Shown here in pieces: positions 1 to 64,000 of a stretch of DNA of 64,000 nt. Origin of the DNA: Sphingomonas sp. RIT328 (GTDB taxonomy: Bacteria > Pseudomonadota > Alphaproteobacteria > Sphingomonadales > Sphingomonadaceae); NCBI RefSeq assembly GCF_000632225.1, contig NZ_JFYV01000007.1, positions 40,890 through 104,889 on the forward strand. The letters run 5' to 3'. The notes beneath the pieces were generated by a model that made no database searches, was not told the DNA's origin, and saw nothing but the letters and a program-made list of their open reading frames with translations. Position 1 is the stretch's first letter, and every line of letters begins with the position of its first letter. Both the position numbers and the translations under genes were made by a program.

Positions 1-2
1 CT

Positions 3-677
3 ACCGATCGGCCGCTCATGTACCAGGGGCTGTCGCACCGCTTCCTCGCGGCGCAGCAGGACGTGCCTTTCCCGTCGGAGGCCGACGGCATCGATTTCGA
101 AGGCGAGTTCGGGATCATCACCGACGACGTGCCGATGGGCTGTTCCGCCGCGGACGCGCTGGCGCATGTCGTGCTGATCGTCCTTATCAACGACTGGTCG
201 CTGCGCGCGATCGCCCCGATCGAGATGAAGACCGGTTTCGGCTGGGTGCAGGCCAAACCCGCCTGCAGCATGGCGCCGTTCGCGGTCACGCCCGATGGCC
301 TGGGCGACGCATGGCGGCACGGGCGCGTCTGCCTGCCGCTGCGGGTCGAGGTCAACGGATCGTGGTTCGGCGATCCGGACGGCGGCGCGATGGCGGTCGG
401 CTTCCATGATCTGATCGCGCATGCGGCCCGCACGCGCGACCTGCCGGCGGGGACGATCATCGGTTCGGGGACGGTTTCCAATCCCGATTACGATCGCGTC
501 GGCTCGACCTGCCTGTCGGAGCGTCGCGTGATCGAGATGCTGGCACGGGGCCATGCACAGACGCCCTTCCTGTCCTTCGGCGATCGCGTCGCGATGACGG
601 CGGGCGGCGCGGCGACGTTCGGGCGGCTCGATCAGCGGGTGGTGCAGGCGGCCATGCCCGGCACGGCGGCGGTATGA
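3..677 (+). CDS. Fumarylacetoacetate hydrolase (FAH) family protein, 5' end outside window
   Basis: The reading frame is open from the first bases of the window, so the N-terminus (about 100 residues for this family) lies upstream; the first ATG here, at 18, is internal. The visible part carries typical FAH landmarks: an acidic metal-ligand stretch FEGEFGII, a WSLR element where the family usually has a vndvSaRd-like sequence, a lysine-containing QAKPACSMAPF segment and a GSGTVSNPD turn. Enzymes of this fold hydrolyse or hydrate 2-keto acids and acylpyruvates, often at the end of sugar-acid or aromatic catabolism. It precedes an esterase, a GH2 glycosidase and a hexuronate-type carrier, which fits a sugar-acid pathway by inference. 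The substrate cannot be read from the sequence. Confidence 0.8.
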   Translation, partial: TDRPLMYQGLSHRFLAAQQDVPFPSEADGIDFEGEFGIITDDVPMGCSAADALAHVVLIVLINDWSLRAIAPIEMKTGFGWVQAKPACSMAPFAVTPDGLGDAWRHGRVCLPLRVEVNGSWFGDPDGGAMAVGFHDLIAHAARTRDLPAGTIIGSGTVSNPDYDRVGSTCLSERRVIEMLARGHAQTPFLSFGDRVAMTAGGAATFGRLDQRVVQAAMPGTAAV

Positions 678-738
678 CGGCTCGGGCGGGCGGCTGCGCG
701 AGCGGTGAACCATCAGGATATGCGGAAGGACTGGCATC

Positions 739-2133
739 ATGCGCGCACGCTCACTGTCGATGATCCTCATGCCGGCGATGGCCGCTGCGGCATCCGCCAG
801 CGAGCCGGCGCCGGTGGTGCGGACAAACGCGGGCCCGGTGCGCGGCCTCGTCGCGGATGGCGTGCGGCAGTGGCTGGGCATCCCCTTCGCCGCGCCCCCG
901 ACCGGCCCCGACCGCTGGCGCGCGCCGCAGCCGGTGGCGCGCTGGTCGGCGGTGCGCGAGGCGCGGGCATACGGCCACGATTGCGCGCAACAGCCGTTCC
1001 CCAGCGACGCGGCGCCGCTCGGCACGGTGCCGTCGGAGGATTGTCTCGTGCTCAACGTCTGGGCGCCGCGCAGCCCGCGCGCGCGACTGCCGGTGATCGT
1101 CTGGTTCTATGGCGGCGGCTTCGTCAACGGCGGCTCGTCGCCGGCGACCTATGCGGGCGCACGCCTCGCGCGGCAGGGCGCGGTGGTCGTCAGCTTCAAC
1201 TATCGCGTCGGGCGGTTCGGCACCTTCGTCCATCCCGCGCTCGAAGGCCCGGCGGGCGCGCGCGCATCGGGCAATTACGGCTATATGGACCAGCTCGCCG
1301 CCTTGCGCTGGGTCCAGGCCAATGTCGCCGCCTTCGGTGGTGATCCGCGCAACGTGACGATCGTCGGCGAAAGCGCCGGCGGCATGTCGGTGCACACGCT
1401 CATCACCTCGCCGATGAGCGAAGGCCTGTTCGCGCGCGCCGTCGTGATGTCGGGCGGTGACGGCGAGAGCGGCGCGGCCACCCGCGATGCGGCGCAGGCG
1501 GCTAGCCTCGCCTTCGCCGCGGGCCAGGGCATCGCGGCCGACGCCCCCGACGCGGCAACGCGATTGCGCGCGCTCACCACGGATCAGGTCGTCGACGGCC
1601 TGACCATGCGCGCGCTGTTTCCGGGGAGCGGCACGCCGCGTACCTTCGCCTCGCCCTATCCCGACGGCACGATCGCGCTGCCGGTGGCGGCGACCTATCG
1701 CCGCGGCACGTTCTGGCATGTCCCGGTCATGATCGGCGCGACCAGCAACGACATCGGCGGACCGGACGGCATGATGATCCGCGGTGCCCGCACGCTCGCC
1801 GGGCTGATCGCGGATGCCGGGGTGCCGACCTATTATTACCGTTTCTCCTATGTGGCCCAAGCCGCGCCGGGCGGTAGTGGCGGCGGTGCCGGCCACGCCA
1901 CCGACGTCCCCTTCTTCTTCGCTACGCAGCGCGTCAAATATGGCGCGGCGACCACCGCGCGGGACGACGCCATGGGCCGCCTCATCAGTCGCTACCTCCT
2001 CAATTTCGCCACCACCGGCGATCCCAATGGTGACGGCCTGCCGGCGTGGCGGCGCTATGACCGCAACGCCGCGCCGATGATGGACTTCACCGCGAGCGGC
2101 ACGGCCGTGGCGGGCAGCGAGGCTGCACGTTAG
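739..2133 (+). CDS. Carboxylesterase type B (para-nitrobenzyl esterase family), exported
   Basis: The 464-residue protein has a short signal-like N-terminus and the alpha/beta-hydrolase type-B signature: EDCLVLNVW near residue 100, an oxyanion GGGF motif, and GESAGG with the nucleophile Ser212. His386 lies in GAGHATDVPFFF. The expected acid residue appears to be Asp338 in GATSND, where the family usually has Glu. It is shorter than the usual ~500-550 residues: the helical segment between the acid and YYYRFSYVA is reduced to about 25 residues. The family cleaves carboxylic esters. Beside a GH2 enzyme and a sugar-acid carrier, removal of ester decorations from plant polysaccharide is plausible but inferred. 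An in-frame ATG at 760 is an alternative start. Confidence 0.85.
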   Translation: MRARSLSMILMPAMAAAASASEPAPVVRTNAGPVRGLVADGVRQWLGIPFAAPPTGPDRWRAPQPVARWSAVREARAYGHDCAQQPFPSDAAPLGTVPSEDCLVLNVWAPRSPRARLPVIVWFYGGGFVNGGSSPATYAGARLARQGAVVVSFNYRVGRFGTFVHPALEGPAGARASGNYGYMDQLAALRWVQANVAAFGGDPRNVTIVGESAGGMSVHTLITSPMSEGLFARAVVMSGGDGESGAATRDAAQAASLAFAAGQGIAADAPDAATRLRALTTDQVVDGLTMRALFPGSGTPRTFASPYPDGTIALPVAATYRRGTFWHVPVMIGATSNDIGGPDGMMIRGARTLAGLIADAGVPTYYYRFSYVAQAAPGGSGGGAGHATDVPFFFATQRVKYGAATTARDDAMGRLISRYLLNFATTGDPNGDGLPAWRRYDRNAAPMMDFTASGTAVAGSEAAR

Positions 2134-2218
2134 TCATGCGGACGGCCCGGACGCACAATGCCCCGCACCGGCCGGCGCGCCAGCGCCGTCCACGATGCGG
2201 TCGAACGAGGAGAGGCAG

Positions 2219-4873
2219 ATGACATCCCGATGGATTGCCGCGGCGATCGGCATGGCGATCGCCGTACCGGCGGCGGCGCAGGCCGATCGCGCCACCATGA
2301 CGCTGGCGCAGGGCTGGCAATTCCAGCGCGGCGGCACGGTCGATCCTGCCGCGGCAGCGACGGCGGGCGGGGCATGGCAGCCGGTGTCGGTGCCGCATAC
2401 GTGGAACCGCGTCGGCTATTATCTCCCCGATCCGCAGCAGCATCGCAATCACGCCGATACGGTCGACAAATATCAGGGCGTCGGCTGGTACCGGCTGAGC
2501 TTCACCCCCGATGCCGCCTTCGCCGGCCGCCGCGCCTGGTTGCAGTTCGACGCGGCGAGCCGCACCGCCGAGGTCTGGCTCAACGGCCGGCGGCTCGGCG
2601 CGCATCGCGGCGGCTTTTCGCGCTTCCGCCTCGACGCGACCGACGCGCTGCGTGCCGGCGAGACGAACGTGCTGCTGGTCAAGGTCGACAACAGCCAGCC
2701 CGAGCCCGGCTCGGCGACCGCCGACGTGCTGCCGCTGGCCGGCGACTTCTTCGTCCATGGCGGGCTCTACCGCCCGGTCAGCCTGATCGCCACCGACCCG
2801 GTCCATATCGACATGATGGAGGACGGCGGCAGCGGCATCCTCGCCGCCATCCGCGCGATCACCCCCGCCGGCGCGACGATCGACGTGCGCGTCCGCGTTC
2901 GCAACGATCGCGCCCGCCGGCAGGATGCCGTCACCACCGTCCGCCTGCTCGATGCCGACGGCCGGACGGTGGCGCGCGCGACGCGCCGCGCCGGGCTCGC
3001 CGGCCATGCCACCGCGGCGGTCGCGCAGTCGCTCGCGGTCGCCGATCCGCATCTGTGGAACGGCGTCGCCGATCCCTATCTCCACCGGCTGGTGGTGGAG
3101 GTCACCACCCCGTCGGGCGCGGTGCTCGACCGGGTCGAGCAAGCCTTCGGCATCCGCGAGCTGCGCGCCGATCCGCAGCGGGGCTTCCTGCTCAACGGCA
3201 AGCCGCTGCGCCTGCACGGCGTCGGCTATCACCAGGATCGCGAGGGCAAGGGCTGGGCGATCAGCGACGCCGATGTCGAACAGGATGTCGCGATCATGCG
3301 CGAGATGGGGGTCAATACGATCCGCCTGACGCATTACCAGCACGGCCAGACGATCCACGACCTCGCCGACCGGTACGGCCTGATCGTCTGGGACGAGATC
3401 CCGCTCGTCTCGAAATGGACGCTCGGCAACGATCTGGTCGCCACCGACGCGCTGCGCGCCGACGCGCGCCAGCAGCTGCGCGAACTGATCCTTCAGAATG
3501 CCAACCACGCCTCGGTGGTCAGCTGGGGCATCGCCAACGAGGTCGATTTCGGCAAGTCGATCCCGGCGTTCATCACCACCCGCGACGGTGCTGCGCCCGA
3601 TCCGCTGCCGCTGCTGCGCGAACTCGACGCGCTCGCCAAAGCGGAGGATCCGTCGCGCGCCACCGCGCTCGCCACCTGCTGCGAGCGCAATATCGGTCCC
3701 ACCTCCGACGTGCCGATCACCGCGGTGGCGGCCGATCTCGGCGGGGCGAACCGCTATTTCGGCTGGTATTACGGCAAGCCGGCGGACCTCGGCCCGCACC
3801 TCGACGAACTGCACGCCAAGCGACCGGCGCAGCCGCTCTCGGTCACCGAATATGGCGCGGGCGGCGCGACGACGATCCACACCGATGATCCGCTCGGCGG
3901 GCCGATCGATGCGCGCGGCCACGACCAGCCCGAGGAATATGAAAGCTACATCCACGAACAGGCCTGGGCGACGCTGGCGCGCAAGCCGTATCTGTGGGCG
4001 AGCTGGCTGTGGAATTCGTTCGACTTCGCGACGACGGTGCGGCGCGAGGGCGATGCGGTCGACATCAACACCAAGGGCCTCGTCACCTACGACCGGCAGA
4101 TCCGCAAGGACGCTTATTATTTCTACAAGGCGAACTGGACCGAGACGCCGACCGTCCATATCAACGGCCGCCGCTACGTCGACCGCGCCTATCGCGTCAC
4201 CGACGTGCACGTCTACAGCAACGCCCCGCGCACCGAGCTCAGCGTCAACGGGCGGGTCGTCGGCACGATGAGCGATTGCGCGGAGCGGATCTGCGTCTGG
4301 CGCGATGTCGCGCTCACCGCCGGCGCCAATCGCGTCGTCGCGCGCGGCCTGTTCGCGGGCGGGGCGCAGGACGATCGCGTCGACTGGCAGCTGTCGCCCG
4401 ACGCGGCGCAGGCGGTGCGGATCGACAGCGGTGCGCTCGTCGCGCCGCAGGTCGCCGGCAAACGCTTCGGTTCCGATGCCTTTTTCGACGGCGGCACCGC
4501 GGGCAGCGTCAACCCCGCCGCCGGCTATGGCCCGCCGCCGCCGAGGAAGGTGGTGACCGGCACCGCGGGCGGGGTCGTCGCTGAAACCTATCGTCAGGGT
4601 CGTTTCGGCTATCGCATCCCGCTCGCCAACGGCCGCTATGCGCTCGACCTCACCTTCGTCGAGCCGTCGCTCGCGGCGGGGGCGCGCCAGTTCGACGTCA
4701 CCGTCAACGGCCGCCGGGTCATCGCCGCGCTCGACGTGGCGGCGGCAGCCGGCGGGCCGTTGCGGGCGATCACCCGGCGCGTGCCGGTCGAGGTCGGCGA
4801 CGGCGTGCTTGACGTGCGCTTCGTGCCGGTAAAGGGCGAGGCGATCGTATCCGCGCTGGAGATTTCGCGATGA
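2219..4873 (+). CDS. Glycoside hydrolase family 2 (beta-galactosidase/beta-glucuronidase-like), secreted
   Basis: I chose ATG 2219 over 2195 because GAGGAGAGG lies just upstream and the protein then begins with a clean signal peptide ending AAAQA. It has 884 residues. Domains in order: a GH2 sugar-binding jelly roll (about 25-190), an immunoglobulin-like domain (about 200-300), a TIM barrel (about 305-600), a C-terminal beta domain, and a malectin-like module in the last ~140 residues (KRFGSDAFFDGG onward). The likely acid/base is Glu441 in GIANEV and the nucleophile Glu544 in SVTEYG. The family removes terminal beta-galactosyl, glucuronyl or related units. The extra malectin-like module suggests carbohydrate binding. 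The stop overlaps an ATG that opens a 17-codon mini-frame leading to the MFS gene start. Confidence 0.9.
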   Translation: MTSRWIAAAIGMAIAVPAAAQADRATMTLAQGWQFQRGGTVDPAAAATAGGAWQPVSVPHTWNRVGYYLPDPQQHRNHADTVDKYQGVGWYRLSFTPDAAFAGRRAWLQFDAASRTAEVWLNGRRLGAHRGGFSRFRLDATDALRAGETNVLLVKVDNSQPEPGSATADVLPLAGDFFVHGGLYRPVSLIATDPVHIDMMEDGGSGILAAIRAITPAGATIDVRVRVRNDRARRQDAVTTVRLLDADGRTVARATRRAGLAGHATAAVAQSLAVADPHLWNGVADPYLHRLVVEVTTPSGAVLDRVEQAFGIRELRADPQRGFLLNGKPLRLHGVGYHQDREGKGWAISDADVEQDVAIMREMGVNTIRLTHYQHGQTIHDLADRYGLIVWDEIPLVSKWTLGNDLVATDALRADARQQLRELILQNANHASVVSWGIANEVDFGKSIPAFITTRDGAAPDPLPLLRELDALAKAEDPSRATALATCCERNIGPTSDVPITAVAADLGGANRYFGWYYGKPADLGPHLDELHAKRPAQPLSVTEYGAGGATTIHTDDPLGGPIDARGHDQPEEYESYIHEQAWATLARKPYLWASWLWNSFDFATTVRREGDAVDINTKGLVTYDRQIRKDAYYFYKANWTETPTVHINGRRYVDRAYRVTDVHVYSNAPRTELSVNGRVVGTMSDCAERICVWRDVALTAGANRVVARGLFAGGAQDDRVDWQLSPDAAQAVRIDSGALVAPQVAGKRFGSDAFFDGGTAGSVNPAAGYGPPPPRKVVTGTAGGVVAETYRQGRFGYRIPLANGRYALDLTFVEPSLAAGARQFDVTVNGRRVIAALDVAAAAGGPLRAITRRVPVEVGDGVLDVRFVPVKGEAIVSALEISR

Positions 4874-4919
4874 CCGCAGACGTCACCCGAGCCACCGCCT
4901 CGGCCGCGGCATCGTCGCG

Positions 4920-6182
4920 ATGACCGGACAGGCGCGCGGGTGGCGCGCGATACCACTGCGCTGGCGCCTGATCGCGCTCGTCACCTTGGGGACGATCCTC
5001 AACTATCTCGCGCGGTCGACGCTGTCGGTCGCGGCACCGCAGCTCAAAACCGAATTCGGCATGACGACCGAGGATTACAGCTGGGTCGTGCTCGCCTTCC
5101 AGGCGAGCTACACGGTGATGCAGACGGTGGCGGGCAGCGTGCTCGACCTGCTCGGCACGCGGCTCGGCTTCTTCCTGTTCGCGGTCGGCTGGGCGCTCGC
5201 CAACATGGCGCATGCGCTGGCGACCGGCTGGCCGAGCCTCGCCGCCTTCCGCGCCTTGCTCGGCGCGAGCGAGGCGGCGGCGATTCCGGCGGGGGCGAAG
5301 GCGGTGTCCGAATGGTTTCCGCCGCGCGAACGGCCGCTCGCCACCAGCGTGTTCCAGATGGGCACGAGTGTCGGCAATATGGTGGCGCCGCCGCTCGTCG
5401 CCTTCTGCATACTGGCGTTCGACTGGCAGGCCGCCTTCGTGGTCACCGGCGGGCTGAGCCTCGCCTGGGCGCTGCTCTGGTATTGGGGCTATCGCAGCCC
5501 GGCGGACCATCCTGCACTCGGCGAGGCGGAGCGTGCCACGCTGGCGGCGGCACAGACCGAGGACGTCGGCGACAAGCCGGCGACGCGCGCCGACCTGCTG
5601 CGCAGCCGCAGCTTCTGGGGAATCGCCATCCCGCGCTTCCTCGCCGAACCGGCGTGGCAGACGTTCAACTTCTTCATCCCGCTGTATCTCGTCTCGGTCT
5701 GGCACCTCGATCTCAAGAGCATCGCGCTCTGGGCGTGGATGCCGTTCCTCGCCGCCGATTTCGGCAGCCTCGCGGCGGGGCTGCTCCCCGGCTGGCTGAT
5801 GCGGCGCGGCGTGCCGCTGGTCGCCTCGCGCAAGATCACGATGACCGTCGGCGCCGCCTGCATGATCGGGCCGGCGTGCATCGGCCTCGCCGCAACGCCC
5901 GGCATGGCGATCCTGCTGTTCTGCGTCGGCGGTTTCGCGCATCAGATGCTCAGCGGCGCGCTCATCACCCTGTGCGCCGACATGTTCGACAGCCGCACCG
6001 TCGGCACCGCGAGCGGCATGGCGGGCACCTCGGCCTGGGTCGGCGGCATGCTGTTCACGCTGCTGATCGGGCAGAGCGCCGACGCCTTCGGCTACGATCC
6101 GCTGTTCGCGGCGCTCGCTGCGCTCGACCTCGCCGCCGCCGCGGTGCTGTGGAGCCTGTTGCGCGCGGCGCGGCGGGGGTGA
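4920..6182 (+). CDS. MFS transporter, hexuronate/anion:cation symporter (ACS) type
   Basis: This is a 420-residue polytopic inner-membrane protein with about 12 hydrophobic segments. It resembles the ExuT/ACS branch of the major facilitator superfamily: NYLARSTLSVAAPQL after helix 1, GEASEAA-like GASEAAAIPAGAKAVSEWFPPRER in the loop after helix 4, and GTSVGNMVAPP in helix 5. Carriers of this branch import galacturonate, glucuronate or other organic anions with protons. It starts 46 bp after the GH2 gene and is probably co-transcribed, so it may import the sugar acid released by the upstream enzymes (inference). Confidence 0.88.
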   Translation: MTGQARGWRAIPLRWRLIALVTLGTILNYLARSTLSVAAPQLKTEFGMTTEDYSWVVLAFQASYTVMQTVAGSVLDLLGTRLGFFLFAVGWALANMAHALATGWPSLAAFRALLGASEAAAIPAGAKAVSEWFPPRERPLATSVFQMGTSVGNMVAPPLVAFCILAFDWQAAFVVTGGLSLAWALLWYWGYRSPADHPALGEAERATLAAAQTEDVGDKPATRADLLRSRSFWGIAIPRFLAEPAWQTFNFFIPLYLVSVWHLDLKSIALWAWMPFLAADFGSLAAGLLPGWLMRRGVPLVASRKITMTVGAACMIGPACIGLAATPGMAILLFCVGGFAHQMLSGALITLCADMFDSRTVGTASGMAGTSAWVGGMLFTLLIGQSADAFGYDPLFAALAALDLAAAAVLWSLLRAARRG

Positions 6183-6219
6183 GGGACGCGGCACGCGGCG
6201 GCCGGACGCGGCTCGGCCC

Positions 6220-7356
6220 TCAGGGTTGCAGCCAGGTCAGCGCGTCGAACTCGCGGGCGAAGCGGACGCGCGCCGCACGGCCATAGACGCGCTGGCCGCC
6301 GGCGCCGTTGGTCAGCACGACGAGGCTGGTGCCGGCGCTCAGATCGGTGACGAACAGGTTGCAGACGCCGTCGTTCTGCCCCCAATGCCAGGCGAAGCGC
6401 CGCGCGCCCGCCTGTTCGAGGCCCCAGCCCAGCCCCCAGGAGAGCGCGCCCGCGACGCGCACGGTCGGCGTGTTCATCGCCGGGAAGCGGCGCGCGAAGC
6501 GGAGGAAGCGGGCATAGTCGCCCGCGGTGGTCCACAGGCCGGCGGCCATGTTCGGTATCAGGAAGAGCGGCAAGGCCGGCTTGCCGAGCGCCTGCGCCGC
6601 AGCGACCCTGTCCGCCTCCGTCCAGCGTTCGACGGATCGCGCGGGCCCCGCGTCGCGCGCCGTGCGGAAGGCGGCAGGGCCCTTGTCCGTCATCACCGCG
6701 CCGCCGGCATCATGCGGCCAGGCGACCGCGCCACCGTCGCCGATCCAGCCGTAGCCGCTCCGCGTCATCCCCGCCGGCACCAGCACCAGCCGGCGGACCA
6801 GCGCGGCGGCACTCTCGCCGGTGATCGTCTCGGCCAGCCGGGCGAGCAGCGCATAGCCTTCGCCCGAATAACGGAACGCCGATCCGGGCGTGAAGCTGCT
6901 GACGAGGTCGCCGGGCTCGGTGCGCCAGTTGAGCAGGCCACCGGCATGGGCGAGCAGATGACGCGGGGTGACGGCGCGGGTCGCGGCGTCGCGGGTGAAG
7001 GGGATATGCGCGACGACGGGTGCGTCGAGATCGATCCGGCCTTCGGCGACGAGCGCGTGGATCGCTGCGGCGAGCACGGGCTTGGACAGCGACGCCGCCT
7101 CGAACACCGTGTCGACGGTGGCCGGGGTGACGCCCGCCCTGGCGTCGCCCTCCGCATGGCTGTCGATCCGGTCACCGTCGAGCAAAGCCCAGCTCGCACC
7201 CGGCACATCGGCCAATGTCATCCACGGCTTGAGGAGGAACGGCGGCGGTACGGCGCCGTGTGCCGATGCCGGTTCCGGGGCCGGCGCGACCGTCGCGGCG
7301 AGGCCGCCGGCAAGCACAAGGCGGCGTGTCGGCGGGCGCGTGGAGCGGTCGGTCAT
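6220..7356 (-). CDS. Serine hydrolase of the class C beta-lactamase/penicillin-binding fold
   Basis: The 378-residue protein has an N-terminal twin-arginine stretch followed by a hydrophobic run and an ASA site, so it is probably exported, possibly by Tat. The active-site motif SLSK places the nucleophile at Ser89 and the lysine at residue 92. The second motif reads YSGEG, with Gly where many relatives have Asn, and an HWGQNDG motif sits near the C-terminus. The family includes esterases, D-aminopeptidases and beta-lactamase-like proteins, so antibiotic hydrolysis should not be assumed. It is convergent with the MFS gene (37 bp between stops). Confidence 0.85.
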   Translation of the reverse strand: MTDRSTRPPTRRLVLAGGLAATVAPAPEPASAHGAVPPPFLLKPWMTLADVPGASWALLDGDRIDSHAEGDARAGVTPATVDTVFEAASLSKPVLAAAIHALVAEGRIDLDAPVVAHIPFTRDAATRAVTPRHLLAHAGGLLNWRTEPGDLVSSFTPGSAFRYSGEGYALLARLAETITGESAAALVRRLVLVPAGMTRSGYGWIGDGGAVAWPHDAGGAVMTDKGPAAFRTARDAGPARSVERWTEADRVAAAQALGKPALPLFLIPNMAAGLWTTAGDYARFLRFARRFPAMNTPTVRVAGALSWGLGWGLEQAGARRFAWHWGQNDGVCNLFVTDLSAGTSLVVLTNGAGGQRVYGRAARVRFAREFDALTWLQP

Positions 7357-7459
7357 CCGCCGGCGCTACCGCACGCCGCCCACTTTGCAAGAGCCGGCGT
7401 CGCTCGGGCGTAGCGCGACGGAGACGGCGCCGGTGCAGCCGATCCGCCCGCGGGGCCGG

Positions 7460-8914
7460 TTACGGCGCAGGAGCCGGCGCCGGTGCGATCCATCCCCCCG
7501 CGGTCGCGACGTACAGGCGGGCGACGTTGAGGAACTGCCGCGTCCGTGCGACGACGAGGCCGTTGCTGGCGCGCTGGTAGAGGCGTTCGGTCTCCAGCAC
7601 CTGGAGGATGCCCGAATTGCCGACCTCGAAGCTGCGCCGCGACAGGTGGCGCGAGCGTTCGGCGACTGCGACCGACGCCTGCTGGTCGGCGACCGAGCGG
7701 GTGTCGTTCCGCATCGCCGAGAGCAGATCGGCGACCTGGCTGAACGCGACCAGCACCGTCTGTTCGTAGCGCGCCTGGCTGGCGCGGGCCCGGTCGACCG
7801 CCGCCGCGCGCTCGGCCTTCAACGTGCCGCCGTGGAAGATCGGCGCGGTCAGGCCAGCGAACAAATCGTAGCCGCGGAAGGCGTTCCTGACGAGGTCACC
7901 GACCGCCGGGGCGCCCTGCGTCAGCGTCGCGCCCAGGGTGATGTCGGGATAGAGGCGCGCGGTGGCGACGCCGATCGCCGCGGTGGCGGCGTGCAACTGC
8001 GCCTCCGCCTGGAGGATGTCGGGGCGGCGGTGGACCAGCGCGGACGGCAGCGCCACCGGGATCGTCGCCGGCAGCGTCAGCCGGTCGAGCCCGACGTCGG
8101 TGGGCGGCAGCGTGTCGGGCGTGGTGCCGATGAGGGTGGCGAGCAGGTGCCGCGCTTCCGCGAGCTGCTGGTCGAGCTGCGGCAGGTCGCCGCGGTCGGC
8201 GGCATATTGGCTCTGCGCGTTGAGCACCTCGACCAAAGTGCCCTCGCCGCCGGCGCGGCGCTTCTGCGTCAGGTCGACGTTGCGCTGGTCGTCGGCGAGC
8301 AGCGCGCGGGCGGTGGCGATCTGCGCGTTGAGCGCGGCGATGGTCAGCACCTGATTGACCACCTGTCCCGCGATCGAGAGATGCGCCGCCTCGGTCTGGC
8401 GCTGCTGCGCCTCGGCTTGCGCGGCGCTCTGCTCGACGCTGCGGCGCAGGCCGCCGAACAGGTCGAGGTCGTAGCTGACGCCGCCGCCGACGGTGTAGAG
8501 GTTGAATTCCGGATTGCCGCCGGGGGCGAGCGGATTGCTGCCGGAGAAGCCGAAGGCGGCGAGGTTGACCTGCTGCTGGTCGGCGCGGGCATTGGCGTCG
8601 ACCTGCGGCAGGCGGCGGCCGGCGATGGCGCGGACCTCGTCGCGGCTGGCGGCGAGCGTCGCGTTGCTCGCGGCGAGGCTGCGGTTGTGCGCGATCGCCT
8701 GATCGACCAGTGCGTCGAGCTGCGGCGAGCCGAAGGCGGTCCACCACCGCTGCTCCGGCCCGTCGCCGAACGCGACGCGCGGCGGGGCCGCCTCGCCGGC
8801 GGGCTGGTAGCCGCTCGCGGCGGGGGCCTGCGGCCGCGCGAAATCGGGGCCGACGGTGCAGCCGGCGAGCGCGGCGGCCGCGACGGCGGTGAGGATCAGG
8901 GGGGCAACGCGCAT
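7460..8914 (-). CDS. NodT-family outer-membrane efflux lipoprotein
   Basis: This 484-residue protein is the outer-membrane channel of a tripartite efflux pump. It begins with a lipoprotein signal ending LAGC, so the lipidated residue is Cys19. Two duplicated coiled-coil halves of the TolC/OprM fold follow, rich in AxxLAxARxxV heptads. The sequence DVGLDRLTLPATIPVALPS and a later HRRPDILQAEAQL motif are typical of NodT/OprM proteins. It lies 4 bp downstream of the EmrB-type gene in the same operon and ends in a Pro/Ala-rich tail. Confidence 0.93.
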   Translation of the reverse strand: MRVAPLILTAVAAAALAGCTVGPDFARPQAPAASGYQPAGEAAPPRVAFGDGPEQRWWTAFGSPQLDALVDQAIAHNRSLAASNATLAASRDEVRAIAGRRLPQVDANARADQQQVNLAAFGFSGSNPLAPGGNPEFNLYTVGGGVSYDLDLFGGLRRSVEQSAAQAEAQQRQTEAAHLSIAGQVVNQVLTIAALNAQIATARALLADDQRNVDLTQKRRAGGEGTLVEVLNAQSQYAADRGDLPQLDQQLAEARHLLATLIGTTPDTLPPTDVGLDRLTLPATIPVALPSALVHRRPDILQAEAQLHAATAAIGVATARLYPDITLGATLTQGAPAVGDLVRNAFRGYDLFAGLTAPIFHGGTLKAERAAAVDRARASQARYEQTVLVAFSQVADLLSAMRNDTRSVADQQASVAVAERSRHLSRRSFEVGNSGILQVLETERLYQRASNGLVVARTRQFLNVARLYVATAGGWIAPAPAPAP

Positions 8915-8918
8915 CGGA

Positions 8919-10436
8919 TCAGTCCATGTGGATCGTCGGGCCGTCGCCGCCGCCGGCGCGGGGGCGGCGCATCAGCAGCAGCAGCGGGATGACGGCGAGG
9001 GTGAGGATGAAGAGCAGCCAGAAGGCATCGACATAGGAGACCATCGCCGCCTGGCGCGTGATCTGCGCGTTGAGCATCGCGACCGCCGCCGGCGCGTCGA
9101 AGTCGAAGCCCGACGGCAGCAGCGGATTGTCCGGCCGCACGCCCTCGACCAGCCGCGCATGCACCGTCGCGCCGTTGCGGATGGTCAGCGCCTGCAGCAT
9201 CGAGATGCCGACCGCGGAGCCGATGTTGCGGGTCAGCGTGAACATCGCCGCGCCCTCGTTGCGGTAGCGCGCGTCGAGCGTCGCGAAGGCGATCGTGGTC
9301 AGCGGGACGAAGACCAGTCCGGTGCCGATGCCCTGGATGAAGCCCGAGACGATCACCAGCCGCTCGTTCATGCCGAGCGTGAAGCCCGACATGATGTGCA
9401 GCGAATAGGCCGCGATGGCGAAGCCGGCGAAGATCAGGATGCGCGCGTCGACCGTCTTGATCAGCCGGCCGACGACGATCATCGAGATCAGCGTACCGAT
9501 ACCGCGCGGCGCGGTGACCAGCCCGGTCAGCACGACCGGATAGCCCATCAGCGTCTCCAGCATCGTCGGCAGCAGCGCGAGCACGCCGAACAAGACGGTG
9601 CCGAGGAAGAAGCCGAAGATCGAGCCGGTCAGGAAGTTGCGGTCCTTGAACATGCCGATGTCGATGAACGGCCGGCGCGCGGTCAGCGTGTGGACGACGA
9701 ACAGATAGCCGAAGAACAGGCCGAGCGCCGCCTCGAGGCAGATCTCGGTCGAGCTGAACCAGTCCTTGGTCTGGCCGCGGTCGAGCATCAGCTGGATCGA
9801 GCCGATCGCCAGCGCGAGCATCGCGAAGCCGAACAGGTCGAGCCGCGGCCGCATCGCATCCTTGGTCTCGATCAGGAATCCCGACAGGCCGGCGAAGGCG
9901 AGCGCGCCGATCGGCAGGTTGATGTAGAAGACCCAGCGCCACGACAGATTGTCGGTCAGCCAGCCGCCGAGCGCCGGGCCGATGATCGGCCCCAGGATCG
10001 CGCCCATTCCCCACACCGCCATCGCCGGGCCGTGGCGTTCGGGCGGGTTGATGTCGAGCAGGATCGCCTGGCTCATCGGCACCAGCGCCGCGCCGAACAC
10101 GCCCTGCAACAGGCGGAAGCCGACCAGCTCGCCGAGGCTGTTGGCGATGCCGCACAGGCCGGAGACCGCGGTGAAGCCGACGATCGACCACAGCATCAGC
10201 CGCTTGCGCCCGAACCGCCCGGCCAGCCAGCCGGTCAGCGGGGTCATGATCGCGGCGGCGACGATGTAGGAGGTGAGCACCCAGGTGATCTCCTCGCCCG
10301 AGGCGGAGACGCTGCCCTGGATATGCGGCAGCGCGACGTTGGCGATCGTGCTGTCGAGCGAGTTCATCACCGTCGCCGCCATCACCGCGGCGGTGATGAA
10401 GCGTCGCGAGACCGGATCCGGATAGGCGCCGGTCAT
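8919..10436 (-). CDS. emrB: DHA2-family multidrug efflux MFS permease (EmrB type)
   Basis: This 505-residue inner-membrane permease has about 14 hydrophobic segments. Helix 1 carries NSLDSTIANVALPHI, helix 4 the motif-B-like FRLLQGVFGAALVP, and helix 5 the antiporter motif GAILGPIIGPALGGWL, all typical of the DrugH+ antiporter family 2. It exports hydrophobic drugs with EmrA and an outer-membrane channel. Its start overlaps the emrA stop by 4 bp (ATGA), which indicates translational coupling. The gene order emrA-emrB-nodT encodes a complete tripartite pump. Confidence 0.93.
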   Translation of the reverse strand: MTGAYPDPVSRRFITAAVMAATVMNSLDSTIANVALPHIQGSVSASGEEITWVLTSYIVAAAIMTPLTGWLAGRFGRKRLMLWSIVGFTAVSGLCGIANSLGELVGFRLLQGVFGAALVPMSQAILLDINPPERHGPAMAVWGMGAILGPIIGPALGGWLTDNLSWRWVFYINLPIGALAFAGLSGFLIETKDAMRPRLDLFGFAMLALAIGSIQLMLDRGQTKDWFSSTEICLEAALGLFFGYLFVVHTLTARRPFIDIGMFKDRNFLTGSIFGFFLGTVLFGVLALLPTMLETLMGYPVVLTGLVTAPRGIGTLISMIVVGRLIKTVDARILIFAGFAIAAYSLHIMSGFTLGMNERLVIVSGFIQGIGTGLVFVPLTTIAFATLDARYRNEGAAMFTLTRNIGSAVGISMLQALTIRNGATVHARLVEGVRPDNPLLPSGFDFDAPAAVAMLNAQITRQAAMVSYVDAFWLLFILTLAVIPLLLLMRRPRAGGGDGPTIHMD

Positions 10437-11575
10437 CGTGATGTGGCGTCACCGCCGAACAGGTGGCGGCGATGGCCGGTGTCGACCTCGACCTCGACGC
10501 TGAGCCCGGCGTGCAGCGGCACGCCCTGCGGCAGGCGGTCGATGCTGAATTCGACCGGCAGGCGCTGGACGACCTTGACCCAATTGCCCGTCGCATTCTC
10601 CGCCGGCAGCAGCGCGAAGCTGTTGCCGGTGCCGGGGCTGAAGCTGGTCAGCCGGCCGGTCAGTTCCAGATCGGGGAAGGCGTCGACGTGGAAGGTGGCG
10701 CGCTGGCCGACGCGCATGTGGTTGAGCTGGTCCTCCTTGAAATTGCCCTCGACCCACAGGCGCGTGCCGGCGAGCGTGAACACCGGCTTGGCGGCGGTGA
10801 CGTAGCTGCCGCGCTGGAGCTGGTCGACCTTGGTGACGATGCCGTCCTGCGCGGCGCGCACCACGGTGTAGCCAAGGTTGAGGCGGGCGCGTTCCAGCGC
10901 CGCCTCGGCCCGCTGCACCGCCGGTTGCGCCGCGGTCGGCGCGTCGACGCTGCCGGTCAGCGTCGCGGCGACGCCGGCGTTCTGCTGGACCGAGGTCTGG
11001 ATCTGCTGGCGCGCGGTCTGCGCGGCGAGCACCGCCTGATCGTACTGGTTCTGCGACGAGATGCCCTCGGCGAGCAGCGACTTCTGCCGCGCCGCCTCGC
11101 GCTCCGCATAGGCGAGCCGCGCGCGCGCGGCGGCGAGGCCGGCCTCGCCGCCGCGGTAATTGGCGCGCAGCGACGACACCTGCGTGCGGGCGTTGGCGAG
11201 CTCCGCCGCCGCCTCGTCGACCACGGCCTGGAAGGGAGCGGGGTCGATGCGGAACAGCACGTCGCCGGCGCGGACCTGCTGGTTGTTGTGCACCATCACC
11301 GCGACCACCGGCCCGCTGACGCTGGCGGCGACCGGTACGAGGCCCGCCTGGAGATAGCCGTTGTCGGTCGACTGGTAGCGACCGCCGCTCAGATAGAAGA
11401 ACAGGCCGACCGCGATGGCGACGATCGGCGCGGCGAGCAGCAGCGGCAGGCGCAGCCGGCTGCGCCGGGTGGGCGTCGGATCGGCCGCCTGCACGACGGG
11501 GGCGGGATCGGTGACCGGGGGCGCTTCCTCGAGCGCGGTCGGATCGGGGCGATGATCGGGGTCGTCCAGGCTCAT
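10433..11575 (-). CDS. emrA: HlyD/EmrA-family membrane fusion protein
   Basis: This 380-residue periplasmic adaptor is anchored by one N-terminal transmembrane helix (about residues 43-66). A biotinyl-lipoyl-like half follows (VSGPVVAVMVHNNQQVRAGDVLFRID), then a long coiled-coil hairpin and the returning lipoyl and beta-barrel parts (GYTVVRAAQDGIVTKVDQL). It bridges EmrB and the outer-membrane channel. It is the first gene of the efflux operon and is divergent from a MarR regulator, with a palindrome between them that probably controls both. Confidence 0.93.
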   Translation of the reverse strand: MSLDDPDHRPDPTALEEAPPVTDPAPVVQAADPTPTRRSRLRLPLLLAAPIVAIAVGLFFYLSGGRYQSTDNGYLQAGLVPVAASVSGPVVAVMVHNNQQVRAGDVLFRIDPAPFQAVVDEAAAELANARTQVSSLRANYRGGEAGLAAARARLAYAEREAARQKSLLAEGISSQNQYDQAVLAAQTARQQIQTSVQQNAGVAATLTGSVDAPTAAQPAVQRAEAALERARLNLGYTVVRAAQDGIVTKVDQLQRGSYVTAAKPVFTLAGTRLWVEGNFKEDQLNHMRVGQRATFHVDAFPDLELTGRLTSFSPGTGNSFALLPAENATGNWVKVVQRLPVEFSIDRLPQGVPLHAGLSVEVEVDTGHRRHLFGGDATSR

Positions 11576-11661
11576 GATACCTCACGGATCCGGGGACACG
11601 CCCCGATGATCTCGAATAACGCAAGCGCCGGTGGACCCGATGGGAATGGAAAGCAACCTGA

Positions 11662-11695
11662 TTATGAGGCAGCTTACAGATAAGTTACATTGACC
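11662..11695. promoter_or_regulatory. Candidate MarR operator with divergent promoter elements
   Basis: The imperfect inverted repeat GCAGCTTACAGATAAGTTAC lies at 11669-11688 (8-bp arms, 6 of 8 matching, 4-bp centre). On the minus strand CATAAT at 11662-11667 could be the -10 of the efflux operon. On the plus strand TTGACC at 11690-11695 could be the -35 of the marR gene. The palindrome would overlap or abut both, the classic layout for an autoregulated MarR repressor of an emr operon. The site is seen in the sequence; its function is inferred. Confidence 0.45.
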
Positions 11696-11760
11696 TTTTG
11701 CCCCGCTCCCGCAAAGCGCTGACATCATTGTCGCCAGCGGTATAGGAGGCCGACACCGCC

Positions 11761-12264
11761 ATGGTGCGAACAGAAGGACGACCGATGACCGCTCCCGTCG
11801 GAGCCGAAGCTCTTCCAGATACGGGGCAGCGCAGCTTCGCGACGCAGGTCTCGCTGATCGCCCGCCTGCTGCGCAAACGGTTCGACGAGCGCGCGCGGGC
11901 GATGGCGCTCGCCGAGGGCGAGGCGCTGACCCAGGCGCAATGGCGGGCGCTCGCCTCGATCTATCTCCATCCCGGCTGGACGCAGAAGGAGATGGCGGAA
12001 AAGCTCGAGATCGGCCCGGTCGCGATCGGCCAGACGCTCGACCGGCTCGAGGCGCTGCAATGGGTCGAGCGGCGCGCCGACCCCGGCGATCGTCGCGTCA
12101 AGCGGCTCTATGCCACCGAGGCGGCACAGCCGGTGGTGGCGCGACTGGGTCTGCTGGCTGACCGGGAGGATCATTATGCCGGCATCAGCCTGGCGCCCGA
12201 GAAGATGCAAATGCTGACCACGCTGCTCGACGAGGTGATCGACAGCCTGTCCAAGCCGGCGTGA
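11761..12264 (+). CDS. MarR-family transcriptional regulator
   Basis: This 167-residue cytoplasmic protein has a winged helix-turn-helix: [29 protein letters not shown], the recognition helix [21 protein letters not shown], and the wing [11 protein letters not shown] with the conserved D-R-R pattern. MarR proteins are dimeric repressors released by small phenolic or drug ligands. Divergence from emrA-emrB-nodT makes that pump the likely target. ATG 11785, preceded by AGAAGGA at good spacing, is an equally plausible start; ATG 11761 has AGGAGG 11 bp upstream. Confidence 0.9.
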
Positions 12265-12345
12265 GGCGGGATCGTCGCGACGTGCACGCCATTGCCAGGT
12301 TGCACTGATAGGCTCGCCTCGTCGGAACCGTCTCCAACAGCCTCC

Positions 12346-12442
12346 GTACCGCCCCGCCGAAGGCCGGGGTCCAGCTGGGAGGGCGGCGTGGGTCATTCCA
12401 AAACTCCACCACACTGGACTTCGGCCCCCGCCGGGGTGGTAC
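12346..12442. repeat. REP-doublet (REPIN-like) intergenic inverted repeat
   Basis: Two oppositely oriented copies of a ~32-bp module face each other: GTACCGCCCCGCCGAAGGCC at 12346 onward, and its reverse complement ending GCCGGGGTGGTAC at 12442. The copies extend through GGTCCAG/CTGGAC cores and are separated by about 30 bp. The same module occurs at 35769-35862. The surrounding 12265-12607 stretch (343 bp) contains no other feature I can support. Such doublets in sphingomonads are thought to be moved by RAYT transposases; none is visible in the window. Confidence 0.7.
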
Positions 12443-12607
12443 GTGGTGGGTGATACCGCCGTTTACGCAGGGTGGCGGGGACGGAGGTTGCTACCGCGTA
12501 TCCTGATGACAGGCGCCCAAAACAAACACCGGGCTCCCGCCGGCGCCGAAGCGCTGATAAGGCCTCTGCACCGGTCGCGCGGGATGCCGGCCGAAGAGAG
12601 GATCGGG

Positions 12608-13831
12608 ATGCAGCAATTCGATATCGTCATCGTCGGCGCGGGCCATGCCGGCGCACAGGCCGCGATCGCGCTGCGCCAGCGCAAGTTCGCGGGTACGATC
12701 GCGCTGATCGGCGACGAACCCGATCTGCCCTATGAACGCCCGCCGCTGTCGAAGGAGTATCTCGCGCGGGACAAGCCGTTCGAGCGTATCCTGCTGCGCC
12801 CCGCCGCCTTCTGGGCCGACAAGCAGATCACCGTCCTGACGGACACGCGTATCGTCGCGGTCGATGCCGAGGCGCATCGCGTCACCAGCGCGGGCGGCGA
12901 GGCGATCGGTTACGGCACGCTGATCTGGGCGACCGGCGGCGCGCCGCGGCGGCTGAGCTGCGCCGGCCACGATCTCGCCGGCGTGCATGCGGTGCGCACC
13001 CGCGCGGATGTCGACCGGTTGATGGCCGAGCTGCCGACGACGCAGCGGGTGGTGGTGATCGGCGGCGGCTATATCGGGCTCGAGGCGGCGGCGGTGCTGA
13101 CCAAGCTCGGCAAGCCGGTGACGCTGGTCGAGGCGCTGCCGCGCGTGCTGGCGCGCGTGGCCGGCGAGCCGCTGTCGCGCTTCTACGAGGCCGAGCATCG
13201 CGCGCGGGGCGTCGACATCCGCCTCGCGACGCAGGTCGATTGCATCGTCGAAGCGGAGGGGCGCGCCACCGGCGTGCGGCTCGCCGACGGCACGGTGCTG
13301 CCCGGCGAGATGGTGATCGTCGGCATCGGCATCGTGCCCGCGGTCGAACCCCTGCTCGCGGCGGGGGCGGCGGGGGGCAATGGCGTCGCGGTCGATGCGA
13401 CGTGCCGCACCAGCCTGCCCGACGTCTTCGCGATCGGCGATTGCGCACTCCACGCCAATGGCTTCGCCGACGGCGCGACGATCCGGCTCGAATCGGTGCA
13501 GAACGCCAACGATCAGGCGACGGTGGTGGCCAAGGCGCTGACCGGCGCGGCGGAGGAGTACGCCGCGGTGCCGTGGTTCTGGTCGAACCAATATGACCTC
13601 AAGCTGCAGACGGTCGGCCTGTCGACCGGCCATGACGCGGCGGTGCTGCGCGGCGATCCGGCGACGCGCAGCTTCTCGCTCGTCTATCTGCGCGACGGCC
13701 GCGTGATCGCGCTCGACTGCGTCAATGCGGTCAAGGATTACGTCCAGGGCCGGGCGCTGGTGGTCGGCGGCGCGCGCGTGGCGCCCGATCGTCTCGCCGA
13801 CGCAGCGGTGCCGCTCAAGGAGATGGCATAG
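12608..13831 (+). CDS. NAD(P)H:ferredoxin/rubredoxin reductase-type FAD oxidoreductase
   Basis: I chose ATG 12608 because the FAD-binding strand [12 protein letters not shown] starts two residues later; the frame is open upstream but without family sequence. The 408-residue protein has a second Rossmann motif for NAD(P)H ([13 protein letters not shown], about residues 145-157), the FAD-contacting DVFAIGDCA (about 272-280) and a C-terminal reductase domain. Such flavoproteins pass electrons from NAD(P)H to a [2Fe-2S] ferredoxin or rubredoxin serving a P450 or dioxygenase. No ferredoxin or oxygenase gene is adjacent, so its partner must lie elsewhere. Confidence 0.9.
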
Positions 13832-14582
13832 CCCCATCCGGCGTGAGCGCGATGCCGCGCCGCGCAGCGATGCGGCGTGCCGCGCGGACCTGCGCCGCGG
13901 GGACGATCACCGCGAGCAGCCCGACCACCGCCGCGTCGAGCAGCAGCAGCGCGGCCTGCATCGCCGGCGCCTGCCCCGCCGACCAGATGTTGAGCCGCGC
14001 ATGCAGCTGCGACGCCGGCACGCGCGCGATCAGGACGAGCAGCAAGGCCCAGACGTAAAGCCAGCGCGTCGTCTTCGCCGAAGCGAGCGGGCCGAACGCT
14101 CGCAAGCCCAGGGCGGCGTGGACGAACCAGAGGCACAGTAACGGCTCGCTCAACTGCTGCGCGAGGCCGGCGGTGAGGCGGATCGCCATGACGCCGGAGG
14201 CGCTGGCCGCGAACGATCCCGCCTGGATGATCGCCACCGCCGGGACCAGCTGGAACAGCACCACCCAGACGTAGCGCCGCAGCGCCTGCGGCGGCGGGCG
14301 CAGCGCGCGATGTGGGTCGCGCAGCACGCACCAGCGGATCGCGATGAAGCCGACCGCATAGAGCGTCAGCATCTTGGGCCAGCCGAACGCCATGCGCAGC
14401 GGCGCGGTGGCAGCCTGTCTGTGGAGCGCGGCATCGCCGGCGAAGAAACCGAGCCGCCATTCGACCGCATGCTGCGCGAGTTCGATCCCCGCCATCGCCA
14501 GCACCAGCCACGGCAGCGCGCGCGCCAGCGTCCAGCCGTCGCGATAGGCCGCCGCCACGTCGCCGAAGAAGGTCTGGATCAT
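13815..14582 (-). CDS. Hypothetical polytopic membrane protein
   Basis: I do not recognise this 255-residue protein. It has five or six hydrophobic segments (about residues 20-38, 68-82, 105-125, 140-158, 172-190 and 210-232) and a basic C-terminal tail. Its start overlaps the stop of the small HTH gene by 4 bp (ATGA), so it is the third gene of the unit led by the DUF2975 protein. Its 3' end overlaps the convergent flavoprotein gene by 17 bp. Confidence 0.75.
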
Positions 14583-14794
14583 GGCTCATCCCCCTCGATC
14601 ACCGTCAGAATGTCGCCAGGCTGGCAATCGAGCGCACGGCAGATCGCCTCCAGCGTCGAAAAGCGGATCGCCTTGGCCTTGCCGGTTTTCAGGATCGACA
14701 GGTTCGCCAGCGTGATGTCGACGCTCTGCGACAGTCCGGTCAGCGTCATGCCGCGGGCGGCGAGCATCGCGTCGAGCGTGACGATGACCGCCAT
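14579..14794 (-). CDS. Small XRE/Cro-type HTH regulator (YozG-like)
   Basis: This 71-residue protein is essentially one helix-turn-helix domain: MLAARGMTLTGLSQSVDITLANLSILKTG, followed by STLEAICRALDCQPGDIL, the pattern of the YozG/HTH_26 group. Members are commonly encoded next to a DUF2975 membrane protein, as here: its ATG shares one base with the DUF2975 stop. It most likely binds the large palindrome at 15318-15357 in front of the operon (inference). Confidence 0.88.
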   Translation of the reverse strand: MAVIVTLDAMLAARGMTLTGLSQSVDITLANLSILKTGKAKAIRFSTLEAICRALDCQPGDILTVIEGDEP

Positions 14795-15309
14795 CAGACC
14801 GTCATCGCCAGATCGTCGCGCATCGCCGCCCCGACCTGAAAGACGCGGGCCAGCGCGAACACCATGACGACGGCGATCCAGCCGGTCAGGCCCGGCGCCC
14901 AGGTCGGATGGTCGACGCCCATCCGGTCGAGCAGTACGATGATCGCGCCGGCGGCGAGGTTGAGCAGCTGCAGGGAGAGCAACGCCCAGCCGATCCGCCG
15001 CAGCCGCGCCGCATTGTCGATGATGAAGGGATCGCCGGCATCCACCGTCGCGACGATCGCGAGCAGCCGCGTGAAGATCTGATGCGCCGCGACCGCGGCG
15101 ACGATGGCGAGCAGCCCGATCACCCGCACCACCGCGATCGTCCCGGCGATATCGCCATGCGGATATTTCGCGACCAGATGCGCGGCGAGCCGGTCACCCA
15201 AAGGGAAGGAGACGAGCAGCGCCGCGAGCGTCGCGATCCCGAACAGCCAGTTGATGCCATTGCCGACGCGCAACACACCGCGCGCCACGGTCAGTCCCCG
15301 ATCCCGCAT
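14794..15309 (-). CDS. DUF2975-family membrane protein
   Basis: This 171-residue protein has four hydrophobic segments (about 18-35, 58-80, 102-125, 138-156) and the FxxxNAxRLRRIGWALL loop (here FIIDNAARLRRIGW) that marks DUF2975. The family has no assigned biochemical role but is repeatedly paired with a YozG-like HTH protein, and may act as a membrane sensor or antagonist of it. It is the first gene of the three-gene unit and starts just downstream of the palindromic promoter region. Confidence 0.85.
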   Translation of the reverse strand: MRDRGLTVARGVLRVGNGINWLFGIATLAALLVSFPLGDRLAAHLVAKYPHGDIAGTIAVVRVIGLLAIVAAVAAHQIFTRLLAIVATVDAGDPFIIDNAARLRRIGWALLSLQLLNLAAGAIIVLLDRMGVDHPTWAPGLTGWIAVVMVFALARVFQVGAAMRDDLAMTV

Positions 15310-15317
15310 GATCCATC

Positions 15318-15357
15318 CCCTTATCGATAAACAATATGTATCGTTTATCGATAAGGG
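15318..15357. promoter_or_regulatory. 40-bp perfect-arm palindrome, operator/promoter of the DUF2975-HTH unit
   Basis: CCCTTATCGATAAAC (15318-15332) and GTTTATCGATAAGGG (15343-15357) form 15-bp arms that match perfectly across a 10-bp A+T-rich spacer. Reading the minus strand, TTGACC at 15361-15356 and CATATT 17 bp further on fit a sigma70-type promoter, so the arms wrap the -35 to -10 region. Each arm itself contains the self-complementary TTATCGATAA. The ATG of the DUF2975 gene is 9 bp beyond the palindrome. It is the obvious binding site for the encoded small HTH protein. Confidence 0.7.
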
Positions 15358-15378
15358 TCAAGCGGGATCGGGCGGGGG

Positions 15379-16152
15379 TTATTCGCCTCCCGCGGCGCGC
15401 TGCTGGGCGGCGCGCTCGGTGAGCGTCTTGAGCGTCTCGTCGAAACGGCCCTCGCGCTCGGCCTGGCGGAGGAACTGGACCTCGTCGACCAGGATCTCGC
15501 GCGGCGTCGGCTGCTGCGCGAATTGCGCGGCGACCGCGTCGGCGAAGGCCTCGAGCGGCATGTAGCCGGGGCGCTTGGCCTGACCGGGGGTGAGGTCGGT
15601 CTGTACGCCCGGCGGGGCGAGCTCGATCACCTCGACCTTGCCGGCGAGCTGCGTGCGCAGTGACACGGTATAGGAATGGATCGCCGCCTTCGACGCCGAA
15701 TAGGTCGGCGCGGCGACCAGCGGGACATAGGCGAGGCCCGAGGTGACGGTGACGATCGCCGCATCGGGCTGGCCGGCAAGATGGTCGATCAGCGCGTTGG
15801 TCAGGCGGATCGGGCCGAGGATGTTGATCGCCACCGTCGCCTCGGCATCGCCGAGGTCGCGCGCCGCGGTCAGATCCTCGAACTTCATGATGCCAGCGTT
15901 GTTGAACAGCACGTTGAGATCGGGGAAGTCGGCGACGATCGCGCGGGCGAAGGCCTCGGTCGCGGCGGCATCCTCGACGTCGAGCGTGCGGGTGTGGATG
16001 CGCGCGCGGCCCTCGGCGGCGCGGTCGAGCGCGTCCTGGCGACGGCCGGCGATGATCACCGTGTCGCCGCGATCGTGGAAGCGATGCGCCAGCGCCTCGC
16101 CGATGCCGCTGCCGCCGCCGGTCATCAGAATGGTGTTGCCGCTGGTCTTCAT
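15379..16152 (-). CDS. Short-chain dehydrogenase/reductase (DltE-like)
   Basis: This 257-residue classical SDR has the cofactor motif TGGGSGIG near residue 11, NNAG in strand 4 (NVLFNNAGIM), a catalytic serine in VTVTSGLAYVP, and YSASK with the catalytic Tyr and Lys. It is an NAD(P)-dependent oxidoreductase of unknown substrate. The C-terminal part (PREILVDEVQFLRQAEREGRF) matches DltE-type SDRs. It ends just upstream of the palindromic operator and is transcribed in the same direction as the DUF2975 unit, probably separately. Confidence 0.9.
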   Translation of the reverse strand: MKTSGNTILMTGGGSGIGEALAHRFHDRGDTVIIAGRRQDALDRAAEGRARIHTRTLDVEDAAATEAFARAIVADFPDLNVLFNNAGIMKFEDLTAARDLGDAEATVAINILGPIRLTNALIDHLAGQPDAAIVTVTSGLAYVPLVAAPTYSASKAAIHSYTVSLRTQLAGKVEVIELAPPGVQTDLTPGQAKRPGYMPLEAFADAVAAQFAQQPTPREILVDEVQFLRQAEREGRFDETLKTLTERAAQQRAAGGE

Positions 16153-16227
16153 CGTCTCGAACTCCGCAACCCAATGTCGCGGGCTGACAATGCGTGCCGC
16201 GGCATTTCGTTCACCGCGGTCGGCGGC

Positions 16228-18087
16228 TCAGGCGGCGCGAGCCTCGGTCGGCGCGGGGGTCGCGATCGCCGTCACCGCCTCGGCGAGCGAGCCGATATAC
16301 TGATCCGCGCCGAGCGCCTGGATCGCCGCGTCGCGCAGCGCCGGATCCTCCGACGCCCAGAGCCCGACGACGATCCGTGCCGCCGGCAGCCGCTCGCGCA
16401 GGCGGCGGATCAGGTAGCGCAGCCGCGCCGGCACGTCGTGCAGGTCGAGGTACAGGATCGCGACGACCGTGACGCCGCTGACGTCGAGCGTGGCGATGGC
16501 GTCGCGCGACGCCGCCGCGCTGGCGATGCGCCGCGCGGCGAGACCGTGCTGGCCGAGCAGCTGCGCGAGCATCGCGGCGATCGCCTCGTCGAACGCGCCA
16601 TCACCGGGGATGCACAAAACGACGCCGTCCTGGCCCGCGACCGGCGGCGCGCCCGGCGCGAGGTCGTCGATCACCGACAGCATCGACCGCGTCATCCGCG
16701 CCGCGCCGGCGGCGTCGATCGTACCGCGCGCGACATCTTCGGCGGCAAGCTTGAGGCCTTCGCGCGCGACGCCGTCGTAATAAGCGGTGAGCGTGCGGTC
16801 GTCGAGCAACGCCTCCGCCTGCGCCAGCGCCTCGTCGGGATTGTTGGCGAGGATCCGCTGGTAGAAGCTTTCCACCGGCGTCAGCGCCGGACGGTCGCCG
16901 AGCAGCACGTCGAAGAATTCGAGGCTTTTGACGTGCCGCCCCATCACCACGAGGCACAAGGTCAGCGGCGTCGACATGATCAGCCCGATCGGCCCCCACA
17001 GCCATGTCCAGAAGATCGCCGAGACGATCACCGACACCGGCGACAGGCCGGTCGAGTGACCGTAGAGCAGCGGCTCGACAACATAGCCGGTCAGCGGTTC
17101 GACGATGACGAACAGCGCGACGACCTCGATCGTCATGCCCCAGCCGGGCTCGACCGCGGCACCCAGCGCGGCGGGGGCGACCGCGGCGAGGAACGAACCG
17201 ATATAGGGGACGAAGCGGAGCAGCCCCGCCATCACCCCCCACATCGCCGGCGAGGGGATGCCGATCAGCCACAGGCCGATGCCGATGACCAGCCCGAAAC
17301 AGGTGTTCACCGCGAGCTGCGACAGGAAATATTTGCTCAGCCGCTGACCGGCGTCATCGAGCGCGCGGGTGGTGCGGTGAAGGTCGCTCGACCCGAAGAC
17401 GCGGATGAAGCGGTCGCGCAGATCCTCTTTCTGCATCAGCACGAAGATCGCGACGATCAGCACGATGATCGTGGTTTCGAGCGGGCCGAGGATCGGTTCG
17501 ACCACCGTCTTGGCAAGGGTGAAGGGCGAGCTGCTGCCCTCGACCACCTCGACGGGGACGGGCTGGCGCTGGCCGGGCGTGGCAGACGGGCCGCGCAGCG
17601 TCGCCGGCCGGGTGGCGCGGTGCGTCTCGCCGCCGCCGAGATCCTTGGTCAATGCGGCGATGCGCTCGACGGCATAGCCCCGCACGCCCTGGATCTTCGC
17701 CTCGATCGTCTGGGCATAGCGCGGCGCGTCGGCGGTCAGCGCCGCCGCCTGGCTGCCGATCAGCGTGCCGACGAGGCCGAGCAGCCCGAGCGCGGACAGG
17801 ACGGTGAGGATCACCGCCGGCGCCCGCCACAGGCGCAGGCGTTGCAGGCCGTTGACCACCGGCGACAGGACGAACGACAGCATCACCGCGAGGGTGATCG
17901 GGATCAGCACGTCTTGCCCGAAATAGAGCGCCGCGATGACCAGTGTGCCGACCGCGACGCCGGCGAGCGTCTTGAGCTCGGGCGACGAGGCGGCCCGCAC
18001 CTGTGCGGCGCCCGGTGCCGCGACCTCCGTGTCGCGGCTGCCGGTCACCACATTCTCATAACCGGCGACGCCGTCGGACCCGTCCAT
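16228..18087 (-). CDS. AI-2E/UPF0118-family permease with long C-terminal extension
   Basis: The 619-residue protein contains the AI-2E transporter core: paired N-terminal helices after LIPITLAVMLSFVLSPVVN, a periplasmic helical region, then helices with LRFVPYIGSF and GLSPVSVIVSAIFWTWLWGPIGLI. Family members include TqsA and Na+/H+ antiporters and are usually 350-400 residues. The extra ~240 residues start near LEFFDVLLGDRPALTPVESFYQRIL. They include a helical segment and a Rossmann-like module (VVAILYLDLHDVPARLRYLI, ARIVVGLWAS) resembling a cobalamin-binding or receiver fold without the usual ligand residues. It follows the SWIB gene by 13 bp. The substrate is unknown. Confidence 0.88.
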   Translation of the reverse strand: MDGSDGVAGYENVVTGSRDTEVAAPGAAQVRAASSPELKTLAGVAVGTLVIAALYFGQDVLIPITLAVMLSFVLSPVVNGLQRLRLWRAPAVILTVLSALGLLGLVGTLIGSQAAALTADAPRYAQTIEAKIQGVRGYAVERIAALTKDLGGGETHRATRPATLRGPSATPGQRQPVPVEVVEGSSSPFTLAKTVVEPILGPLETTIIVLIVAIFVLMQKEDLRDRFIRVFGSSDLHRTTRALDDAGQRLSKYFLSQLAVNTCFGLVIGIGLWLIGIPSPAMWGVMAGLLRFVPYIGSFLAAVAPAALGAAVEPGWGMTIEVVALFVIVEPLTGYVVEPLLYGHSTGLSPVSVIVSAIFWTWLWGPIGLIMSTPLTLCLVVMGRHVKSLEFFDVLLGDRPALTPVESFYQRILANNPDEALAQAEALLDDRTLTAYYDGVAREGLKLAAEDVARGTIDAAGAARMTRSMLSVIDDLAPGAPPVAGQDGVVLCIPGDGAFDEAIAAMLAQLLGQHGLAARRIASAAASRDAIATLDVSGVTVVAILYLDLHDVPARLRYLIRRLRERLPAARIVVGLWASEDPALRDAAIQALGADQYIGSLAEAVTAIATPAPTEARAA

Positions 18088-18100
18088 GGCGAGCGGCTGC

Positions 18101-18442
18101 TCAGCCCTTCTTGGCGGTGAGGTGCGCGCTCAGATGCTTGTTCATCTCGAACATGCTCGCCGACTTCTTGCCGAACACCTTTTCGAGCGTCGCGTCGGCG
18201 TTGATCTGGCGGCGGTCCTTGGCGTCCTGCAGGTCGTGCTTCTTGATATATTCCCAGACCTTGCTGACGACTTCGCTGCGCGGCAGATCCTTGTCGCCGA
18301 CGATCGCCGCGAGTTCGGGGGAGGGCGTTACCGGGGCGGTGATGCCGCCGCGCGCGCCGCCGGCAGGCTTGCCGGTCTTCTCCACCTTCTTCTCGGCAGC
18401 CTTGGTTTCCTGCTTGCCGCGTTGTTCAGCCGAACGTGCCAT
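18101..18442 (-). CDS. SWIB/MDM2-domain protein
   Basis: This 113-residue basic protein has a Lys/Ala-rich N-terminal tail (about 1-35) and a SWIB fold (about 40-110) with LPRSEVVSKVWEYIKKHDLQD, the conserved DRRQINAD and the FGKKSASMFEMNKHLSAHL finish. Bacterial SWIB proteins are small, probably DNA-associated and poorly characterised; some are fused to topoisomerase or histone-like tails. It is the first gene of a two-gene unit with the AI-2E-type permease. Confidence 0.9.
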   Translation of the reverse strand: MARSAEQRGKQETKAAEKKVEKTGKPAGGARGGITAPVTPSPELAAIVGDKDLPRSEVVSKVWEYIKKHDLQDAKDRRQINADATLEKVFGKKSASMFEMNKHLSAHLTAKKG

Positions 18443-18557
18443 GTCCTACTCCCTCTTCCAATTCACCGCCGTAACGATCCGGAGGCGCAGAAGGCTCCGT
18501 CAGCCGATCATGCGGCGGCGGGCAGCGAAAGTCACGCAGCGCCGCCGGCCTTGCGGT

Positions 18558-18737
18558 TCAGCGTGCGGCGACCGTGACGGCCGGCTGGCTCATCGCCTCG
18601 ACCGCGGCGATCTCGATCGGGGTAAGGCCGGACAGACGGTCCTGCGCCTCGACGGTACGGATTTCGTGCGTCGGCAGATCGGTAACGGCAACGGACGGGC
18701 GGGCGGCCCCGAAGAGGCCCAACTTCATACGGCTCAT
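18558..18737 (-). CDS. Small hypothetical protein (59 aa)
   Basis: The start at 18737 was chosen over an upstream ATG because GAGG precedes it at good spacing and the upstream extension looks non-coding. The protein begins MSRMKLGLFGA and has a conserved-looking acidic middle (THEIRTVEAQDRLSGLTPIEIAAVEAM). There is no signal peptide or membrane segment. I do not recognise the family. Its own promoter would lie in the A+T-rich stretch around 18840-18900. Confidence 0.5.
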   Translation of the reverse strand: MSRMKLGLFGAARPSVAVTDLPTHEIRTVEAQDRLSGLTPIEIAAVEAMSQPAVTVAAR

Positions 18738-19068
18738 AATGTCCTCGGATTTGCGGGGATCTGTCCCTCGCGCGATCCCACAATCCGGTGCCGGCAGCTT
18801 GGTTCCATGCCGTTTACCGCGTCCGTCCCGCATCGGGACGGCCGAGCTCCGGCCCCAAAACCGTATAAAGTAGAATTGACGGCGGCGGACAAAGACCATT
18901 TATGGTTCTAATACCCTTCGATAGCCGCCGAACCGGGTAAAATGCTCAAGAGCTTGTTAACAGGAAAATGCGAGTGACACGGTTGTGACCGGTGCAACCC
19001 GCATATCGTCGTTTCGACGAGTAAGGCGGCGGATACGGGCATGGATGCATTTGCACTAGACTTGGGCC
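18738..19068. promoter_or_regulatory. Divergent intergenic region before the pilus operon
   Basis: These 331 bp separate the 59-aa gene (minus) from the pilus operon (plus) and hold no gene I can support. The stretch 18840-18990 is A+T-rich compared with its surroundings, as promoters are here. A perfect palindrome TCGTCGTTTCGACGA lies at 19006-19020, about 50 bp before the first pilus gene, and could be an operator or a leader hairpin. Confidence 0.35.
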
Positions 19069-19623
19069 ATGAGCATGAGACACTTCGAGCTTCGCAACTG
19101 TTTGATCCTGTCTGTGTCGCTGCTGGCGGCGACGCCGGCGGCCGCGGCGACCAACGGCACGCTCGGGGCGACATCGACCGGGACGGTGCAGATCACCCTC
19201 TCGGTGCCGAGCCGGGTGCAGATCTCGGGCCTGACCGACATCAGCTTCGCCAATGCCGATCCGAGCCAGCAGGCGAGCAGCTCGCAGAGCAATTGCGTGT
19301 GGAGCAACACCGCGACCAAGGGCTATACGATCACCGCGACCGGCAGCGGCACCGGCGGCGCCTTCACGCTCGCCTCGGGCGCGCTCACCCCGGTCAGCTA
19401 TGCGGTGCTGTGGAACCAGTCGGCGGGCCAGACCTCGGGCACCGCCCTGGTGGCGGCGACCGCGTCGAGCGGCTTCGTGTCGACCGCGACCGCGCCGACC
19501 TGCGCCACCTCGCCGTCCGCGACGTCGAGCCTGACCGTCACGATCGCGCCGTCGCAACTGCAGGCGATGCCGTCGCTGACCGCCTACACCGGCACGCTGA
19601 CGCTGCTCGTCAATCCGCAATAA
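19069..19623 (+). CDS. Spore coat U (SCPU) domain pilin, major subunit candidate
   Basis: This 184-residue protein has a signal peptide ending TPAAAAT. The SCPU/archaic pilin pattern follows: an N-terminal donor-strand-like segment (GTVQITLSVPSRVQISGL), the paired cysteines SNCVWSN and APTCATS, and a closing strand YTGTLTLLVNPQ. SCPU subunits are exported to the periplasm and polymerised by a chaperone and usher into Csu-type archaic pili that mediate surface attachment. It is the first gene of the operon and probably the main shaft subunit. ATG 19075 is an alternative start. Confidence 0.85.
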   Translation: MSMRHFELRNCLILSVSLLAATPAAAATNGTLGATSTGTVQITLSVPSRVQISGLTDISFANADPSQQASSSQSNCVWSNTATKGYTITATGSGTGGAFTLASGALTPVSYAVLWNQSAGQTSGTALVAATASSGFVSTATAPTCATSPSATSSLTVTIAPSQLQAMPSLTAYTGTLTLLVNPQ

Positions 19624-19647
19624 TCACGGCGACGGGAGGGGCTGGCG

Positions 19648-20136
19648 ATGCGGCGGCGCGCGCTGGCGTTACTGGCCCCGGTCGGTGCGGGGCTGGCGGC
19701 GTTCGGCGCGAGCCCGGCGGCGGCGCAGCAGGTGCAGATCACCCGGCTCGGCGACTATGCGTTCGGGCTGGTTGGCGTCGATCAGGACATCAGCAGCAGC
19801 CGCAGCCTGTGCGTCTCCGCCGCGAACCTGACCGGCCGCTACAGCGTCACCGCGAGCGGCAGCGGCGCGGGGCAGGCTTTCACGCTCGCCGGGGCGGGCG
19901 CGCCGCTCCCGTTCGAGGCGCAATGGAGCGGTTCGGCGGGGCAGACCGGCGGCACCGCGCTGGTGCCGGGGGTCGCGCTGACCGGCCAGACGACGACCCT
20001 GCTCGGCCTCAACCTCAGCTGCGCACTCGGCAACGACAGCGCCAGCCTGACGATCGTGCTGCGCGCCACGGCGCTCGGCCGCGCGACGGCGGGCGCCTAT
20101 AGCGGCACGCTGACGCTGCTGATCGCGGCGGAATAG
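19648..20136 (+). CDS. SCPU domain pilin, second subunit
   Basis: This 162-residue SCPU protein has a signal peptide (LGFGAS-like, ending AAAQQ), one Cys pair (SRSLCVSAA and LNLSCALGN) and the closing strand YSGTLTLLIAAE. It shares the ASGSGAGQAFTLAG and WSGSAGQTGGTALV segments with the preceding gene, so the two arose by duplication. It lies 24 bp downstream of it. It may be a minor or tip-proximal subunit. It is a single domain, unlike the two-domain CsuE tip adhesin. Confidence 0.83.
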   Translation: MRRRALALLAPVGAGLAAFGASPAAAQQVQITRLGDYAFGLVGVDQDISSSRSLCVSAANLTGRYSVTASGSGAGQAFTLAGAGAPLPFEAQWSGSAGQTGGTALVPGVALTGQTTTLLGLNLSCALGNDSASLTIVLRATALGRATAGAYSGTLTLLIAAE

Positions 20137-20145
20137 GCGCGGGCG

Positions 20146-22671
20146 GTGGGCTGGTCGACCGGCTGGTGCGCGCTGGCGCTGGCGCTGCTGGGCACCGCCC
20201 CGGCGGCGGCGCGGGACGCGGCGACGGACGCGCCGCCGCGACTGGCGGTGGCGGCACCGGCGGGGTTCGACGGCCTGCTCGCACCGCAGGCGGCGCTGGT
20301 CGACGTCTATCTCGGCGGCCGCGCGATCGGGCAGGCGCGCGTCCATTATCGCGGCGACCGCATCAGCTTCGACGCAGTCGATGCGCTGGTCGCGCTGATC
20401 CCCGATGTGCGCGATCCCGCGGCGGTGCGTGCGGCGCTGGCGATACCGGAACTGCCCGCCCACCGCGCGCTGGTCTGCGCGGGCGACATCGATCCGGCCG
20501 ATTGCCGGACGCCGACGCCCGACGTGGCGGGCGTGGTGTTCGACGAGGCGCGGTTCCGCGTCGACCTGTTCCTCCACCCGCGCCTGCTCGCCGTCCGCCC
20601 CGCCGCCGAACGCCGCTACCTGCCGCGGCCGCCGTCGCAGCTCACCCTGGTCGACCAGATCGGCGGGACGATCGCGGGCAGCGGCGGCTATCGCGACTAT
20701 GCGCTGCTCAACCGGGCGCTGCTCGGTTACGGCCCGGCGCGGCTGCGCAGCGAGACCTCCTATTCGTCACGCTATGGTCTGCTCGCCGATACGCTCGCGG
20801 CGGAGCTCGATACGCCGGGCTATCGCCTGTCTGCGGGCGTGCAATGGGCGCCGGGGATCGACCTGACCGGCCGGCGGCGGCTGGTCGGCGTCGGTGTGCA
20901 GAGCCAGATCGACACGCGGCTCGACCGCACGGTGATCGTCGGCAGCCCGCTGATCGTGTCGCTGGCGATGCGGTCGCGGGTCGACGTGCTGCGCGACGGG
21001 CGGCTGCTCACCTCGCGCAGCTACGATGCCGGCAATCAGGCGATCGACACCAGCGGCCTGCCCGACGGCGCCTATGAGGTGGTGCTGCGGATCACCGGCG
21101 CCGGCGGCGCGGTGCGCGACGAGCGCCGCTTCTTCACCAAGAACGCCGCGATCCCGACGGTCGGCGCGCCGATCGTCTTCGCTTATGCGGGCGTGCTCGC
21201 CGACGATCGCAACGGCCGGTTCGTGTCGCCGTCGCGCGTCGCCTTCTACGAAGCGGGGATCGCACGGCGGCTCGATCCGCACCTCGCCTTGGACGCGACG
21301 CTGATCGGCACGGATCGCAATGCGATGGTCGAGCTCGGCGGCTATTGGCTCGGCCGCACGGCGCAGCTGCGAGGAGCGGCGCTCGCCTCGGTCACCGGCC
21401 AGTTCGGCGTGCTGGTGCAGGCGAGCGCGGCGGAGGCGGCGCGCTTCCATTATGCGATCGACCTGCGCCGGGTATGGAGCCGCGGCGACCGGCCGCTCGT
21501 CCCGCTCGGTGCGCGCGACGATGCCGCGCTCGGGCTCGGCACCGAACCGGCGGCGCGGCTCGCGAGCGGTGGCTTCACGCAGATCAACGCGACGGTCAAT
21601 TACGCCCTGCCGCGCGGGCAGATCGCGCTGTCCGGCTTCTATCGCGACGACCGGCGCACGCGGGCGAGCTATGGCCTCGGCCCGAGCCTGACGATGCCGC
21701 TGATCCAGCGCGGCGGCGTGCAGGTGACGCTGCGCGGCGACGCGACGGTGACCAATCAGGCGCACGCGGTCTATCTCGGCATCAGCCTGCAACGGCTGCG
21801 CGGCACCAGCGCGGTGAGCGCAACCGCAGGCCTGCGCGGCGACGGCGGCGCGGGCGTGCGCGGGCGCGCCGCGCCGGTCGGCGGGATCGGCGCCGCGTGG
21901 CAGACGGATCGCGCGCTCGGCGGCACGCTCGCGCTGTCGGGCGGCGTCGAGCGCGAGATCGACGGCACGCTCGCGCGCGGCCATGCCGATTGGCGCGGCG
22001 ATGCGGCGAGCCTTTCCGCCGATCTCGCCCAGCCGCTCGCAGGCAGCAACGGCACGACGCAATACAGCCTCGGCTTCCAGACCACCGCCGCGGTGATGCG
22101 GCAGGGGCTGGCGATGCAGGGGCGCGAGCGCAACGACAGCGTCATCCTTGTCGCGCTCGCCGGCGCTGCGCCGGACGACGGCGCCGACGATGCGGCGTTC
22201 GAGGTGCTGGTCGACAATGGCGCGCGCGGCATCGTGCGGCCGGGCGGCACGCTGGCGGTGTCCGTCCCCGCCTATCGCCAATATGCGGTGCGGCTGCGGC
22301 CGACCGGCGCGGCGCTGATGCAGATCGACGGCGGCGCGCGCACCGTCAGCGTCTATCCCGGCACGGTCGCGCGGCTGGCGTGGCGCGCGCGGACGGTGAT
22401 GGCGATGTTCGGCCGGCTGCTGTGGCGCGACGGATCGCCGGTCGCCGATGCTGCGATCCGCGCACCCGGTGCGATCGGCAGCACCGACGGTGCCGGCTAT
22501 TTTCAGATCGAGACGGCGCGGGACGCGACGCTGCGGATCGCCGCGCCGGACGGGCGCAGCTGCGCGATGCCGGTGCGGGCGACCGCCGGGGCGAGCGGCT
22601 ATGCCGCGCTCGGCACGCTGATCTGCGGCGGCGGATCGATATTCAACCAGATCGCGGATGCGCGGCCATGA
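20146..22671 (+). CDS. Outer-membrane usher of archaic chaperone-usher pilus
   Basis: This 841-residue protein starts at GTG, followed by a signal-like sequence ending PAAARD. It has an N-terminal periplasmic domain (about 25-130), a 24-strand barrel region beginning near LTLVDQIGGTIAGSGGYRDYAL, a plug-like insert (SRVDVLRDGRLLTSRSYDAGNQAIDTSGLPDGAYEV) and C-terminal domains ending with a Cys-containing segment. The TcfC/CsuD type usher translocates chaperone-subunit complexes across the outer membrane. It starts 9 bp after the second pilin gene and precedes the chaperone, which overlaps its end region. Confidence 0.85.
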   Translation: MGWSTGWCALALALLGTAPAAARDAATDAPPRLAVAAPAGFDGLLAPQAALVDVYLGGRAIGQARVHYRGDRISFDAVDALVALIPDVRDPAAVRAALAIPELPAHRALVCAGDIDPADCRTPTPDVAGVVFDEARFRVDLFLHPRLLAVRPAAERRYLPRPPSQLTLVDQIGGTIAGSGGYRDYALLNRALLGYGPARLRSETSYSSRYGLLADTLAAELDTPGYRLSAGVQWAPGIDLTGRRRLVGVGVQSQIDTRLDRTVIVGSPLIVSLAMRSRVDVLRDGRLLTSRSYDAGNQAIDTSGLPDGAYEVVLRITGAGGAVRDERRFFTKNAAIPTVGAPIVFAYAGVLADDRNGRFVSPSRVAFYEAGIARRLDPHLALDATLIGTDRNAMVELGGYWLGRTAQLRGAALASVTGQFGVLVQASAAEAARFHYAIDLRRVWSRGDRPLVPLGARDDAALGLGTEPAARLASGGFTQINATVNYALPRGQIALSGFYRDDRRTRASYGLGPSLTMPLIQRGGVQVTLRGDATVTNQAHAVYLGISLQRLRGTSAVSATAGLRGDGGAGVRGRAAPVGGIGAAWQTDRALGGTLALSGGVEREIDGTLARGHADWRGDAASLSADLAQPLAGSNGTTQYSLGFQTTAAVMRQGLAMQGRERNDSVILVALAGAAPDDGADDAAFEVLVDNGARGIVRPGGTLAVSVPAYRQYAVRLRPTGAALMQIDGGARTVSVYPGTVARLAWRARTVMAMFGRLLWRDGSPVADAAIRAPGAIGSTDGAGYFQIETARDATLRIAAPDGRSCAMPVRATAGASGYAALGTLICGGGSIFNQIADARP

Positions 22672-22684
22672 CGGAGAGACGAGG

Positions 22685-23377
22685 ATGAGGGCGATCGGGA
22701 TGAGGACGTTCGGGATCATCGCGGCATCGGGGCTCACCGCCTCGCCCGCCGCGGCGCAGCTGGTGCTGAGCCAGGTGGTGGTCGACCTGCCGCCGACCGC
22801 GCCGCCGCGCGTCGACGTCGAGGCGGCGAACGGCGGCACAGAGCGGATGTACGTCGTCGCCGAACCCGCCGAGATCATCGCGCCCGGCACGCCCGACGAG
22901 CGCCGCGTCGTCGATCCCGATCCGGCGCGCAGCGGCCTGCTCGTCTCGCCGCAGAAGATGATCCTAGAACCCGGCGAGCATCGGCTGATCCGCATCGCCG
23001 CGGTGGCGCCGCACGGCGCGCGCGACCGGGTCTATCGCGTCACGGTCAAGCCGGTGGCGGGCGAGGTCACCGGCGCGCAATCGGCGCTCAAGGTGCTGGT
23101 CGGCTACGACATGCTGGTGATCGTCCGGCCGCAGGTGATGACCGATGCGGTCAGCGCGCGGCGCGACGGCACGATGCTGACGCTCGCCAACGACGGCAGC
23201 ACCAGCGTCGAGCTGTACGACGGCAGGCAATGCGCCGCGGGCGGCGGCGACTGCCGGCCGCTGCCGGCGAAACGGCTCTATGCGGGCGCACGCTGGGTGC
23301 AGCCGGTCGATCCGGCGCGGAGCGTCACCTATACGGTCAAGGCGGGGCTGGCGGTGAAGACGATGACCTTCCGCTGA
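22685..23377 (+). CDS. Periplasmic pilus chaperone (PapD-like, archaic type)
   Basis: I chose ATG 22685 because GGAGAGACGAGG lies directly upstream and the signal peptide (ending SPAAAQL) begins there; ATG 22658 lies inside the usher end. The 230-residue protein has two immunoglobulin-like domains. The SPQKMILEPGEHRLIRI segment corresponds to the subunit-binding G1 and adjacent strands, and DRVYRVTVKPVAGE to the conserved FGL/FGS chaperone core. It caps pilin subunits in the periplasm. The order pilin-pilin-usher-chaperone differs from csuA/B-A-B-C-D-E, where the chaperone precedes the usher. Confidence 0.85.
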   Translation: MRAIGMRTFGIIAASGLTASPAAAQLVLSQVVVDLPPTAPPRVDVEAANGGTERMYVVAEPAEIIAPGTPDERRVVDPDPARSGLLVSPQKMILEPGEHRLIRIAAVAPHGARDRVYRVTVKPVAGEVTGAQSALKVLVGYDMLVIVRPQVMTDAVSARRDGTMLTLANDGSTSVELYDGRQCAAGGGDCRPLPAKRLYAGARWVQPVDPARSVTYTVKAGLAVKTMTFR

Positions 23378-23451
23378 CGCCTTGCCGATCCGCCGCCCGG
23401 CCCGTAGGCGCCTCGATAGAAGCCGGTAAATCGAATAGCTTAGGGGGCATT

Positions 23452-23940
23452 ATGCGGATTATGGGGTGGATCGCCGGCGGGCTCGCCGTGGCGATGGCGG
23501 CCGCGACGCCGGCGGCGGCGCAGCTGACGCTGGAGGCGAACGGTGCGCGGGCCGATGCCCGCTGGGGCGGTGAACTCGGGGTCGGCTACGGCTTCGGCGC
23601 GGCGGGCTTCCGCCTGACGCCGATGATCGGCGCCTTGGTCTATCGCGGCGACAACGATCGCTATCATGAGGATCCGAACGGCGGCAACGCCCGCTGCCGC
23701 GATGGCGAGACCGGCCAATATGCGGCGAGCAGCAAGTGCGACGATACCGCGGTCAAGGCCTATGGCCGTGTCGAGGCGACCTATGCGATCCCGCTCCTCG
23801 CCACGGTCGGGGCAGGCGTGCGCATCGGCGACGACCTCCGCCCCTATGGCACGGTGGCGCTGCCGCTGCTGCCGACGATCAGCGTCAAGGGCAATGCCGG
23901 CCCGCATTATTACGCGCTCGGGCTGCGCGTCGGTCTATAG
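23452..23940 (+). CDS. Hypothetical exported protein, probably beta-strand rich
   Basis: This 162-residue protein has a strong ribosome-binding site (TTAGGGGG before the ATG) and a signal peptide ending PAAAQLTLE. The mature part alternates short hydrophobic and aromatic strands (LGVGYGFGAAGFRLTPMIGALVYRG, AYGRVEATYAIPLLATVGAGVRI, HYYALGLRVGL), consistent with a small outer-membrane barrel. It has one Cys pair in RCRDGETGQ and SKCDD. It lies 74 bp after the chaperone gene and could be part of or downstream of the pilus operon. Family not recognised. Confidence 0.65.
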   Translation: MRIMGWIAGGLAVAMAAATPAAAQLTLEANGARADARWGGELGVGYGFGAAGFRLTPMIGALVYRGDNDRYHEDPNGGNARCRDGETGQYAASSKCDDTAVKAYGRVEATYAIPLLATVGAGVRIGDDLRPYGTVALPLLPTISVKGNAGPHYYALGLRVGL

Positions 23941-24309
23941 GCCGCCCTGGAAGGCGAAGGTGAAGCGCGACGGTGTCGTCTTCGCGGACGTGCCGGCGCG
24001 GCGGGCGGGGGTGACTGCGGTCAGCGTCAGCAGGCCGTCGGCGACCGGAACGGGCACGCCGAGGATCAGGTCGACCGGCTTCGTCCAGTCGCCGCCCGAG
24101 ACGGTGGCGCGGACCACGACCCGCCCGGCCCAGACGCAGGTCGTGCCGACCGGGCAGCGGCTGTCCTCGACGACGTGATCCGGGCGGACACGCGGACCGC
24201 CGACCAGCGCGGTCTCGCCGAGCGCGACCGGGCCTTCGACCGGCGGATGCTGCGCACAGGCGGCGAGCGCGACGGCCAGCGCCGTCGCGGCAGAGCGGCG
24301 ATGGCTCAT
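23935..24309 (-). CDS. Hypothetical lipoprotein (124 aa)
   Basis: The start at 24309 gives a lipoprotein signal (SAATALAVALAACAQ, lipobox LAAC). The mature domain of about 105 residues has a conserved-looking motif CPVGTTCVWAGRVVV followed by hydrophobic strands. The two cysteines in CxxxxxC probably form a disulfide. Family not recognised. Its start overlaps the stop of the DUF1636 gene by 4 bp, so the two are coupled. Its 3' end overlaps the convergent barrel-like gene by 6 bp. Confidence 0.7.
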   Translation of the reverse strand: MSHRRSAATALAVALAACAQHPPVEGPVALGETALVGGPRVRPDHVVEDSRCPVGTTCVWAGRVVVRATVSGGDWTKPVDLILGVPVPVADGLLTLTAVTPARRAGTSAKTTPSRFTFAFQGGL

Positions 24310-24710
24310 GCGACGAGGAATCCTTCGGGCGGGGTCCGGGTGAGGAAATGGCCTTTCACCGCTTCGGGCCACACGGCGAACGCCACCTCTCCCGTCTCGC
24401 TCGCCGCATAATGCGCGGCGAAGGTGAGGATCGCCTGCGCCGTCGCGGCATCGGGGCGGAACCGGCCGAGCACATAGCCGATCTTGCCCGGCGCGCGGAG
24501 ATGGACGGTACAGGCTTCGGCGCAGGCGAACAGGCAGGGCATCGCCCGCACCGCCATTCCCGTAGAGGCCTGACCGGCCTGCGCCTCGCGCAACGCGGCG
24601 AGCAGCCGTGCGCCGGCGGGGCCTTGCGCGGCATCGCGGGGATCGCCGCGGCGGTGGCAGGTGCTGCACGCGATGACGTCGACGCCGGGGGGAACGGGGA
24701 CGAGCTTCAT
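24306..24710 (-). CDS. DUF1636 protein (cysteine-rich, metal-associated)
   Basis: I chose ATG 24710 because the protein then starts at MKLVPVPPGVDVIACSTCHRR, where the DUF1636 fold begins. The 134 residues contain ACSTCH near the N-terminus and PCLFACAEACTVHLRAPGKIGYVLG in the middle, the thioredoxin-like ferredoxin pattern of this family. DUF1636 genes often accompany cobalamin or metal homeostasis genes. The partner here is a translationally coupled lipoprotein gene, not a cob gene. Confidence 0.82.
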   Translation of the reverse strand: MKLVPVPPGVDVIACSTCHRRGDPRDAAQGPAGARLLAALREAQAGQASTGMAVRAMPCLFACAEACTVHLRAPGKIGYVLGRFRPDAATAQAILTFAAHYAASETGEVAFAVWPEAVKGHFLTRTPPEGFLVA

Positions 24711-25073
24711 ATCCGCATCACGCTGTCCTGCCGCGGCCCGGCACCTGCGGCCGGCATGGCGGCAGGGGGATGGCGGAGCCGCCGGCCTAACGATCGACGC
24801 AGGGTTTGCCAACCGGACGGCCCCGGTACGCTGGCGTACACTGTCCGAAGCGGGCGACGAATAGGGTCGACTTGCTGACGTTAACCATTAAGGGCGGCCG
24901 CAGCGGCAGATTTCTCCCGAATATGTCGTGTGCAGTTCTCCAGGACTGTCGGAGCCGTCGCTACGTGAGGTGGCGGCGGCTCCACCTTGTCGGGCGTCGC
25001 GGCGGCGGAATGACGCGGCGATGCGACCCATCGCGCCGCGGTGCGTTGCCGTCTCCACACAAGGAGACCGACG
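24711..25073. other. Intergenic region with palindrome GTACGCTGGCGTAC
   Basis: There is no convincing gene in these 363 bp. A perfect 6+2+6 palindrome at 24826-24839 lies about 115 bp upstream of the DUF1636 start and could be an operator. TTAACCATTAAGG at about 24880 resembles a degenerate alphaproteobacterial cell-cycle motif but does not fit the CtrA spacing. A good Shine-Dalgarno (AAGGAG) at the right end serves the 66-aa gene. Confidence 0.3.
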
Positions 25074-25274
25074 ATGAACGACCCGATCCGTCCCGATGCC
25101 GAAGGCCAGACCGACCTGCCGATCCAGCCGACCGGATCCGGTGTCGCCGATCTCGAAATCGCCTATGAACAGATGAAGCTCGCCGAACAGGCCGAGGCGG
25201 ATGTCGGTGCGGTGTCGGATATCCCGACCGAGCCGGGCGCCGCCGCGGCCGAGAGCGCCGCGCATCCGAGCTGA
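25074..25274 (+). CDS. Small acidic hypothetical protein (66 aa)
   Basis: AAGGAG at 25061-25066 precedes this ATG at ideal spacing. The 66-residue product is acidic and low-complexity at both ends, with a helical centre (SGVADLEIAYEQMKLAEQAEADV). It lacks a signal peptide and membrane segment. Family not recognised. The clear ribosome-binding site and balanced composition support a real gene. Confidence 0.6.
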   Translation: MNDPIRPDAEGQTDLPIQPTGSGVADLEIAYEQMKLAEQAEADVGAVSDIPTEPGAAAAESAAHPS

Positions 25275-25388
25275 TCGCCGCCCGCGGCGCGTCGGCATTC
25301 TGCCCCGCCGGCGCGCCGGCCTTTTCGTGACGCCGGGTGTCCGGCGGGGAGACTGACGATCTTTCACCTGTTCTTCGCGACACCCACT

Positions 25389-26474
25389 GTGTACGTCATC
25401 CTGCGATGGCTGCTGCCGCTCGGCCTGCCGCTGTGGACGAAGGGGGGCATCGGCCTCGCCATACTGGCGGCGTCGCAATTCCATTTCTGGAGCCGACTCT
25501 CGTCCGGCTCGGTGTTCGCACCCGAATTTCCGCGTGGCGTGGTGATCGCGTTCAACTGGGCGTTCGGCGCCCTGCTGCTGCTCGCGTTGGTGCAGATCGC
25601 GCTCGATCTCGGCACGCTCGCGACGATGGCGGTGCGGCGCGGCGGCGTCGCGCTGCCCGATACGGTACGTTATGCCGCGGCCGGGGTGGCGGCGCTGCTC
25701 GCCGCGATCGGCGTCGCGCAGGCCGTGCGGGTGCCGCCGGTGCGCGATATTGCGGTGACGATCCCCGATCTGCCGGCGGCGTTCGACGGCTATCGGCTGA
25801 TCCAGCTGACCGATCTGCACATCAGCCGGCTGTTCCCGCAAGGCTGGGCGCGGGCGGTGGTCGATCGCACCAATGCTGCCGGCGCGGATCTGATCGTCGT
25901 CACCGGCGATTTCATCGACGGTTCGGTGGCGATGCGCCGCGACGACGTCGCGCCGCTCGCCGGGCTGCGGGCGCCCGACGGCGTCTATGCCATCCCCGGC
26001 AACCACGAATATTTCTTCGATTACGGCGGGTGGATGCGCCACCTGAGCGGACTCGGCTTCCGCATGCTGCCCAACGCGCATCGCGTGCTGACACGTGGCG
26101 ATGCGGCGATCGTGCTCGCCGGCGTCACCGATATCTCCGCGCGAGCGCATGGCGAGGCGGGGCCGGACCTCGGCGCGGCGCTCGCCCGCAGCCCTGCGGC
26201 GCCGGTGATCCTGCTCGATCATCAGCCGCGTCTCGCGCGGGCCGCCGCGGCGCGCGGCGTCGCGCTGCAACTGTCGGGGCATACGCACGGCGGGATGATC
26301 GCCGGGCTCGCCGCGGCGCTGGGACCGGCGAACGGCGGCTTCGTCTCCGGCCGCTATGACGTCGACGGCATGACGCTGTACGTCAGCAACGGCACCGGCC
26401 TGTGGCCGGGCTTCGCGCTGCGCCTGGGCCGCCCGCCCGAGATCACGCGGATCACGCTGCGCGCCGCGCGGTAA
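25389..26474 (+). CDS. Membrane-anchored metallophosphoesterase
   Basis: This protein of about 361 residues has two or three N-terminal membrane helices followed by a calcineurin-like phosphoesterase domain (from about residue 120). All metal motifs are present: DLHISRL, GDFIDG, GNHEYF, LLDHQP and SGHTHGG. It belongs to the YkuE-like group of membrane phosphoesterases acting at the outer face; lipid substrates are known for relatives. GTG 25389 is the first conventional start, but coding sequence continues upstream to an ATC codon at 25359 that sits behind GGGGAGA (see findings). Confidence 0.88.
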   Translation: MYVILRWLLPLGLPLWTKGGIGLAILAASQFHFWSRLSSGSVFAPEFPRGVVIAFNWAFGALLLLALVQIALDLGTLATMAVRRGGVALPDTVRYAAAGVAALLAAIGVAQAVRVPPVRDIAVTIPDLPAAFDGYRLIQLTDLHISRLFPQGWARAVVDRTNAAGADLIVVTGDFIDGSVAMRRDDVAPLAGLRAPDGVYAIPGNHEYFFDYGGWMRHLSGLGFRMLPNAHRVLTRGDAAIVLAGVTDISARAHGEAGPDLGAALARSPAAPVILLDHQPRLARAAAARGVALQLSGHTHGGMIAGLAAALGPANGGFVSGRYDVDGMTLYVSNGTGLWPGFALRLGRPPEITRITLRAAR

Positions 26475-26552
26475 GGGTTTGCGAAGAGGCAAGCACCGCG
26501 TCGTCAGCCAGGCGCTCCCAAGCATGACACCTCTGCGCGTCCGCGCGAACCG

Positions 26553-26816
26553 CTACAGGCCGAGCTTGTCGAGCGCCGCGGCGAGTTCGCCGTCGACCGC
26601 CGCATCCTTCGGGGTCAGCCGGTTGAGCGCGGTCTGGACGCGGGTCTGCGCGACCTGCAGCGTCTTGTGCCGCACCTCCCGCGTCGCATTGGTCCGCCAC
26701 GAGGCGCTCTCGCCGAGCAGCGCCGCCCATTTCGCCTCCTCGGCGGCAAGGATGGCGAGCGCGAGGCGCAGGCCGTCGCGGCGGCCGCGGGCATAATCGT
26801 CGGCCGGCGCGCTCAC
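26553..26816 (-). CDS. Hypothetical helical protein (87 aa)
   Basis: This predicted soluble, mostly helical protein (DDYARGRRDGLRLALAILAAEEAKWAALL, then NATREVRHKTLQVAQTRVQTALNRL) has no recognised family. Its ATG overlaps the stop of the DUF5818 gene by 4 bp, so the pair is translationally coupled. Confidence 0.6.
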   Translation of the reverse strand: MSAPADDYARGRRDGLRLALAILAAEEAKWAALLGESASWRTNATREVRHKTLQVAQTRVQTALNRLTPKDAAVDGELAAALDKLGL

Positions 26817-27019
26817 GCCGGCGCGACGCCGTCGGCATTGACCAGCTGGGGCCCGACCAAGGTGCCGACCAGCCGGACACGCTTCTCGACGAGATCGACC
26901 GGGGTGCGATGCAATTCGAGCTCCCAGCGTCCGCCCGCATCGCGGCGGAGGTAGAAGGCGCCGCCGTCGCGGATCAGCGTGCCGGTTTCATCGACCCTGG
27001 TGCCGATCGCGATCGTCAT
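26813..27019 (-). CDS. DUF5818-like small protein
   Basis: The start at 27019 is supported by AAGAGGG just upstream on the minus strand; an in-frame ATG at 27034 is less likely. The 68-residue product has the short beta-rich layout TGTLIRDGGAFYLRRDAGGRWELEL followed by EKRVRLVGTLVG, resembling DUF5818, an OB-like domain of unknown function common in sphingomonads. It is coupled to the downstream 87-aa gene. Confidence 0.62.
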   Translation of the reverse strand: MTIAIGTRVDETGTLIRDGGAFYLRRDAGGRWELELHRTPVDLVEKRVRLVGTLVGPQLVNADGVAPA

Positions 27020-27173
27020 GGTGGCCCTCTTCATGCAAGCGTCGGAACGGTGGCAGGGGGTGCGATGCCCCGCCGAACCGCCACGGGGGTCGGTGCCGGT
27101 CGTGCCGGCGACGCCTCTCCCCGCGGTGGCTGAGCCCCCGACGCAACGGCGTCAGCCTGCCGGACCATCGGGC

Positions 27174-27270
27174 AAAAAGAAAGGCCGATCGAAACGACCG
27201 GCCGTAAAGTTTTTAGGAGAGGATGCCTGAAAGGCACGCTCTTTGTGCAGCGCAGCACCGATCCTCGCAA
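27174..27270 (-). ncRNA. Candidate small RNA with intrinsic terminator
   Basis: Reading the minus strand, TTGCAT (27306-27301) and TAACAT (27282-27277), 18 bp apart, could be a promoter. About 97 nt later come a 9-bp stem GGCCGGTCG/CGATCGGCC with loop TTT and a TTTCTTTTT tract, a strong intrinsic terminator. In between, GAGGAT and ATCCTC can pair around two smaller hairpins, leaving a single-stranded CTCTCCTAAAAAC that looks like an anti-Shine-Dalgarno seed. The region has no ORF of its own. It could instead be just the distal terminator of the tgt operon, whose last gene ends 65 bp upstream. Confidence 0.35.
27183..27203. terminator. Rho-independent terminator
   Basis: The stem GGCCGATCG / CGACCGGCC has 9 bp with one A-C mismatch and loop AAA. 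It is followed on the minus strand directly by TTTCTTTTT, and on the plus strand by GTAAAGTTTTT. It would end minus-strand transcripts from the tgt operon or the candidate small RNA. Confidence 0.7.
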
Positions 27271-27334
27271 GTGCAAATGTTAGCGCTTAGCATGCAAAAT
27301 ATGCAATCGTCGGGGATGCAGCCCACGGTGCGCG

Positions 27335-27523
27335 TCAGTCCCGGCTCTTGCCCGAATTGGCGAACAGCACCGCCGCGGCCACCGCCGCGGAGCCGATGCC
27401 GACGCCGATGATCCGCATCGGCCAGCGCTTCTTGCTCGCCGGATCGCGCGTCGCCGCGACGGCATCCTGCTGCGCTTTGGCGGCGGCGGCGGCGGCGAGG
27501 ATCTCATTGGGTTGATCGGACAT
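27335..27523 (-). CDS. Small single-pass membrane protein (62 aa)
   Basis: The product has an Ala-rich helical N-terminal half (NEILAAAAAAKAQQDAVAA), a basic linker KKRWPMR and one membrane helix (IIGVGIGSAAVAAAVLFA). It starts 2 bp after the tgt stop, so it is co-translated with tgt. The function is unknown; the layout suggests a small inner-membrane protein with a cytoplasmic helix. Confidence 0.68.
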   Translation of the reverse strand: MSDQPNEILAAAAAAKAQQDAVAATRDPASKKRWPMRIIGVGIGSAAVAAAVLFANSGKSRD

Positions 27524-27525
27524 GC

Positions 27526-29347
<1,822 letters not shown>

Positions 29348-29348
<1 letters not shown>

Positions 29349-30412
29349 CAGCGCCGCCCCGGCAGCAGCAGCGACGCATCGCCATAGCTGTAGAAGCGAT
29401 AGCCGGTGGCGATCGCATGCGCATAGGCCGCCTGCATCCGCTCCCGCCCCATCAGCGCCGAGACCAGCATGAAAAGCGTCGAGCGCGGCAAGTGGAAGTT
29501 GGTGATCAGCCCGTCGATGCCGCGGAAGGCATAGCCGGGGGTGATGAAGATCGCGGTGTCGCCCTCGAACGGGGCGATGATCCCGTCCTCGCCCGCCGCG
29601 CTCTCGATCAGCCGCAGCGAGGTGGTGCCGACCGCGATCACCCGCCCGCCGCGCGCGCGCACCGCGTTCAGCCGCGCGGCGGTGGCGGCGTCGATCCGGC
29701 CCCATTCGGCATGCATGCGGTGATCGGCGGTGTCGTCCGCCTTGACCGGCAGGAAGGTGCCCGCGCCGACGTGGAGCGTCAGCGTCTCATGCGCGATTCC
29801 CGCTGAGCCGAGCGCGTCGAGCAGCGCCGGCGTGAAGTGCAGCGCCGCGGTGGGGGCGGCGACCGCGCCCGGTTCGGCGGCGAACATCGTCTGGTAATCG
29901 TCGGCGTCCTGCGCGTCGGTCGGGCGCTTGGCGGCGATATAGGGCGGCAGCGGCATTCGTCCGGCGCGTTCGAGCAGCAGCTCGACCGGCTCGTCGCCGA
30001 GGAAGTTGAGCGCGAAGCTGCCGTCGTCGCCGCGATCGCTCGCGCGGGCGGCGACGCCGGCGCCGAATTCGATCAGGTCGCCGTCGCGCAGCCGCTTGGC
30101 GTTGCGGATGAACGCGCGCCAGCGCCGCGGCCCTTCGCGTTTGTGCAGCGTCGCGCCGATCGTCGCGCCGGCACCGCCGCGTCCGCCCTCCGCGCTGCCG
30201 CCGCGGCGTCCTTCGAGCTGCGCGGGGATGACGCGCGTGTCGTTGAACACCAGGCAATCGCCGGCCCGCAGCGCACCCGGCAGATCGCCGACGACCCGGT
30301 CGAAGGTGTCGTCACCGTCGAGCACGAGCAGCCGCGCCGCATCGCGCGGCACCGCCGGCCGCAGCGCGATCCGCTCGGGCGGCAGATCGAAATCGAAGAG
30401 GTCGACCCTCAC
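29348..30412 (-). CDS. queA: S-adenosylmethionine:tRNA ribosyltransferase-isomerase
   Basis: This 354-residue enzyme transfers and isomerises the ribose of SAM to preQ1-tRNA, forming epoxyqueuosine. It shows the family N-terminus [35 protein letters not shown], the [11 protein letters not shown] segment, [15 protein letters not shown] and the C-terminal [23 protein letters not shown]. The segment around residues 90-105 ([18 protein letters not shown]) is a small low-complexity insert. It overlaps the cyclophilin gene upstream by 4 bp and serves the same pathway as tgt. Confidence 0.96.
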
Positions 30413-31122
30413 TGGCCGGCGGCGGCGGCCTTGGCGGGCGCGCGCTTGGGCGCGGCCTTGCCGGCCGGCCCGATGCCGGGCAGCGTCACCGGCGCGCCGA
30501 GCGTCACCGGGGCGGGCGGGGGCGCCGGCGTATAGGCCGGCGGATTGTCGGCGGCGATATAGGCGTGGACGATGCGGGTCGGATTGGCGGGCGGCTCGCC
30601 GCGCTCGATCGCATCGACATATTGCATGCCGTCGAGCACCCGGCCGAACACCGTATATTTCTTGTCGAGGTTGAGCTTGGGCTGAAAGACGATGAAGAAC
30701 TGGCTGTTGGCGCTGTTCTCGTCATCGGCGCGCGCCGCCGATACCGCGCCGCGGACGTGCGGCAGGTAATTGAACTCGGCGGCGACGTTGGGCAGCGTCG
30801 AACCGCCGGTGCCGTCGCCCTTCGGGTCGCCGCCCTGCGCCATGAAGCCGTCGATCACGCGATGGAACAGTAGCCCGTCGTAGAAATGCTGGCGGGTGAG
30901 CGTCTTGACCCGCTCGACCATCTTCGGCGCGACATCGGGGCGCAGCCAGATCGTCACCCGGCCGCCGTCCGACAGATCGAGCAGCCAGAGGTTCTGCGGG
31001 TCGTTCATCGCCGGCGGCGTCGCCCGCTGGGCGGGCGCGACGGGCGCGGTCTGCGCCGTGGCGGCGACGGGCAGGATCGACAGGCTGAGGGCAACGACAA
31101 GCAGACGGGCGAACGGGCGCAT
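30409..31122 (-). CDS. Periplasmic cyclophilin-type peptidyl-prolyl isomerase
   Basis: This 237-residue protein has a signal peptide ending VAATAQT and a cyclophilin domain (about 45-190) with the active-site sequences [17 protein letters not shown] and [11 protein letters not shown], followed by an Ala/Pro/Lys-rich tail. It catalyses prolyl cis-trans isomerisation during folding of exported proteins. The gene lies between coaD and queA in one direction, a grouping common in alphaproteobacteria. Confidence 0.93.
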
Positions 31123-31202
31123 GGAATATCCAACCTAGGTGGGTAGCGGCGGCTTAGAGCAAAAACCGGGTTGCACCAAACTGAACGTGCGGGGGCAGGG
31201 GG

Positions 31203-31709
31203 CTAGCTTCCCTTGCGGCCCAGCACGTTCACGCGCGCGACCACCTCTTCGCAGACCGCCGGCGTGACGAATTTGGCGATCGGACCGCCGAACAGCGCGA
31301 TCTCTTTGACCAGCCGGCTGGCGATCGGCTGCAGCGCGACATCGGCCATCAGGAAGACGGTCTCGACGCGCGGATTGATCTGCTGGTTCATCCCCGCCAT
31401 CTGATATTCATATTCGAAGTCGGCGACCGCGCGCAGCCCGCGGATGATGACGCGCGCGCCCTCGCGCTCGGCGAAATCCATCAGCAGCGAATCGAACGAC
31501 ACCACCGCGACATTGCCGCCGAGCTCGGCGACCTCGCGGCGGACGATCGCCATCCGTTCCTCGATCGAGAACATCGGCGACTTGGACGGATTGGTGGTGA
31601 CGCCGATCACCAGCCGGTCGACCAGCTTCGCGCCGCGCCGGATGATGTCCATATGCCCCAGGGTGATGGGGTCGAAGGTGCCGGGATAGACGCCGATCCG
31701 CTCTGCCAT
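31203..31709 (-). CDS. coaD: Phosphopantetheine adenylyltransferase
   Basis: The start at 31709 was chosen because AGGGGGG lies just upstream and MAERIGVYPGTFDPITLGHMDII is the canonical N-terminus, giving 168 residues. The nucleotidyltransferase motif T/HxxH-like GTFDPITLGH binds ATP; FEYEYQMAGMNQQINP and the C-terminal SRLVKEIALFGG are also typical. It makes dephospho-CoA from 4'-phosphopantetheine, the penultimate step of coenzyme A synthesis. Confidence 0.96.
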   Translation of the reverse strand: MAERIGVYPGTFDPITLGHMDIIRRGAKLVDRLVIGVTTNPSKSPMFSIEERMAIVRREVAELGGNVAVVSFDSLLMDFAEREGARVIIRGLRAVADFEYEYQMAGMNQQINPRVETVFLMADVALQPIASRLVKEIALFGGPIAKFVTPAVCEEVVARVNVLGRKGS

Positions 31710-31732
31710 GAAACCCCCCTTGGACCGTCGCC

Positions 31733-32623
31733 TCAGCGGTCGCGGTCGACGACGTAGCGCGCCACCGCGCGCAGCACGTCCGCTTCGGCGCCGAAGCCGT
31801 GGAGATGCTGTACCGCCTGGTCGACCAGCATCCGGCATTGTTCGCGCGCGCGCGTCACCCCGAGCAGCGACAGGAAGGTTTCCTTGCCCGCCTCGCCGTC
31901 CTTGCGCAGCGCCTTGCCGACCCGCGCCTCGTCGCCCTCCGCATCGAGCAGGTCGTCGGCGATCTGGAAGGCGAGGCCGAGGTCGTGCGCATAGCCGTGC
32001 AGGCTGCGCCGCCCCTCGGGCGGGACATGGCCGAGGATCGCGCCCATCTCGACCGAGACGGAGATCAGCGCGCCGGTCTTCATCTGCTGCAAGCGCGTGA
32101 CGGTGGCGAGGTCGAAGCGCGAGCGTTCGGCGACGAGGTCCATCATCTGCCCGCCCGCCATGCCGCTCGGGCCGGAGGCGCGGGCGAGCGCCATCACCAG
32201 CTCGGAGCGGACGAAGGGATCGGCATGCGTCCGGGGATCGGCGAGGATCTCGAAGGCGAGCGCATGCAGGCAGTCGCCGGCGAGGATCGCGGTCGCCTCG
32301 TCGAACGCCTTGTGCACCGTCGGCTTGCCGCGGCGGATGTCGTCATCGTCCATCGCCGGCAGATCGTCGTGGATCAGCGAATAGACGTGGATCGCCTCGA
32401 CCGCCATCGCCACGTCGAGCGAACAGTCGCGGTCGACGCCGAACAGATCGCCGGTCGCGGTCACCAGCAGCGGCCGCAGCCGCTTGCCGCCGCCGATCGC
32501 GGCATGGCGCATCGCGCGATACAGGTCGGCGCGGGGATCGTCGGGAATGGCGAGCAGACGGTCGAAGCGCGCGTCGATATCGGCGCAGACCGTGGCCAGG
32601 GCGTCATCCAGCGGCGTCGTCAC
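31733..32623 (-). CDS. ispA: Polyprenyl (farnesyl) diphosphate synthase
   Basis: The start is GTG at 32623, 4 bp after the xseB stop, giving 296 residues. It carries GGKRLRP, the first aspartate-rich motif DDLPAMDDDDIRRGKPT and the second QIADDLLDAEGD, with Mg2+-binding aspartates in both. The enzyme condenses isopentenyl diphosphate with allylic diphosphates to make farnesyl diphosphate. The xseB-ispA order is the common bacterial arrangement; dxs, often next, is not present. Confidence 0.93.
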   Translation of the reverse strand: MTTPLDDALATVCADIDARFDRLLAIPDDPRADLYRAMRHAAIGGGKRLRPLLVTATGDLFGVDRDCSLDVAMAVEAIHVYSLIHDDLPAMDDDDIRRGKPTVHKAFDEATAILAGDCLHALAFEILADPRTHADPFVRSELVMALARASGPSGMAGGQMMDLVAERSRFDLATVTRLQQMKTGALISVSVEMGAILGHVPPEGRRSLHGYAHDLGLAFQIADDLLDAEGDEARVGKALRKDGEAGKETFLSLLGVTRAREQCRMLVDQAVQHLHGFGAEADVLRAVARYVVDRDR

Positions 32624-32627
32624 GCGA

Positions 32628-32867
32628 TCAGGCCGCGGCAAAGGGGCGCGTCTGCGTCGGCTTGCCCTCGGCATCGAGGCGGATCGCCTCGATCCGGGCC
32701 TGCGCCGCGTCGAGCCGCTCGGCGCAGCGCTGCCGCAACCGGTCGCCGCGCTCGTAGAGCTGGATCGATTCATCGAGCGTCGCCTCGCCGCTTTCGAGGC
32801 GGCCGACGATGCGTTCGAGTTCCTTGAGCGCGTCCTCGAACGTCAGGCTTTCGATCGGATTATCCAT
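32628..32867 (-). CDS. xseB: Exodeoxyribonuclease VII small subunit
   Basis: I chose ATG 32867, giving the usual ~80 residues; the open frame further upstream is not family-like. Diagnostic sequence: SLTFEDALKELERIVGRLESGEATLDESIQLYERGDRLRQRC. Several of these small subunits assemble on XseA to form a single-strand-specific exonuclease. XseA is not in the window. Confidence 0.94.
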   Translation of the reverse strand: MDNPIESLTFEDALKELERIVGRLESGEATLDESIQLYERGDRLRQRCAERLDAAQARIEAIRLDAEGKPTQTRPFAAA

Positions 32868-32917
32868 GGTGTCGCTATGCGGCAGCGCCGAAGCGGGTGC
32901 AAGCGCCCGCCTCCCGC

Positions 32918-33112
32918 TCAGCGCGCCCGCGCGGTCCATGTATAGAGCACCGAGACGCCGACGAGACCGAGGTCGATCGCCGCCTGGAAGCGGCGCGGGC
33001 GGGGATCGCCGATATCATGGGTCAGCAGGCGGATGTCCGGAGTCGGGTGCCGCACCGCGACGACGGCGAGCAGCGCGATTCCCGCGACCGCCCATTTGCG
33101 CTGCTGCCTCAT
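32918..33112 (-). CDS. Small hypothetical membrane protein (64 aa)
   Basis: The product has an N-terminal hydrophobic helix (WAVAGIALLAVVAV) and a second one near the C-terminus (AAIDLGLVGVSVLYTWTA). It lies 50 bp upstream of xseB in the same direction. Family not recognised. Two well-spaced helices in a short frame support a real gene, moderately. Confidence 0.5.
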   Translation of the reverse strand: MRQQRKWAVAGIALLAVVAVRHPTPDIRLLTHDIGDPRPRRFQAAIDLGLVGVSVLYTWTARAR

Positions 33113-33174
33113 GCCTGCCCGTCTCCTTCGCGAGAGGACAGACATACCAGAGATTACAAGCCCCTGCCAGCGGG

Positions 33175-34842
33175 TCAGGCGACCTGCGCGAGCGCGACGC
33201 CGTGACGGACGCGATCGCGCCCCGCCGCCTTGGCGGCGAACAATGCGCGGTCGGCGCAGCGGTACATCGCCTTCCATTCGGTCTCGCGCGCGAGCGTGCC
33301 GGTGCAGGTGCCGATGCTCGCGGTGACGATCAGATCGAACGGCATCCGCTGGACGCGCAGCCGGTCGAGCACGCCGCGCGCATCGAGCGGCTGTTCCGCC
33401 GGGCTGAGGATGGCGAATTCCTCGCCGCCGATCCGCGCGACCAGCGCGTCGGGCGCGGCGGCGCGCAGCGCGCCGGCGATCAGCCGCAGCACCTCGTCGC
33501 CGCCGTCGTGGCCGAGCGTGTCGTTGATCCGCTTGAAATGGTCGATGTCGACGAGGATCAGCTGATGCTCGCCGGCCCGGCCGATCGCGCCGTCGAGAAA
33601 GGCGCGGCGGTTGAGCAGGCCGGTGAGCGGATCGGTCGCGGCGAGCCGGTGGGCGGCGATCTCCCGCGCCCGCGCCGCATCGCGCTCGAGGCTGAGCAGC
33701 CGGATGCGATAGGCGACGCCGAGCGACGACAGCGCCGCCTCCAGCGCCATCGCCAGCAGCGTCGAATTGTCGATCCACCAATGCCAGGCGATCAGCTGAT
33801 AGGCGGCGAGGATGCGCACCCCGGCGAGCACCACCGGCGCGCCCCAGGCGAGACCGAACAGCCACAGGTAATTGCTGCGCCGGCGATAAGCGCGGTAGAG
33901 GATCGGGCCGATCAGCGTGATGACGCCGACATAGGCGATGGTCGAAATACCGTCGGTGATCGCCACATAGCGGGGCGTGAACCAGGCATAGGCGGTCGCG
34001 GCGGTCAGCAGCGTCGCGATCAGCCCGGTGCTGTAGGGGCGCAGCCAGCCGTCGAAGACGCGGCGTTCGAAAAAGGCGCGGGCGAACACCAGCGCTGCCG
34101 AGGCGGTGCCGGCCAGCAGCAGATAGTTGAGCCGCTGGCGGTCGTTGTTGTCGATACCGCTGATCTGGCCGAGCAGGCCCGACGAGGAGAAGGCATAGCC
34201 GAGCAGGAACAGCACCATCAGGCAATAGGCCGGCTGGAACGCCTGCCGCAGCGCCGCCCACAGCGCGAGATTGTAGATCAGCAGCGCCAGGCACATGCCG
34301 GCAAAGGCGGCATAGAGCGCCGCCATCGTCATGTCGCTCGCAGCGGCGGTATCGGCATCGACCAGCACCGGGCCGATCAGCACGCCGCGCCGGTTGAGCG
34401 AGCCCTCGACATGCCAGAGCAACCGCGTCGGCGGCGCGGCATGCGGCGGCAGCGGCAGCTCGATCGTCGCGCCGAGCCGCAGGTGCCGGCCGGTATCGCC
34501 GCTGGTCACGCCGATATGGCGGATCGCCCCGTCGGCGTAGCGGACATAGAGGGTGACGCGCGACTGCCAGAGGCTCGCCTGGCGCAGGCGCAGCGGCACG
34601 GTGCCGGGCGGCAGCGGCTGCGAGATCAGCCAGAAGTCGCCGGGGCCGAACCTGCTCTGCTTCGCTGTACAGGCGAAACGATCGGGCCGGTCGAACAGCG
34701 TCGCAGCCTCGTCACCGGCGGCGGCGGGGCGGATGCAGCTGTCGAGGTCGATCCGCGTCGCGGCCTGCGCCCGTCCGGGCAGCAGCGCGGCAACGACCAG
34801 CAACAGGACGGTGAGAATCCATCGGGTTGCGGGCGGCGGCAT
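33175..34842 (-). CDS. Diguanylate cyclase with 7TM-DISM sensor region
   Basis: This 555-residue inner-membrane protein has a signal peptide, a periplasmic 7TMR-DISM-extracellular-2-like domain (about 25-175), seven hydrophobic helices (about 185-375) and a GGDEF domain (about 390-545). The active-site loop reads GGEEF near residue 470 with upstream DIDHFKRINDTLGHDGGD, so it should make cyclic di-GMP. The inhibitory RxxD I-site expected five residues before GGEEF is absent (A-P-D-A there), so product inhibition by that route is unlikely. A C-terminal CADRALFAAKAAGRD is standard. Confidence 0.92.
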   Translation of the reverse strand: MPPPATRWILTVLLLVVAALLPGRAQAATRIDLDSCIRPAAAGDEAATLFDRPDRFACTAKQSRFGPGDFWLISQPLPPGTVPLRLRQASLWQSRVTLYVRYADGAIRHIGVTSGDTGRHLRLGATIELPLPPHAAPPTRLLWHVEGSLNRRGVLIGPVLVDADTAAASDMTMAALYAAFAGMCLALLIYNLALWAALRQAFQPAYCLMVLFLLGYAFSSSGLLGQISGIDNNDRQRLNYLLLAGTASAALVFARAFFERRVFDGWLRPYSTGLIATLLTAATAYAWFTPRYVAITDGISTIAYVGVITLIGPILYRAYRRRSNYLWLFGLAWGAPVVLAGVRILAAYQLIAWHWWIDNSTLLAMALEAALSSLGVAYRIRLLSLERDAARAREIAAHRLAATDPLTGLLNRRAFLDGAIGRAGEHQLILVDIDHFKRINDTLGHDGGDEVLRLIAGALRAAAPDALVARIGGEEFAILSPAEQPLDARGVLDRLRVQRMPFDLIVTASIGTCTGTLARETEWKAMYRCADRALFAAKAAGRDRVRHGVALAQVA

Positions 34843-34939
34843 GCGTGAGAGCGCTAGCAGACGAATGCGAACCGAGGGTTAACGGAAGCTTGTGCGGATG
34901 GCCTTGGGCTAAGGCCGGCAGCGGCTATACGCCTGTGTC

Positions 34940-35350
34940 ATGACCGACGGGATGGAACCACGGGTGGGCTGCGGCGCAGCGATCGTCGCGGATGGACGGA
35001 TCCTGCTGCTGCGTCGCCGGCGACCGCCCGAATCGGGTCATTGGGGGCTCGCCGGCGGCAAGGTCGACCTGTTCGAACCGGCAGAGGCGGCGATGCGGCG
35101 CGAGGTGGCCGAGGAACTCGGCATCGTCGTCGGCGCGGTCGAGTGGCTGTGCTTCGTCGACCAGATCGATCGCGCCGCCGGCACGCACTGGGTCGCGCCG
35201 ATCTATCGCGTCCTCGATTTCACCGGCATTCCGCGCAACTGCGAGCCCGACAAGCACGACGGGCCCCAATGGTTCGCGCTCGACGCGCTGCCGGAGGCGC
35301 TCACCACCCCGACCCGAGCGGCGCTGGCGGCCCTGCGGCGGGTCGAGTGA
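34940..35350 (+). CDS. NUDIX hydrolase
   Basis: This 136-residue enzyme has a complete Nudix box, GKVDLFEPAEAAMRREVAEELG (fits G-x5-E-x7-R-E-x2-E-E-x-G), preceded by the MutT-like SGHWGLAGG. It hydrolyses nucleoside diphosphates linked to another group; the substrate is not readable from sequence. It is divergent from the diguanylate cyclase gene with 97 bp between them. Confidence 0.92.
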   Translation: MTDGMEPRVGCGAAIVADGRILLLRRRRPPESGHWGLAGGKVDLFEPAEAAMRREVAEELGIVVGAVEWLCFVDQIDRAAGTHWVAPIYRVLDFTGIPRNCEPDKHDGPQWFALDALPEALTTPTRAALAALRRVE

Positions 35351-35555
35351 GGGGGCCGGCGAAGCGTCCGCGACCGCGCGCGGCGCCGCCTGACAGGCAG
35401 TGTCGTTCGAGCTTGTTTGAGGCCTCCGCGATCGGCTGATGAATGCGCCGGTGATGGCGGGATGTCTCGGCGCACCACGACCGTTGTCTTGCTTGGCTAA
35501 GAGATGCCCGCCTGCGCGGAACGTCCGCGATACTCGCAGCCTCGCCCGATACACC

Positions 35556-35653
35556 CCGTCACCCCGGACAGGTTCCGGGATCCACCGTACCGCAAAAGCA
35601 ACGGCCGACGCTCCTGCCGAGCCGTGGATGCCGGAACACGTCCGGCCTGACGG
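35556..35653. repeat. REP doublet, second family
   Basis: The 30-bp arm starting CCGTCACCCCGGACAGGTTC (35556-35585) faces an inverted counterpart ending ACACGTCCGGCCTGACGG (35624-35653). About 24 of 30 positions match, with a 38-bp loop. The module (CCCCGGA...TCCGGGATCCAC) is a common intergenic repeat style in sphingomonads. Confidence 0.6.
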
Positions 35654-35747
35654 CAGAAGGTTTCCAGTACGCCCGCGAGCGGAAGCCCAGTATCTCCTTG
35701 CTCCCCGGACTGCCGTTCTACTTGGCACTGGATTCCCGCCTGCGCGA

Positions 35748-35896
35748 GACCTCTGCGAAAGTTTCGAAACCACCCCGGCGAAGGCCGGGGCCCAGTTGGG
35801 AGGCCTTGTAACTGATTGCACAGCTTCACCAAACTGGACCCCGGCCTACGCCGGGGTGGTACGTGAGCACATCAGGTTGCTACTTTCGCAGAGGTC
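35748..35896. repeat. REP doublet nested in 14-bp terminal inverted repeats
   Basis: GACCTCTGCGAAAG (35748-35761) and CTTTCGCAGAGGTC (35883-35896) are perfect inverted repeats bounding a 149-bp element. Inside lies a REP doublet of the 12.3-kb family, with CACCCCGGCGAAGGCCGGGG at 35771 and CCCCGGCCTACGCCGGGGTG ending near 35858. CCCGCCTGCGCG is present directly outside both ends (35735-35746 and 35896-35907). The layout resembles a small non-autonomous mobile element. Confidence 0.6.
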
Positions 35897-36257
35897 CCGC
35901 CTGCGCGGAAATACTGCGTCACGTGGCAAGCAGATCAGCCTCCAGAACCACCTTGCCCATGCAGACGCTCGGATATGTCGAACGGTCAAATGACCTCGAC
36001 ACAGCTCCCGCCCCTGTCAAACCGCAGACGACCGCAGCGAGTCCGGCTCACCGCAAGGCCTCGCAGCGATCGAGAGCACACCCCCCGCCGTTCCCGACCA
36101 TAGATCTCTGCGTCCTCTGCGCCTCTGCGCGAACCCGGCACCAGTCGCCGGCCGGACAAATCCCACTGACGAACCCAGCCCAAATGGACCGGGCGGGCCG
36201 TATAGCTTTGAGCCAAAACACAAAATGCCACCCGCTGTCCTACGCGACCGGCCTTTG

Positions 36258-36374
36258 CTAGCGGCACGGGCGCAAGAGTCGCTCCTTCTCATTGTCGAAC
36301 AAACGGAAACGATCGGCCCGGATCGTTTCGATCAAGGTGTCCATCTTGTCCATGTTGCCCCATTCCGGCCACAT
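36258..36374 (-). CDS. Duplicated small ORF, copy A (38 aa) or structured RNA
   Basis: The frame starts ATG TGG CCG and ends CGC TAG. A stop codon (TAA) immediately precedes the ATG, as TGA does in copy B, so the frame limits are the same in both. The product begins MWPEWGNMDKMDTLIETIRA and ends NEKERLLRPCR. Copy B differs at 5 of 117 bases (three residues: M-L, D-N, A-P). A perfect hairpin GAAACGATC-6 nt-GATCGTTTC lies inside, and two of the five changes fall in its loop. There is no clear Shine-Dalgarno. The opposite strand is also open here, so coding is unproven. No family recognised. Confidence 0.3.
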   Translation of the reverse strand: MWPEWGNMDKMDTLIETIRADRFRLFDNEKERLLRPCR

Positions 36375-36552
36375 TTAGGCCTCCGCCGTCGCTCTTCCCG
36401 GGGGCGGCGATGCTTCACCGTGCAAGGGTTTCGACCAACAATGGCTGGACCGGACGCCGCAGCATGCGGTCGCGTGATCAACCACCCCGTCATGCCGGAG
36501 CGATAACGGCACAAGGCACTACGCAACGCGACCACCGTGCCACATGGAAAAT

Positions 36553-36578
36553 GGGCCGCCCGGTCGCCCGGACGGCCC
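36553..36578 (-). terminator. Intrinsic terminator within repeat copy A
   Basis: On the minus strand GGGCCGTCC-loop-GGGCGGCCC forms a 9-bp stem (one G-T pair) followed by ATTTTCC. The same hairpin ends the glsB transcript at 43037-43066. Confidence 0.6.
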
Positions 36579-36665
36579 TGTCTCCACGTGGCATCAGCGA
36601 CGCCATACCGCCACGCCGATCGCTCCCGGGTCCCCCGGGCACTACCCGGAAGGCGCAAACGCAAA

Positions 36666-36693
36666 CGGGCCGGACTGTTGCCAGCCCGGCCCG
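36666..36693 (-). terminator. Terminator of clpA
   Basis: CGGGCCGG and CCGGCCCG form a perfect 8-bp stem, followed on the minus strand by TTTGCGTTTGCG, 21 bp after the clpA stop. The imperfect T-tract suggests moderate efficiency; a second hairpin follows at 36553-36578. Confidence 0.65.
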
Positions 36694-36714
36694 CTGCCAT
36701 TCAAACCCGACGCC

Positions 36715-39030
36715 TTACTTCGCGTCGACGGGCTCCGCCTTGCCCTTCTTCTTCGGCTTCTTCGGCGCGGCGGGTTCGATCGCGAAGGACAATGTGCCGT
36801 CCTTCATCCGCACCGTGACCTCGCCGCCATGGACGAGCTTGCCGAACAGCAGTTCCTCGGCGAGCGGCTGCTTGATCTTCTCCTGGATCAGGCGACCCAT
36901 CGGACGCGCACCATAGAGCTTGTCATAGCCCTTTTCGGTCAGCCAGCTCTTGGCGGCATCGTCCAGGTTGATGTGGACGTTGCGGTCGGCGAGCTGGAGT
37001 TCGAGCTGGAGGATGAACTTGTCGACGACCCGCGCGACCACCTCGGTCGGCAGATAGCCGAACGGCACGATCGCATCGAGGCGGTTGCGGAACTCCGGCG
37101 TGAACATCTTCTGCACCGCCTGCTCGTCCTCGCCCTCACGGGTGAGATTGCCAAAGCCGACCGTCTCACGCGCCATGTCGGACGCGCCGGCATTGGTCGT
37201 CATGATCAGGATGACGTTGCGGAAATCGACCGATTTGCCGTGCTGATCGGTGAGGCGGCCATTGTCCATGACCTGCAACAGGATGTTGAACAGGTCGGGA
37301 TGCGCCTTCTCGATCTCGTCGAGCAGCAGCACGCAATGCGGATTCTGGTCGACCGCATCGGTGAGCAGCCCGCCCTGGTCGAAGCCGACATAGCCGGGAG
37401 GCGCACCGATCAGCCGGCTGACCGAATGGCGCTCCATATATTCGCTCATGTCGAACCGCTGGAGCGGGATGCCGAGGATCGACGCCAGTTGCTTGGCGAC
37501 CTCGGTCTTGCCGACGCCGGTCGGGCCGGTGAACAGATAGTTGCCGATCGGCTTTTCCGGTTCGCGCAGGCCGGCACGGGCGAGCTTGATCGCCGAGGCG
37601 AGCTTCTCGATCGCGGCATTCTGGCCGAAGACGACGCGCTTCAGATCCGTCTCGAGGCTTTCGAGCGCGGCCTTGTCGTCGGTGCTGACCGACTTGGGCG
37701 GAATCCGTGCCATCGTCGCGATCACCGCCTCGATCTCCTTGGCGGTGATCGTCTTCTTGCGCTTGGCGACCGGCACCAGCATCTGCATCGCGCCGACCTC
37801 GTCGATCACGTCGATCGCCTTGTCGGGCAATTTACGGTCGTTGATGTAGCGCGCCGACAGCTCGACCGCCGACTTGATCGCATCCGGCGTATATTTGACC
37901 GAATGATGCTCCTCGAATGCCGAGCGCAGTCCGGCGAGGATCTTGATCGTGTCCTCGATCGTCGGTTCGTTGACGTCGATCTTCTGGAACCGGCGGAGCA
38001 GCGCGCGGTCCTTCTCGAAATGGTTGCGGAATTCCTTGTAGGTGGTCGAGCCGATGCACCGGATCGTGCCGCCCGACAGCGCCGGCTTGAGCAGGTTGGA
38101 CGCGTCCATCGCGCCGCCGCTGGTCGCGCCGGCACCGATCACGGTGTGGATCTCGTCGATGAACAGCACCGCATGCGGCAGCTTTTCCAGCTCGTTGACG
38201 ACCGCCTTCAGCCGCTCCTCGAAATCACCGCGATAGCGGGTGCCGGCGAGCAGCGCGCCCATGTCGAGGCTGTAGATCACCGCCTCGCTGAGCACGTCGG
38301 GCACTTCGCCCTCGACGATCTTGCGGGCGAGGCCTTCCGCGATCGCGGTCTTGCCGACGCCGGGATCGCCGACATAGAGCGGGTTGTTCTTCGACCGGCG
38401 GCACAGGATCTGGATCGTGCGATCCACCTCCGGCCCGCGCCCGATCAGCGGATCGACCTTGCCGATCTTCGCCTTCTCGTTGAGGTCGACGGTGAATTGC
38501 TTGAGTGCGCTTTCCGTCTTGCCCTTCTCCTGTCCCTTGGCCGGCTTGTCTTCGTCGGCACCCTTGGGCGTCGTCGCCTCGGCGGCGCCGCTGCCCTTGC
38601 CGACGCCGTGGCTGATGAAGCTGACCGCATCGAGTCGGCTCATGTCCTGCTGTTGCAGGAAATAGACGGCATAGCTCTCGCGCTCGCTGAACAAAGCGAC
38701 GAGCACGTTGGCGCCGGTCACCTCGTCGCGGCCCGACGACTGGACGTGGAGGATCGCACGCTGGACGACGCGCTGGAAGCCGCTGGTCGGCGAGGGATCG
38801 GTCGCGGCATCGACCTTGAGCGCATCGAGCTCGGTATCGAGATAATGGGCGACGGTGGTCTTGAGGTCGCCGAGCTCGACATGGCACGCCTCCATCACCT
38901 TGGAGGCATGTTCGTCGCCGATCAGCGCGAGCAGCAGATGTTCGAGCGTGGCATATTCGTGCCGACGCGAGGACGCGGCCTCGAGCGCCTTGTGCAGCGT
39001 GGTCTCGAGCGCGGGGGCGAAGGAAGGCAT
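36715..39030 (-). CDS. clpA: ATP-dependent Clp protease ATP-binding subunit ClpA
   Basis: This 771-residue AAA+ unfoldase has an N-terminal double Clp repeat (about 1-145), D1 with Walker A GDPGVGKTA and VLFIDEIHT, and D2 with GPTGVGKTE, VLLLDEIEKAH and a C-terminal D2-small domain ending in a Lys-rich tail. It unfolds substrates and feeds them to ClpP. An acidic/Gly linker (KGSGAAEATTPKGADEDK) separates the N-domain from D1. The adaptor gene clpS, usually directly upstream in proteobacteria, is missing from this position; clpP is not in the window. Confidence 0.96.
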   Translation of the reverse strand: MPSFAPALETTLHKALEAASSRRHEYATLEHLLLALIGDEHASKVMEACHVELGDLKTTVAHYLDTELDALKVDAATDPSPTSGFQRVVQRAILHVQSSGRDEVTGANVLVALFSERESYAVYFLQQQDMSRLDAVSFISHGVGKGSGAAEATTPKGADEDKPAKGQEKGKTESALKQFTVDLNEKAKIGKVDPLIGRGPEVDRTIQILCRRSKNNPLYVGDPGVGKTAIAEGLARKIVEGEVPDVLSEAVIYSLDMGALLAGTRYRGDFEERLKAVVNELEKLPHAVLFIDEIHTVIGAGATSGGAMDASNLLKPALSGGTIRCIGSTTYKEFRNHFEKDRALLRRFQKIDVNEPTIEDTIKILAGLRSAFEEHHSVKYTPDAIKSAVELSARYINDRKLPDKAIDVIDEVGAMQMLVPVAKRKKTITAKEIEAVIATMARIPPKSVSTDDKAALESLETDLKRVVFGQNAAIEKLASAIKLARAGLREPEKPIGNYLFTGPTGVGKTEVAKQLASILGIPLQRFDMSEYMERHSVSRLIGAPPGYVGFDQGGLLTDAVDQNPHCVLLLDEIEKAHPDLFNILLQVMDNGRLTDQHGKSVDFRNVILIMTTNAGASDMARETVGFGNLTREGEDEQAVQKMFTPEFRNRLDAIVPFGYLPTEVVARVVDKFILQLELQLADRNVHINLDDAAKSWLTEKGYDKLYGARPMGRLIQEKIKQPLAEELLFGKLVHGGEVTVRMKDGTLSFAIEPAAPKKPKKKGKAEPVDAK

Positions 39031-39164
39031 TCAGATTACTCCAGTCGGGCCGCGGTGGGTCGCCGCGCCCTTTCCCATCATGTCGGTATCGCGGACGCTC
39101 GCATCAAGCACTTGACGTCGCGTCGTCGGCATCGGCGAACCGGCCCGGGCGGCGCGACGGCCGG

Positions 39165-39359
39165 TCATCGCCTGAACAGCGCGTCCGCGCTGGCGCGATG
39201 ATCGACCGATCGGTCGCGGGCGAGCCGGGTGCGCCGGATCTCCGCCTCCAGCGTGACGATCCGGGCATCGAGCTCGGCGATCGACAGCGGGTCGAGGTCC
39301 TGCCGCAGCAGCTCGGTCAATGCGTCGTTGGGACGCGACGGGGCGTCGTCCGATTCCAT
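39165..39359 (-). CDS. DUF1192 family small protein
   Basis: This 64-residue protein has the DUF1192 pattern LDPLSIAELDARIVTLEAEIRRTR, a short coiled coil of unknown function conserved in alphaproteobacteria. It is commonly found beside a PIG3-type quinone oxidoreductase gene, as here (divergent). Soluble, without a signal peptide. Confidence 0.85.
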   Translation of the reverse strand: MESDDAPSRPNDALTELLRQDLDPLSIAELDARIVTLEAEIRRTRLARDRSVDHRASADALFRR

Positions 39360-39449
39360 CGCTGCCTAACGTTGACCCCCGCCCGCACGATGTCAATAAG
39401 GCTGGACGGCGGCGTACCCCGCCCGCGGATCGACGGACAGGAACAGCGG

Positions 39450-40448
39450 ATGAGCGAAGTGCCCGAGACGATGCAGGCGATCGACCCGGAGGCGCATGGC
39501 GGGCCGGAGGTGTTGCGGCTGGTCGAGCGACCGGTGCCGCGCCCGGCGGCGGGCGAGGTGCTGATCCGCATCGCCGCGGCCGGGGTCAACCGGCCCGACG
39601 TGTTGCAGCGCAAGGGCAATTACCCGCCGCCGCCGGGCGCACCGTCGATCCTGGGGCTGGAGATCGCCGGCACGGTGGCGGCGGTCGGGCCGGATGTCGA
39701 CCCGGCGCTGCTCGGCCAGCGGGTCTGCGCGCTGCTCGCCGGCGGCGGCTATGCCGAATATGCCGTCGCGCCCGCCGGCCAGTGCCTGCCGGTGCCCGAC
39801 GGGCTGGAGATGGTCGAGGCGGCGGCGATCCCCGAGACGCTGTTCACCGTCTGGACCAATTTGTTCGAACGCGCCTTCGCCACCGAGGGCGACAGCGTGC
39901 TGCTTCACGGCGGGACCAGCGGCATCGGCACGATGGCGATCGCGCTCGCCAATCTGTTCGGGCTGACGATCATCGTCACCGCCGGGTCGGACGCCAAATG
40001 CGCCCGCGCGCTCGAGCTCGGCGCGACGCATGCGATCAACTACCGGACCGAGGATTTCGTCGAGCGGGTCAAGGCGATCACCGGCGGCAAGGGCGTCACC
40101 GCGGTGATCGACATGGTCGGCGGCGATTACGTGCCGCGCAACCTCCAGTGCCTCGCCGATGACGGCCGCCACGTCTCGATCGCGGTGCAGGGCGGCGCGC
40201 AGGCGACCGTGCCGCTGTTCGAGATCATGCGCCGCCGCCTGACGCTGACCGGGTCGACGCTGCGCCCGCGCGACACCGCGTTCAAGACGCTGGTCGCCGA
40301 CGAGATCGGCCGTACCGTCTGGCCACATGTCGAGGCCGGGCGGCTGCGCCCGATCATCGACCGCACCTTCCCGCTCGCCGACGCCGCCGCCGCGCATGCG
40401 CGGATGGAGGAGGGCGACCATGTCGGCAAGATCGTGCTGACGGTATGA
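39450..40448 (+). CDS. NAD(P)H-quinone oxidoreductase, zinc-type ADH superfamily (PIG3-like)
   Basis: I chose ATG 39450, where MSEVPETMQAIDPEAHGGPEVL begins the family sequence; upstream frame is non-homologous. The 332-residue medium-chain reductase has GVNRPDVLQRKGNYPPPPGAPSILGLEIAG, the NADPH-binding HGGTSGIGTMA in place of AxGGxG, and DMVGGDYVPRNL. It lacks structural zinc cysteines, as quinone oxidoreductases do. It reduces quinones with NADPH. Divergent from the DUF1192 gene. Confidence 0.93.
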   Translation: MSEVPETMQAIDPEAHGGPEVLRLVERPVPRPAAGEVLIRIAAAGVNRPDVLQRKGNYPPPPGAPSILGLEIAGTVAAVGPDVDPALLGQRVCALLAGGGYAEYAVAPAGQCLPVPDGLEMVEAAAIPETLFTVWTNLFERAFATEGDSVLLHGGTSGIGTMAIALANLFGLTIIVTAGSDAKCARALELGATHAINYRTEDFVERVKAITGGKGVTAVIDMVGGDYVPRNLQCLADDGRHVSIAVQGGAQATVPLFEIMRRRLTLTGSTLRPRDTAFKTLVADEIGRTVWPHVEAGRLRPIIDRTFPLADAAAAHARMEEGDHVGKIVLTV

Positions 40449-40455
40449 GCGGCGC

Positions 40456-40710
40456 CTAGCGCCCGCGGTTGCGGGTCATCGGGTCGGGCTTGGCGGGCTT
40501 GACCCAGCCGTCGGGGGGCACGACGCGCGACTGGCTGGTGCCGAGGCCCATCGCGCCGGGGCGTTGCCGATCGAGGCCGGTCGGGTCGGCATCCTCGCCG
40601 CCGGCGCGCAGCAGGCTGATCCGGTCACGCAACCGACCCGCGGTCTCGAAGTCGAGCGCCGCCGCGGCGGCCTCCATCTCCAGCCGGAGTGCCTCGATCG
40701 AGACGCTCAC
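40456..40710 (-). CDS. UvrB/UvrC (UVR) motif protein
   Basis: This 84-residue protein has one UVR motif at its N-terminus ([26 protein letters not shown]), the helical hairpin used by UvrB and UvrC to contact each other. The rest is a low-complexity tail with a [16 protein letters not shown] ending. It overlaps the mnmA stop by 4 bp and is co-translated with it. Function unknown; the motif is also used by McsA-type regulators. Confidence 0.8.
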
Positions 40711-41822
40711 GCCGCGACCGCGGGCAGCGCCGCAGGCTCGGTCGCGGTGATCCAGCCGCCGCCGAGCACGCGTTCGCCGGCGTAGAGCACCGCCGCCTGA
40801 CCGGGGGCGACGCCATATTCGGGCGCGGCGAAGCGCAACCGGTCGCCGTCGAGCCGCGCCGGCACCGGCTTGGCCATCGAGCGGACCTTGGCGGTGATCG
40901 GCCCGTCATAGTCGCCGCCAAGCCAGTTGAGCCCGCTGATCGCCGCCGCCGACACCGCGAGCGCGGCGCGCGGGCCGACCACGACCTGTCGCGTCGCCGC
41001 ATCGACGCGAACGACGTAGAGCGGTTCGGGCGAGCCGCCGATCTCCAGCCCGCGGCGCTGGCCGACGGTGAAATGGATGATGCCGCGATGCGTGCCGAGC
41101 CTGCGACCGGCGAGATCGACGATATCGCCCGCAGTGTCCGCCTCGGGGCGCAGCTTGCGGACGAGGCCGGCATAATCGCCGTCGGGGACGAAGCAGATAT
41201 CCTGGCTGTCGGGCTTGGCGGCGACGCCGAGGCCGAGGTCGGCGGCGATCGCGCGCACCCGCGGCTTGGGCAGGCCGCCGAGCGGGAAGCGCAGATAGTC
41301 GAGCTGCGGCTGCGTCGTCGCGAACAGGAAATAGCTCTGGTCGCGCGCCGGATCGGCACCGCGGTGCAGCTCGACCTGCGTGGGCGTGACCAGCCGGCGG
41401 ACGTAATGGCCGGTGGCGAGGCAATCGGCGCCGAGCTCGCGCGCGAGGCTGAGCAGATCGGTGAACTTCGGGCCGGTGTTGCACTGGACGCAGGGGATCG
41501 GCGTCTGCCCGGCGAGATAGGCGTCGGCGAAGGTGTCGACCACCGTCTCGCGGAAGCGCGTCTCGTGGTCGAAGACGTAATGCGCGATACCCAGCCGGTC
41601 GCACACCGCGCGCGCGTCGCGGATGTCGCGGCCGGCGCAGCAGCTGCCGGCGCGGCCCGTCGCCTCCCCGTGATCGTAGAGCTGGAGCGTCACGCCGATC
41701 GTCTCCGCCCCGGTGCGCGCGGCGAGCGCGGCGACGACCGAGCTGTCGACGCCGCCCGACATGGCGACGACGATCCGCTTGCCGGCGAGCGGTTCGCCAA
41801 GCTGGAAATCCACTTCGTTCAT
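40707..41822 (-). CDS. mnmA: tRNA-specific 2-thiouridylase MnmA
   Basis: This 371-residue enzyme thiolates uridine 34 of Lys, Glu and Gln tRNAs. It has the PP-loop SGGVDSS near residue 20, the catalytic nucleophile Cys in [10 protein letters not shown] and the second Cys in [11 protein letters not shown], a C-terminal beta-barrel, and CC in [13 protein letters not shown]. Start and length match the family. It ends in coupling with the UVR-motif gene. Confidence 0.96.
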
Positions 41823-42324
41823 GCCCGCTTCTACTCCGTCCGCCGCGGAACCGCAAAACCGCGCCTGGTTAACATGGGTTCACATAGGTTCGTGCAAAAG
41901 TCTGCGCGGCTTTACCGGGCCTTCATGGCTCGTTGCTAAAAAGGAGACTGGCACAGGCAACGACGAGTGGCACAGGTTGGACCTCAGCTTCCCAGGCTTC
42001 GACAGAAACACGGAGGTGACGAAACTTCCGGGGGATCTGGCGGTGCTGATGGTCGGCATCGCCGCCCGGCAGACGGCGTCTCCGACCGCCGTCGCCCAGG
42101 CACGGTTCGGCCGCATCGGTCACCCGTCGCGCTTGCTGCAACCGCTGGACGGCGCGTTCAACGGCCCAACCGCGGCTCTGCTCGCGCAATGGAGAGAAGG
42201 ACGACCCCGGCCAGAAGGCTGAAAGCCCCGTTAACCCTCGCGTGCAATTCGATCTTCAAGACCGGCCGCTAGGGTTGTGTATCGCGTTTGAGAGGGGGCC
42301 CCCAGCCCCGATCGAGGTTAACTG
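41823..42324. other. Non-coding upstream region of sciP
   Basis: Nothing in these 502 bp is convincingly coding: frames crossing it lack ribosome-binding sites and family features. It holds TTAAC half-sites at about 41869, 42232 and 42318 (the last next to the sciP start), but none forms a full TTAA-N7-TTAA CtrA box. A perfect GGGGGCCCCC lies near 42294. Confidence 0.4.
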
Positions 42325-42624
42325 ATGATCGAGAACCAGAAAATCCGTCCTGCCAAGGTGATCGGCCCGCTCGGCGAATCGCTGACGCTGGATTCGCTGC
42401 CGCCGCCGTCGACGACGCGCTGGGTGGTGCGACGCAAGGCGGAAGTGGTCGCGGCGGTCAACGGCGGCCTGCTCACCGTCGACGAGGTGTGCGCACGCTA
42501 TGGCCTGACGGTCGAGGAATTCGCCAGCTGGCAGCGCGCGATCGACCGGTCGGGCATGCCCGGGCTGCGCGTCACCCGGATTCAGCATTACAAGTCCCTG
42601 TACGAGCGCCAGCAAAAATATTGA
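42325..42624 (+). CDS. sciP: SciP-type DUF1153 cell-cycle regulator
   Basis: This 99-residue helix-turn-helix protein carries the DUF1153 signature: KVIGPLGESLTLDSLPPPSTTRWVVRRKAEVVAAV, then LLTVDEVCARYGLTVEEFASWQRAI and GLRVTRIQHYK. In Caulobacter SciP binds CtrA and blocks activation of CtrA promoters. Its presence supports an alphaproteobacterial host with a CtrA circuit. GAGG precedes the ATG. ctrA is not in the window. Confidence 0.93.
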   Translation: MIENQKIRPAKVIGPLGESLTLDSLPPPSTTRWVVRRKAEVVAAVNGGLLTVDEVCARYGLTVEEFASWQRAIDRSGMPGLRVTRIQHYKSLYERQQKY

Positions 42625-42738
42625 GCGGGGTGGCTTGACGGCCGCGCTTCGTCCGAAAACCGAAACGCGTGCGGAACATTGTTACGGGGTTGAGAGTCTT
42701 TCCCGACGGAGCCCATGGCGGGCGCAACGGAGGGATTT

Positions 42739-42996
42739 ATGGGTATCATTCTTTGGCTCGTCATCGGTGGCGTTATCGGCTGGCTCGCCAGCATCATCAT
42801 GCGCACGGATGCCCAGCAGGGGATTTTCCTCAACATCGTCGTCGGCATCGTCGGTGCCTTCCTCGGTGGCCTGATCATCTCGGGCGGTTCGATCAACAAT
42901 GCGCCGCTCAACATCACCTCGTTCCTGGTGTCGCTGCTCGGCGCTGTGATCCTGCTCGGGATCGTCAACCTCGTGCGTCGTGGTAGCGTTCGCTAA
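42739..42996 (+). CDS. GlsB/YeaQ/YmgE family stress membrane protein
   Basis: ATG 42739 follows ACGGAGGG at good spacing. The 85-residue protein has three membrane helices with the family glycine patterns (LVIGGVIGWLASIIM, NIVVGIVGAFLGGLII, FLVSLLGAVILLGIVNLV). Members are small inner-membrane proteins induced by stress; the molecular role is unknown. A strong terminator follows 40 bp after the stop, inside repeat copy B. Confidence 0.92.
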   Translation: MGIILWLVIGGVIGWLASIIMRTDAQQGIFLNIVVGIVGAFLGGLIISGGSINNAPLNITSFLVSLLGAVILLGIVNLVRRGSVR

Positions 42997-43036
42997 GAGC
43001 GGCGCGGCACGGCGTCGCTGACGCCACGCGAAGACA

Positions 43037-43066
43037 GGGCCGTCCGGGCGACCGGGCGGCCCTTTT
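43037..43066 (+). terminator. Terminator downstream of glsB-like gene
   Basis: GGGCCGTCC (43037-43045) and GGGCGGCCC (43054-43062) form a 9-bp stem with one G-T pair and an 8-nt loop, followed by TTTTC. It is a convincing rho-independent terminator, 40 bp after the stop of the upstream gene, and is duplicated at 36553-36578. Confidence 0.8.
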
Positions 43067-43236
43067 CGTTATGCGGTGCGGCGGTGGCGTTGCGTGGTGC
43101 CGCGGGCCGTCTTCGGTCCGGTATGACGGGGTGGTCGCATGACCGCGAGCTGCTCCGTCCGTTTAGCCCTTCCTTGCCCCGGCTCTCTCGATACCGGGAT
43201 TCGCCGCGGTGCGGCCGGCCGGCGGCGAGTGCCTGA

Positions 43237-43353
43237 ATGTGGCCGGAATGGGGCAACATGGACAAGTTGAACACCTTGATCGAAACGATCCGGCCTGATC
43301 GTTTCCGTTTGTTCGACAATGAGAAGGAGCGACTCTTGCGCCCGTGTCGCTAG
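43237..43353 (+). CDS. Duplicated small ORF, copy B (38 aa) or structured RNA
   Basis: The frame begins ATG TGG CCG directly after TGA and ends CGC TAG. The product begins MWPEWGNMDKLNTLIETIRP and ends NEKERLLRPCR; it is acidic to neutral, soluble and helical in character. The internal hairpin GAAACGATC (43282-43290)/GATCGTTTC (43297-43305) is identical in stem to copy A and differs only in the loop. G+C is lower than in neighbouring genes, with TTG, CGA and CGT codons. Either a small protein gene or an RNA element; I do not recognise it. Confidence 0.3.
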   Translation: MWPEWGNMDKLNTLIETIRPDRFRLFDNEKERLLRPCR

Positions 43354-43520
43354 CAAAGGCCGGTCGTGTAGGACAGCGGGCGACATTCTGGGTTTTGGTA
43401 CAATGCCATACGCTTTACCTCGTCCAATTTTTGGCGGGGCTCGTCAGGTGAGTCCGGCGGTACGGCAACCGGCGACAGGTGCTGGGTTCGCGCAGAGGCG
43501 CAGAGGGCGCAGAGGGATGT

Positions 43521-43944
43521 GGCGGACGCGGCGGGGCGTGTGATCTCCGGAGGCCGCCCAAAGTCGGTGGTGAGCCGGGTTCGCCGCACTCATCGGACCC
43601 TTGGCAGGGCGGGGCATCTGCGGAGGTTGCTTGGCCACTCGAGGTATACAAGCGCCCGCGCGGACACGGCCGTCTTGGCGGTTAAGCCGCGAGCCACGAG
43701 GCACTGTGTTCCCGCGCAAGGCGGGAATTCAACGTCAGGCAGAGCCGCAGTTCGCAATTGGAGATAATACTGAGATCCCACTCTTGCGGGAGCGTCGAAG
43801 GTGTTTGGGCATTTCCACTCCCGTTGACTTGTTCGTGAGATGACGTCGGGACTATTGCGGGGGCGGGAGTGTTGCAGACGGCGAGCCCTCTGTGTCCTCC
43901 GCGCCTCCGCGTCAATATGTCGGCATTTGCGACCGCTGCCGCCG
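43521..43944. other. Intergenic region with short repeats
   Basis: I see no supportable gene here. GTTCCCGCGCAAGGCGGGAA near 43707 is an 8-bp-arm hairpin related to the CCCGCCTGCGCG repeats at 35.5-35.9 kb. The reverse complement of the CGCGGAGGCGCGGAGGACACAGAGG tract lies at about 43886-43911, a third relative of the tracts inside the two long repeats. Confidence 0.45.
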
Positions 43945-44667
43945 CTATTGCAGCAGGAAGCGCACCGACAGCGTCACCGTCACCTCTTTCTCGCCCGGCG
44001 CGATCGCGGTGGGTGCGGCGTCGGCCTTGAGCGCGCGGGCCATGAACATCGGTTGCGGGCCGGGCGTGCCGGCGTCCTGGCCCGCCTCGGCGATCGAGAT
44101 CACCCGCGCGACCTTCATCCCCGCCGCCGCGGCATAGAGGTCGGCGCGGGCGCGGGCGCGCTTGACCGCATCGGTGCGCGCCTCGTCGAGCGCCGCGTCG
44201 GGCTGGTCGATCGAGAGACTGGGGCCGTCGATCTGGTTGGCACCCTGCGCGACCAGCGCATCGAGCACCGCACCCGAGCGGGCGACGTCGCGGAAGCGGA
44301 CGCTGACCGTATTGGTCGCCTGATAGCCGGTGATCGCCGGCGGCTGGCCGTCGGTGTAGCGATATTGCGGGCTGAGCGCGACGGTGGCGGTGGCGATGTC
44401 GCGCGGCGCGACGCCAGCGCGCTTGAGCGCGGCGAGCACCGCGTCCATCCGCCGCGCATTGTCGCCGAGCGCCGCCGCGGCGGTCTGCGCCTGCGAGACG
44501 ACGCCGGCACGGACCGTCGCGAGATCGGGCACCCGCGTCGTCCGCCCTTCGGCGCTGACGTCGAGGATCGTGCCCTGCGCCGGCACCAGCGGCTCGACCG
44601 TGGTCGGCGCGGTCTGCGCCTGCGCCGCCGCCGGGATCATCAGCGCTGCCGCGACGAGATATTTCAT
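43945..44667 (-). CDS. SIMPL-domain (DUF541) periplasmic protein
   Basis: This 240-residue protein has a signal peptide ending PAAAQAQT and one SIMPL domain (about 35-238) with ILDVSAEGRTTRVPDLATVRAGV, QYRYTDGQPPAITGYQATNTVSVRFRD and the closing VTVTLSVRFLLQ. Family members are periplasmic or outer-membrane associated, oligomeric and of unclear function; some relatives affect oxidative stress. Monocistronic, with a ~210-bp gap to the divergent RND genes. Confidence 0.92.
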   Translation of the reverse strand: MKYLVAAALMIPAAAQAQTAPTTVEPLVPAQGTILDVSAEGRTTRVPDLATVRAGVVSQAQTAAAALGDNARRMDAVLAALKRAGVAPRDIATATVALSPQYRYTDGQPPAITGYQATNTVSVRFRDVARSGAVLDALVAQGANQIDGPSLSIDQPDAALDEARTDAVKRARARADLYAAAAGMKVARVISIAEAGQDAGTPGPQPMFMARALKADAAPTAIAPGEKEVTVTLSVRFLLQ

Positions 44668-44797
44668 GTCTGTCCTTCCGAGTTGATCGATGTGGCACGA
44701 GCATTTGCCGCAGCCGGGATCAACCCCGGCTGAACAGGCGATGTTATTGCGGGAACTTCAAGAATAGGGCATGGCGACGGCGCCGCGCCAGCGGGGG

Positions 44798-44825
44798 CTT
44801 GAGCGTGGTGGCTTATTCATATAAC
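44798..44825 (+). promoter_or_regulatory. Candidate promoter of the RND efflux operon
   Basis: CTTGAG (44798-44803) and TATAAC (44820-44825) are 16 bp apart in a locally A+T-rich stretch 51 bp upstream of the adaptor ATG. The -10 matches the consensus at five of six positions; the -35 match is weaker. No clear operator is visible and no regulator gene is adjacent. Confidence 0.4.
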
Positions 44826-44875
44826 ACAGTCGCGACGCAGATGGCCTCACGAGTGGCCGAGGGGATGGGACGGGC

Positions 44876-46063
44876 ATGAACGACTATCAGGGTTCGATCG
44901 GGCACGACGAGCGATTGGCACTGCCGGGCGATCCGGCGCCGTCGTCCCGCCGCCGCCGGATCGTCATCGCGCTGATCGTCGTCGCGCTGCTCGCGGTCGC
45001 CGGCTGGGCCTTGTTCGGCCGCAAGAAGGCCGATCCCGCCGCCGGCCAGAAGACCGAGCAGATGCCGGTCGTCACCGTCATCGTCCCCGGCCGCAAGACG
45101 GTCGACCGCACGATCACCGCGACCGGCACGCTCGCCGCGCGGCGCGAGATGCCGCTCGGCGTCGCCGGTGACGGCGGCATGATCACCCGCGTGCTCGTCG
45201 AGCCGGGCCAGTGGGTCGGCGCGGGGCAGGTGCTCGCCACCGTCGATCGCTCGGTGCAGACGCAGACCGCCGCCTCGCTCGCCGCGCAGGTCGCGGTGGC
45301 GCGCTCCGACCAGACGATCGCGCAGGCCGAGCTCGACCGCGCGCAGCAGCTCGTCGACCGCGGCTTCATCTCCAAGGCCGATCTGCAGCGCAAGGCGGCG
45401 ACGCGCGATGCCGCGGCGGCGCGCGTCCAGGTCGCCGCCGCCAGCCTGCGCGAGGCGAAGGCGCGCAACGGCCGGCTCGACATCCGCGCGCCCGAGGCGG
45501 GGCTGGTGCTGACCCGCCAGGCCGAGCCGGGCCAGATCGTCAGCGCCGGATCGGGCGTGCTGTTCCGCATGGCGCAGGGCGGCCAGATCGAGATGCGCGC
45601 GCAGCTCGCCGAATCGGATCTCGCCAGCCTGCGCCCCGGCGCGCGCGCGACGGTGACGCCGGTCGGCAGCGACCGCAGCTTCGCCGGCGAGGTGTGGCAG
45701 GTGTCGCCGATCATCGACGCGACGACGCGGCAGGGGATCGCGCGCATCGCGCTGCGCTACGATCCGGCGCTGCGTCCCGGCGGCTTCGCCTCGGCGACGA
45801 TCGTCGGCGGCGCCGCGGTCGCGCCGCTGCTGCCCGACGCGGCGTTGCAGAGCGACGACAAGGGCAGTTTCGTGTATATCGTCGGCAAGGACGACAAGGT
45901 CGAACGCCGCAACATCAAGATCGGTCAGGTCTCCGACGCGGGCGTGACGGTGATCGCCGGCCTCGACGGCACCGAGCGCGTCGTGCGGTCGGCGGGCGGG
46001 TTCCTCGCCCCCGGCCAGAAGGTCAAACCCGTGGTCGCGGCCGCGCAGGCAAAGGCAAGCTGA
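44876..46063 (+). CDS. RND efflux periplasmic adaptor (membrane fusion protein)
   Basis: This 395-residue adaptor has one N-terminal membrane helix (IVIALIVVALLAVAGWALFG). A barrel-sandwich hybrid (ITRVLVEPGQWVGAGQVLATVD ... LDIRAPEAGLVLTRQAEPGQIVSAG) is split by a short coiled coil, followed by a beta-barrel and membrane-proximal domain (DGTERVVRSAGGFLAPGQKVKPV). It links the RND pump that follows 1 bp later to an outer-membrane channel; no channel gene is in this operon, so one such as the NodT protein at 7.5-8.9 kb might be shared. Confidence 0.93.
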   Translation: MNDYQGSIGHDERLALPGDPAPSSRRRRIVIALIVVALLAVAGWALFGRKKADPAAGQKTEQMPVVTVIVPGRKTVDRTITATGTLAARREMPLGVAGDGGMITRVLVEPGQWVGAGQVLATVDRSVQTQTAASLAAQVAVARSDQTIAQAELDRAQQLVDRGFISKADLQRKAATRDAAAARVQVAAASLREAKARNGRLDIRAPEAGLVLTRQAEPGQIVSAGSGVLFRMAQGGQIEMRAQLAESDLASLRPGARATVTPVGSDRSFAGEVWQVSPIIDATTRQGIARIALRYDPALRPGGFASATIVGGAAVAPLLPDAALQSDDKGSFVYIVGKDDKVERRNIKIGQVSDAGVTVIAGLDGTERVVRSAGGFLAPGQKVKPVVAAAQAKAS

Positions 46064-46064
46064 C

Positions 46065-49000
46065 ATGAGCTTCCGCAACATCTCCGCCTGGGCGATCCGC
46101 AACCCGGTTCCGCCGATCGTGCTGTTCCTGGCACTGACGCTGGCGGGAATCGTCAGCTTCATGCGGATGGACGTCAACAACGATCCCGACATCGACTTCC
46201 CCGTCGTCATCGTCGTGATCAGCCAGCCCGGCGCGGCGCCGACCGAGCTGGAGAATCAGGTCACCAACCGCGTCGAATCGGCGGTGCGGTCGCTCCAGGG
46301 GATCGACGAGATCACCTCCACGGTCACCGAGGGCCAGTCGACCACCGTCGTCCAGCTCGCGATCGGCACGCCGATCGACCGCGCGGTCAACGACACGCGC
46401 GACAAGATCGCGCAGATCCGCAGCAACCTGCCCGAGGGCATCCTCGAACCGCAGATCTTCCGCGCCGACACCACCGACAACGATCTCGCCAGCTATTCGG
46501 CGATCGCCAGTGACATGACGGTCGAGCAATTGAGCTGGTACATCGACAATACGGTGACCAAGGAACTGCTGTCGGTGCCCGGCATGGCCGCGGTCAACCG
46601 CAACGGCGGCGTCAGCCGCGAGATCCGCGTCATCCTCGATCCGCTGCGCCTGCAGAGTCAGGGCCTCACCGCCAGCCAGGTCAATGCGCAGCTGCGCCAG
46701 ATCAACCTCAACGCCGCGGGCGGCCGCGCCGAGATCGCCGGGTCCGAACAATCGGTGCGCGTGCTCGGCAACGCCAAGAACGCCAACGAGCTCGCGCAGA
46801 CGCAGATCAACGTCGGCAACGGCCGCACCATCCGCCTCGGCGACATCGCCACGGTGCGCGATCTCTATGCCGAGCAGCGCAGCCGCGCCGCGGTCGACGG
46901 GCGCCAGGCGATCAGCTTCGACTTCCAGCGCGCCAAGGGCGCCTCCGACGTCACCGTGTTCAACGAGGCGGTGAAGAAGCTCACCGACCTCGAGAAGCGC
47001 AACCCCAACGTCCATTTCATCCTGCGCTCGAACAGCGTCAAATATACCGAAGCGCAATATGAGTCCGCGATCCATGCGATGATCGAAGGCGCGGTGCTCG
47101 CGGTGCTCGTCGTGCTCTTGTTCCTGCGCGACTGGCGCGCGACGCTGATCTCGGCGCTGGCGATCCCGCTGTCGGCGATCCCGACCTTCTGGTTCATGGA
47201 GCTGCTCGGCTTCAACCTCAACCAGATGACGCTGCTCGGCCTCAGCCTCGTCGCCGGCGTGCTGGTCGACGACGCGATCGTCGAGATCGAGAATATCGTG
47301 CGGCATATGCGGATGGGCAAATCCGCCTATCAGGCATCGATCGACGCGGCCGACGAGATCGGCCTCGCGGTGCTCGCCACCACCATGTCGATCGTCGCGG
47401 TGTTCATGCCGGTCAGCCTGATGCCGGGCATCTCGGGCCAGTATTTCCAGAACTTCGGTCTCACCGTCGTCGTCTCGGTGCTGATGAGCCTTGCCGTCGC
47501 TCGCCTCATCACGCCGATGATCGCCGCCTATTTCCTCAAGAGCTTCGGCCACGCCAGCCATGGCGAGGGCAGGCTGATGGACGGCTATATGGCGGTGCTG
47601 CGCTGGACGCTCGACAGCACGCGGCAGAAGGCGAGCGCGGCGCGCGGCGGCCTGCATCGCGTCACCAGCCGCTGGCGCGATCATCGCATGTGGGTGATGG
47701 GCTTCGGCCTGCTCGCCTTCATCGCAACGCTGGCGATGTTCGCGGTGGTGCCGATGCAATTCTCGCCCGCCGAGAACAGCGACAACTCGACCGCGACGAT
47801 CGAGATGGTGCCGGGCGCGACGCTGGCGCAGACCGACGAGGTCGTCACCCGCGTCGGCGAGTTGCTGCGCCGCCAGCCCGAGGTCGCCTCGGTCTACACC
47901 CGCACTGGATCGAACGGCGCGGTCAACACCGGCCGCGTCACCGCGACGCTCAAGGAAGACCGCAAGGTCACCAGCACCGAATTCGAACGCAATCTTGCGC
48001 CCGAGCTCGCCAAGTTCGCCGATGCGCGCGTCGGCTTCCGCTCGCAGTTCGGCTGGGGCTCGTCGGGGCGCGACATGACGATCGTGCTCGGCGGCGACGA
48101 TCCGGCGCTGCTCCAGAAGACCGCCAATACGCTGGTCGATCAGATGGCGAAGCTGCCGACGCTGACCCAGCCGCGCATCTCGGGCAATCTCCAGCGGCCC
48201 GAGATCGTCATCAAGCCGCGCTTCGACCTCGCCGCCAATCTCGGCGTGACGACGCAGGCGCTGTCGAGCGCGATCCGCATCGCGACGCTGGGCGACATCG
48301 ACCAGAATTCGGCGCGCTTCTCGCTCTCCGACCGGCAGGTGCCGATTCGCGTCGCCCTCGATCAGGGCGCGCGGACCGAGCTGTCGACGATCCAGAACCT
48401 GCCCGTCTCGACCGCGAGCGGCGGCTCGGTGCCGCTGGCGCTGATCGCCGACATCAGCCTCGGCTCGGGACCGACGCAGATCGATCGCGTTAACCAACAG
48501 CGGCGCATCGCGGTCGGCGCCGATCTTGCCCCCGGCATCGTCTCCGGCGTCGCGCAGAAGCAGATCGACAATCTGCCGATCATGAAGAACCTGCCGCTCG
48601 GCGTGAACAAGCTGACGCTCGGCCAGGCGAAATGGCAGGCGGAGATGCTCAACAACTTCGTCGTCGCGGTGATCGCCGGCACCTTCCTCGTCTTCGCGGT
48701 GCTGGTGCTGCTCTATCGCCGGGCGCTGCCGCCGTTCGTCAACATGGCGTCGCTGCTGCTCGCGCCGCTGGGCGGGCTGATCGCGCTGTGGGCGACGGGC
48801 AATCCGCTGTCGCTGCCGGTGTTCATCGGCCTGCTGATGCTGCTCGGCATCGTCGCGAAGAATTCGATCCTGCTGATCGACTTCGCGCTCGAGGAGATGA
48901 ACAAGGGCGTCGACACGCTGACCGCGATCATCGACGCCGGGCACAAGCGCGCGCAGCCGATCGTGATGACGACGGTGGCGATGGTCGCGGGCATGATCCC

Positions 49001-49295
49001 GACCGCGCTGTCGATCGGCAGCGACGGATCGTGGCGCGCGCCGATGGGCATCGTGGTGATCGGCGGCCTGATCCTGTCGACGATCCTGACGCTGGTGATC
49101 GTGCCGGCGGCGTTCAGCCTCGCGGTCGGGATCGAACGCTATGTCGGGCCGCGGCTCGGCCGGCGGCTGCTCACCTATCGTCCCGGCGACGACGGCAGCA
49201 CGGTGGTCGGCATCGCCGGCCCCAACCAGCCGAGCATCGCGCCGGTGCCGGGCCGGCTGGGCCATGACGACGGGGGCGCGCAGCCGGCGGAGTGA
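46065..49295 (+). CDS. RND family efflux permease (AcrB/MexF-like)
   Basis: This 1076-residue inner-membrane pump has 12 transmembrane helices, two large periplasmic loops and the proton-relay sequence [18 protein letters not shown] in helix 4. [25 protein letters not shown] and [15 protein letters not shown] are also typical. Between helices 6 and 7 there is a basic cytoplasmic loop (about residues 505-540, GEGRLMDGY ... [10 protein letters not shown]). The class exports drugs, solvents or other small molecules by proton antiport. It forms a two-gene operon with the adaptor. Confidence 0.95.
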
Positions 49296-49325
49296 TCCGC
49301 CGGCGACGGATCGGCCGGCGGACGT

Positions 49326-50372
49326 TCAGCCGACCGAGCGGATCACCGCGCCGCTCGCGTCGCGGATGTCGGTGCGCTCGATCTGCCAGACGACGCCGGG
49401 CAGCGCGTCGAGGCGATAGGCGCCGCTGACCGGACGCAGCGTGTCGCGTAACTGGTCGAGCCCGCCCCGATCGAGCGTCACGCACGGCGGCCGGGCCTGC
49501 GCGTTGATCCTCGATGCCTCGCCCGCGGCGAACCGGATCGCGTCGTCCGTATCGAGCAGCAGCAGGTCCCGCCCGAACGGCAGCCGCAGCGCGAGCAGGG
49601 TCTCGACCTGACCCGCGCCGATCCGGATCAGTGTCGTGGAGCGGACGGGTCGCCCTGCTGCGAGCAGGCGACCGTCGGCACGAACAGCATCCCCATCGAC
49701 GACCCGTCGCGATCGCGCCCCGTCTCCACGGCGTCTCGTACGTCGGGCCGGTCGAGCAGCGAGGCGCGCGCGAGATCGGTGATCCAGAGCGGCAGGTGCG
49801 GCAGCAGCGCCGCCAGCACTCCGCGCGTCTGCCAATTCTTGCCCGCCTCCATCTCATCGACGGTGAGGCCGACGATCTGGACGAAGGCGACGCTGCCGTT
49901 CGGCGGGGCGATCGGCGGCAGCTCCGGGTCGGCGACGAAGGCGAGTCCCCGCAACTGCGTGTCCGTGTCGAGCGCGATCGATCCGTTGCGGGCCATCCAC
50001 TCGCCGTCGCGCAGGGCATTGCCCGAGGTGGCGACGTAGCGCGCCAGATTCTGCATCAGGCTGATCGCCACCCGGGCGGGTCCTCGTCCGCTGGATCGCA
50101 GCGCAGACGGAAAGTCAGTTCGAAGCCGTGGCCGCTGATCGCCTCGTCGTCGCTTTCTTTCCAGTACAGTTCGGAGAGTCCGAAGCCGACGCAATGCCAA
50201 TGCGGAATCGGCTCGGCACTCTTCCACGCGCTGATCCCGTCGAGCGGATTGCCGTCGAAGCCGAATGGCAGGCTCGACCATAATGTCTGGGCTCCTGCTG
50301 CGGATAGAGGTGCGTGCACGCGGCCCGGATCGCATCCCAGCCGGCGGTGGCCGCATCGTCGCCTTCGGTCAT
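49326..50372 (-). pseudogene. Suppressor-of-fused (SUFU) domain protein, broken by three frameshifts
   Basis: The 1047-bp stretch encodes one SUFU-like protein of normal length (~350 aa) spread over three reading frames. It starts MTEGDDAATAGWDAIRAACT..QQEPRHYG (from 50372), shifts near 50270 to PFGFDGNPLDGISAWKSAEPIPHWHCVGFGLSELYWKES...GFELTFRL, shifts near 50070 to ISLMQNLARYVATSGNALRDGEW...LPHLPLWITDLARASLLDRP, and shifts near 49640 to TTLIRIGAGQVETLLALRLPFGRDLLLLD. Each break fits a single-base indel. Bacterial SUFU proteins are often immunity or toxin-associated. No partner toxin is seen nearby. Sequencing error is an alternative explanation. Confidence 0.8.
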
Positions 50373-50589
50373 GACGCGAGGCTAGGAGCGGCCCGAACGG
50401 CTGTCGACGCCGCATCGTCAAGCCGTTGACCGGGCAGCGCCCTCGTGCCGCACCTGACGGAATCCGCGGTGCCGGTGCGACGCGACCCGGCGGTATGCGA
50501 GTAGCCGCCGCCATCGGCAGGGGGGGGTGATGCGCAAACCGAACGCGATCCCACTTGAACTTCCCCGCCGCTCGCGGATTGTTTCGCCC

Positions 50590-51852
50590 ATGAACACCCG
50601 TCCCCGCAGCGCCACCGAGGCGGCTCCGCCCGCTCTCGTCGCGATGCGGCGGATCGCCGTCGGGCTGCTGGTGGCGATGGCGGCGCTGTTCCTCGTTAGC
50701 CGTCATCTCGCCCCCGCCTATCCCGGCTGGGGGTTCGTCCAGGCGTTCAGCGAGGCGGCGATGGTCGGCGGGCTGGCCGACTGGTTCGCGGTGACCGCGC
50801 TGTTCCGGCATCCGCTCGGGCTGCCGATCCCGCACACCGCGATCATCCCGCGCAACAAGGACCGGATCGGCGATACGCTCGCGCAATTCCTGCGCGCCAA
50901 CTTCCTCCAGCCGGCGGTGATCGGCCGGCGAATGCGGCGTGTCGACGTCGCCACCGCGATCGCGCGCTGGCTGACCGATCCGCCCGAGGGCGCCGGCGGA
51001 CGCTTCCGCCAGGGCGCATCGAAGCTGGTCGCGCAGGTGCTCGACGGGCTCGACCCGCAGCGGCTCGGCGGGATGGTCAAGGCGGGGATCGCCGCGCGGC
51101 TGCGCGCCACCGACGTATCGCCGATCCTCGGCCGGATGATGCAGGCGGCGATCGCCGAACAGCGGCACGCGCCGCTGCTCGACAGCGCGATCCGCTGGGG
51201 CGCGAAGGCGCTCGCCGCCAACGAACATCTGATCCGCGCGATGGTGCACGAACGCGCCGGATCGATCCTGCGCTGGACCGGGCTCGACGAGACGGTCGCG
51301 GACAAGTTGATCGCCGGGCTCGACAAGCTCGTCGCCGACATGGCCGAGGATCCGCAGCATCCGTTGCGGCTCAAGGCGGAGGAGGGGCTCGACCGGCTCG
51401 CCTGGGACCTGCAGTTCGATCCGGCGATGCGCGCGCGGGTCGAGGCGATGAAGGTCGAGCTGATCGCCAATCCGGCGATGCAGCGCTGGCTTGACGGCCT
51501 GTGGGAATCGGCGCGCGCCGCGCTGCTGCGGATCGCGCGCGATCCGGAAAGCGCGATGCAGGGGCAGCTCGGCGACATGCTGCGCCAGCTCGGCGAGACG
51601 CTGACCCACGATCCTCGGCTGGCGCGGACGATCAACCGCTTCGTCCGTCGCGCGGTGGTCGGCATCGCCGCGGATTATGGCGACGGCATCGTCCGGCTGG
51701 TGTCGGAGACGGTACGCGGCTGGGACGCGCGCACGATCACCAGCCGGCTGGAGAATGCGGTCGGCCGCGACCTGCAATATATCCGCATCAACGGCACCCT
51801 GGTGGGTGGTCTGGTCGGCCTGATCATCCATGCGGTCGACGTGCTGCTGTGA
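50590..51852 (+). CDS. DUF445 family membrane protein (YjiN-like)
   Basis: I chose ATG 50590 (MNTRPRSATEAAPPALVAMRR) over 50527, whose extra residues look random. The 420-residue protein has an N-terminal membrane helix (IAVGLLVAMAALFLVSRHL) followed by GGLADWFAVTALFRHPLGLPIPHTAIIPRNKDRIGDTLAQF, the DUF445 signature. A long helical middle follows, and a C-terminal membrane helix with INGTLVGGLVGLIIHAVD. The role is unknown. It precedes the lipid-transport operon by 82 bp in the same direction. Confidence 0.92.
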   Translation: MNTRPRSATEAAPPALVAMRRIAVGLLVAMAALFLVSRHLAPAYPGWGFVQAFSEAAMVGGLADWFAVTALFRHPLGLPIPHTAIIPRNKDRIGDTLAQFLRANFLQPAVIGRRMRRVDVATAIARWLTDPPEGAGGRFRQGASKLVAQVLDGLDPQRLGGMVKAGIAARLRATDVSPILGRMMQAAIAEQRHAPLLDSAIRWGAKALAANEHLIRAMVHERAGSILRWTGLDETVADKLIAGLDKLVADMAEDPQHPLRLKAEEGLDRLAWDLQFDPAMRARVEAMKVELIANPAMQRWLDGLWESARAALLRIARDPESAMQGQLGDMLRQLGETLTHDPRLARTINRFVRRAVVGIAADYGDGIVRLVSETVRGWDARTITSRLENAVGRDLQYIRINGTLVGGLVGLIIHAVDVLL

Positions 51853-51934
51853 ACCCAGCCTGTCCGGTCAACCCAACCGTCGCGTATGATAAACGCCTTG
51901 CCGAAGGTCGGAACTTGGCTCACAAGCGCAGGCG

Positions 51935-53035
51935 ATGAGCGCCACAGCCGAATTCGAGCAGGACAGCGGCGGAACCCTTCGCTTTTCCGGTGACCTGCTG
52001 CTGCGCACGCTGGGCGATCTGCCCGACCGGCTCGACGCGGTGAGCGGCCCGGTGCGCAGCATCGACCTCAGCGGCATCGACCGGATCGACACCGTCGGCG
52101 CCTGGCTGGTCCACCGGCTGGCGACGCGGCATCAGGCGTCGATCGAGGGGCTCGACGCGGACGGCCGCTATCTGCTCGATTCGGTGGTCGCGGCGGATCG
52201 CCCGGTGGCGATGCCGGTGCGGCCGAGCAATGCGTTCAGCAAGCTGCTCGGCGAGATCGGCGATGCGGTGGTGATCACCTTCCGCACGCTCTACGGCCTG
52301 CTCGGTTTCCTCGGGGCGACGACGATCGCCTTCGTCAACGTCGTCCGCCACCCCAGCCGCTTCCGCTTCAACGCGACCGTCCACCGGTTCGAGGTGGTCG
52401 GCGTGCAGGCGCTGGCGATCGTCGGGCTGATGAGCTTCCTGATCGGCATCGTCATCGCGCAACAGGGTGCGGTGCAGCTCCGGCAGTTCGGGGCCGAGGT
52501 GTTCACGATCAACCTCGTCGGCCGGCTGACGCTGCGCGAGCTCGGCGTGCTGATGACCGCGATCATGGTCGCGGGCCGCTCGGGTTCGGCCTTTGCCGCG
52601 CAGCTCGGCACGATGAAGCTGACCGAAGAGATCGACGCGATGCGGACGATCGGCGTCTCGCCGATGGAGGCGCTGGTCTTGCCGCGGACGATCGCCGCGG
52701 TGCTGCTGATGCCGCTGCTCGGCTTCTATTCGTCGCTGATCGCGATCGTCGGCGGCGGGCTGCTCGCCTGGGTGTCGCTCGACATTCCGCCGGTGACCTT
52801 CATCCAGCGCATCCGCGAGGTGGTGCCGATCACCGACCTCTATATCGGCCTGATCAAGGCGCCGGTGTTCGGGGCGATCATCGCCATCGCCGGCTGTTTC
52901 CAGGGCATGCTGGTCGAATCGGACGCCGAGCAGGTCGGCCAGCGCACCACGTCGGCGGTGGTGCAGGCGATTTTCCTCGTCATCGTGCTCGACGCCTTCT
53001 TCGCGGTGTTCTTCACCTGGGTGGGGTGGAACTGA
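51935..53035 (+). CDS. MlaE-family lipid ABC permease with N-terminal STAS domain
   Basis: This 366-residue protein has an N-terminal STAS-like domain (about 1-85, SIDLSGIDRIDTVGAWLVHRL) fused to the MlaE permease (about 95-366). The permease carries GLMSFLIGIVIAQQGAVQLRQFGAEVF, AGRSGSAFAAQLGTMKLTEEIDAMRTIGVSPMEALVLPR and a C-terminal AEQVGQRTTSAVVQAIF. It forms the inner-membrane part of a phospholipid transport system. The fused STAS domain replaces a separate MlaB. The stop overlaps the ATPase start (TGATG). Confidence 0.93.
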   Translation: MSATAEFEQDSGGTLRFSGDLLLRTLGDLPDRLDAVSGPVRSIDLSGIDRIDTVGAWLVHRLATRHQASIEGLDADGRYLLDSVVAADRPVAMPVRPSNAFSKLLGEIGDAVVITFRTLYGLLGFLGATTIAFVNVVRHPSRFRFNATVHRFEVVGVQALAIVGLMSFLIGIVIAQQGAVQLRQFGAEVFTINLVGRLTLRELGVLMTAIMVAGRSGSAFAAQLGTMKLTEEIDAMRTIGVSPMEALVLPRTIAAVLLMPLLGFYSSLIAIVGGGLLAWVSLDIPPVTFIQRIREVVPITDLYIGLIKAPVFGAIIAIAGCFQGMLVESDAEQVGQRTTSAVVQAIFLVIVLDAFFAVFFTWVGWN

Positions 53036-53964
53036 TGGCAAACACCCCGGCATCGGCCCGCCCGCGCGACTCGGGGCGCGACGAATCGATCATTCAGGTC
53101 CGCGGGCTGAAGAATGCCTTCGGCGAATCGGTGATCCACGACGGGCTCGACCTCGACGTGCGGCGCGGCGAGATCCTCGGCGTGGTCGGCGGGTCGGGCA
53201 CCGGCAAATCGGTGCTGATGCGATCGATCATCGGCCTGCAGACCCCGGTGGCGGGCGAGATCACCGTGTTCGGCGAACCGACGATCGGCCGCGAGGAGAC
53301 CGAGGCGACCGCGATCCGCAAGCGCTGGGGCGTGCTGTTCCAGGGCGGCGCCTTGTTCTCGACGCTGACCGTCTCCGAGAACGTCCAGGTGCCCCTGCGT
53401 GAATTCTACGGCGGGCTCGATCCGGCACTGATGGCGGAGATCGCCGCCTATAAGGTGGTGATGACCGGCCTGTCCCCCGATGCCGGCCCCAAATATCCGT
53501 CCGAACTGTCGGGCGGCATGAAGAAGCGCGCCGGCCTTGCCCGCGCGCTGGCGCTCGATCCCGAACTGCTGTTCCTCGACGAGCCGACCGCCGGGCTCGA
53601 TCCGATCGGCGCGGCGGCGTTCGACCAGCTCACCAAGTCGTTGCAGAAGACGCTCGGCCTCACCGTCTTCCTCATCACCCACGATCTCGACACGCTCTAT
53701 GCGATCTGTGACCGGGTCGCGGTGCTCGCCGACAAGAAGGTGATCGCGGTCGGCACGATCGACGAACTGCTCGCGCTCGATCACCCGTGGATCGAGGAAT
53801 ATTTCAAGGGTCCGCGCGGTCGCGCCGCGATCGCGACGCAGGAGGCGCAGGACGCCAGCCAGCATCCGACCGAGGTCAAGACGCAGCAGATCGCGGCAAG
53901 TCCGGCCGCGGCCACCACCACCGAACCGGCCGACCCGGCCCGACCCCCTGTAGGGACCGACTGA
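53035..53964 (+). CDS. MlaF-type ABC transporter ATP-binding protein
   Basis: This 309-residue ATPase has Walker A GGSGTGKS, signature LSGGMKKRAGLARAL, Walker B LLFLDEPTAGLDPIG and a switch histidine in ITHDLD. LFQGGALFSTLTVSENV in the Q-loop region is characteristic of MCE-linked ATPases. A C-terminal Ala/Thr/Pro-rich tail of about 45 residues follows GPRGRAA. It overlaps the next gene by one to two bases, so the four genes form one unit. Confidence 0.94.
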   Translation: MANTPASARPRDSGRDESIIQVRGLKNAFGESVIHDGLDLDVRRGEILGVVGGSGTGKSVLMRSIIGLQTPVAGEITVFGEPTIGREETEATAIRKRWGVLFQGGALFSTLTVSENVQVPLREFYGGLDPALMAEIAAYKVVMTGLSPDAGPKYPSELSGGMKKRAGLARALALDPELLFLDEPTAGLDPIGAAAFDQLTKSLQKTLGLTVFLITHDLDTLYAICDRVAVLADKKVIAVGTIDELLALDHPWIEEYFKGPRGRAAIATQEAQDASQHPTEVKTQQIAASPAAATTTEPADPARPPVGTD

Positions 53965-54926
53965 TGGAAACCCGTTCCAACCATGTGATCGTCGGCGCGG
54001 TGGTGCTGATCCTGCTCGCCGCGCTGGCGGTCTTCACCGTCTGGATCGCCCGCCTGGGCAGCGCCTCCGAGCGCGAATACGACATCTTCTTCAAACAGTC
54101 AGTCGACGGCCTCGCCAAGGGGTCGACGGTGACCTATTCGGGCGTGCCGACCGGACAGGTCAAGGCGATCGCGCTGTGGAAGCCCGATCCGCAGTTCGTC
54201 CGCGTACGGGTGACGGTGAAGGACGAGACGCCGATCCTCCAAGGCACCACCGCGACGATCCAGGGCAGCTTCACCGGCACCAGCACCGTCGCGCTCGACG
54301 GCGCGCGCAAGGGCGCGGTGCCGATCGCCTGTCCCGATCATCCCGATGCGACGCAATGCCCCTATGGCGTGCCGGTGATCCCGACCAAGCAGGGCGGCAT
54401 CGGCGCGATCCTCAATTCGGCACCGCAGCTGCTCGAGCGGCTGTCGACGCTGACCGAGCGGCTGACCGGGCTGCTCACCGATCGCAACCAGGCGTCGATC
54501 GCCGGCATCCTCGACAACACCAACCGGCTGTCGGGCGCGCTCGCCGACCGCGGGCCGGAGATCGCGGCGACGCTGGCGCAGACGCGCATCGCGATCCAGC
54601 AGGCGGGCGATGCCTCGCAGCAGATCGGCAAGCTCGCCGAGACGACCAACGGCCTGATCGCGCAGGACGTCAAGCCGACGATGCAGAACCTCAACAAGGC
54701 GATCGCCTCGGCGCAGCAGAGCGCCGAGACGCTCAATGCGGCGATCCAGGACGCACGGCCGGGCCTGCAGACCTTCTCCAAGCAGACGATCCCGGAGGCG
54801 AACCGGCTGGTGCGCGATCTGCGCGTCACCGCGACGGCGCTGTCGTCGATCGCCGACAAGGTCGATCAGGGCGGCGCCAGCTCGCTGATCGGTCAGCAGA
54901 AGCTCCCCGATTACAAGGGCAAGTGA
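53964..54926 (+). CDS. MlaD/MCE-domain substrate-binding protein
   Basis: This 320-residue protein has one N-terminal membrane helix (VIVGAVVLILLAALAVFTVWIA), an MCE domain (about 35-115) and a long helical, heptad-rich C-terminal part (about 140-300). The MCE domain includes YDIFFKQSVDGLAKGSTVTYSGVPTGQVKAI and GTTATIQGSFTGTSTVALDG. It binds lipid in the periplasm and, as in Pqi/Mla systems, may form a channel or bridge. Confidence 0.93.
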   Translation: METRSNHVIVGAVVLILLAALAVFTVWIARLGSASEREYDIFFKQSVDGLAKGSTVTYSGVPTGQVKAIALWKPDPQFVRVRVTVKDETPILQGTTATIQGSFTGTSTVALDGARKGAVPIACPDHPDATQCPYGVPVIPTKQGGIGAILNSAPQLLERLSTLTERLTGLLTDRNQASIAGILDNTNRLSGALADRGPEIAATLAQTRIAIQQAGDASQQIGKLAETTNGLIAQDVKPTMQNLNKAIASAQQSAETLNAAIQDARPGLQTFSKQTIPEANRLVRDLRVTATALSSIADKVDQGGASSLIGQQKLPDYKGK

Positions 54927-54930
54927 GATC

Positions 54931-55515
54931 ATGAAGACCAGGCTCCTCATCCTCGCCGCGACGCTGCCGCTCGCCGGCTGCATCAGCTTCGGCGCCAAGC
55001 CGCCGCCCTCGCTGCTGACGATCGAGGCGACGTCGGCGCCGGCGGTGGGCGCGGACCAGAATTCCGCCAAGGCGCGCTCGATCACCATCCAGGTGCCGAC
55101 GACGCCGACCGCGATCGCCGGCGCCCGCGTGCCGGTCCAGGCGACGCCGACCAGCATCGCCTATGTCAAGGACGCGCAATGGGCCGAGCCGCCGGCGCGG
55201 CTGTTCGCCCGCCTGCTGTCCGACACGGTGTCGGCGCGCAGCAACATGGTGGTGCTGTCGACGGTCCAGTCGATCAGCGATCCGAGTGCTACGCTCGCCG
55301 GCGAGCTGCGCCGCTTCGGGCTCGATGCGACGACGCGTGAGGCGGTGGTGACCTATGACGCGGCGCTGACCCGCGCCGGGCAGGAGACGGTCGAGAAGCG
55401 CCGGTTCGAGGCGCGTGTCCCGGTGCAAACGATCGACGCCGCCAATGCGGGGACGGCGATCAGCCAGGCGGCCAATCAGGTCGCGGTCGAGGTGGCGGCC
55501 TGGGTCGCCGGCTGA
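54931..55515 (+). CDS. PqiC-like transport auxiliary lipoprotein
   Basis: This 194-residue lipoprotein (lipobox LAGC, Cys 17) has the ABC-type auxiliary domain: PARLFARLLSDTVSARSNMVVLS, LAGELRRFGLD and EAVVTYDAALTRA. PqiC-like lipoproteins sit in the outer membrane and receive lipid from MCE-protein tunnels. It is the last gene of the four-gene Mla/Pqi-type operon (4-bp gap). Confidence 0.9.
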   Translation: MKTRLLILAATLPLAGCISFGAKPPPSLLTIEATSAPAVGADQNSAKARSITIQVPTTPTAIAGARVPVQATPTSIAYVKDAQWAEPPARLFARLLSDTVSARSNMVVLSTVQSISDPSATLAGELRRFGLDATTREAVVTYDAALTRAGQETVEKRRFEARVPVQTIDAANAGTAISQAANQVAVEVAAWVAG

Positions 55516-55600
55516 GCGGCGGTTCGACAAGCGTAACTAGCTGGGGTGCAATCAAAATTGGCCGTCCGGATGGCGCGGCCTTACGCTAGGCGTCGCCGCT

Positions 55601-56515
55601 ATGCCTGATCTTGCCATCCTGTACGAACATCCGCAGTGGTTCGCGCCGCTGTTCGCCGCGCTCGACGCGCGTGGCGTCAATTACACCGCGATCCATGCCG
55701 ACGGCTTCGCCTTCGATCCCGCCGCCGCCGCGCCGCCGGCGCCCCTGGTGTTCAACCGCATCGCCATGTCGAGCTTCCTGCGCGCGCCGGAGCATCCGAT
55801 CTTCCACGCCGCCGCGGCGCTGGCGCAATGGCAGGCGCGGGGGGCGCGCGTGCTCAACGGCAGCGACGCGTTGGCGATCGATTCGTCCAAGGCGCGGCAA
55901 TTGTCGCTGATCGCCGGCCTCGGCCTCGCGATCCCGGCGACGCGCGTCGTCCATCGCGCCGCCGACCTGCCCGCGGCGGCGGCGGCGCTGCGCTTCCCGA
56001 TCGTCGTCAAGGCGAACATCGGCGGGTCCGGGGCGGGGATCGTCCGCTATGACGATGCCGCCGCGCTCGCCGCCGCGGTCGCGGACGGCAGCGTGCCCGA
56101 CAGTATCGACCGCGTGCTGCTCGCGCAGGAATATGCCCCGGCGCGCGGCGACCGGATCATCCGCATCGAGACGCTCGGCGGCCGCTTCCTCTATGCGATC
56201 GAGGTCGACGGCGGCGGCAGCTTCGATCTCTGTCCGGCGGATGCCTGCGCGTTGCCCGGCAAGCCGACGATCACGATGACGCGCGTCGATCCCGACCCGA
56301 GCCTGATCGCGGCGGCGGAGGCGATCGTTGCGGCGGCGGGGATCGACGTCGGCGGGGTCGAGGTGCTGATCGACGATCGCGACGGCGTCGCGCGCTTCTA
56401 CGACATCAACGCCTTGTCCAATTTCGTCGCCCGACCGTTGGAGGTGCTCGGCTGGGACCCGCATGCGCGGCTGGTCGACTGGCTGACGGCGATGCTGGCG
56501 GAGACGAGACGATGA
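55601..56515 (+). CDS. ATP-grasp ligase (RimK-like)
   Basis: This 304-residue protein has a pre-ATP-grasp domain (about 1-95) and an ATP-grasp fold with KARQLSLIAGLGLAIPATRVV, the ATP-binding FPIVVKANIGGSGAGIVRY, LLAQEYAPARGDRIIRIETL, and the metal ligands in VEVLIDDRDGVARFYDINALSNF. RimK/glutathione-synthetase-like enzymes ligate a carboxylate to an amine or thiol with ATP. The substrate cannot be read. Its stop overlaps the start of an LLM monooxygenase by 4 bp. Family confidence is good; substrate unknown. Confidence 0.85.
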   Translation: MPDLAILYEHPQWFAPLFAALDARGVNYTAIHADGFAFDPAAAAPPAPLVFNRIAMSSFLRAPEHPIFHAAAALAQWQARGARVLNGSDALAIDSSKARQLSLIAGLGLAIPATRVVHRAADLPAAAAALRFPIVVKANIGGSGAGIVRYDDAAALAAAVADGSVPDSIDRVLLAQEYAPARGDRIIRIETLGGRFLYAIEVDGGGSFDLCPADACALPGKPTITMTRVDPDPSLIAAAEAIVAAAGIDVGGVEVLIDDRDGVARFYDINALSNFVARPLEVLGWDPHARLVDWLTAMLAETRR

Positions 56516-57528
56516 GATATGGCTATTGGATGCCGGTGTTCGGCGGCTGGCTGCGCAACGTGCCGGACGAGGGAATGGCGGCGGACTGGGACTATGCCAA
56601 GCGGCTGACCCAGGCGTCCGAACGCTGGGGCTATGACCTCACGCTGATCGCCGAGCTCAACCTCAACGACATCAAGGGCGTCGACCAGCCCGCGCTCGAC
56701 GCCTGGTCGACCGCCGCCGCGCTCGCCGCGGTGACCGAGCGGATCGAGCTGATGGTCGCGGTGCGGCCCAATTTCCACCATCCCGCGCTGTTCGCCAAGG
56801 CGGCGGCGAATATCGACCGGATCTCGGGCGGGCGGCTGGCGCTCAACGTCGTGTCGAGCTGGTGGGCGGACGAGGCGCGGCAATATGGCCTGCAGTTCGA
56901 CCAGCATGACGATCGCTATGCGCGCACCCGCGAATGGTTGCAGGTGGTCGACGGGCTGTGGACCGAGGAGCGGTTCAGCTTCGCGGGCGACTTCTACCGG
57001 ACCGAGGAGGCGATCTGCGCGCCCAAGCCGGCCCGGCGGCCGACCGTCTATGCCGGCGGCGAGAGCGAGAAGGCCAAGGCGATGATCGCCTCGCAATGCG
57101 ACGCCTATGTCATGCATGGCGACCCGGTCGCGGCGATCGCGCCCAAGATCGCCGACATGCGCGCGCGGCGTGCCGCGGCGGGCGGGGCGCCGATGCAGTT
57201 CGGCATGGCCGCCTATGCGATCGTCCGTGACAGCGAGGCGGAGGCGCAGCGCGAGCTCGAACGGATCACCGCCGTCACCGATCTGCCGGCCGGTTACGCC
57301 AATTTCGACCAGTGGCTGTCGGGCACGCAGCTCGAGCGCGAGCTGAAGTTGCAGGAATATGCCGTCTCCAACCGCGGCCTGCGCCCCAATCTGGTCGGCA
57401 CCCCCGAACAGCTGAAGGAGCGGATCGCCGAATATGAGGCGGCCGGGCTCGACCTGCTGCTGCTCCAGATGAGCCCGCAGGCGGAGGAGATGGAGCGGTT
57501 CGCGGTGCAGGTGATGGGGACGGTGTAG
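56512..57528 (+). CDS. LLM-class (bacterial luciferase-like) flavin monooxygenase
   Basis: This 338-residue TIM-barrel flavoenzyme belongs to the alkanesulfonate/dimethylsulfone monooxygenase branch. Landmarks are WGYDLTLIAELNLND, ELMVAVRPNFHHPALFAKAAANIDRISGGRLALNVVSSWWADEARQYG, FYRTEEAICAPKPARRP and YAGGESEKAKAMIASQCDAYVMHGD. Such enzymes use FMNH2 and O2 to oxidise sulfonates, sulfones or other small molecules. Translational coupling to the ATP-grasp gene indicates that the two work together, possibly activating or modifying one compound. No flavin reductase gene is adjacent. Confidence 0.9.
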   Translation: MRYGYWMPVFGGWLRNVPDEGMAADWDYAKRLTQASERWGYDLTLIAELNLNDIKGVDQPALDAWSTAAALAAVTERIELMVAVRPNFHHPALFAKAAANIDRISGGRLALNVVSSWWADEARQYGLQFDQHDDRYARTREWLQVVDGLWTEERFSFAGDFYRTEEAICAPKPARRPTVYAGGESEKAKAMIASQCDAYVMHGDPVAAIAPKIADMRARRAAAGGAPMQFGMAAYAIVRDSEAEAQRELERITAVTDLPAGYANFDQWLSGTQLERELKLQEYAVSNRGLRPNLVGTPEQLKERIAEYEAAGLDLLLLQMSPQAEEMERFAVQVMGTV

Positions 57529-57961
57529 GATCGACCGACCGGCTCGCGCGGGCAAGCGCCGCGCGTCGGGCCGATGCCGCCCCGCCGGTGGGGCGGTCGT
57601 CCCATCCGGATGCCGAATCTCCTGATGCGCGGAGAGCTGGCATCGGCGTGTCCGGGTGGATGCGCATTGATGGACGTGCAGAACCGCAACGACCGGATCG
57701 CGGCGGCCGGCCGAACGCCGCGCGGCCGTGTGACATGACCGGCAACATTTCTCCCATCATCGTAATAAATGATACGCGGCGTGACCCGCCGGCAAGGTCC
57801 TGATAAGAACAGTTGCGGGATCAGCACGCCGTTGCAGCGTAATAGACCCGATCGATGTCAGTCGGTTGATCCCGATCTGCTTCGCCCGCATGCCTGACGT
57901 TCGGTACCATTATCCCCGATAAGGGTGGGCCGCCATCTCAGGACTGGTGTGGAGTAAAGAT
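57529..57961. promoter_or_regulatory. Upstream region of the first TonB-dependent receptor
   Basis: I see no gene in these 433 bp. An inverted repeat ACCATTATC-CCC-GATAAGGGT at 57907-57927 (8 of 9 positions paired) ends 34 bp before the receptor start and could be an operator or leader hairpin. A locally A+T-rich part near 57755-57775 (GTAATAAATGATA) may contain the promoter. A weak GGAG precedes the ATG at 57962. Confidence 0.35.
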
Positions 57962-60793
57962 ATGCAAAGGGTTCACCGTCGACGATTGCTGGCCACGACG
58001 CTGCTGCTGGGCTGTGCGACGCCGGCATGGTGCCAGAGCGACGCCACCGCCGTCGCCGCCACCGCCGACGCGCAGACCGCGCCCGAGGCGGCGCCGCAGG
58101 ACGAGATCGTCGTCACCGGTTCTCGGCTCGGCGGAGCGGCGCTCGACCAATCCTCGCCGATCGCGGTGGTCAGCGCGCGCGAGATCGCGCTGTCTGGCCA
58201 GGTCAACGTCGAGAACATCCTGAAGGACCTGCCGCAGCTGGTGCCGAGCATCACCTCGGCCTCGAACAATCCGGGCGGCGGCGTCGCCACCACCGATCTG
58301 CGCGGCCTCGGCGCGTCGCGGACGCTCGTGCTGGTCAACGGCCGCCGCTACGTATCGTATGATTCGAGCCAGATCGTCGATCTGAACACCATCCCCGCCG
58401 GGCTGATCGAGCGCGTCGACATCGTCACCGGCGGCCGGTCGGCGATCTACGGGTCGGATGCGATCGCGGGCGTCGTCAATTTCGTCATGAAGAAAGACTT
58501 CACCGGCGTGCAGGCCAACGCCAATTACCGCATCAACGAGGCGGGTGACGGCGGCACGTTCAATTCCAACCTGCTGCTCGGCGGCAATTTCGCCGACGGG
58601 CGCGGCAATGCGACGCTCTATTTCGATTATACCAAGCGCGACGGGATATTGCAGGGGCAGCGCGCCTATTCGCGGCAGGCGCTGGTCGACGACGGCGACG
58701 GCAATCTGATCGCCGGCGGATCGGGATCGATCGAGGGCACGCGCTTCGCGATCGGCGGCGTCAACCGCAAGTTCAACGCCGACGGCAGCTACAGCGCCTA
58801 CAGCGCGGCGAGCGACGCCTATAATTACGCGCCCTACAATTATCTGCAGGTGCCGCAGAAGCGGTTCCTGATGAGCGCGCAGACGCATTACGAGGTCAGC
58901 CCGGCGCTCAACGTCTATGCCGAAGGGCAATTGATCAACAACCGCGTCAAGAACCAGCTCGCGCCGACGCCGTTCACCGGATCGGTCGCGCTCGACGCCG
59001 ATTCGTCGTTCCTGTCGGCGTCGTCGCGCGCGCTGCTCACCGGGCTCGACACCGATGGCGACGGCTATGTCACCTCGACGATCTACCGCCGGCTGACCGA
59101 GGTCGGCAACCGCATCTCGAGCGTCGACAATACCGCCTATCGCGCGGTGCTCGGCGCCAACGGCGATATCGGTCACGGCTGGGCCTATGACGCTTATTAC
59201 AGCTATGCCCGCACCCGCTCCGACGAGACGCAGACCGGCAACGTCTCGCGCAGCCGCGTGCTCCAGGCGCTGCGCACCACCTATGATTCGAGCGGCACTC
59301 TCGTCTGTTCGGACAGCAGCAACGGCTGCGTGCCGCTCAACATCTTCGGCGCGGGCAACATCAGTTCCGCGGCGGCGGCGTTCATCACCATCCCGGTGCA
59401 GAACAGCAGCACGATCACCGAACAGGTGGCGAGCGCGTCGATCTCCAACAAGAATCTGTTCGACCTCGGCGCGGGGCCGGTCGGCATCGTGTTCGGCACC
59501 GAATATCGCAAGGAATACGGCGTCTACAGCCCGGATTTCTCGCTGTCGTCGGGCGACGTCGTCGGCTTCAACGCCGGTGAGGGGCTGAGCGGCGGCTATG
59601 ACGTCAAGGAGCTGTATACCGAGGTCGCGGTGCCGCTGCTCGCCGACAAGCCGTTGATCCACAAGCTCGAGATCAACGGCGCCTATCGCTATTCCTATTA
59701 TTCGACCGCAGCCAAGTCGGTGAACACCTATTCGGCGGGCGCGGTGTGGGCGCCGATCGCGGATATCTCCTTCCGCGGCCAATATGCGCGGGCGGTGCGC
59801 GCGCCGACCGTCGCCAATCTGTACAGCGGCTCGGCGCAGGACTTCCCGACCGCGACCGATCCGTGCACGCTCGCGGTGGCGGTGACCAACGCCAATCTGC
59901 GCGCGAGCTGTCTCGCCACCGGCGTGCCGGCGGCGCTGCTCGGCACCGCCTATGACGGCGGCAGCACGCAGATTCAGACGGTGACCGGCGGCAATGCCGC
60001 GCTGCGCGAGGAGACGTCCGACACCTATACCGCCGGCATCGTCCTCCAGCCTACCTTCCTGCGCGGCTTCTCGTTCACCGCCGATTATTACAAGATCAAG
60101 ATCGCCAACTATATCGCCTCGGCGGGTACGGCCAATCTGATCCGCGCCTGTTATGGCGACGCCACCAACGGCTATACCGCCTATAATGCGAGCTATTGCG
60201 CCTCGCTGCCGCGTGACGCCAACAGCTATGCGATCACCGATGCGGTCAACACGCTGTCGAACACCGGCGGCGTCAAGACGCGCGGCGTCGACTTCGAGGC
60301 GCGCTACGGCCTGCCATTGGCGTTCGGCGCGTTCGGCAGCAGCACCAGCCGGCTCGACTTCCGATTCAGCGGCACGCGGCTGATCGCCTTCGACTATAAC
60401 CCGCTCGCCGCGATCCCTGACCTGACGCTAAACTGCGCAGGCAAGTTCGGCATCAGTTGCGGCAACCCCTATGCCAAATGGCGGCTGTCGGGGCGCACCA
60501 CCTATGCGACCGGCCCGATCACCGTATCGGTCCTCTATCGCCATCTGTCCGCGGTGCGCGACGACGACGATACGACGACCTATACGGTCGAGCGGATCAA
60601 GCCCTATGACTATTTCGACCTGACGGCGGCGTTCGACGTCAAGCCGGGCTTCACCTTCTCGGTCGGCGTCAACAACATGTTCAACCGCAAGCCGCCGATC
60701 CTCGGCGACAATCAGGAGCAGGCGAACACCTATCCGTCGACCTATGATCCTTATGGTCGTGCCTTCTTCATGAGCACCAGCGTCAAGCTATAG
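57962..60793 (+). CDS. TonB-dependent outer-membrane receptor (large)
   Basis: ATG 57962 was chosen because the signal peptide (RRRLLATTLLLGCATPAWCQ) starts there and GGAG precedes it. The 943-residue protein has a TonB box-like DEIVVTGSRL, a plug (about 55-180, NGRRYVSYDSSQIVDLNTIPAGLIERVDIVTGGRSAIYGSDAIAGVVN) and a 22-strand barrel ending MSTSVKL. Two or three Cys pairs occur in extracellular loops. It imports a substrate with TonB energy. It follows the ATP-grasp/LLM pair, whose product or substrate it might handle (inference). Confidence 0.93.
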   Translation: MQRVHRRRLLATTLLLGCATPAWCQSDATAVAATADAQTAPEAAPQDEIVVTGSRLGGAALDQSSPIAVVSAREIALSGQVNVENILKDLPQLVPSITSASNNPGGGVATTDLRGLGASRTLVLVNGRRYVSYDSSQIVDLNTIPAGLIERVDIVTGGRSAIYGSDAIAGVVNFVMKKDFTGVQANANYRINEAGDGGTFNSNLLLGGNFADGRGNATLYFDYTKRDGILQGQRAYSRQALVDDGDGNLIAGGSGSIEGTRFAIGGVNRKFNADGSYSAYSAASDAYNYAPYNYLQVPQKRFLMSAQTHYEVSPALNVYAEGQLINNRVKNQLAPTPFTGSVALDADSSFLSASSRALLTGLDTDGDGYVTSTIYRRLTEVGNRISSVDNTAYRAVLGANGDIGHGWAYDAYYSYARTRSDETQTGNVSRSRVLQALRTTYDSSGTLVCSDSSNGCVPLNIFGAGNISSAAAAFITIPVQNSSTITEQVASASISNKNLFDLGAGPVGIVFGTEYRKEYGVYSPDFSLSSGDVVGFNAGEGLSGGYDVKELYTEVAVPLLADKPLIHKLEINGAYRYSYYSTAAKSVNTYSAGAVWAPIADISFRGQYARAVRAPTVANLYSGSAQDFPTATDPCTLAVAVTNANLRASCLATGVPAALLGTAYDGGSTQIQTVTGGNAALREETSDTYTAGIVLQPTFLRGFSFTADYYKIKIANYIASAGTANLIRACYGDATNGYTAYNASYCASLPRDANSYAITDAVNTLSNTGGVKTRGVDFEARYGLPLAFGAFGSSTSRLDFRFSGTRLIAFDYNPLAAIPDLTLNCAGKFGISCGNPYAKWRLSGRTTYATGPITVSVLYRHLSAVRDDDDTTTYTVERIKPYDYFDLTAAFDVKPGFTFSVGVNNMFNRKPPILGDNQEQANTYPSTYDPYGRAFFMSTSVKL

Positions 60794-60801
60794 GCCAGCC
60801 C

Positions 60802-60835
60802 GCGACCCCGCCGCGCCGACGGGTGGCGGGGTCGC
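60802..60835 (+). terminator. Strong hairpin after the first receptor
   Basis: GCGACCCCGCC (60802-60812) and GGCGGGGTCGC (60825-60835) form a perfect 11-bp stem with a 12-nt loop, 9 bp after the receptor stop. No T-tract follows, so it would be a weak or rho-assisted terminator or an mRNA-stabilising structure. Confidence 0.5.
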
Positions 60836-60844
60836 AAGCCAAAT

Positions 60845-60866
60845 GCGTCACAAAAGCGTCATAAAG
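60845..60866 (+). promoter_or_regulatory. Pho-box-like direct repeat
   Basis: GCGTCACAAAA and GCGTCATAAAG are consecutive 11-bp repeats, matching the known PhoB half-site pattern (TGTCA/CGTCA with an A-rich tail, 11-bp period). They lie 123 bp upstream of the second receptor start. A further stretch, ACATTCCACGG...GGACATTCCGTGG (60885-60931), contains an inverted CCACGG/CCGTGG pair that may be a second regulatory site. PhoB control of the downstream receptor under phosphate limitation is inferred. Confidence 0.5.
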
Positions 60867-60988
60867 CGCCAATGTCGCGTAACATTCCACGGAGTGACCG
60901 CAACATAGCGGACATTCCGTGGTCAATGCCCCGGGTTAGAGGCTCCGCCCGGGCGGCGTGCTGGACACCGCCAACTCGGGAAACAACT

Positions 60989-63448
60989 GTGAAACAGGTT
61001 CATCTGACCCGCGGCCTTCTCGGCTGCTCTCTCTCCCTGCTTGCCGCGCCGGCTCTGGCGCAGACCACGGGCACGCAGGACTTCGACGATATCGTCGTCA
61101 CCGGCAAGGCGGCCGACGCCAATGTCGGCGGCGTGACGCTGCCCGCGACCGCCAAGGCGAAGGTCGGCCTCGACAGCAGCTTCATCCAGCATGAAACGCC
61201 GGGCCAGACGATCAACGACACGCTCAACATGCTGCCGGGCGTCAGCTTCCAGAACAACGATCCCTATGGATCGGCGGGCGGGACGATCAGCATCCGCGGC
61301 TTCGACGGCAGCCGCGTGTCGCAGATGTGGGACGGCTTTCCGCTCAACGATACCGGCAATTACGCCATATACTCCAACCAGCAGCTCGACCCCGAGCTGA
61401 TCGGCCAGGCGACCGTCAGCCTCGGCTCGACCGATGTCGACAGTCCGAGCGCCTCGGCGACCGGATCGACGATCAACTATCAGACGCGCAATCCGAGCGA
61501 GGACTTCCACGTCCGCGTCGCCGGATCGGTCGGCGACTATGACTTCATGCGGATTTTCGGCGTGGTCGACACCGGCGTCATCACCCCGTTCGGCACCCGC
61601 TTGCTGCTGTCGGGCAGCAAGTCGACCAACGATGTCGTCTTCACCGACAAGGGCAAGATCGACAAGACGCAGTTCAACGCCAAAGTGTATCAGCCGATCG
61701 GCAGCAACGGCGACTTCATCTCGATCGCCGGGCACTACAACCGCAACATCAACAACTTCTTCGGTTCGGTGCCGCTCAGCACCGTGGGCGGCAGCGTCGG
61801 TACCGGATCGGGCAACCGCTTTCCGCTGACCCGCGCCGAGCGGTTCTACGACGTCGCCGATTGCGTCAGCAGCGCCGGCGTGGCGTGCGGCTTCGGTGCC
61901 TATGACTATCGCTACAATCCGTCGAAGACCGCCAACGTCCGCGTCAATTCGCGCTTCACGCTCGCCGACCGGCTCGTGCTGACGGTTGATGCGGCCTATG
62001 CCTATACGCTCGCCAACGGCGGCGGCACCGCGACCGCGAACGAGGGCTTTGCGACGATCGGCGGCCAGCGCGTCGCGGGCTATGTCGGCAGCACGCCCTA
62101 TTTCGGCGGGGTCGACCTCAACGGCGACGGCGACACCAACGACACTGTGCTGGTCAGCGCGCCGAGCACCACCCATACCGACCGCTATCTGCTCAATCTC
62201 GGTCTGCGCTACGATTTCAATCCGTTCCAGACGGTGCGGATCGGCTACAGCCTCGATTACGGGCGGCACCGCCAGACCGGCGAGCTGACCACGATCAACG
62301 GCTACGGCTTCGCCAGCACGCCCTTCCCGAGCGAAGCGCCGCTGCTCGATTCGACCGGCACCGCCTTGCAGAAGCGCGACCGCCTGTCGAAGGCGATCCT
62401 CAACCAGGCGTTCGGCGAATATCGCGGCCGCTTCCTCGACAGCCGGCTGACGCTCACCGCCGGCGTGCGCGCGCCCTTCTTCACGCGCGACCTGACCAAT
62501 TATTGTTTCACGACCAGCGCGAGCGGAGCGCTGATCTGCTCGGGCCGGAATGCCGCGACCGACGCGATCATCGCCGCGGCCTATCCCACTTATCAGGGGC
62601 CGCAGAATCGCGTCTTCCACTACAGCCGGGTGCTGCCGAGCGCCGGGCTGGTCTATCAACTGACCGCGCCGCTCGCCTTCTTTGCGAACTATTCGAAGGG
62701 GATGCAGGTGCCGGGCACCGACAATCTCTACAACAGCTTCTATTATGCGCAGGGCACCAGCGGCGCCGAGGGCGCGAAGCCCGAGACGACCGACAATCTC
62801 GACGCGGGGCTGCGCTATCAGGCGGGGCGCGTCCAGGCGCAGCTGTCCGGCTGGTACACGGTGTTCCACGACCGGCTGGCGTCGTCCTACGATCTCGAGA
62901 CCAACACGACGATCTACCGCAACCTCGGCACGGTGCACAAATATGGCGTCGACGGCAGCGTCAGCTACCGGCCGGTGCGCGCGCTGACGCTCTATGCGTT
63001 CGGCTCCTATCTCAAGTCGAAGATCCTCAACGACGTGCAGGCGAGCGCGACGACCACCTATCTGACCGCGGGCAAGCGCGAGGCGGGGGCGCCGACCTAT
63101 ACGTTCGGCGGCCGCGTCGAGGGCCATGCCGGGCCGGTGCGGCTCGGCATCGAGGCGAAGCGGACCGGCGAACGCTATGTCAACGACCAGAACCTGCCGG
63201 TCGTGATCGGCGGGGTACAGGTCTATGGCGCAAAGGCGCCGGCCTATACGCTGGTCAACCTCGATGCGCGCTTCTCGCTCGAGCCGCTCGGGCTCAACGA
63301 CCAGACCTATCTGCAGCTCAACGTCAGCAACCTGTTCGACACCTTGTACGTCGGCGGGTTCAGCGGCACGACCTCGACCGCGTCGCTGACCTATGCGCAG
63401 ATCGGCGCGCCGCGCGCGGTGTCGGCGACGCTCACCATGGGCTTCTGA
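60989..63448 (+). CDS. TonB-dependent outer-membrane receptor (second)
   Basis: The start is GTG 60989, giving VKQVHLTRGLLGCSLSLLAAPALAQ as signal; the frame is open further upstream without family sequence. The 819-residue protein has the TonB box DDIVVTGK, a plug with TINDTLNMLPGVSFQNNDPYGSAGG and the RGFDGSRVSQMWDGFPLND motif, a 22-strand barrel, and a C-terminal phenylalanine (ATLTMGF) for BAM recognition. A predicted Pho-box upstream suggests a phosphorus-linked substrate (inference). The gene is separate from the first receptor (195-bp gap). Confidence 0.93.
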   Translation: MKQVHLTRGLLGCSLSLLAAPALAQTTGTQDFDDIVVTGKAADANVGGVTLPATAKAKVGLDSSFIQHETPGQTINDTLNMLPGVSFQNNDPYGSAGGTISIRGFDGSRVSQMWDGFPLNDTGNYAIYSNQQLDPELIGQATVSLGSTDVDSPSASATGSTINYQTRNPSEDFHVRVAGSVGDYDFMRIFGVVDTGVITPFGTRLLLSGSKSTNDVVFTDKGKIDKTQFNAKVYQPIGSNGDFISIAGHYNRNINNFFGSVPLSTVGGSVGTGSGNRFPLTRAERFYDVADCVSSAGVACGFGAYDYRYNPSKTANVRVNSRFTLADRLVLTVDAAYAYTLANGGGTATANEGFATIGGQRVAGYVGSTPYFGGVDLNGDGDTNDTVLVSAPSTTHTDRYLLNLGLRYDFNPFQTVRIGYSLDYGRHRQTGELTTINGYGFASTPFPSEAPLLDSTGTALQKRDRLSKAILNQAFGEYRGRFLDSRLTLTAGVRAPFFTRDLTNYCFTTSASGALICSGRNAATDAIIAAAYPTYQGPQNRVFHYSRVLPSAGLVYQLTAPLAFFANYSKGMQVPGTDNLYNSFYYAQGTSGAEGAKPETTDNLDAGLRYQAGRVQAQLSGWYTVFHDRLASSYDLETNTTIYRNLGTVHKYGVDGSVSYRPVRALTLYAFGSYLKSKILNDVQASATTTYLTAGKREAGAPTYTFGGRVEGHAGPVRLGIEAKRTGERYVNDQNLPVVIGGVQVYGAKAPAYTLVNLDARFSLEPLGLNDQTYLQLNVSNLFDTLYVGGFSGTTSTASLTYAQIGAPRAVSATLTMGF

Positions 63449-63493
63449 TGGCGGGCGGGCGGCGCGCTCTCGCGGCGGGCCGCCCGCGTCCGG

Positions 63494-63688
63494 TCAGGGC
63501 CGGGGCGTGAAGCGGATCGCGACCGCGGGGGCGAGCGGCGATCCGGCGAGCAGCGCCATCGCGGCATGCGGCCCGGTGATGCCGCGCGGCAGCGGCGGCA
63601 GCGCCTCGCCATGGCCGAGCCGGTAGGAGGGCGATCCCGCCGCGGCGATCCACGCCGCGCCGAGGCTCGGGCGATAGCTTACTGGCAT
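63494..63688 (-). CDS. Small hypothetical protein (64 aa)
   Basis: The product (MPVSYRPSLGAAWIAAAGSPS onward) has no membrane helix or recognisable fold. Its ATG overlaps the stop of the 101-aa gene by 10 bp, suggesting a coupled pair. Codon composition is unremarkable. Support comes only from the overlap and the open frame. Confidence 0.4.
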   Translation of the reverse strand: MPVSYRPSLGAAWIAAAGSPSYRLGHGEALPPLPRGITGPHAAMALLAGSPLAPAVAIRFTPRP

Positions 63689-63984
63689 GTGACGGTTCCG
63701 TTCGTGACGAGGGGGTTGATGCCGTGCTGGCCCATGAAGTCGAACAGGCCGGCGAGCAGCCCCTGCGCGGCGGGCACCGACAGCGCGAGCCGGCCGACGA
63801 CGACGCGTTCCATCGCCGGCTGCGCCTTGGTGTGATCGCAGCGCGCGCTTTCGACGGTGATGCAGACGATGCCGTTGATCACCGACAGGCCGGAGATGCC
63901 GGTCGCGAAAATCTCGGGGGTGAAGGGATTGTCGATCAGCGGCACGCTGTCGGGCGGTGGCGTCGGGTGGGGATGCATGTTCAT
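63679..63984 (-). CDS. Hypothetical protein (101 aa)
   Basis: The protein has a Pro-rich N-terminal tail and a compact domain: DNPFTPEIFATGISGLSVINGIVCITVESARCDHTK, then RVVVGRLALSVPAAQGLLAGLFDFMGQHGI. The VVVGRLxLSxxAAxxLLxxL pattern vaguely recalls DUF3467-like small beta proteins, but I cannot assign it. Soluble, no signal peptide. ATG 63978 is an alternative start. It is followed by an overlapping 64-aa frame. Confidence 0.6.
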   Translation of the reverse strand: MNMHPHPTPPPDSVPLIDNPFTPEIFATGISGLSVINGIVCITVESARCDHTKAQPAMERVVVGRLALSVPAAQGLLAGLFDFMGQHGINPLVTNGTVTCQ

Positions 63985-64000
63985 CGCAAGGGTCCTGGAC

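Follow-up and report, generated by a model that had tools for sequence, protein, structure and literature searches.

The window, which is the whole stretch of 64,000 nucleotides that was analysed, holds two copies of a dispersed, intergenic, multi-copy DNA element of about 100-200 bp. We propose tentatively, with a probability of a little over one in three, that this element is a docking site for a DNA-binding protein and acts as a boundary of transcription units at gene ends. The repeats that lead into the element are species-specific even at a shared place, and they therefore point to docking by a protein. We infer the boundary role from the position of the copies. A literature search found no description of the element.

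The element and its copies

The sequence-only reading of this DNA had singled out two 38-codon frames, 36258-36374 on the minus strand and 43237-43353 on the plus strand. Their coordinates, strands and translations are as it gave them. The frames are identical at 112 of 117 bases, which matches the claimed core identity of about 95%. They differ at three residues (one codon is changed at two bases, each of them in the loop) and by one synonymous change, a stop codon lies directly 5' of each ATG, and the stem GAAACGATC/GATCGTTTC is undamaged in both copies. The flanks have indeed diverged more than the core, with 6 differences in 122 columns of the element against 90 in 285 columns of flank (Fisher p = 3e-10), where the flank columns leave out a copied terminator (0/30) and the 25 columns before the core (2/25) and would otherwise give 92/340.

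Both copies exist as claimed, but they are not an isolated pair. The own genome (G000) has at least 14 full-length matches to the core, and the same 14 places come first in a second core listing for this genome. Nor is the core restricted to one genome, as at least 24 copies were found in relatives; all core counts per genome are lower bounds, with 23 candidates scored in each. By its 3' pattern the element is present in 20 of 295 genomes.

The conserved unit extends beyond the frame to GTAGGACAG, and many copies have a further box 47-48 nt on. The parts that are kept are a 9-bp direct-repeat array, a 24-bp palindrome, an AAAGAGC box and GTGTAGGACAG, with spacers between them. Copy A lies on the minus strand from TGTGGCCGG, a 5' extension of its subfamily, to GTAGGACAG (36235..36373), and covers most of the 38-codon frame. 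Its array AACATGGACAAGATGGACACC (36336..36356) is followed by the palindrome GAAACGATC-N6-GATCGTTTC (36306..36329), which is the stem of the earlier reading, and then by CGTTTGTT. Next come the box AATGAGAAGGAGC (36281..36293; family consensus GATGAGAAAGAGC) and the box GTAGGACAG (36235..36243; family consensus GTGTAGGACAG). A degenerate inverted box, GTCCAT, lies at 36184..36189 on the same strand with the 47-48 nt spacing of other copies, and it is excluded from the count of 3' inverted-box matches below. Copy B lies on the plus strand and runs from TGTGGCCGG to GTAGGACAG (43238..43376). It has the array AACATGGACAAGTTGAACACC (43255..43275), the palindrome (43282..43305), the boxes AATGAGAAGGAGC (43318..43330) and GTAGGACAG (43368..43376), and an inverted box GTCCAA 47 nt after GTAGGACA (43422..43427).

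Identity between the copies of one genome is high in the array: 0.86 in G000 (14 copies), 0.89 in G195 (24) and 0.91 in G170 (20). The spacers are mostly near chance. In the same three genomes the 12 nt behind the AAAGAGC box have an identity of 0.28-0.33 (8, 14 and 7 copies) and the upstream flanks 0.30-0.32. Several genomes exceed chance in the 12 nt before GTGTAG, with 0.44 in G000 and 0.56 in G089; over 11 genomes this stretch ranges from 0.31 to 0.56 and the upstream flanks from 0.24 to 0.32. It must be noted that the box identities are inflated, being measured at places located by the boxes' own words. Duplicates were removed. For G123 and for parts of G211 and G089 the array window is shifted, which makes their array values too low. 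The array is less uniform in G231, G121 and G129 (0.64-0.72), and this counts against a docking site.

The 3'-pattern search selected its copies through words of boxes C and E. These copies are not used as proof that the two boxes are conserved, though they are included in the box identity columns. Box words were counted in 98 copies, 80 of which were located by the left 51-nt core alone. TAGGACA is present at +85..+150 in 64 of the 98 (control windows 3/1826), and A[AC]AGAGC at +55..+110 in 49 (control 3/2115). Palindrome and GTAGGACAG keep their distance, and the AAAGAGC box shifts its place between them (pooled r = -0.56, permutation p = 0.0002, n = 75 distinct copies; each genome included had 4 or more usable ones). 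Of the 98 copies, 11 have no GTAGGACA-type end; in 41 of the other 87, an inverted TCC[AT]A[CT]-type box follows GTAGGACA at 47-48 nt. As for terminal inverted repeats, 12 of the 23 G195 copies carry the matching 5' TGTTGGAC, and in a single one of these the 3' box is there too. REP-like repeats of another kind adjoin the element. With regard to replication polarity, the strands of the listed copies in G195 and G231 appear mixed by eye.

Gene ends and shared loci

The two counts of converging right-hand genes given below depend on genes called by a GC3 heuristic and include orthologous copies, which are not independent of one another. The right-hand gene converges on the element in 81 of the 90 copies with both neighbours called (98 were examined; 6 had an overlapping gene call and 2 had no neighbour on one side). 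In G195 alone the (+,-) setting is found for 14 of 21 copies against a baseline of 22/195 (p = 3e-9). Many copies lie just 3' of a stop codon; others precede a divergent start by some 50-70 bases. The two window copies are 348 and 248 nt away from the stop codon before them, which is not close and argues against a boundary role. A further set comprises 41 copies, 5 of which lack a neighbour; among the remaining 36, only 26 have a converging gene on the right, and 9 are flanked by (+,+) genes.

Many element positions are retained between species. The array is nearly uniform inside the own genome, G195 and G170, but it differs between species, also behind orthologous yhhQ. Elements with the array typical of their genome stand behind yhhQ in the own genome, G195, G284, G129, G231 and G089, and G123 has a fragment there. 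The element is absent from this place in G008 and G001, where the stop-to-stop gap between yhhQ and purQ is 8 bp and 15 bp. Comparison of the own genome with G195 at 9 orthologous loci (a first set had 11 pairs, one of them G107/G121) gave 19/198 differences in the array, 1/81 in the left arm of the palindrome and 176/506 in the adjacent 60 nt.

We suggest that a protein recognises the array at the DNA level and that the specificity of this protein would drift between species. Copies may persist where the protein is used, as in G195, G170 and the own genome, and decay where it is not, as in G121. Judging from its position, the element would stop or insulate transcription between neighbouring genes. 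A weak terminator might be contributed by the palindrome together with the T-rich stretch that many copies have behind it. A search for a protein partner covered CsrA and the Y1 transposase and found none. Simple co-evolution would hardly bring about a coordinated change of the array at many loci, and this too speaks against docking.

Origin of the window pair and rival explanations

The window pair most likely arose when a segment from the yeaQ side, yeaQ terminator included, was copied behind clpA. The gene at 42715..43063 on the plus strand, which we take to be yeaQ/GlsB-like, is given here with its terminator (43036-43063). A second copy of this terminator (36553..36578, minus strand) sits behind clpA's own terminator, and because of this the likely direction is from yeaQ to clpA. 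The segment with copy A spans 35895..36611 on the minus strand and has its counterpart at 43004-43726 on the plus strand. The yeaQ terminator or a close form of it is behind yeaQ in all 9 relatives read. No element was seen behind yeaQ in 9 relatives or behind clpA in 10, where one of two G231 pieces had no readable end. After the duplication the flanks diverged by 32% and the element by 5%. One can imagine a plain duplication in this genome, without function, in which gene conversion kept the core alike, and conversion of short tracts could account for 5% versus 32%. However, 12 other loci of this genome have the same boxes, as do other genomes, and the boxes are constrained between species at orthologous single loci. 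This contradicts duplication as the full account, and we consider it very unlikely.

The earlier reading left a small protein, a structured RNA and a DNA-level element side by side. The core is constrained relative to its flanks, as that reading held, and a DNA-level element fits best; the frame as a unit and the RNA helix found no support. A 38-residue protein under selection, duplicated along with its surroundings, would explain why both window frames are open and equally long, and the 17 codons starting at the AAC of the core are free of stops in all 14 own copies. Across all 98 copies a stop falls within those 17 codons in 21 and within 33 in 50, and the lengths of the spacers vary out of frame. 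Mean entropy by codon position shows no third-position excess in the own genome and G195 (0.335, 0.168, 0.227; 37 copies), while in G170 alone it is highest at the third position (0.278, 0.241, 0.364). The small protein was rejected as a candidate, and we find it highly improbable. An RNA family, in the 3'-UTR or as a small RNA with the hairpin as its terminator or core, is less far-fetched but still clearly unlikely. Palindrome and T run look like a terminator, by consensus, in both window copies; by eye the run is not kept and is A-rich in some G089 copies. The fixed distance from palindrome to GTAGGACAG would also suit an RNA, as would the mildly low folding z of the stretch from AAAGAGC to GGACAG (mean -0.88, 18% below -2, 22 copies). 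However, the stem does not covary: over its 9 pairs in 94 of the 98 copies, 121 broken cells, of which 47 fall at the loop-side pair, stand against 6 double changes that compensate. Copies with another core length can be misread in this count. The full element folds like the control (mean z -0.21 versus -0.18; 22 folded of 44 usable copies past a word filter). There was no gathering-level Rfam match at the element in the window and no match at it in 20 further loci; the 3' box of copy A is overlapped by a weak match on the other strand (36136-36197; E = 1.8). In the (-,-) setting, which makes up 24 of 90 copies, the element is antisense to both neighbours. A suspected second hairpin downstream, with a CTTGC loop, looked compensatory in a few copies and was inconsistent in place across 44. 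A sponge RNA for CsrA was also rejected, with no CsrA (PF02599) match in G000 and 3 of 14 control genomes positive.

It is worth considering mobility as another line of reasoning. The copies could be a MITE-like non-autonomous element whose ends are bound by a lineage-specific transposase, with the array as the binding end and the shared loci as old or repeated insertions. The element is indeed multi-copy, intergenic and patchy, it is missing from the clpA, yeaQ and yhhQ/purQ places named above, and some copies have TGT...ACA-like outer motifs. However, conserved boxes among spacers of mostly near-chance identity do not look like the product of recent copy-and-paste, and copies of one genome are not alike over their whole length (0.25-0.41 in the 12 nt behind AAAGAGC, 11 genomes). 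No target-site duplication was found, word sharing between left and right flanks being like that of mismatched pairs (3.42 versus 3.67 for 12 G195 copies, 4.00 versus 3.87 for 6 of G089, 3.73 versus 3.89 for 11 of G172). Among the copies retrieved, none stood out as an autonomous version, plasmids and phages held no stretch similar to copy A, and one exact core pattern had no match in viral contigs. The Y1 transposase (PF01797) is absent from all 10 element-bearing genomes searched and present in 1 of 12 others, with 5 of 14 control genomes positive, and REP/RAYT was rejected. We consider a MITE-like origin rather unlikely. Other conceivable candidates are an integron attC site, as the element often begins directly after a stop codon, a tyrosine-recombinase attP with arm-type repeats and a palindromic core, an ECF-type promoter, a Rho site and telomere-like templated arrays. 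Another scenario starts from a set of gene-end sites, about 5-25 in each genome, within part of one genus. In each species the array would be rewritten in concert, with many of the loci and the downstream boxes kept. A fast-evolving DNA-binding protein might drag all its sites along, or an enzyme might copy a genome-specific array into sites that already exist. Such an enzyme would mean that short DNA is homogenised from a template by a route other than any known transposition. We hold this scenario to be doubtful, but not to be dismissed lightly.

Known systems and what the element would mean

The earlier reading recognised no family in the core, and it fits none of the described families tested here. 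ERIC elements are about 127 bp in size. ERIC and the pneumococcal BOX, RUP and SPRITE elements are likewise short, dispersed, mostly intergenic and multi-copy, according to PMC3049150 and PMC10969869, and the former source has its authors judging BOX, RUP and SPRITE parasitic. Unlike these, our element has mostly unrelated spacers and a leading array that is species-specific at a shared locus. REPs are described in PMC3733652 as genome-specific and mostly downstream of genes, between unidirectional or converging ORFs, with CGTC-tagged ones reported for 'S. wittichi'. The element resembles REPs and REPINs with their RAYT in being a genome-specific repeat at gene ends, but the element-bearing genomes searched lack the Y1 transposase. 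A REP is a palindrome of 20-40 bp with a GTAG or CGTC tag, whereas the element is a conserved array with distant boxes. It shares a hairpin, a T-rich tail (in both window copies) and nearness to stop codons in many copies with intrinsic terminators between convergent genes. Unlike in a terminator, both arms are fixed in sequence and not in pairing only, there are further boxes, and the T run is A-rich in some G089 copies. In transcription-factor regulons with a motif that shifts between clades, such as that of LexA, many dispersed sites change together with the binding protein. The element differs in that its sites lie mostly behind stop codons, not at promoters, and carry further fixed boxes.

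A conserved pair of short frames can be a by-product of a non-coding element. If the docking-site reading is true, the genus has, where ordinary genes end, a boundary module for which we found no description in the literature. It would then be a natural test bed for the joint change of many dispersed DNA sites and the factor that binds them.

Copy number and anatomy of the element

The window holds two copies of an intergenic element, copy A at 36235-36373 (minus strand) behind clpA and copy B at 43238-43376 (plus strand) behind yeaQ. The sequence-only reading described a duplicated core with a 38-codon frame, about 95% identical between copies and more conserved than its flanks. That description holds. 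The frames lie at 36258-36374 (minus) and 43237-43353 (plus), each immediately preceded by a stop codon, and share 112 of 117 bases. From AACATGG to GTAGGACAG 6 of 122 columns differ versus 90 of 285 in the flanks (p = 3e-10), a flank count that excludes the copied terminator (0/30 differ) and the 25 columns preceding the core (2/25 differ). The picture of an isolated pair has to be given up, as this genome has at least 14 copies instead of two, counted from the best 23 candidates per genome. A protein search gave 13 matches. At the DNA level, long matches occur at 14 places and rank above the short and palindrome-only ones. Scanning with a covariance model made from 19 copies of the 51-nt core (the left part of the element) likewise gave 14 full-length matches. 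Nine of the 23 matches to this model in our genome are partial; of these nine, the eight listed cover the palindrome in reverse orientation.

Elsewhere in the genus, 58 of 250 genomes have a match at E <= 0.01, and many of those listed span the palindrome only. Among the matches listed, several full-length ones occur in G195, G170, G121, G129, G231 and G089, besides our genome; in G195 the count reaches 24 or more (23 by covariance model and one further). The exact left pattern is also present in named records, from 3 contigs of Sphingomonas liriopis and from Sphingomonas sp. UBA978. Searched by itself as a pattern, the right half (CGTTTC..AAAGAGC..GTAGGACAG) occurs in 20 of 295 same-genus genomes, and its reversed control gave zero matches. 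By eye, the further families from this pattern often miss the palindrome left arm.

The anatomy was derived from copies with flanks. The element starts with an array of 9-bp direct repeats (ACATGGACAAGATGGACACC in our genome), followed by a 24-bp palindrome, GAAACGATC-N6-GATCGTTTC, and an A/T-rich run. Then come the box GATGAGAAAGAGC, often with TAGC next, and the box GTGTAGGACAG about 120 nt from the element start. A TCC[AT]A[CT]-type box lies 47-48 nt 3' of GTAGGACA in 41 of 87 copies. Five loci in G123 (L229-L232, L247) carry an array of another type, GGAAGGTTAGGCTAAGGTTAGTCCAATGCG, with an 11-bp period; it is identical in all five, and their interiors look unrelated. A different palindromic repeat, GTCATTGCGAGCG...CGCTCGCAATGAC, noted in several copies of G170, G121 and G107, lies inside the 3' half at L105, L106, L103, L093, L112 and L146. 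At L243 (G231) there is a tandem pair of elements about 200 bp apart, with diverged flanking repeat units.

Coding, RNA and DNA readings

The frame does not behave as a coding unit. An in-frame stop falls within 17 codons in 21 of 98 copies and within 33 in 50 of 98, and the third codon position has no excess of change in our genome and G195 taken together, whereas G170 varies most at that position. A small protein was rejected by this analysis. The hairpin fares no better as an RNA helix, with 6 double changes versus 121 broken cells in 94 copies; 47 of the broken cells fall at the loop-side pair. In the 22 copies folded, of 44 usable, the full element does no better than dinucleotide shuffles, and the stretch from AAAGAGC to GGACAG has a mildly low folding z (-0.88). 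The core has no match in Rfam. At 27168-27242 (minus) the window has a suhB/mmgR small RNA (RF00519) that exceeds the gathering score. The element is noncoding and an RNA helix is not supported.

What is conserved within a genome is the boxes, and mostly not the spacers. Array identity is 0.86-0.91 within our genome (14 copies), G195 (24) and G170 (20), and a less uniform 0.64-0.72 in G231, G121 and G129. In the first three, identity is 0.28-0.33 for the 12 nt 3' of AAAGAGC and 0.30-0.32 for the upstream flank. The 12 nt 5' of GTGTAG are more alike in some genomes (0.44 in ours, 0.56 in G089). TAGGACA occurs at +85..+150 in 64 of 98 copies versus 3 of 1826 control windows, and A[AC]AGAGC at +55..+110 in 49 of 98 versus 3 of 2115, with 80 of the 98 copies detected by the left core alone. 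The AAAGAGC box shifts position while overall length tends to stay constant: the gaps on its two sides are anticorrelated (pooled r = -0.56, n = 75, p = 0.0002). The total is 67.1 +/- 0.8 in G172, where the first gap ranges from 16 to 31. Our genome and G195 favour two box positions about 12 nt apart. The anticorrelation is absent in G089, G170, G211, G123 and G284.

Position, orthologous loci and history

Both neighbours could be called for 90 of the 98 copies. Their orientations are (+,-) 57, (-,-) 24, (+,+) 7 and (-,+) 2, against a baseline of 22, 79, 49 and 45 for 195 other neighbouring gene pairs; G195 alone has 14 of 21 (+,-) (p = 3e-9). Behind a '+' left gene, 47 of 65 copies begin -11 to +41 nt from its stop codon (median of all 65, +14); with a '-' left gene, 15 of 27 sit 52-69 nt ahead of its start. 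At five G089 loci the element occupies almost the entire stop-to-stop gap. The left stop codon is again often near in a further 41 copies, where the right-hand gene converges in just 26 of 36 and 9 lie between (+,+) genes. The window copies are unusually far from the stop codon (348 and 248 nt).

Flank comparison places copies from different genomes in 21 syntenic groups, one matching flank being sufficient; two of these include a second locus from the same genome and were probably formed by merging separate groups. At nine loci shared by our genome and G195 the array differs at 19/198 positions, the palindrome left arm at 1/81 and the adjacent 60 nt at 176/506. In 11 further pairs (ten G121/G170, one G107/G121) the array changes (35/242) at the pace of adjacent noncoding DNA (103/656). 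Array constraint appears to have been lost in G121, because the exact ATAGACAACATGAACACC array is in 17 of 20 G170 copies versus 0 of 10 there. The region behind yhhQ was compared in 16 genomes and ours. The element is there in ours, G195, G284, G129, G231 and G089, and an array fragment in G123; all seven arrays have their own genome's typical form. Eight genomes have other DNA (G121, G170, G004, G022, G107, G172, G010, G211), and the yhhQ-purQ stop-to-stop distance is 8 bp in G008 and 15 bp in G001. In the seven genomes with an element or fragment there, purQ converges on yhhQ, except in G195, where it was not found next to yhhQ. At one orthologous locus (L077, L138) the convergent gene's stop codon apparently falls, by eye, within the palindrome right arm, and the element 3' half is absent.

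The element was not seen behind yeaQ in 9 relatives read, or behind clpA in 10, of 14 searched for each; several have another gene order downstream of clpA, which leaves only part of these as genuine empty sites. In all nine relatives read, yeaQ is followed by the terminator GGGCCGTCCGGGCGACCGGGCGGCCC or a near variant. In our genome a second GGGCCGTCCGGGCGACCGGGCGGCCC terminator comes after clpA's own terminator and heads the segment with copy A. Since the yeaQ terminator is also found there, segment 43004-43726 was most likely duplicated to 35895-36611. After duplication the element diverged much less than most surrounding DNA. Other repeats lie nearby. An inverted GC-rich pair at 35768-35864, CACCCCGGCGAAGGCCGGGG ... 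CCCCGGCCTACGCCGGGGTGG, is REP/REPIN-like, and similar GTCACCCCGGACTTG..-type motifs adjoin several fetched element loci. Most of 40 genome-wide match rows are short matches to the repeat CGCAGAGGCGCAGAGGGCGCAGAG at 43484-43516, which has a reverse copy close to copy A (about 36108-36138).

Classification and possible role

In size and location the element is like the ERIC/BOX-type interspersed repeats. A MITE would call for whole-length similarity between copies and target duplication, and the element has neither; the Y1 transposase that partners REP sequences (REP/RAYT) was not found in the element-bearing genomes searched. On these grounds the element is classed with interspersed intergenic repeats rather than as a MITE or a REP.

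A boundary or termination role has perhaps one chance in three, and is suggested by position, because the element tends to lie between a stop codon (or divergent start) and a convergent gene. We argue that the element may be a DNA site read by a putative protein, because its boxes are fixed and its spacers free, its overall length tends to be fixed and it shows no helix. The spaced 9-bp direct repeats would be the main contact of this protein, and the species-specific form of the array would track it.
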